Below are positions 1 through 27,854 of a stretch of 27,854 bases of DNA, in pieces. The position numbers and the translations under genes were made by a program. Source of the stretch: a virus; the IMG/VR virus record IMGVR_UViG_3300001472_000116, positions 1 to 27,854 of that record. One strand, 5' to 3'. Below the pieces are notes generated by a model that saw only the letters and a program-made list of their open reading frames with translations, ran no database searches and was not told the origin of the DNA. Positions within the stretch are counted from its first letter, which is position 1. Every line of letters starts with the position of its first letter.

Positions 1-566
1 TATCACTTCGTTCCTTTTGTACTAATAACAATGCAGCTTATGTAGCTGTAGAAGAAACATATGGTGATCATTCATATAATGGACATGCTAAAAAAGACGA
101 ATCATTTAGAAACGATATGACCAATTTTGGTATTCTAATGGAAGTTCAAGGTATTGATAAACCATTTGAATGGTCTAGAGATGTAGTAAATAAATTACAA
201 AAAGATGGTACAGGGTTATATTATAGTCCAACTCGTGAACCATCAACTACATCTGAAGGTGCAAATGTGTCAGCAGTTAAAGTAGATACATTACATGAAA
301 TAACTAAAACTATGCAACCATATTTTTGGTATGTATTAGATTTTATTGAAGACATGAAAAAAGTTTTTCCAACATTAAAAGACGATTGGGGTATTTATGT
401 ACCTGAAGTAAAATATCTTTCACCTGAGCCACTTGTCGATTATACCAATTTAGCACTCACTAAGTACCCTAACGTACACTTCGTAGGCGATGCTTTATCA
501 GCTAGAGGTATAACGGTAAGTGGTGCACAAGGGACTTATGTTGCAGAACATATATTAAAAAATTAG
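1..566 (+). CDS. FAD-dependent oxidoreductase-like protein, C-terminal part (5' truncated by window edge)
   Basis: The reading frame is open from the first complete codon at position 3, so the ATG at 117 is probably internal and the gene starts before the window. About 188 residues are visible. Near the end is 'NVHFVGDALSARGITVSG' followed by 'GAQGTYVAEHIL'. This resembles the C-terminal FAD-contacting motif of amine oxidase, desaturase and mutase-type flavoproteins, where a Gly-Asp pair is followed by a Gly-rich helix that ends the protein. The N-terminal Rossmann GxGxxG motif lies outside the window, so the reaction and substrate cannot be told. It is unlike the packaging genes downstream and may be an auxiliary metabolic or glycan-modifying gene carried by the phage. 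The assignment rests on one motif and is moderate. Confidence 0.55.
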   Translation, partial: SLRSFCTNNNAAYVAVEETYGDHSYNGHAKKDESFRNDMTNFGILMEVQGIDKPFEWSRDVVNKLQKDGTGLYYSPTREPSTTSEGANVSAVKVDTLHEITKTMQPYFWYVLDFIEDMKKVFPTLKDDWGIYVPEVKYLSPEPLVDYTNLALTKYPNVHFVGDALSARGITVSGAQGTYVAEHILKN

Positions 567-588
567 GATAACGCGTATAAATTTCGTA

Positions 589-597
589 TATTTACAA
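589..597 (+). promoter_or_regulatory. TATTTACAA element (variant of the repeated TATTTATAA motif)
   Basis: TATTTACAA lies 14 bases before the ATG at 612. It differs by one base from the TATTTATAA found at the same distance before six other gene groups. It is a probable phage promoter core or start-proximal element, by repetition only. Confidence 0.45.
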
Positions 598-611
598 TAA
601 ATAATAATATT

Positions 612-878
612 ATGGGAATAGAAACAGGACAAACATATCCAAAATCAAGAAAATTAAAAAAAGCAGACGGGACTATAGCTTATGTATGGGACGGCAAATT
701 ACATAATTGGGATGGACCAGCTTTAATTCCAGAGGGGAATGAAAAAAAATCAGAATATTATTTATATGGTATACAAAAAACAACAGAAGAATGGAAAGAA
801 ATAAGACGTCAAAGAGAGGGCATTCCATTTTATAAAAACCAATCAATGAAAAATCAACTATCAGATTATAGAAATTAA
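612..878 (+). CDS. Small phage protein with a 'GKLHxxDGPA' repeat unit
   Basis: This 88-residue protein carries 'WDGKLHNWDGPALIPEG' (about residues 26-42) followed by 'EYYLYGIQKTTEEWKE'. The pattern GKLHR.DGPA...G...WY..G..H recurs in many phage and bacterial proteins of unknown function, usually in tandem copies; here there is one full unit. The protein is soluble, with no signal peptide or membrane segment. It follows a TATTTACAA element and is joined to the next gene by a 3-base gap, so the two are probably co-transcribed. I can name the repeat type but not a role. Confidence 0.6.
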   Translation: MGIETGQTYPKSRKLKKADGTIAYVWDGKLHNWDGPALIPEGNEKKSEYYLYGIQKTTEEWKEIRRQREGIPFYKNQSMKNQLSDYRN

Positions 879-881
879 GAT

Positions 882-1412
882 ATGAAAATAGGTTTATGTG
901 GTACAATGAGTGTAGGTAAAACTACATTAGTAAATGCTTTAAAAGAAACAAAGCAATTTAAAGATTATATATTTAGAACAGAACGTTCTAAGTTTTTAAT
1001 GGAACAAGGTATCCCATTAAACACTGATTCAACATTAAAAGGTCAAACTATATTTTTAGCTGAACGTTGTGCTGAATTAATACAAACAGATGTTATTACA
1101 GATAGAACTGTAATTGATGTTATGGCATTTACTTTAAATGCTAAATCTATAAACCATCAGGATAAAGAATCATTTGAAACCTATGCTAGTGAATTTATTA
1201 GAGAATATGATTATATTTTTTATATATCTCCTTATGGAATAGATATTGAAGATAATGGAGTTAGAGAAACAGATGAACATTATAGAGATTTAATTGATTT
1301 TACTATTACAACTTTAATTAAAAGACATGGTCATAAAGCAGGTAAATTAGAAAAAATATCTGGGTCTACAGATGAACGTATTCAACAAATATTGAATATT
1401 ACAGGGCTTTAA
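882..1412 (+). CDS. P-loop nucleotide-binding protein (NadR-like / AAA_28-type)
   Basis: This 176-residue protein opens with a Walker A loop, 'GTMSVGKTTL' (residues 7-16), directly after the first beta strand. 'TDVITDRTVIDVMAFT' near residues 69-84 has the Asp-Arg pair seen in the NadR/thymidylate-kinase-like AAA_28 group, and 'YDYIFYISP' near residues 110-118 fits a later core strand. Small proteins of this kind bind ATP/GTP and often phosphorylate nucleosides or ribosyl cofactors, but the substrate cannot be read here. It lies 3 bases after the preceding gene and ends before a TATTTATAA element that begins the next group. The P-loop NTPase call is firm; the NadR-like subtype is moderate. 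Confidence 0.7.
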   Translation: MKIGLCGTMSVGKTTLVNALKETKQFKDYIFRTERSKFLMEQGIPLNTDSTLKGQTIFLAERCAELIQTDVITDRTVIDVMAFTLNAKSINHQDKESFETYASEFIREYDYIFYISPYGIDIEDNGVRETDEHYRDLIDFTITTLIKRHGHKAGKLEKISGSTDERIQQILNITGL

Positions 1413-1414
1413 TA

Positions 1415-1423
1415 TATTTATAA
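1415..1423 (+). promoter_or_regulatory. TATTTATAA late-promoter-like element
   Basis: An exact TATTTATAA lies 16 bases before the ATG at 1440 and just after the stop of the P-loop gene. The same nonamer is at 4041, 5977, 13301, 14125 and 18084 at nearly the same spacing. Confidence 0.55.
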
Positions 1424-1439
1424 CAAAACCCTTATTATA

Positions 1440-1790
1440 ATGAAAAAATCACAGTTAGCATCCTTTATTAAAGAAGAAATTATATCATTACTTGAAGCGG
1501 ATATCCCATCAGTAGAAGACGTTAAAGACGTTACTGCTGCTGTAAAAGATCTTAAGGATGAATTAGCAAGTTTAGAAGAAGATGAAGATAAAGAACCATC
1601 TGATGTTGAAATTAAAAAAAATAAAAGTCTAGCTAAAGCAGCTGAAGAATTAGCTTTATTAACTCGTGAGATGAAATCATTAGCTAAAAAGTATTCTAAA
1701 GCAGAAGGTGAAGATAAAGAACTTATATTAAGTAAATTAAAATCTAAAACTAAATTAAAAAAAGAGTTAGAAAGTATTATAGATAAATAA
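1440..1790 (+). CDS. Charged coiled-coil protein of unknown function
   Basis: This 116-residue protein is rich in Lys and Glu and predicted almost wholly helical. It opens with 'MKKSQLASFIKEEIISLLE', an amphipathic start. An acidic stretch near residues 46-54 (EEDEDKEPS) splits two coiled-coil-like halves. There is no signal peptide, membrane segment or catalytic motif. It is the first gene of a group that also contains the spanin-like pair and terminase, and a TATTTATAA element lies 16 bases upstream. Small helical proteins of this kind in head clusters can be scaffold or virion-core components, but nothing in the sequence decides this. The gene itself is real: it has tight spacing and codon use like its neighbours. 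Confidence 0.6.
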   Translation: MKKSQLASFIKEEIISLLEADIPSVEDVKDVTAAVKDLKDELASLEEDEDKEPSDVEIKKNKSLAKAAEELALLTREMKSLAKKYSKAEGEDKELILSKLKSKTKLKKELESIIDK

Positions 1791-1797
1791 AATTATT

Positions 1798-2181
1798 ATG
1801 TATAAATGGTTAAAAAAGAATTACCACTTATTTGTAATTGTATGTGCTTGTATTCTAGTCTTTAGTTTTTTAAATGATAAGCAAGAATATATAGAAGAAT
1901 ATAATTCTAAAATAGAAGCATTAGAGCAAAAAGTTGATTCGTTACATAGTGAAAATGATGAATTGACTTTTAAAATTGACACATTAAATAATCAAATAAC
2001 TAAATTAGATCAACAACTTGATCTTAAAGATAACAGAATAAACAACTTAAGATATGAAATTAATACCAAGGTTGATGCTGTTGATAGCTTTAATGATAAT
2101 GAGCTTGAAAGGTTTTTCACAGAACGTTACAGACAGTACTTCGATTCAATTAAAAAAACCAATAGTAAAATTAGTAATTAA
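1798..2181 (+). CDS. Membrane-anchored coiled-coil protein, candidate i-spanin (Rz-like)
   Basis: This 127-residue protein has a short basic N-terminus (MYKWLKKN), one hydrophobic helix at about residues 9-25 ('LFVIVCACILVFSFL') and then a long heptad coiled coil at about residues 33-85 (IEALEQKVDSL... IDTLNNQITKL). That is the layout of an inner-membrane spanin: N-terminus in the cytoplasm, coiled coil across the periplasm. Spanins of phages of Gram-negative hosts fuse inner and outer membranes in the last step of lysis. The last 128 bases overlap, in another frame, a gene that encodes a signal peptide and coiled coil, which is the classic Rz/Rz1 arrangement. It could instead be another single-pass membrane protein. 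No endolysin or holin is visible next to it. Confidence 0.5.
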   Translation: MYKWLKKNYHLFVIVCACILVFSFLNDKQEYIEEYNSKIEALEQKVDSLHSENDELTFKIDTLNNQITKLDQQLDLKDNRINNLRYEINTKVDAVDSFNDNELERFFTERYRQYFDSIKKTNSKISN

Positions 2182-2467
2182 AGATTTAATTACGGGTGAT
2201 GGAGCTAAAGAAGAATTAGTTCTTACTACTGATAAAGTTAAAATATTAGAACAAAAAGTTGTTTTAAAAGATAGTATTATTTCTAATTTTGAATTAAAAA
2301 TTAATAATTTTAACTCTATTTTATCTACTAAATCTAATCAACTATCAATATCCCAAGAATTATCTAAAAAATTAGAAATAGATTTACAAAAACAAAAAGT
2401 AAAAAATAAATTAACTGCTGGAGCAGGAATAGTAGCTGTAATAGGTGCTATACTTTTAGTAAAATAA
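2054..2467 (+). CDS. Secreted coiled-coil protein embedded in the preceding gene, candidate spanin partner
   Basis: This 137-residue protein starts inside the previous gene in the +1 frame. Residues 1-23 form a signal peptide (MKLIPR, a hydrophobic core, then 'MSLKGFSQ'); the FSQ end is typical of Bacteroidota secreted proteins. A coiled coil follows at about residues 58-115, and residues 119-136 form a C-terminal hydrophobic helix ('LTAGAGIVAVIGAILLVK'). There is no lipobox cysteine, so it is not a classical Rz1 lipoprotein. Signal peptide, coiled coil and C-terminal membrane helix together recall single-molecule (u-)spanins, which normally carry a lipoprotein N-terminus. The reading frame continues 286 bases beyond the upstream stop, so it is a real gene and not a shadow. 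It ends one base before the terminase start. Confidence 0.55.
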   Translation: MKLIPRLMLLIALMIMSLKGFSQNVTDSTSIQLKKPIVKLVIKDLITGDGAKEELVLTTDKVKILEQKVVLKDSIISNFELKINNFNSILSTKSNQLSISQELSKKLEIDLQKQKVKNKLTAGAGIVAVIGAILLVK

Positions 2468-2468
2468 T

Positions 2469-4040
2469 ATGTCTAATCTTAAAAAAGTAATACGCCAAGA
2501 ATATTTAAAATGTGCTAAAGACCCAGTACATTTTATGCGTAAATATTGTTATATACAACACCCACAAAGGGGGCGCATACAATTTAATTTATTTCCATTT
2601 CAAGAAAAAGTACTAAAGCTATTTAGGGATAATCCTTATTCTATAGTATTAAAATCTAGACAATTAGGTTTATCTACCCTTTCAGCTGGTTATTCTTTAT
2701 GGATGATGACATTTTATAAAGATAAAAATATTCTTTGTATAGCAACTAAACAAGAAACAGCTAAAAACATGGTAACAAAGGTAAAATTCATGTATGAAAA
2801 TTTACCTTCATGGCTTAAAATCACAGCAGCTGAAAATAATAAATTAAATCTTCGATTATCAAATGGATCACAAATTAAAGCTACTTCAGCTTCAAGTGAT
2901 GCAGGTAGATCAGAAGCAGTATCTTTACTATTAATTGATGAGGCAGCATTTATTGATAATATTGGAGAAATTTGGGCTTCAGCACAACAAACTCTAGCAA
3001 CGGGTGGTGGTTGTATTGCTTTAAGTACACCTTATGGTACTGGTAATTGGTTTCATCAAACATGGACTAGAGCAGAATCATCTGAAAATGATTTTTTACC
3101 AATTAAATTACCTTGGTTTGTTCATCCTGAAAGAGACCAAATATGGAGAGATAGACAAGATGAATTATTAGGTGACCCTAGAATGGCGGCACAAGAGTGC
3201 GATTGTGATTTTAGTACCTCAGGTGATATTGTATTTTATTCTGAATATATAGATTTTTATGAAAAAACTTATATTAAAGACCCATTAGAAAAAAGAGGTG
3301 CAGATCAAAATTTATGGGTTTGGGAATCCCCCGACTATACAAGAGATTATATTGTAGTAGCCGATGTATCCCGGGGTGATGGAAAAGATTATTCTGCATG
3401 TCACGTAATAGATGTAGCAAATAATGTACAAGTAGCCGAATATAAGGGCCAAATTGGTACAAAAGAATATGGACATTTATTAGTTGGTTTAGCTACTGAA
3501 TATAATGAGGCTATGTTAGTAATAGAAAATGCTAATATAGGGTGGGCAACTATACAAGTAGCGATAGATAGAAATTACCCTAATCTTTACTATTCACAAC
3601 GGAGTGACTCCCCAAATGCTAGTTCGTATTTTGATAAATATCAAGACCACTCTAAAATGGTAGCTGGTTTTACAATGTCATCTAGAACACGTCCTATGGT
3701 TATAGGTAAATTTCAAGAATATATAGGTGATAAGGGAGTAACAATACAATCTAAAAGATTGATAGAGGAAATGAAAGTATTTATTTGGCGTAATGGAAGA
3801 GCAGAAGCCCAAGGTGGCTATAATGATGATTTAGTTATGTCATTTGGTATTGCTATGTATATTAGAGATACGGCATTAAAATTAAGACAAAGAGGTTTAG
3901 ATGCAACCCGAAATGCATTAAATAATATAACTGTAAATAGAACAGCATATCAAGGCGGGCATTTTTCAAGTGGTAATGATAATCCCTACCATATAAACAC
4001 AGAGGGAGGAAAAGAAGACATTAGTTGGCTTCTTAAATAA
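2469..4040 (+). CDS. 17: Terminase large subunit (gp17-like packaging ATPase/nuclease)
   Basis: This is the DNA-packaging motor that docks on the portal, pumps DNA into the prohead by ATP hydrolysis and cuts the concatemer. The ATPase domain shows 'PFQEKVLKLF' (Q motif region, about residue 43), a Walker A-like 'KSRQLGLST' (62-70), Walker B 'LLLIDEAAF' (about 153-161) with catalytic Asp-Glu, and the coupling motif 'ALSTPYGTG' (about 184-192). The nuclease domain has acidic residues in 'VVADVSRGDGKDYSA' (D299), 'MLVIENANIGW' (E353) and 'GGYNDDLVMSFG' (D453/D454), matching the D-E-D triad of T4 gp17. At 523 residues it is shorter than T4 gp17 (610), mainly at the N-terminus. A TAATATG junction joins it to the upstream gene. 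No small terminase subunit is seen nearby. Confidence 0.95.
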   Translation: MSNLKKVIRQEYLKCAKDPVHFMRKYCYIQHPQRGRIQFNLFPFQEKVLKLFRDNPYSIVLKSRQLGLSTLSAGYSLWMMTFYKDKNILCIATKQETAKNMVTKVKFMYENLPSWLKITAAENNKLNLRLSNGSQIKATSASSDAGRSEAVSLLLIDEAAFIDNIGEIWASAQQTLATGGGCIALSTPYGTGNWFHQTWTRAESSENDFLPIKLPWFVHPERDQIWRDRQDELLGDPRMAAQECDCDFSTSGDIVFYSEYIDFYEKTYIKDPLEKRGADQNLWVWESPDYTRDYIVVADVSRGDGKDYSACHVIDVANNVQVAEYKGQIGTKEYGHLLVGLATEYNEAMLVIENANIGWATIQVAIDRNYPNLYYSQRSDSPNASSYFDKYQDHSKMVAGFTMSSRTRPMVIGKFQEYIGDKGVTIQSKRLIEEMKVFIWRNGRAEAQGGYNDDLVMSFGIAMYIRDTALKLRQRGLDATRNALNNITVNRTAYQGGHFSSGNDNPYHINTEGGKEDISWLLK

Positions 4041-4049
4041 TATTTATAA
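4041..4049 (+). promoter_or_regulatory. TATTTATAA late-promoter-like element before the portal gene
   Basis: An exact TATTTATAA begins directly after the terminase stop codon, 14 bases before the portal ATG. It is one of six exact copies in the window with matching placement. Confidence 0.55.
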
Positions 4050-4063
4050 CAATAATACACACA

Positions 4064-5965
4064 ATGGCAGACAAAGGCTTATTTAGTAGATTACAAAGAT
4101 TATTTTCAACAGATGTAATTATTCGTAATACAGGTGGAAACCAAATTAAAGTAATTGACAGTAATACAATTCAATCTAGTGGTGAATTACAAACTAATTC
4201 ACTTATAGATAGATATAATAGAATTTTTTCAACAAGCCCTACTTCACTTTATGGGTCACAATTTAATTTTAACTATCAATATTTAAGACCACAATTATAT
4301 TCAGAATATGATGTAATGGATACAGATGCGATTATTGCTTCTGCCTTAGATATTATAGCTGATGAATCGACTCTTAAAAATGATATGGGTGAAGTATTAT
4401 CTATTAGATCATCTAATGAAGATATACAAAAAATACTTTACAATTTATTTTATGATGTATTAAATATAGAATTTAATATGTGGTCATGGGTACGTCAAAT
4501 GTCTAAATATGGTGATTTTTTCCTAAAATTAGAAATATCAGAAAAATTTGGTGTATATAATGTTATCCCTTACACTGCATATCATATTGAAAGACAAGAA
4601 GGATTTAATGTTGAAAACCCAGCAGAAATTCGTTATAGATATTCTCCTGATGGTTTAGTTAATTCTAATAGTGGGATGTACAATGTACCAGGTGCTGGAA
4701 ATGATAATTCACCTGGGATATATTTTGAAAATTATGAAATGGCTCACTTTAGACTAATTGGTGATGTTAATTACTTACCTTATGGTCGTTCATATATTGA
4801 ACCAGCTAGGAAATTATTTAAACAATATACATTAATGGAAGATGCAATGTTAATCCACAGGATTTCCCGTGCACCTGAAAAACGTATTTTTTATATGAAT
4901 GTAGGTTCTATTCCTCCAAATGAAATAGATGCATTTATGCAGAAAACTATTACAAATATGAAACGTACCCCTCATATAGACCAAAAGACTGGAGAGTACA
5001 ATTTGAAGTATAATATGCAAAATATGATGGAGGATTTTTACATCCCAGTTAGGGGTAACGATGCAACAACTAGAATTGATACTACTAAAGGTTTAGATTA
5101 TGACGGTATTCAAGATGTTGAATATTTAAGAGATAAATTATTTGCCGCCCTTAAAGTACCAAAAGCCTTTTTAGGGTACGATGAAAATATAGAAGGTAAA
5201 GCTACATTAGCTGCTGAAGATATTAGATTTGCTCGTACTATTGAACGTTTACAACGTATTATGGTTTCTGAGCTTAATAAAATTGCACTTGTTCATTTAT
5301 ATGCCCAAGGATATAGAGATGAAGCATTAGTAAACTTTGAGTTATCAATGCAAACTCCATCTATCATATTTGAACAAGAAAAAATTGAGTTAATGAAATC
5401 TAAAACTGAATTAGCTACTACATTAAAAAATGAAGGTTTACTCCCTTCAGATTGGATTTATGATAATATTTTCCATTTATCAGAAGATCAATTTGATGAA
5501 TATAGAGATTTAATGCGTGAGGATGCTAAACGTAAATTCAGATTAGCACAAATAGAATCAGAAGGAAATGATCCTGTTGAAACAGGTAAATCATATGGTA
5601 CTCCTCATGATTTGGCCTCATTATATGGTAAAGGAAGAATGTATTCTGACCCCGGAAGTGTACCTGATGGATATGATAAAGATTCTGATTTGGGTCGTCC
5701 TAAAGATAGTATTTCTAATCATGGGAAACAAGATAGTAACTTTGGAAAAGACCCATTAGGAACAAAACGTATGAAAGATACTGATAAAAATGATTCAAGG
5801 GATAGTAGAACGGATACAAATAAATCTGGTTTAAAACTTGAACAGGCCCAAACAACTTATCTTAAAAATAAAGATATGTTTAAAAATATGAATAAAAAAC
5901 AATTAGTATTCGAACATGATAAAGATGATTCATCATTATTAGATGAAAACCAATTGAAGAAATAA
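4064..5965 (+). CDS. 20: Portal protein (gp20-like)
   Basis: This is the portal, the dodecameric ring at the capsid vertex through which DNA enters and leaves and which nucleates head assembly. The gp20 signature is clear: 'DTDAIIASALDIIADEST' near residue 86, 'VRQMSKYGDFFLKLEI' near 143, 'RISRAPEKRIFYMNVG' near 267, and 'DVEYLRDKLFAALKVPK' then 'GYDENIEGKATLA' near 351-382. The protein has 633 residues against about 524 in T4. The extra length is a hydrophilic, low-complexity C-terminal tail from about residue 490 (SYGTPHDLASLYGKG, then many Asp/Lys/Ser) that may face the head interior. A TATTTATAA element 14 bases upstream suggests its own promoter. The portal call is firm; the role of the tail is unknown. 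Confidence 0.95.
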   Translation: MADKGLFSRLQRLFSTDVIIRNTGGNQIKVIDSNTIQSSGELQTNSLIDRYNRIFSTSPTSLYGSQFNFNYQYLRPQLYSEYDVMDTDAIIASALDIIADESTLKNDMGEVLSIRSSNEDIQKILYNLFYDVLNIEFNMWSWVRQMSKYGDFFLKLEISEKFGVYNVIPYTAYHIERQEGFNVENPAEIRYRYSPDGLVNSNSGMYNVPGAGNDNSPGIYFENYEMAHFRLIGDVNYLPYGRSYIEPARKLFKQYTLMEDAMLIHRISRAPEKRIFYMNVGSIPPNEIDAFMQKTITNMKRTPHIDQKTGEYNLKYNMQNMMEDFYIPVRGNDATTRIDTTKGLDYDGIQDVEYLRDKLFAALKVPKAFLGYDENIEGKATLAAEDIRFARTIERLQRIMVSELNKIALVHLYAQGYRDEALVNFELSMQTPSIIFEQEKIELMKSKTELATTLKNEGLLPSDWIYDNIFHLSEDQFDEYRDLMREDAKRKFRLAQIESEGNDPVETGKSYGTPHDLASLYGKGRMYSDPGSVPDGYDKDSDLGRPKDSISNHGKQDSNFGKDPLGTKRMKDTDKNDSRDSRTDTNKSGLKLEQAQTTYLKNKDMFKNMNKKQLVFEHDKDDSSLLDENQLKK

Positions 5966-5976
5966 TATTTTTTACA

Positions 5977-5985
5977 TATTTATAA
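5977..5985 (+). promoter_or_regulatory. TATTTATAA late-promoter-like element
   Basis: An exact TATTTATAA lies 16 bases before the ATG at 6002. It probably drives the 6002-9370 group of five closely joined or overlapping genes. Confidence 0.55.
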
Positions 5986-6001
5986 CTAAATATATTTTTT
6001 G

Positions 6002-6868
6002 ATGAAAATTAAACATTCAAAGTACAAAAATACAGGTATACTGTTTGAACTATTGGTGCGTCAAATCACTGCAGATACATTAAAAGGTGGGGATTCTCCA
6101 GCTATTAATATACTTAAAGAATATTTCGTAAAAACTTCTTTAGGTCGCGAGTATAAATTATACGAATCGATATTAAAATCTAAGGTTTTAAATGAAGGAA
6201 AAGCTAATATAATAATTAGCACTATACTTGAATCTTCTAAAGGGTTTAATCGCGCTTCATTAAAAAAACAAAAATACAACTTAATTAATGAGATTAAAAA
6301 ACATTATAATTTAGATGTTTTTTTTGGTGCTAAAATTAAAAGTTATAAAGAATTAGCTGCATTATATACTTTAATTGAAAGCCATAATGTAGATATTAAT
6401 ACTAACATTAATCAAGTTATAGATAATAAAATAACTATTTTAGAATATTTAACTAAGCACGAAATTAATACTAAAGAAGTAAAAGATGATGTTCTTAAAG
6501 AATTTCAAACTTATGATAAAGATTTAAGAATTCTTACTTATAAAGTACTTTTAGAAAAGTTTAATAGTAAATATGATAATTTATCTAATAAGCAAAAACA
6601 AGTACTTAAAGAATTCATAAACTCAGTAGATTCTGCTCCAGGTTTAAGAAATTTCTATAATGATAAAATAAATGAATTAAAGACTACTTTAAACGAACAA
6701 GCTAAAAATATTAAAGATAAGGCTACACAAATTAAAATTACAGAAGTAGCTAAATATCTAGTTGAATTATCTAAAACATCTAAAGTTAATAATGATAACT
6801 TAGTTGATTTGTTACAATATTACGAACTAGTAAAAGAAATTAAAGTAGCAAATGAAGTACAAGTATAA
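6002..6868 (+). CDS. Conserved head-cluster protein of unknown function
   Basis: This is a 288-residue, helical, Lys-rich protein. I place the start at the ATG at 6002; the in-frame TTG at 5999 is three bases earlier and less likely. The N-terminus reads 'MKIKHSKYKNTGILFELLVR', a compact basic/hydrophobic motif. The rest is helical (many Leu/Ile/Lys heptads), with no membrane segment or catalytic motif. It sits between portal and protease, where T4 carries small head genes 67 and 68, and it overlaps the next gene by 17 bases, so translation of the two is probably coupled. A head-assembly or virion-core role is inferred from position only. Confidence 0.6.
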   Translation: MKIKHSKYKNTGILFELLVRQITADTLKGGDSPAINILKEYFVKTSLGREYKLYESILKSKVLNEGKANIIISTILESSKGFNRASLKKQKYNLINEIKKHYNLDVFFGAKIKSYKELAALYTLIESHNVDINTNINQVIDNKITILEYLTKHEINTKEVKDDVLKEFQTYDKDLRILTYKVLLEKFNSKYDNLSNKQKQVLKEFINSVDSAPGLRNFYNDKINELKTTLNEQAKNIKDKATQIKITEVAKYLVELSKTSKVNNDNLVDLLQYYELVKEIKVANEVQV

Positions 6869-7490
6869 ACTTAAAGAAGCACCATCCCCCAATTTAGCTA
6901 AACAAGGTGGCTACAAAGTTGGTGATATATCTTATTCTAAAGATGGAGATACTAAATTTGTAGTTAATTCCGTTGATAGTGAAACGGGTCAAGTAGGTTG
7001 GAAAGTAGTTGATTTACCCGCATTTGATAAATTAAATGATGATGTTGAAGAATTAGTCTCAACAGCTAAAGGAGTTTATACAAAAACTAAATCAGACGAA
7101 GAATTTAGAAAAATATACGAAGAAGCTAGATTATTAAGAAATAAAATTAGAAAACACCTTCGTAATGAATACCCAGACGAATATAAAAGAATGACTATGG
7201 AAGGGGAAGTTGATGAAATATCTACTTCTGGTGGAGCTGGAGCTTATCAAACTCCCTATGCTTTTAGAAAAAAAGGACAAAAATCTAATGATAAAGCATA
7301 TAAGGCATTAGGATATACTTTAGCAAAAGAAGATGTAGGCGCAACATTAGGTCCAGGACCTAAGGCAACAGAAGATGGAGTTAAAGATAATGCATATGTA
7401 AAACAATTTAAATACAAACTAGTTCCCAAAACAAAAGATGGTACATATGTACAAAAAGGGTCGGGGCTTGAAGTTAAAAAGCTTTTTTAA
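6852..7490 (+). CDS. Head-cluster protein with a Gly/Ala 'STSGGAGAYQTPYAF' motif
   Basis: This 212-residue protein starts 17 bases before the end of the upstream gene. The N-terminal half has a small beta-rich stretch ('YKVGDISYSKDGDTKFVVN', residues 21-39) that resembles a short SH3-like fold, then a helical charged region. Residues about 119-137 hold 'DEISTSGGAGAYQTPYAFR', a Gly/Ala-rich linker with an aromatic Tyr-Pro-Tyr. I recall similar linkers in several head-cluster and scaffold proteins of aquatic T4-like phages, but the function is unknown. There is no signal peptide or membrane segment. Its position between portal and protease suggests a prohead component. Confidence 0.55.
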   Translation: MKYKYKLKEAPSPNLAKQGGYKVGDISYSKDGDTKFVVNSVDSETGQVGWKVVDLPAFDKLNDDVEELVSTAKGVYTKTKSDEEFRKIYEEARLLRNKIRKHLRNEYPDEYKRMTMEGEVDEISTSGGAGAYQTPYAFRKKGQKSNDKAYKALGYTLAKEDVGATLGPGPKATEDGVKDNAYVKQFKYKLVPKTKDGTYVQKGSGLEVKKLF

Positions 7491-7491
7491 T

Positions 7492-7728
7492 ATGTATAAC
7501 CATAATATAAAAGAACAAGAAGATAAGGCCGAAATATTTCAAAAAGAAAGAATTGAAGCGTTTGACAAACTTGAGTTTAAACTAGAAAATGTAAAAAAAT
7601 TATTGCGTCAAGGCAAAATTAATACTATAAAATATTATAGAGAAACCCCAGAAAGTTTTGGGGTATTTATAGGAACTGATTTAATTGGCGATTATTTTAA
7701 AGATATTGAAACATTATTAGAAAAATAA
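7492..7728 (+). CDS. Small conserved head-cluster protein, unknown function
   Basis: The frame is open from 7438, but I start at the ATG at 7492. This gives a TAATATG junction with the previous stop (1-base gap), the same junction as at three other gene pairs here, and avoids a 53-base overlap. The 78-residue product is charged and helical, with 'FDKLEFKLENVKKLLRQGK' followed by 'YRETPESFGVFIGTDLIG', which suggests a helical hairpin and a short beta strand. It has no known motif. It is transcribed with the surrounding prohead genes, so it may be a small core or chaperone component. Confidence 0.5.
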   Translation: MYNHNIKEQEDKAEIFQKERIEAFDKLEFKLENVKKLLRQGKINTIKYYRETPESFGVFIGTDLIGDYFKDIETLLEK

Positions 7729-7731
7729 ATT

Positions 7732-8763
7732 ATGAAAAAATCAAACGAAATATTTAAATCAGTAAATGAAAATTTAGGATATGTAGATTTACAACCAATT
7801 AGTAATTTAGAATCTACACCTAAAGCAGATTATGAAACTAAATTTTCTGAATTTTTAGCTGAAGAAAATAAAAGAGAAAAAGAAGATGAAGCTGTAAAAG
7901 TAGATTCTAAAAAAGTAGCTAAATCTGTAGAAGAAATAGAAGATCATAATTATGATTATAAAGATACTAAAAATTTAGATAACCAAATCGGTCAAGAAGT
8001 ACTAAATGGTGTTTATTTTGAATCTAAAAATAATCCTGATAAATCCATGGAAGAAATTAAAGAAATGGTTTCTAAAAATTTAGCTAAGGATGGTCAATAT
8101 TATATAAAAAATGCTGCTTTTGGAGTTGAAGGTTTAGGATATACTGAACAAAAATCAGGAGAAGTATCTGGCAAATATGCTGCTAGTGGGTATTCTGATA
8201 AAATAAAAGAAGTAGTAAAAGAATCATTAATGGGAGGAGTTATTACTTCAGGACATCCTAATTCTATAGCTTCACAACAAGGGGCAGTTATTAATCAAAT
8301 GGTAGCTGAAGAAGAAGTTGAAGAGAGCTATGATGAATTTCAACGTGATGATAAAGGTGCTAAAGGTGTAGATAAAAAAGATAAAGGTGAAGAAATGGCA
8401 TTTGGTGCTGGTGTAGCTAAAGGTGAAAAAATCGAAAAGAAAAAAGCTAAAAAATCTAAAAAAGAATCAATTGATACTAAATTAGCTGAAATTGGTAAAG
8501 AAGCAGAAGCTGTTAAGTTAGAAGCTCAACTAGATTATTTACACGAATATATCCAAGAAAAAGTAGATAGAGTTGCTTCAATTAATGAAGATGAAAATCT
8601 TAGCGAATTAATTGACAAGACAAAAATGAAACAAATGCAGAGAGAAATCAAAGATTTGGAAAGAAAGAAAGCCAAAATGGAAAGAATTTACGAAAAGTCT
8701 TGTGGTACTAAATATGCTAAAAAAGAAATGGTAGATGAGGTAGAAACTACTGAAGAAGTATAA
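7732..8763 (+). CDS. Putative prohead core / scaffold-associated protein
   Basis: This 343-residue, highly charged protein has no membrane segment or enzyme motif. Its centre (about 105-185) is less charged, with 'NAAFGVEGLGYTEQKSG' and 'GGVITSGHPNSIASQQG'. The C-terminal third is Lys/Glu-rich coiled coil ('MKQMQREIKDLERKKAKMER'). It lies 3 bases after the previous gene and one base before the protease. Charged, helical proteins next to the protease are often internal core proteins that are cleaved and expelled, so that is the likely class. This is inference from composition and position; I do not recognise the family. Confidence 0.5.
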   Translation: MKKSNEIFKSVNENLGYVDLQPISNLESTPKADYETKFSEFLAEENKREKEDEAVKVDSKKVAKSVEEIEDHNYDYKDTKNLDNQIGQEVLNGVYFESKNNPDKSMEEIKEMVSKNLAKDGQYYIKNAAFGVEGLGYTEQKSGEVSGKYAASGYSDKIKEVVKESLMGGVITSGHPNSIASQQGAVINQMVAEEEVEESYDEFQRDDKGAKGVDKKDKGEEMAFGAGVAKGEKIEKKKAKKSKKESIDTKLAEIGKEAEAVKLEAQLDYLHEYIQEKVDRVASINEDENLSELIDKTKMKQMQREIKDLERKKAKMERIYEKSCGTKYAKKEMVDEVETTEEV

Positions 8764-8764
8764 T

Positions 8765-9370
8765 ATGAACAAAAAGCTATTAATAGAAACACACACTTTA
8801 AATTATAACCCTATTACATTGACTGAAAATGTTAATAAAGAAACGGGCAATTTAATGGTTGAAGGAATTTTAGCTTCTGCTGAAGTAAAAAATGGTAATG
8901 GTAGATATTATTCTAAAGAATTATGGCAACGTGAAATGGATAAGTATAATGAACTTATTAAAGAAAGACGTTCAATGGGGGAATTAGACCACCCAGAATC
9001 TTCAGTTATAAACTTACAAAATGTATCTCATTTAATAACAGAATATTTTTGGGATAAAGACAATGTAGTAGGTAAAATAGAAATCTTACCTACCCCTTCA
9101 GGTAATATATTAAAAGAATTAATAAAAAATGGTGTCACTGTAGGTGTATCATCTAGAGGAATGGGTTCTTTAGAAGATAGAGGAGGTGTAATGGAAGTAC
9201 AAGATGACTTTGAATTACTATGTTGGGATTTTGTCTCAACCCCTTCAAACCCAGGTTCTTTTATGCGTACTATAAATGAAGGAAAACAAACATTTACTTA
9301 CGATTATACAAATATAAATAACATAATACGAGAAATTCTTTGTTCTAAAGGTTCTTGTCCTGTTTGTTAA
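8765..9370 (+). CDS. 21: Prohead core protease (gp21-like, herpesvirus-fold serine protease)
   Basis: This is the maturation protease that cleaves scaffold and capsid propeptides after prohead assembly. The 201-residue protein shows the family's order: 'VKNGNGRYYSKELW' near residue 41, catalytic His in 'SMGELDHPESS' (H76), and nucleophile region 'VTVGVSSRGMGS' (S129/S130), then 'DFELLCWDFVSTPSNPGSFM'. Length matches T4 gp21 (212). The last residues are unusual: a CX4CX2C pattern ending in the final Cys, not expected in this family and perhaps a metal-binding or self-cleaved tail. The TAATATG junction with the upstream gene supports the start. The next gene is the scaffold, its expected substrate. 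Confidence 0.92.
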   Translation: MNKKLLIETHTLNYNPITLTENVNKETGNLMVEGILASAEVKNGNGRYYSKELWQREMDKYNELIKERRSMGELDHPESSVINLQNVSHLITEYFWDKDNVVGKIEILPTPSGNILKELIKNGVTVGVSSRGMGSLEDRGGVMEVQDDFELLCWDFVSTPSNPGSFMRTINEGKQTFTYDYTNINNIIREILCSKGSCPVC

Positions 9371-9393
9371 TTTTCTAAAATACTCATATACGT

Positions 9394-9466
9394 ATAACCG
9401 TAATACGCTATCCCTTATATAGCGTGAATTAAAAATAAATCCCTATTACGGTTTCTAATAACCGTA
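9394..9466 (+). promoter_or_regulatory. Structured leader with competing hairpins before the scaffold gene
   Basis: The 121-base gap between protease and scaffold is full of inverted repeats. AACCGTAAT (9396-9404) pairs perfectly with ATTACGGTT (9445-9453), enclosing ACGCTAT (9405-9411) and ATAGCGT (9419-9425). The second arm can also pair with a downstream copy: TACGGTT (9447-9453) with AACCGTA (9460-9466), six-base loop. ATAACCGTA is a direct repeat (9394 and 9458), so the two folds exclude each other. No U-tract follows, so it is not a simple terminator. It may be an mRNA processing or stability element, or a switch that sets scaffold/capsid levels. Confidence 0.45.
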
Positions 9467-9491
9467 TTTCACAAATTTAAATTTTGCGATT

Positions 9492-10670
9492 ATGTCAAAC
9501 AACAGAGATTTGCTCAAAGAAGCAATTGCTGATGCTAAAGCAGTAAAAGAAACAGCTATAGCAAATGCTAAACTTGCTTTGGAAGAAGCATTTACTCCTC
9601 ATTTGAAATCTATGTTATCTGCTAAATTAGAAGAAATGGAAGATTCTGAAGAAGATATTGACGAAGGATACGGTAAAACGTATGATGAAGACGATATTAA
9701 AAAAGAAGAAATGGACTCCATAAAATCTAAAAAAGATAATAAGATAAAAAAAGAGGAAGTAGATGTAACTGAAGAAGAAACAAAGGTTGAAGAAGAAATC
9801 AACCTTGACGAATTACTTGCAGAACTTGATAAAGAAGTTGAAGAATCAAAAGAAGTAACTGAAACTGAAGAAGTTAATGAATCAGAAGCAGTAACTGAAA
9901 AAGAATCTGAAGAAGAAGTATCTGAAGAAATGGACTCTAAAGAAGTTGAAGAATCTGAAGAAGTAGCCGAAGAAGAAATCGAAGGCGAAATGGAAGAAGA
10001 AGAAATTGATTTAGAAGATATGACTGAAGATGATCTTAAATCCTTTATCGAAGATGTAATTAAAGACATGGTAGAAGCTGGTGAATTGGAAGCTGGAGAA
10101 GAAATGGAAATGGATGATGAAGAATCAGAAATGGATATGGATATCGAAGTGGAAGATGAAGTAGAACCTATGATGGAAAAAGAAGAAAAATTAGAAGAAA
10201 TGGACGAGGTAAGTTTTAATGAAAAAAACAACCCAACTCGTAACAAAGCTGTAGGTGAAAGAGACCCTAAAAAGGTAGGAAAATCAACTGCTGCTTACGC
10301 CATTAATGAAGAAGAAGTATCTGAAATATTAACCGAAGTTGAAGAACTTAAAAAAGAACTTCAGGAAGTTAATCTTTTAAATGCTAAACTACTTTACACT
10401 AATAAAATCTTTAAATCAAAGAACTTGTCGGAAGACAAAAAAGTTAAAGTGTTAAAAGCTTTTGATAAAGCTGCTACTGTAAAAGAAGCTAAAGTAATTT
10501 TTGAAACATTAAATGAAGGAATTTTATCTAGGATAACAAAACCATCAATTAATGAAGTAAAAGGTAGTGCTTCTAAAGCTATAGGAGTTGTTCCAAAGGC
10601 AAAACAGCCAATTGTTGAAAACGCTGCATTTGCGCGTATGCAAAAATTAGCTGGAATTATTAAAAACTAA
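9492..10670 (+). CDS. 22: Prohead core scaffold protein (gp22-like)
   Basis: This is the internal scaffold around which capsid protein assembles and which the protease then degrades. The N-terminus is helical ('LLKEAIADAKAVKETAIANA', residues 6-25), followed by 'EEAFTPHLKSMLSAKLEEM'. The centre (about 50-235) is extremely acidic, dominated by Glu, Asp, Ser and Val. The C-terminus is coiled coil ('VEELKKELQEVNLLNAKLL') and ends 'AAFARMQKLAGIIKN', the tail I associate with gp22 of aquatic T4-like phages. At 392 residues it is longer than T4 gp22 (269) because of the acidic insert. It sits between protease and capsid as in T4. Confidence 0.85.
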   Translation: MSNNRDLLKEAIADAKAVKETAIANAKLALEEAFTPHLKSMLSAKLEEMEDSEEDIDEGYGKTYDEDDIKKEEMDSIKSKKDNKIKKEEVDVTEEETKVEEEINLDELLAELDKEVEESKEVTETEEVNESEAVTEKESEEEVSEEMDSKEVEESEEVAEEEIEGEMEEEEIDLEDMTEDDLKSFIEDVIKDMVEAGELEAGEEMEMDDEESEMDMDIEVEDEVEPMMEKEEKLEEMDEVSFNEKNNPTRNKAVGERDPKKVGKSTAAYAINEEEVSEILTEVEELKKELQEVNLLNAKLLYTNKIFKSKNLSEDKKVKVLKAFDKAATVKEAKVIFETLNEGILSRITKPSINEVKGSASKAIGVVPKAKQPIVENAAFARMQKLAGIIKN

Positions 10671-10696
10671 AATTAATTTAAAAAAAACTTAAAAAC

Positions 10697-12361
10697 ATGA
10701 GTTTACAAACTTTATTAGAAAGTGCAAACCCATATCACTCAGTACAAAGCGATGCCGCTAGACTATCTGAAAAGTGGGAAAAAACAGGTTTGTTAGAAGG
10801 TTTAGGAGGTTCCCATAAAAATAATATGGGTATTATCCTTGAAAACCAAGCTAAACAACTTGTAGTAGAACAAAGTTCAACTGGTGGAGGCACGGCAGGT
10901 GGTTCCTTTTCTAGCCAAACGGCTGTGAATACAGGTGAACAATGGGCTGGTGTAGCTCTTCCGTTAGTACGTAAAGTATTCGGACAGATCGCAGCTCAAG
11001 AATTTGTATCAGTACAACCAATGAATTTACCTTCTGGCCTTGTATTTTATTTAGATTTCCAATATGGAACTAAAAAAGGAACAAGAGCAATTGGCGATTC
11101 ATTATATGGTGCTGAAGGTGGAAATGCTCCATTCGGTAATACGGATTCAGGAGGACTTTATGGTGCTGGACGTTTCAGCTATTCTATTAACAATACTGCA
11201 TCTGTAGAAAGTGCTACTTCAGCCTCTACTGTATTATCAGATGTTAATTATGATTCATCTGTTTCAGCTAGTGTTGCTGATGGTCAATTTATCACAATTA
11301 AAGTACCAGCTTCTGGCTTAGATAATGCCGATTTAGAAGGTGTAAGAGCATTCGTACTAGATTCAGGATCTGTAAATGACAATATTGCTGACGCTAGATT
11401 TACTAAATATGATGGTACTAACATTTCTTTTGTTGTAACAGGATCTAAATTTGGTCTTGGTGTAGGTAAAACAGCTGCATCATATGCAGGTTCAGTTCTT
11501 GCTGGATTAAATGTAACTTATCAATTACAACCAATTGATAGTTCAAGAGGTGATTTTGAAGATCAAAATAATACTTTGAATGACCAAAACACACCTATTA
11601 AAATTCCAGAAATTAACGTACAGATGAAATCATCTGCTATCGTTGCTAAAACTAGAAAATTGAAAGCAGTTTGGACACCTGAGTTCGCTCAAGATCTTAA
11701 CGCTTATCATGCTCTAGATGCTGAAGCAGAATTAACTTCAATCTTAAGTGAGTACATTTCATTAGAAATTGACTTAGAAATCTTAGATATGTTGATTGAT
11801 TCAGCTGCTGCTGGAACAGAAGTATGGTCAGCTGTTAATAACCAGTCTGTTGTAGACAACGGTTCTAACGGTGTTGTATCTGACTTAGGTTTCTACAATA
11901 GCCAAGGACAGTGGTTCCAAACATTAGGAACTAAAATCCAAAAACTAAGTAATATTATTCACCAGAAAACTCTTAGAGGTGGTGCTAATTTCTTAGTATG
12001 TTCTCCAACTATTGGTACAGTCCTAGAAAGCATTCCAGGATTTGCTGCTGATTCAGATGGCGATACTGCTAAATCAACTTACGCATTTGGTGTACAGAAA
12101 GTTGGTGCTTTAAATAGCAGACAAAAAGTTTATAAGAACCCATACATGACAGAAAATCAAATCCTATTAGGATTTAGAGGATCTCAGTTCTTAGAAGCTG
12201 GTGCTGTATTCGCTCCATATATTCCATTAATCATGACTCCATTAGTATATGATCCAGAAACATTTACTCCACGTAAAGGTCTCTTGACTAGATATGCTAA
12301 GAAGATGGTTAGACCAGAATTTTATGGATTGATTAAGTGTAAAGGATTAGATACTCTATAA
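10697..12361 (+). CDS. 23: Major capsid protein (gp23-like, HK97 fold)
   Basis: This is the main shell protein of the head. The N-terminal about 60 residues look like the gp23 propeptide region: 'ARLSEKWEKTGLLEGLGG' and 'NNMGIILENQAKQLVVE', then a Gly/Ser/Thr linker (SSTGGGTAGGSF). T4-type proteases cut after (I/L)xE, and LLE|G at residues 32-35 is one candidate site. The core shows 'GVALPLVRKVFGQIAAQEFV' and 'SVQPMNLPSGLVFYLDFQYG' near residues 91-126, 'RKLKAVWTPEFAQDLNAYH' near 322, and C-terminal 'LVYDPETFTPRKGLLTRYAK'. Length (554) is close to T4 gp23 (521). Codon choice includes more C-ending codons than neighbours, as for a highly expressed gene. An intrinsic terminator follows. Confidence 0.95.
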   Translation: MSLQTLLESANPYHSVQSDAARLSEKWEKTGLLEGLGGSHKNNMGIILENQAKQLVVEQSSTGGGTAGGSFSSQTAVNTGEQWAGVALPLVRKVFGQIAAQEFVSVQPMNLPSGLVFYLDFQYGTKKGTRAIGDSLYGAEGGNAPFGNTDSGGLYGAGRFSYSINNTASVESATSASTVLSDVNYDSSVSASVADGQFITIKVPASGLDNADLEGVRAFVLDSGSVNDNIADARFTKYDGTNISFVVTGSKFGLGVGKTAASYAGSVLAGLNVTYQLQPIDSSRGDFEDQNNTLNDQNTPIKIPEINVQMKSSAIVAKTRKLKAVWTPEFAQDLNAYHALDAEAELTSILSEYISLEIDLEILDMLIDSAAAGTEVWSAVNNQSVVDNGSNGVVSDLGFYNSQGQWFQTLGTKIQKLSNIIHQKTLRGGANFLVCSPTIGTVLESIPGFAADSDGDTAKSTYAFGVQKVGALNSRQKVYKNPYMTENQILLGFRGSQFLEAGAVFAPYIPLIMTPLVYDPETFTPRKGLLTRYAKKMVRPEFYGLIKCKGLDTL

Positions 12362-12389
12362 TTAGAGCTTAACTAATACTTAATAAATT

Positions 12390-12415
12390 AACCCGGCTTT
12401 ATGCCGGGTTTTTTT
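12390..12415 (+). terminator. Intrinsic terminator after the capsid gene
   Basis: A perfect 8-bp stem, AACCCGGC (12390-12397) with GCCGGGTT (12403-12410), closes a TTTAT loop and runs into seven T's (12409-12415). It is the strongest terminator in the window and closes the head module. Confidence 0.92.
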
Positions 12416-12424
12416 ATGTTTTTA

Positions 12425-12514
12425 ATATGTATAATAAAATGCGTTATATTAAAACTATATTTATCTCATTATATAGCTATATTAAAATTTTAATGTATTT
12501 TAACGTATTTACAA
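12425..12514 (+). promoter_or_regulatory. AT-rich region before phoH with adjacent palindromes and TATTTA(T/C) motifs
   Basis: Between the terminator and phoH (about 140 bases) there is TATGTATAA (12425-12433), TATTTATC (12458-12465), a 12-bp palindrome ATATAGCTATAT (12471-12482), a 14-bp palindrome ATTAAAATTTTAAT (12481-12494) and TATTTACAA (12506-12514). The promoter of phoH must lie here, since a terminator precedes it. The palindromes may be operator sites, but such palindromes are also fairly common in AT-rich DNA. Confidence 0.35.
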
Positions 12515-12557
12515 TGGTTTTATTCAATCAACGTGTAATCCCTAATTTCAAGAATTT

Positions 12558-13295
12558 ATGGCAAGTAAACCCCATACGGACGATGTTTATCGTCCTAAGA
12601 GAATTCCTAAAAACCCAATTAAGTTCAAACTTCAACTTAATGATGAACAAAAAGACGCTAAAAAACACATCCTGGAAAATACAATTACCCTCTTGGGAGG
12701 GGGTGCAGGTAGTGGAAAAACATTACTTGCATGTAATGTTGCCCTAGATGGTCTATTACGAAGACAATATGATAAAATCATAATAACCAGACCTACTGTA
12801 TCAAAAGAAGAAATAGGATTTTTACCTGGTGACTTAAGAGAAAAGATGGATCCCTGGGTTCAACCTATTTATCAAAATTTCTTTGCTTTATATGATAAAG
12901 TTAAAATTGAAAAATTAGTTAATGATGGTAAAATAGAAATTGTACCTGTATCATTTATGAGAGGTAGAACATTTATGGATTCAATGATTATAGTTGATGA
13001 AGCTCAAAATGTTACCCATGAACAAATGGAAATGATTACTTCCCGTATTGGTTTAAGAAGTAAAATGATGATATGTGGTGATGCCTATCAAACTGATTTA
13101 AAAAAGAAAGCAGATTCTGGTTTTAAATTCCTATACACAGCAGCTAGAAAAATTAAAAATTTAGAAGCAATTACATTAGTAACTAATCATAGAAATGAAA
13201 TTGTTGAAGATTTATTAGATTATTATAATGAAGCTATTGATAAGGGAGCAAGTATTACTACTTCAGGTTCATATATTTATAATAGTAAGAACTAG
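12558..13295 (+). CDS. phoH: PhoH-like P-loop ATPase
   Basis: This 245-residue PhoH-family protein has Walker A 'GGGAGSGKTLLA' (47-58), the conserved block 'TRPTVSKEEIGFLPGDLREK' (78-97) and Walker B 'MIIVDEAQNVTHEQMEM' (143-159), followed by 'MMICGDAYQTDL'. PhoH is an RNA-helicase-like ATPase common in aquatic phages; its role in infection is not settled, and it should not be read as proof of phosphate control. It lacks the N-terminal PIN domain of PhoH2 types. An overlapping frame from 12427 is not coding. It sits alone between a terminator and a TATTTATAA element, so it is probably its own transcription unit. Confidence 0.92.
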   Translation: MASKPHTDDVYRPKRIPKNPIKFKLQLNDEQKDAKKHILENTITLLGGGAGSGKTLLACNVALDGLLRRQYDKIIITRPTVSKEEIGFLPGDLREKMDPWVQPIYQNFFALYDKVKIEKLVNDGKIEIVPVSFMRGRTFMDSMIIVDEAQNVTHEQMEMITSRIGLRSKMMICGDAYQTDLKKKADSGFKFLYTAARKIKNLEAITLVTNHRNEIVEDLLDYYNEAIDKGASITTSGSYIYNSKN

Positions 13296-13300
13296 TCTAA

Positions 13301-13309
13301 TATTTATAA
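13301..13309 (+). promoter_or_regulatory. TATTTATAA late-promoter-like element
   Basis: An exact TATTTATAA (extended to TATTTATAAATA) lies 13 bases before the ATG at 13323 and just after the phoH stop. Another TATTTATAA at 13274 lies inside the phoH coding end and is probably chance. Confidence 0.55.
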
Positions 13310-13322
13310 ATAAAACATAATT

Positions 13323-13808
13323 ATGGCGGATTTAAATATCTCGATCCAGGAATCTATTACATTACCAAATCGAAATAAAGTTAATACCTTTAATAATAAA
13401 ATTATTACGGATGTTAACCAAATTACTCATAGAGTTGATACTATAGCCACAACATTTGAAGAAACTGGGATTGAAATTTTAAGATTTGTAGATTCAGAAG
13501 AAAAACAAACAGCAGGTTCCTTTGTTAGAGATGCAGTAAAATATATAAGAATTACAAATATAGATTCTACTAATTTTTGTACTCTTTATTTAATAAAAAC
13601 TGATTTGGATAATGCATTATTTAAATTGGATCCTGGAAAATCTATGATGTTTGCTAATGCTAGTTTTGATAGTAATAATTCACAGGATTATGTACAAGTA
13701 GGGTATTTAGATGAACAGTATTTTTCATCATTTACTACTATAGATGTAATAAAAGCTAAAGCAGATACTGCTAATATACAATTAGATATTTTTGTAGGAT
13801 CATCATAA
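13323..13808 (+). CDS. Putative virion structural protein
   Basis: This 161-residue protein looks mainly beta-structured. It opens 'MADLNISIQESITLPNRNKV', followed by 'DVNQITHRVDTIATTFEETG', and ends in alternating hydrophobic strands ('NIQLDIFVGSS'). The central 'VKYIRITNIDSTNFCTLYLI' and 'FKLDPGKSMMF' look like strands of a small beta sandwich. It has no catalytic motif, signal peptide or membrane segment. It begins a group with fibre-like genes, preceded by a TATTTATAA element, so a tail- or capsid-surface role is likely. I know similar unnamed proteins from uncultured aquatic phages but no assigned function. Confidence 0.5.
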   Translation: MADLNISIQESITLPNRNKVNTFNNKIITDVNQITHRVDTIATTFEETGIEILRFVDSEEKQTAGSFVRDAVKYIRITNIDSTNFCTLYLIKTDLDNALFKLDPGKSMMFANASFDSNNSQDYVQVGYLDEQYFSSFTTIDVIKAKADTANIQLDIFVGSS

Positions 13809-13830
13809 AAAATAATTAATAAATAAAAAA

Positions 13831-14103
13831 ATGGGATTAACATTTAGAAACATAAAAGGATCAGCTCTAACTAATAATGAAGTAGATGCTAACTTTAGAC
13901 ACTTTACGGGTTCACATGAAATAAGCGGATCTTTAACAGTTGAAAGCATTTCAGGTACTTTAGTAGCCCCAACTTCATCATTACCTTTTGATTTTACAGG
14001 TTCGGCTGCTACAGAAGGAACATTTAGATTTGCTGCATCAGGAAGTAATCACTTTATCTATGCCTATGTAGGAGGAGGATGGAGATCGGGATCATTATCT
14101 TAA
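13831..14103 (+). CDS. Short fibre-type protein with the MGLTFRxIKGS module
   Basis: This 90-residue protein shares its first 37 residues with the giant fibre at 14556: 'MGLTFRNIKGSALT' against 'MGLTFRDIKGSSLT', then 'TGSHEISGSLT' in both; 28 of 37 positions are identical. The remainder ('PFDFTGSAATEGTFRFAASG', then 'HFIYAYVGGGWRSGSLS') is a small beta cap like the C-terminal ends of phage fibre proteins. It looks like an anchor plus cap without any repeat shaft: either a minimal surface protein using the same attachment site, or the remnant of a longer fibre. It lies 22 bases after the previous gene. Confidence 0.6.
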   Translation: MGLTFRNIKGSALTNNEVDANFRHFTGSHEISGSLTVESISGTLVAPTSSLPFDFTGSAATEGTFRFAASGSNHFIYAYVGGGWRSGSLS

Positions 14104-14124
14104 GATAAAAATAATTTTTTTGAA

Positions 14125-14133
14125 TATTTATAA
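14125..14133 (+). promoter_or_regulatory. TATTTATAA late-promoter-like element
   Basis: An exact TATTTATAA lies 15 bases before the ATG at 14149, after a run of T's at 14115-14121. It probably drives 14149 and the giant fibre gene at 14556. Confidence 0.55.
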
Positions 14134-14148
14134 TAAAACAATAGGAAT

Positions 14149-14544
14149 ATGCCATATTTTAGCTTAGATTCATTTACAAAAGATACTTCCTCTTCAGGAT
14201 TGAGTGAAGAAATATTTAATCAAATGACTTCTTCTGGTCATTATATATACACAGCATCAGATTCAGGACCTAATGAGGCAAGAAATTTTTACCATACAGG
14301 ATCCGCAATTATATTTTTAGAAGAAGTATTTGATTCCCCAAAAATTCAATTATCTAATGATGGTACAGGTGGTGCTAATACAATGAATAATGATTTTACT
14401 TCATCTGTTAGCGAATATTATTTTACTAGTAAGTATCCATTTACTTTTGTTACACAGCAATTTGATAGTGAACAAATACTCACTACGGGATCATTTGATG
14501 AAATAGGATTTAAAAATGGATCAATACCATTCCAAACAACTTAA
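14149..14544 (+). CDS. Putative fibre-associated structural protein, unknown family
   Basis: This 131-residue protein is rich in Ser, Thr, Phe and Tyr, with little charge apart from Asp/Glu. It shows 'SGHYIYTASDSGPNEARNFY' near residues 30-49, 'TGSAIIFLEEVFDSPKIQL' near 51-69 and beta-like 'YYFTSKYPFTFVTQQFDSEQ'. 'TGS' and 'GSF' tripeptides recall the linkers of the neighbouring fibre genes. It has no known motif. It sits 11 bases before the giant fibre gene and after a TATTTATAA element, so it may be a partner, cap or chaperone of that fibre. Function is unassigned. Confidence 0.5.
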   Translation: MPYFSLDSFTKDTSSSGLSEEIFNQMTSSGHYIYTASDSGPNEARNFYHTGSAIIFLEEVFDSPKIQLSNDGTGGANTMNNDFTSSVSEYYFTSKYPFTFVTQQFDSEQILTTGSFDEIGFKNGSIPFQTT

Positions 14545-14555
14545 AAACATAAACA

Positions 14556-17500
14556 ATGGGATTAACATTTAGAGATATAAAAGGTTCTTCATTAACAATA
14601 GAAGAAGCAGATGGCAATTTTAGATTTTTAACAGGATCACATGAAATAAGTGGTTCTTTAACTATATCTGGTAGTTTATTACCTAAGGCATCAGGCTCGG
14701 AATTAGGTAGTGCTGAAAAACCTTGGGATAGATTATATGTATCTTCTAGTTCCATAATTTTTGTAAGTGGATCTGAACAAGTATCATTAAGTTTAAATGA
14801 TGAAGGACATGTTGTAGTACCCGGTGCACCATACCAATATGATATTCCAGAAGCCTCTATAAAACCAATTTCGGGTTCTAATATTGCTCATGGTGAATTT
14901 TCTACTATAGCAGGAGGGTGTAAAAATAGTATAACCTCATCTGTGCGATCTTCAATTCCAACTGGTAGTAGCTGTAGTTTTATAGGTGGTGGACGTTTTA
15001 ATCATATTACAGGAAGTTGCATGGCTACTATAGGTGGAGGTACTTCTAATGTTATATCCCAACGCCAAGATTATTCTATTATTGGTTTTGGGGCTAGTAA
15101 TCAAATACATAATAGTTGGAGAAGTTATATTGGTGATAATAGTCAGGAACCCACCCCTAATCATCAATACCCTTTAGTTATATCGGGTACAGAGACTGTA
15201 TTTTCATCAGGTAGTACAGGGCTAAATTCTATATATGGTGCATTAAGTAATAAAATAACATCTAGTGTAGGTTCAACAATTATGGGATTTGGAAATACTC
15301 TTCGCAATTCTTATAATTCCTTTATAGAGGGATATTTTAATAAAATTCAAACCACCACTTTTACGGGATCTGCTATATTACAAGGTTGTACTAATTTCCC
15401 TAGCACATGGACACCAGGACATAGGTTTAATAATAGGGGAAATTGCATTAGAGGTTATAGTAATTGTATAGTACTATCGGAACAGAACAATGATAGTTTT
15501 GAACCTGGTTCAACAAATGCCTATAATAGAGTATTAGATAGTATACAATCTAAAATAAAAGGTACTGCAGGTGGTAATGTAATGATAGGTAATAGTTTTA
15601 ATTCTTGTATTTCTTCTCTCAATACATACCCAGGTAGTGGTAGTAATGCAGATGGAAGCATGATTTTAAATTCTGTGCAAAGTAAAATTAGAACTCTATA
15701 CCCAACAAATACCCAGGTATTTGATGTAACTAATACGTATTCAAACTCTACAAATGCTACAAATAAAAGTAATAGAATTAATTTTGGCGAAAATGTAAGG
15801 ATGTGTGGTGGAATAGGCAATACTGTATTTAATAGTAGAGCTGATGTATATAGATCTGTTGGTTCAGATGTTTATGGAGGGACATTAAATAAGATATGTG
15901 ATTCTCATTCAGCTAGGATAATAGGAGCAGAGTGGACCTGTATAAGAGGATATACTATAAATAACTTAAATAGTGGATTTCTCCATTGCTTAAATCACCC
16001 AAATGGTTACACTTTAGATTGTATAGGAGGTAGTGACAATGCAGTATTTGGAGGAACTATGAACTTGATTGAGGCCAGAAATGGATGGAGAAATACAATG
16101 GTAGGTACATATTGGAGTGATTTAGTTGGAGACCGACCTAGCCATGATTTAATGGTAGGAGGGATGTATAATTGTACTTCTGGTTCAAAGTTAAGTAATA
16201 TAATAGGAGGATATTGTAATTTAAACGTAAGTGATAGATTTAGTGGTGGTACATGGGATCAGCAAAGCCATCAGACTATTATAGGAGGAAGTCATAATCA
16301 AAATTGTAGCAATAAATATGGTTCCATTTATAATAGTTTTTGTAGTCTTATTAGTGGTTCTAGTTGCTATAGTACAATTTTAGGGGGACAACATAATAGT
16401 ATGTCTCACGATGATGCTTATATTATAGGATCATGCTTAACTTCAAGCTATGATTGTACAACTCACGTAAATAATATTTTTATAAGCGGTGGTTTAAGAG
16501 ATTCAAGTGCAGACCTAGGTACATCTACTCAATTACTTTCATCAACAGGTGTAGGAATTAATTGGATAACTTTAAATACAGGTTCGTTCTATATTTCATC
16601 CTCTGTAGTATCAAATACAATTACATTCCATCAAGGCGATGGTACAACTGAAAGTGTAACAGTAGCAGGTGGAGGAAGCGGTTCTATCAACACAGGTTCT
16701 TTTATGACCACAGGTTCTGTTTCTGGTAATGTCTTAACTTTTACACAAGGTAATGGTAATACATTTAACCTTACAGTTGATACTGGATCAGCCGACAGTG
16801 GTAATTTACACCAACCATATACTAGTGGTTCTACTTCAGATAATATTATTCCAACCACTGGTTCATTTCAAAATACAGGAAACTTTACTACTATAGGAGG
16901 AGGTAATCAAAATACTGCTTCAATGGATTTAAGTTATATTGGAGGTGGTTGTTTAAATACTATTTTTAATACTGGTACAAATAGTTTTATTGGAGGTGGT
17001 AGAGAAAACAAATTAAATGGTGCCTCCTGTGCATTTATAGGAGGAGGATATGATAACTGTGTACAAGGAGCTTTTGCTGGGACATTAGTAGGCGGATATG
17101 ACAACTGTGTATCAAGAAGTTATTCGTTTATAGGTGGTGGTAGAGGAAACCATGCTGGGGGTACAACTAGTGTAATTATAGGTGGGTGTAATAACCAAGT
17201 TTCTATTTCTGGTGAGTGTTCAGCTATAGTAAGTGGAAAAGATAATTGTTTAAATCACTGTTTTAGTTTCCTTGGAGGTGGATGTTTAAATTTAGTATCT
17301 TGTAACTGTGCTGCTATAGTAGGAGGTGTAGGTAATGAAGTTTGTTCTCCTTGTTCATTTGTAGGAGGTGGACGTGGTAACCAAATTCACGGTGGTGGAG
17401 GTGCATCAACCATAGGTGGTGGTAAGTGCAATTCTATATGTCATAATTCCGTAACCCTTACAACTAATACAATAGCAGGTGGAAATTGTGTACACATTAC

Positions 17501-18065
17501 TGGATCTTTAAATGCTTCTATCGGAGGTGGTGGTGGAAATTGTATAATAGGAGGAAATGGACACTCTATAGCAGGAGGTAATTTTAATTGTATAACTGGT
17601 AGTGGAGCTATATTCATAGGAGGAGGGTGTAGAAATACAGGTAGTATATCATCTGATTCTTCTATTTTAGGTGGTTGTAATAACTTTATTAAGGGTTCAA
17701 CACGATCAAGTATAGGTGGTGGTTTAGAAAATACAATAGATACTGCTACAGATAGAGTAGGTAATTCAATTTTAGGTGGACAAAGAAATGTAATCACAGG
17801 TTCCGGAGTAAGACATTCATCTATTTTAGGAGGTATTTGTAATAAACTAACTCATGGTTATAGTTTTATATTAGGTTGTGAAATAACCTCTAGTGCAGGA
17901 GAAACTACTTTTGTAAATAATTTCTTCTCTACAGGTTCTACAGGAACTAATAATAGTGTTATACTAGCAAACCTACCTACATCAGAACCATCAGCAGTAG
18001 GACAAGTTTGGATTTCAGGTAGTACTCCATCAGGTAATTCCGGATATTTAGTGATTAAAAAATAG
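14556..18065 (+). CDS. Giant cysteine-rich adhesin/fibre with IGGGxxN beta-roll repeats
   Basis: This 1169-residue surface protein has the MGLTFRDIKGS module at residues 1-37, a 'SAEKPWDRLYVSSSS' strand block, a first repeat region (about 105-640, more divergent), and a linker with two copies of a 'SGNVLTFTQGNGNTFNLTV'-type beta module (about 672-750). A second, regular region (about 775-1120) has some 20 rungs of about 16 residues of the form (F/T/S)IGGGxxNxI. It ends in 'NLPTSEPSAVGQVWISG', a common fibre terminus. The rungs resemble the left-handed beta-roll of YadA-type adhesin heads, which bind host surfaces as trimers. It is unusually rich in Cys (about 40), many at matching rung positions. 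It is probably a host-recognition or capsid-decoration fibre. Confidence 0.7.
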   Translation: MGLTFRDIKGSSLTIEEADGNFRFLTGSHEISGSLTISGSLLPKASGSELGSAEKPWDRLYVSSSSIIFVSGSEQVSLSLNDEGHVVVPGAPYQYDIPEASIKPISGSNIAHGEFSTIAGGCKNSITSSVRSSIPTGSSCSFIGGGRFNHITGSCMATIGGGTSNVISQRQDYSIIGFGASNQIHNSWRSYIGDNSQEPTPNHQYPLVISGTETVFSSGSTGLNSIYGALSNKITSSVGSTIMGFGNTLRNSYNSFIEGYFNKIQTTTFTGSAILQGCTNFPSTWTPGHRFNNRGNCIRGYSNCIVLSEQNNDSFEPGSTNAYNRVLDSIQSKIKGTAGGNVMIGNSFNSCISSLNTYPGSGSNADGSMILNSVQSKIRTLYPTNTQVFDVTNTYSNSTNATNKSNRINFGENVRMCGGIGNTVFNSRADVYRSVGSDVYGGTLNKICDSHSARIIGAEWTCIRGYTINNLNSGFLHCLNHPNGYTLDCIGGSDNAVFGGTMNLIEARNGWRNTMVGTYWSDLVGDRPSHDLMVGGMYNCTSGSKLSNIIGGYCNLNVSDRFSGGTWDQQSHQTIIGGSHNQNCSNKYGSIYNSFCSLISGSSCYSTILGGQHNSMSHDDAYIIGSCLTSSYDCTTHVNNIFISGGLRDSSADLGTSTQLLSSTGVGINWITLNTGSFYISSSVVSNTITFHQGDGTTESVTVAGGGSGSINTGSFMTTGSVSGNVLTFTQGNGNTFNLTVDTGSADSGNLHQPYTSGSTSDNIIPTTGSFQNTGNFTTIGGGNQNTASMDLSYIGGGCLNTIFNTGTNSFIGGGRENKLNGASCAFIGGGYDNCVQGAFAGTLVGGYDNCVSRSYSFIGGGRGNHAGGTTSVIIGGCNNQVSISGECSAIVSGKDNCLNHCFSFLGGGCLNLVSCNCAAIVGGVGNEVCSPCSFVGGGRGNQIHGGGGASTIGGGKCNSICHNSVTLTTNTIAGGNCVHITGSLNASIGGGGGNCIIGGNGHSIAGGNFNCITGSGAIFIGGGCRNTGSISSDSSILGGCNNFIKGSTRSSIGGGLENTIDTATDRVGNSILGGQRNVITGSGVRHSSILGGICNKLTHGYSFILGCEITSSAGETTFVNNFFSTGSTGTNNSVILANLPTSEPSAVGQVWISGSTPSGNSGYLVIKK
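16885..17880 (+). repeat. Coding repeat: about 20 IGGGxxN rungs with cysteine ladder
   Basis: The codons for (A/S)xIGGGxxNxI recur about every 48 bases (16 residues), often as ataggaggaggt or ataggtggtggt. Many units carry Cys before or after the Gly run (GGGCLN, YDNCV, GGKCN, GGCNN). Bases vary between units while the protein pattern holds, so this is selected protein structure and not recent DNA amplification. Confidence 0.8.
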
Positions 18066-18083
18066 TAATTAGGTTTTTTTTCA

Positions 18084-18092
18084 TATTTATAA
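18084..18092 (+). promoter_or_regulatory. TATTTATAA late-promoter-like element before the neck genes
   Basis: An exact TATTTATAA lies 12 bases before the ATG at 18105, preceded by a run of eight T's. It probably drives 18105-20792 and perhaps 20796. Confidence 0.55.
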
Positions 18093-18104
18093 TAAAAATA
18101 AGAT

Positions 18105-19256
18105 ATGGCAAACATACCTATTTGGCCTGGTAGTTCATCATTTGATATAGGAGAAACACCTTTTGGGTTCTATGATACAGATATTCAATTTAGAGAAGAT
18201 GCAGATAAGGTAGCAATTTTTTGTGCCCGTAGATTAGGGTATCCAATAGTTGATGTAGAATTACAAGAAATTAGTTTTTATGCTGCCTTTGAAGAAGCAG
18301 TAACTACTTATGGAAATGAATTATATGCTTATAAAATTAGAGATAATCAACTATCTTTAGAAGGTGCTTCTACTAGTGCCGATTTAAATAATGCTATTAT
18401 AACCCCTAATTTTGAATCTATTGTCCGATTAACGGAACAATACGGTGTTGAAGCGGGTACTGGAGGAAATGTACCATACTATACAGGGTCTATAGCGGTT
18501 ACAGCAAGCAACCAGAACTACGATTTAAAACAGTGGGCTAGTGACAATGGAGTAGATGGAGATTATGGAATTGAAATTAAAAAAGTTTTTTACCAAGCCC
18601 CACCAGCAATAGTTAAATTTTATGATCCTTATGTAGGAACAGGAATGGGTCAAATGAATATGATGGAAAGTTTTGGATTTGGAGGAATGAGTCCAGCTAT
18701 TAACTTTTTAATGATGCCACTTAATTATGATTTAGCTATAATCCAACAAATTGAAATGAGTGATACTATTCGTAGATCAAATTACAGTTTTGAAATTAAA
18801 AATAATAAATTAAAAATATTTCCTATCCCAGATAGATCAAATGGTAGTATATTTTTTGAATATATTAAAAGAGATGAAAGAATATCTAATAGTATACAAC
18901 AAACTACAAGCAAGGTAACTAATGTATCTAATACTCCATACGAAAATCCTACTTACACCCAAATCAATTCAGTAGGACGTCAATGGATATTTGAATATAC
19001 TTTAGCTTTAGCTAAAGAAATGTTGGGGTATGTAAGAGGAAAATATGGTACAATACCTATCCCTAATGCTGATGTAACATTAAATCAATCAGATTTATTA
19101 GCAGCGGCAACAACAGAAAAAATAGCATTACTAGAAAGACTAAGAACATACCTTGATGAAACATCTAGAAAATCTTTACTAGAAAGAAGAGCACAAGAAG
19201 CTGAATTTAAACAAGTGGAATTACAACAAGTTCCTTATACAATATATATAGGTTAA
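18105..19256 (+). CDS. Probable neck / head-completion protein (gp13-like)
   Basis: This 383-residue protein has no enzyme motif. Residues about 35-85 are helical ('KVAIFCARRLGYPIVDVELQ', then 'FYAAFEEAVTTYGNELYAYK'), resembling the helical adaptor part of phage connector proteins. The middle is Gly/Met-rich ('GMGQMNMMESFGFGGM', near 183-198). A beta block follows ('FEIKNNKLKIFPIPDRSNG'), then helices rich in Leu/Ala near the C-terminus. It leads a three-gene set whose members look like gp14 and gp15, and gp13 precedes gp14 in T4, so a gp13-like neck role is the best fit. It is longer than T4 gp13 (309). The call rests on order and general layout; a structure-based comparison would settle it. 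Confidence 0.5.
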   Translation: MANIPIWPGSSSFDIGETPFGFYDTDIQFREDADKVAIFCARRLGYPIVDVELQEISFYAAFEEAVTTYGNELYAYKIRDNQLSLEGASTSADLNNAIITPNFESIVRLTEQYGVEAGTGGNVPYYTGSIAVTASNQNYDLKQWASDNGVDGDYGIEIKKVFYQAPPAIVKFYDPYVGTGMGQMNMMESFGFGGMSPAINFLMMPLNYDLAIIQQIEMSDTIRRSNYSFEIKNNKLKIFPIPDRSNGSIFFEYIKRDERISNSIQQTTSKVTNVSNTPYENPTYTQINSVGRQWIFEYTLALAKEMLGYVRGKYGTIPIPNADVTLNQSDLLAAATTEKIALLERLRTYLDETSRKSLLERRAQEAEFKQVELQQVPYTIYIG

Positions 19257-19257
19257 T

Positions 19258-19806
19258 ATGGCAATGTTTGGTGGAGAAAGAGATGTATCTCTAGTTAGGA
19301 ACCTAAATAGAGAATTAATGGGTAATATAATTACCCAACAAGCTTCTTTTTATCAATTTAAACTAGAAGAAACTAAAGTTAATTTATACGGAGAAGCAGC
19401 AGGTGAAAAATTTTATAATGGACCTTTTATTTTTAATTGTTTGATTGATAGACAGGATCAACAATATCCTATATCATCCGAAGAAGTAAGCTTCCAACAG
19501 GGTATTAGCTTTTCATTTTTAAGAGACGATTTAAAAGGTGTTGGACCAGGTTACCCAGATGGGAATCCAAATGCAGAAGTAGTCCCAGGAGTTGGAGATA
19601 TTATTTTGTATCAAGAAAGATACTATGGGGTAGAAAGTACAATATCTAACCAGTATTGGACAGGTAAAAATCCAAGTTATCCTAATAATGAAAATCCACT
19701 TAATCCTGGATTAGAAGAATTTGGTACTAATTTATCAATAATTTGTAATACTTATTATATACCTGCTGATAAAGTAGCTATATCACCTTATAAAGAAAGA
19801 TTTTAA
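19258..19806 (+). CDS. Probable neck protein (gp14-like)
   Basis: This 182-residue protein closes the portal after DNA packaging and joins head to tail, if the assignment holds. The N-terminus 'ERDVSLVRNLNRELMGNIIT' (residues 7-26), 'YKF/YQFKLEETKVNLYGEAAG'-like region near 32-50, and 'VGDIILYQERYYGVES' followed by 'NQYWTGKNPSYP' (about 121-150) resemble the pattern I recall for gp14 of T4-like cyanophages. It is shorter than T4 gp14 (256). A TAATATG junction links it to the upstream gene, and its stop overlaps the next ATG by one base (TAATG), implying translational coupling and matched amounts of the neck proteins. Confidence 0.55.
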   Translation: MAMFGGERDVSLVRNLNRELMGNIITQQASFYQFKLEETKVNLYGEAAGEKFYNGPFIFNCLIDRQDQQYPISSEEVSFQQGISFSFLRDDLKGVGPGYPDGNPNAEVVPGVGDIILYQERYYGVESTISNQYWTGKNPSYPNNENPLNPGLEEFGTNLSIICNTYYIPADKVAISPYKERF

Positions 19807-20792
19807 TGGCACAATATAGAAAACCCATACCAAAAACTCAAAAAGAGATTAGTAAAAATCTTCAAAAACCCTTTGATGCTGTTAGGGGTAATCCTAATGA
19901 TAAAATTAACCCTAATGAAAATGAAACAGGTATTAATTTTAATAGGTCTGAAAAATTAAGTTTTAAAGGAGATAATTCAAAACCTTTTTCTATAGGAATA
20001 AAGGATTTAGATGAAGCTGTGTTTTTTTATTTTAAGAATGTTATCCAACCCTTTGTATACCAAAATGGAATTAGAAGAAATGTACCTATAATTTATGGTG
20101 CCCCTGAAAGGTGGAAATCATTTCAAAAAGATGGATACTATAGAGATAAGAGTGGAGCAGTAATGTATCCTATTATAGTAATAAAAAGAGATACTATAGA
20201 TAAAGATAGAACAGTATATAATAAATTAGATGCTAATAGTCCTAATTTATATGGGATTTTTCAAAAAGAATTTAATCCAAAGAATTTTTATTCTAATTTT
20301 TCTGTATTAAATAATAGAACACCAGTTAAACAATATCATACAGTAGTTGTACCTGATTATGTAACTTTATCTTATAGTTGCATTATTCAAACTTATTATA
20401 TGGAACAACTTAATAAGATAATTGAATCTGTAGAATATGCTTCTGATTCTTATTGGGGTGACCCAGAAAGATTTAAATTTAGAGCATTTATAGATAGTTT
20501 TACTACGGCTACAGAACTAACAACAGGACAAGATAGATTAGTAACAGGAACTTTTAATATAAGATTAAGAGGATATATTATCCCTGACGTAATCCAAAAA
20601 GATTTATTATCAATGAAAAAATATAATTCTAAATCTAAAATTATTATTCAAATGGAAACAGTATCAAATTCAGATATATTTGATCCAGATGTAAGAAAAC
20701 TTAAAGATGGTAGAACAAGAATAAAAAGAGAAGTAAAAGGTAATGTTTCCGATGTACAAGATATAAGTGCAGGAAGAGAATTAAAAAGTTAA
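19806..20792 (+). CDS. Probable tail terminator / sheath stabiliser (gp15-like)
   Basis: This 328-residue protein aligns by eye with several landmarks of T4 gp15. 'RRNVPIIYGAPERWKSFQKD' (about 89-108) corresponds to the 'RVPITYASKEHF' region, 'LSYSCIIQTYYMEQLNKIIE' (about 188-207) to the helix after the first strand, and 'GTFNIRLRGYIIPDVIQ' (about 247-263) to the strand before the C-terminal tail. gp15 caps the tail tube and sheath and binds the neck. The basic N-terminal about 60 residues (MAQYRKPIPKTQKEISKNLQ) are extra compared with T4 gp15 (272 residues). It overlaps the previous gene by one base. Gene order 13-14-15 supports the call. Confidence 0.55.
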   Translation: MAQYRKPIPKTQKEISKNLQKPFDAVRGNPNDKINPNENETGINFNRSEKLSFKGDNSKPFSIGIKDLDEAVFFYFKNVIQPFVYQNGIRRNVPIIYGAPERWKSFQKDGYYRDKSGAVMYPIIVIKRDTIDKDRTVYNKLDANSPNLYGIFQKEFNPKNFYSNFSVLNNRTPVKQYHTVVVPDYVTLSYSCIIQTYYMEQLNKIIESVEYASDSYWGDPERFKFRAFIDSFTTATELTTGQDRLVTGTFNIRLRGYIIPDVIQKDLLSMKKYNSKSKIIIQMETVSNSDIFDPDVRKLKDGRTRIKREVKGNVSDVQDISAGRELKS

Positions 20793-20795
20793 AAA

Positions 20796-21179
20796 ATGGC
20801 TAATGTAAGATTTGTAGACCAATTAAAAGTTGGAGCTTATTCTTCTACGGGGGGTAGTAGTGGGATAACTATTTCTAATAATGTTGATAATTTTGTATTA
20901 ACTGCTACTGGAAATAATGAAATTATTAACGGTGAAGCACAATTACAATTTAATGGAATTAATTTAGCAGTAGGAGGAGCCGCTGGTACTTCTAGATTTG
21001 AGATAAGAGATACTACTAGTAGTGATTTGCTTTTAATAAAAAATGCTAATACTGATCAAGGTATAAAAGTAAATAGTGCAGGGGTTTTACAACTAATAGA
21101 ATATGCTTCTAGACCCACAGCAGTAGCTGGGGGTATTATATACAACTCTGATTCATTTTGGATAGGAGTATCATCTTAA
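20796..21179 (+). CDS. Short fibre-type structural protein
   Basis: This 127-residue beta-rich protein has a Gly/Ser linker near residues 16-24 and then 'VLTATGNNEIINGEAQLQFN', a module that recurs in the next fibre and at the C-terminal part of the collagen-like protein. It continues with a strand block ('TSRFEIRDTTSSDLLLIKN') and ends in a cap, 'EYASRPTAVAGGIIYNSDSF', of the type found at the ends of phage fibre proteins. It starts 3 bases after the gp15-like gene, so it is probably co-transcribed with the neck genes. Probably a virion-surface protein; no receptor specificity can be read. Confidence 0.55.
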   Translation: MANVRFVDQLKVGAYSSTGGSSGITISNNVDNFVLTATGNNEIINGEAQLQFNGINLAVGGAAGTSRFEIRDTTSSDLLLIKNANTDQGIKVNSAGVLQLIEYASRPTAVAGGIIYNSDSFWIGVSS

Positions 21180-21182
21180 TAA

Positions 21183-21191
21183 TATGTATAA
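21183..21191 (+). promoter_or_regulatory. TATGTATAA, possible weak variant of the TATTTATAA element
   Basis: TATGTATAA lies 29 bases before the ATG at 21221. It has one mismatch to the consensus, and the spacing is about twice that of the clear copies, so it is a weak candidate. The rest of the 41-base gap is A/T-rich with no other signal. Confidence 0.25.
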
Positions 21192-21220
21192 TAAACAATA
21201 ATTTAAAAAAATTTATATAA

Positions 21221-22627
21221 ATGGCAACTTGGAAAAAACTCGCGATATCAGGATCTGGTGTATCGCAATTCGCAAATGATGCAGGATTCTTAACCTCCGG
21301 AACTTTATCAGTACCAAACGGTTTTTCTACTGGATCTTTTGGTGGTACAGACATATTAGCAAATGCTACAACTGGATCCTTTAACATTATTTCAGGTTCG
21401 GGAGCAGGTTTAAAAATTAGTGCTAATGCAGGAACAAGAACAGCAACTTTTACATTATCCGCAATTCCTAATACTTCATTAGCAAATGATTCTGTTAGTT
21501 TTGGTGGAGTATCATTAGATCTAGGAGCATCAGATTCTACACCAGCATTTAATTTATCAGATGCTACTGGATATCCATTTAGTTCTTTAGCAAGTATCCC
21601 TTCTGGACTAGTTTCAGGTTCAGCTCAAATTAATGGTACTAATATTCAAAATAATACTATTTCAGGTGTAGCTTTAGGTAGTAACTTAAATAATTTAACA
21701 GTTGATAATGTATCTCTACAATTAGACTCAGGCACAACATACAATGGTAGTGCTGCTAGAACTATTAGTATAAAAGATGGTGGTATCGACTCAGCTGCAA
21801 TCTCTTCTTCATTAGGTATTGCAGGTACTAATCAATTTACAGGTTCATTTAGTGGTTCTTATACTGGTATTTTTACAGGTACAACTAACTTACCAGATTT
21901 AACAGATGGTAATGGTATTGCTGATTTTACTTATGATGGTTCTTCAACAGCCCAAGTAGCTGTTCAAGCTGACGGTGATACAATTGCTGTAGGTTCAGGA
22001 GGTATTAAAGTAGCAGATGGTAAGATTACACCAGTACAAATTTCTTCATCAATAGCGGGAAATGGTTTAACAGGAGGTGATAGTTCAGCTTTAGCAGTTG
22101 GTGCAGGTACTGGTATTGATGTTGCCGCAGATTCGATCTCGGTAGATGTATCTGATTTTTTAACTAATGGTGTTAATAACAGAGTTGTAACAGCAACAGG
22201 TGCTGATGCAATGAATGCTGAAGCTAATCTTACATTTGATGGTACTACTTTAACAGTAACGGGTAATGAAATTTTAACAGGAAACTTAATAGTACAAGGT
22301 ACAGCTTCTTTCCAACATAATGAAGAATTAGCTATTAAAGATAGATTTATCCTAATGGCTTCTGGTTCAACTAGTGTAGGAGATGGTGGTATAGTAATAC
22401 AACAAGCTGCAAATGCAGTAGGTGAATTATTTGCATTTGATTCCGGTACAACACGTTGGGGATTAAAATCAGCATTTGACGCAAGTGATACAGCATATAC
22501 CCCAGAGGCATTTATTTCAGCTGTAGTAGAAGGTTCAACTGACGATCCAGATGATGCACCTGCTAGATATGATAAAAAAGGAAATATATTTGTTGCTAAT
22601 AATTCAGATATTTATATTTATTCTTAA
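21221..22627 (+). CDS. Tail-fibre / adhesin protein with WKKL-SGS start
   Basis: This 468-residue protein opens 'MATWKKLAISGSGVSQFAND', sharing the M..WKKL..SGS start with the collagen-like protein at 23231. The body is Ser/Thr/Gly/Ala-rich beta structure with fibre motifs: 'SGLVSGSAQINGTNIQNN' near residue 128, 'TGSFSGSYTGIFTGTTNLP' near 207, then 'RVVTATGADAMNAEANLTFD' and 'GTTLTVTGN' near 320-348. Near 370-420 is 'DRFILMASGSTSVGDGGIVI', a compact block often seen in aquatic phage fibres. The C-terminus (PARYDKKGNIFVANNSDIYI) looks like a cap. It has no signal peptide or enzyme motif. Probable virion fibre or receptor-binding protein. Confidence 0.65.
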   Translation: MATWKKLAISGSGVSQFANDAGFLTSGTLSVPNGFSTGSFGGTDILANATTGSFNIISGSGAGLKISANAGTRTATFTLSAIPNTSLANDSVSFGGVSLDLGASDSTPAFNLSDATGYPFSSLASIPSGLVSGSAQINGTNIQNNTISGVALGSNLNNLTVDNVSLQLDSGTTYNGSAARTISIKDGGIDSAAISSSLGIAGTNQFTGSFSGSYTGIFTGTTNLPDLTDGNGIADFTYDGSSTAQVAVQADGDTIAVGSGGIKVADGKITPVQISSSIAGNGLTGGDSSALAVGAGTGIDVAADSISVDVSDFLTNGVNNRVVTATGADAMNAEANLTFDGTTLTVTGNEILTGNLIVQGTASFQHNEELAIKDRFILMASGSTSVGDGGIVIQQAANAVGELFAFDSGTTRWGLKSAFDASDTAYTPEAFISAVVEGSTDDPDDAPARYDKKGNIFVANNSDIYIYS

Positions 22628-22667
22628 AAATTAAAAAAAATTGTTTTATAAAATATTAAAAAAGTTT

Positions 22668-22901
22668 ATGTCATTTAAAGCAGGAAATTTAGAATTAGGG
22701 GGAAAGGCTCAAAAAAAAGAGTCTTCCTCTTCTGATTTTTTAACAACAAAAATAGAACTTTCAGAAAAAGAATTAGAATTTATCTTAGTTACTATAAAAA
22801 ATGGTTTATTTAAAGGAGAATATGTAGAAATTCTTTATAATTTAACTTTGAAACTTCAAAAACATTTTGTAGATTTAAGAACTAAAAATATGAAATTATG
22901 A
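22668..22901 (+). CDS. Small phage protein, unknown function
   Basis: I start at the ATG at 22668, giving 77 residues; an in-frame TTG at 22641 would add nine residues but is an unlikely start. The N-terminus is 'MSFKAGNLELGGKAQKKES', then a helical domain 'IELSEKELEFILVTIKNG' followed by 'EYVEILYNLTLKLQKHF'. The second half looks like a pair of amphipathic helices and is familiar from small unnamed phage proteins. There is no membrane segment. Its last codon overlaps the next start (ATGA), so the two genes are translationally coupled. They sit as a small pair between two large fibre genes and may be fibre-assembly factors, by position only. Confidence 0.6.
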   Translation: MSFKAGNLELGGKAQKKESSSSDFLTTKIELSEKELEFILVTIKNGLFKGEYVEILYNLTLKLQKHFVDLRTKNMKL

Positions 22902-23152
22902 TAATATTCTCTATAGATGATCTCTCCCTAAGAGAGATTAAAGCTTTACGTAAGTCTCTAGACTACATCCCTATTAGTGGTATTGATGCTTCTTTTATTG
23001 CTTTATTACAACATAAAGTTGCAAGTCAAATTCAAACCATAGAAAATCACATAAAACAGGAAGAATTTTCAAAACAAAATGCCTTAGAAAAAGCCATTCA
23101 AAGTGACCCCGAAACTATTAAAAAACAGAATCGAGGAAAGAAAAAATCTTAA
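22898..23152 (+). CDS. Small helical protein coupled to the preceding gene
   Basis: This 84-residue protein starts in an ATGA overlap with the previous gene. The sequence is helical: 'SLREIKALRKSLDYIPISG', then 'SFIALLQHKVASQIQTIENH', ending in a strongly basic tail (KKQNRGKKKS). The layout of helix, turn and long amphipathic helix is that of a small oligomeric or adaptor protein. There is no DNA-binding or enzyme motif I can name. Placement just before the collagen-like gene suggests a role in making or attaching that fibre, but this is inference. Confidence 0.6.
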   Translation: MIIFSIDDLSLREIKALRKSLDYIPISGIDASFIALLQHKVASQIQTIENHIKQEEFSKQNALEKAIQSDPETIKKQNRGKKKS

Positions 23153-23190
23153 TATTTATCATTGTATTATAGGTCCGTAAAGGAAGTGGG

Positions 23191-23205
23191 CTAGAATATT
23201 TCTAG
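23191..23205 (+). promoter_or_regulatory. Hairpin in the leader of the collagen-like gene
   Basis: CTAGAA-TAT-TTCTAG is a perfect 6-bp stem with a 3-base loop, 25 bases before the ATG at 23231. The 78-base gap also holds TATTTATCA (23153-23161) and AACCGTAAT (23211-23219), a 9-mer identical to the outer hairpin arm before the scaffold gene. It may be a leader or operator element; no terminator tract follows. Confidence 0.3.
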
Positions 23206-23230
23206 TAACCAACCGTAATAAAATAAAGAT

Positions 23231-27854
<4,624 letters not shown>

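Follow-up and report, generated by a model that had tools for sequence, protein, structure and literature searches.

In the overlapped class of lambda Rz/Rz1 spanins, the gene of an out-of-frame partner with a secretion signal begins inside that of a type II coiled-coil protein, and the two occupy the holin/endolysin slot. The T4 spanins PseT.3/PseT.2 are encoded by separated genes, and two Cys are essential in the o-spanin lipoprotein PseT.2. The u-spanin T1 gp11 has an N-terminal export signal with a lipobox, a beta-rich periplasmic domain and a C-terminal hydrophobic segment that is its inner-membrane anchor. To our knowledge, every known outer spanin carries a lipid anchor. At least one periplasmic Cys is present in 507 of 528 known two-component spanin systems, the T4 spanins are unlinked to the T4 holin and endolysin, and about 13% of the phages surveyed are "spanin-less", their other route being posed as a question (PMC6139136). 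According to a 2025 survey filtered on lipoboxes, Bacteroidetes phages use only u-spanins (PMC12596118).

The gene pair described here, P1/P2, lies in a window of 27,854 nt (the whole stretch of viral DNA that was analysed), which represents a T4-related structural region with a gp17-like terminase, gp20 portal, S77 prohead protease and gp23 capsid. P1 (1798..2181, + strand) is an ORF of 127 aa and P2 (2054..2467, + strand) one of 137 aa; both have homologues and were modelled by AF2 as single chains. They share 128 nt (2054..2181, + strand), P2 being read in the +1 frame. The P2 frame stays open in just 1.2% of synonymous recodings of P1 (n = 20,000), and an open frame with an equally hydrophobic signal core is found in 0.025% of 20,000. 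Among 71 homologues, P1 third-position diversity drops from 0.337 ahead of the overlap to 0.189 within it. In the final 17 codons of the overlap the most variable position is the wobble base of P2 (0.251 vs 0.111 and 0.109 in the same 71 homologues), thus P2 is under selection. The overlap is more than chance, and selection acts on both frames.

The locus set comprises 289 loci with P2, with 262 complete pairs, 151 of them distinct. Nearly every complete pair overlaps by 74-137 nt, and the lengths cluster at 128, 119 and 92 nt, differing because the P2 start and the P1 end shift. Related loci keep the register, in which P1 FF(T/A) lies on P2 FSQ. The initial annotation had noted an out-of-frame overlap of 128 bases, which the coordinates bear out; the overlap is also conserved across the loci with a complete pair.

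P1 has one N-terminal hydrophobic segment followed by a long heptad-repeat helix. The predicted transmembrane segment (1828..1872, + strand; residues 11-25, LFVIVCACILVFSFL) has a flat hydrophobicity sum of -4.05 on the Hessa 2005 scale, which serves comparison only. The coiled coil (1891..2085, + strand; residues ~32-96) has an almost unbroken series of a/d heptads. The AF2 model (pLDDT 86.7) shows a helix over residues 9-96 (88 residues), a hinge, and a second helix over residues 100-125. This short, invariant C-terminal helix bears the motif ELxxFFxxRY, in the window ELERFFTERY (2101..2130, + strand; residues 102-111), of which E102, L103, F106, F107, R110 and Y111 are invariant in 61 divergent sequences. 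Judged by hydrophobicity and the AF2 model, P1 is a predicted i-spanin-like type II protein, with a single N-terminal TM and a periplasmic coiled coil. Searches of Pfam, PHROGs, NCBIfam, PDB sequences and BFVD with P1 return matches to generic coiled coil alone, and none of the 151 distinct pairs has a periplasmic Cys in P1.

P2 begins with a signal (MKLIPRLMLLIALMIMSLKGFSQ), continues as a long helix and ends in a hydrophobic tail. Signal-peptide calls were based on sequence rules, conservation and AF2. The signal peptide (2054..2119, + strand; residues 1-22) is predicted to be removed by signal peptidase I, which would cleave ahead of Gln23 (2120-2122). The signal ends in xFSQ in 147 of the 151 distinct pairs and in SSQ in another 3; the one P2 left is a frameshifted copy without an N-terminus. 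Under the Bacteroidetes Q-rule, a Gln directly behind the cleavage site identifies a signal peptidase I substrate (PMC5837995). This Gln follows the predicted cleavage site in 150 of the 151 distinct P2 sequences, and no lipid is expected on P2 because it marks signal peptidase I. These features predict P2 to be a product of signal peptidase I rather than a lipoprotein.

Window P2 has no Cys in its whole sequence, and thus neither a lipobox nor the mark of an outer-membrane lipoprotein, as the initial annotation had noticed; in the family at large the FSQ or SSQ ending is consistent with this. The window pair has no periplasmic Cys, but one is present in the P2 of 47 of the 151 distinct pairs. 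CFSQ variants were considered as lipoproteins and rejected: the 4 lipobox-like P2 matches retain FSQ, and SLNC is non-consensus. The Q-rule signal, together with an isolate from Flavobacterium (below), also agrees with the suggested Bacteroidota origin.

A flexible linker follows the P2 signal peptide and leads to a distal module (2156..2203, + strand), modelled by AF2 as a short conserved helix (residues 35-47) and a GDG turn (KPIVKLVIKDLITGDG), in which D44 and D49 are invariant and K43, L45 and G50 are conserved to at least 90%. The long coiled-coil helix (2207..2407, + strand; residues 52-118) runs into the tail, forming in the AF2 model (pLDDT 81.9) an unbroken helix over residues 52-136 (85 residues), with block-mean pLDDT of 84-97 across residues 51-120. 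In these models the layout of P2 almost mirrors that of P1. Profile and fold searches with P2 (Pfam, PHROGs, NCBIfam, PDB sequences, BFVD) gave no convincing match. P2 as a holin was rejected, one weak PHROG match (E 0.1) being all that was found. No family in Pfam, PHROG or NCBIfam describes P1/P2, and the pair has no sequence or fold match to known spanins past generic coiled coil.

The P2 tail (2420..2461, + strand; residues 123-136) lies between an upstream Lys-rich stretch and a single Lys downstream. Its best segment is 14 residues with a hydrophobicity sum of -1.28; the terminase clade averages -1.22 and the cassette clade +0.45, and on the same scale P1 sums to about -2.9 and T1 gp11 to -5.9. 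The 15 residues upstream of the tail have a net charge of +2 to +6 in 150 of 150 pairs. The flank averages +4.3 before the tail and about +1 after it, with at most one charge following, the reverse of T1 gp11, where an uncharged-to-acidic flank precedes the segment and a basic one follows. Were P2 anchored as a type I inner-membrane protein, the charge bias would leave the positive side facing out. The initial annotation had tied both partners to the inner membrane, which is disfavoured by the short, marginally hydrophobic tail and its strongly basic periplasmic flank. Because the tail is weak and this flank basic, a secreted P2 with an outer-membrane tail is preferred, although the chance that the tail engages the outer membrane and not the inner is, from sequence, somewhat less than even. 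We know of little precedent for an alpha-helical tail that inserts into the outer membrane. P2 may instead be an inner-membrane protein.

An IMG/VR scan with the P2 of Flavobacterium phage immuto yielded dozens of loci ordered endolysin-holin-P1-P2. A terminase neighbours 200 of the 262 complete pairs, lysis genes lie upstream of 56, immuto among them, neither is found in 6 and both in none. The holin is immediately ahead of P1 in 53 loci, and an endolysin lies within 2.2 kb in 51. The window's own clade lacks this linkage and belongs to the terminase-adjacent group (200 loci). Thus TerL (2469..4040, + strand; T4 gp17-like, Pfam Terminase_6N, E 4e-13) does directly follow the pair, as first described, yet this is a clade feature: TerL is a neighbour outside the P1/P2 system, and its adjacency tells where the pair sits in this clade. 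In the sister clade, P1/P2 occupies the spanin slot. One family (L252) has the pair two genes downstream of an Amidase_2 endolysin (49.9 bits, cut-off 26). On a concatenated tree (quick method) the context must have changed 4 times, on strongly supported branches in at least 3 cases, and because of these repeated moves between two places the pair is seen to travel as a unit.

The lysis genes may also be distant. On a 113.7-kb contig (L165) the pair is at 43 kb; the endolysin and holin lie ~62 kb from it, near 106 kb, and no further spanin candidate adjoins them. Among 20 long contigs, the immuto holin was found in none, and the immuto endolysin was matched solely by a domain within a 1333-aa protein (G005). 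A scan of a genome collection for the pair returned one MAG contig only.

Among isolates in INPHARED, tblastn found the pair only in immuto phages. The gp187/gp186 of vB_FspM_immuto, both annotated "hypothetical protein", are true homologues of P1/P2. The gene order is endolysin-holin-gp189-gp188-P1-P2, with the terminase far off at 119 kb; the endolysin is GH19 (31.0 bits, Pfam cut-off 25.5) and the holin Phage_holin_4_1 (28.2 bits, Pfam cut-off 22.2). The deposited gp186 start (46129) leaves out the signal peptide and shortens the overlap. Read from the upstream ATG at 46087, which is likely the true start, gp186 regains an LSSFSQ Q-rule signal and an 89-nt overlap with gp187. The gene so re-read is L082 10088-10489, equal to NC_055915 46087-46488. 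The immuto gp185 belongs to a family of conserved multi-TM proteins with a coiled-coil stretch, located in lysis clusters (L082 10551-11696, L234 9135-10190, L093 16225-17385, L241 7136-8350); the members searched have no Pfam or PHROG match, and the protein is possibly another lysis component.

The complete immuto genome, the window and the long contigs were scanned for lipoboxes by our own rule. In immuto the scan returned two lipoprotein-like genes and one implausible reverse-strand match, all of them away from the lysis cluster and lacking a C-terminal membrane anchor, so that no u-spanin was found; the small lipoprotein gp030 sits 26 kb from the pair. No lipobox ORF was detected in the window or a near-identical 52.5-kb contig, and no lipoprotein conserved across the long contigs was found. 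A bona fide spanin elsewhere, named at the outset as grounds for abandoning the spanin reading, is thus not found in the complete immuto genome. In 3 of the 56 cassettes a proline/His/Tyr-rich lipoprotein of 63-72 aa, with lipobox TAC/TSC, begins 7-8 nt after P2 (L260:5407-5625, L276:4152-4346, L279:1756-1947); the remaining cassettes have no lipoprotein there, and the L279 protein matches only itself. By sequence these three look o-spanin-like in size and composition, and they may act as an outer partner alongside or instead of P2, so that a three-part version is possible.

Compared with the lambda class, P1/P2 has the same type II coiled-coil protein, internal out-of-frame start and partner secretion signal, and in the sister clade the same slot. 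It differs in that P2 is without lipobox or lipid anchor and has a long helix and C-terminal tail, in that periplasmic Cys is usually absent, and in that no sequence homology was found. The T4 spanins share the T4-related background and, as regards the window's clade, the distance from holin and endolysin; unlike PseT.3/PseT.2, however, P1/P2 overlap, and PseT.2 has its lipid and Cys. P2 resembles T1 gp11 in its export signal, periplasmic domain and C-terminal hydrophobic segment. However it is helical, has a partner and does not combine a lipobox with a C-terminal inner-membrane TMD in one protein; its tail is far weaker, with reversed charge bias.

The slot beside holin and endolysin, the overlapped architecture, the movement as a unit and the adjoining of two unrelated endolysin types together argue that P1/P2 probably does the spanin job, and the 53 loci in which P1 comes straight after the holin lend weight to the spanin-like role first suggested. 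The best explanation, and a probable one, is that P1/P2 is a two-component, overlapping-gene spanin equivalent with a non-lipoprotein second component, which disrupts the outer membrane during lysis in a group of T4-related Bacteroidota phages.

A type II P1 and a type I P2 could instead form a two-protein inner-membrane subunit, with an unlinked lipoprotein of phage or host origin as its outer-membrane partner. A signal peptide combined with a hydrophobic segment at the C-terminus is the classic type I arrangement, and small lipoproteins exist, both after P2 in L260, L276 and L279 and at a distance in immuto (gp030). However the tail is marginal or sub-threshold in much of the family, its periplasmic-side flank is basic, and the lipoproteins are rare or unlinked, with none conserved across the long contigs, which makes this arrangement unlikely.

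Since the pair adjoins the holin in the cassette clade, it should also be considered as a holin regulator (an antiholin or lysis-inhibition sensor, like T4 RI) that makes no attack on the outer membrane; one membrane and one exported protein would fit periplasmic sensing. Yet an overlapped type II coiled coil with an exported partner is a spanin layout, the neighbouring holin is of the small Phage_holin_4_1 type, and the phages would be left without any outer-membrane step, so that such regulation appears improbable. More improbable still are envelope proteins with no lysis role (superinfection exclusion, division block, virion assembly) that neighbour lysis or packaging genes by chance. The terminase beside 200 of 262 pairs would suit this, as would a weak likeness of P1 to DivIC/FtsL-type TM coiled coils, but those scores are far below cut-off, and repeated moves into one slot behind the holin, next to two unrelated endolysin types, argue against chance.

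If P1/P2 is a spanin equivalent, the N-terminal helix of P1 would anchor it in the inner membrane, with the coiled coil reaching ~10 nm into the periplasm, and P2 would be exported, cut ahead of Gln23 and released. The P2 tail would insert into a membrane, most likely the outer one, and so do the work of the missing lipid. Once the endolysin has cleared the wall, P1 (N-end anchor) and P2 (C-end anchor) may pair antiparallel, a bundle that would put both anchors at the same end and, like a class I fusion hairpin, draw the two membranes towards each other. In P1-P2 covariation (effective depth ~57), the best parallel and antiparallel bands are equally strong. The full proposal, a lipid-free spanin with its tail in the outer membrane and a hairpin like that of class I viral fusogens, used group-wide and missed because searches require a lipobox, is tentative and rather doubtful as a whole.

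The P1/P2 family is a concrete candidate for the other route in "spanin-less" phages and is present in an isolated phage, immuto. P2-like proteins would be filtered out of the 2025 survey because it was filtered on lipoboxes, which suggests that the restriction of Bacteroidota phages to u-spanins may be a search artefact. Should the P2 tail enter the outer membrane, this would be a new way of anchoring a fusogen there. In phages of Porphyromonas gingivalis, some secreted proteins of unassigned function follow the Q-rule (PMC10367356); they are possible candidates for P2-type lysis proteins.

In a 120-kb contig (G022 68393-68792, locus L219) a frameshift breaks the P2 frame, either by sequencing error or in a decayed copy. 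A conserved coiled-coil gene at 1440-1790 of the window (MKKSQLASFIKEEI...), for which PHROGs and Pfam yield nothing convincing, is ahead of P1 across most of the terminase clade. At 23231-27328 the window encodes a 1365-aa protein that strongly matches collagen repeats (Pfam Collagen, 254.7 bits) and is probably a tail fibre.
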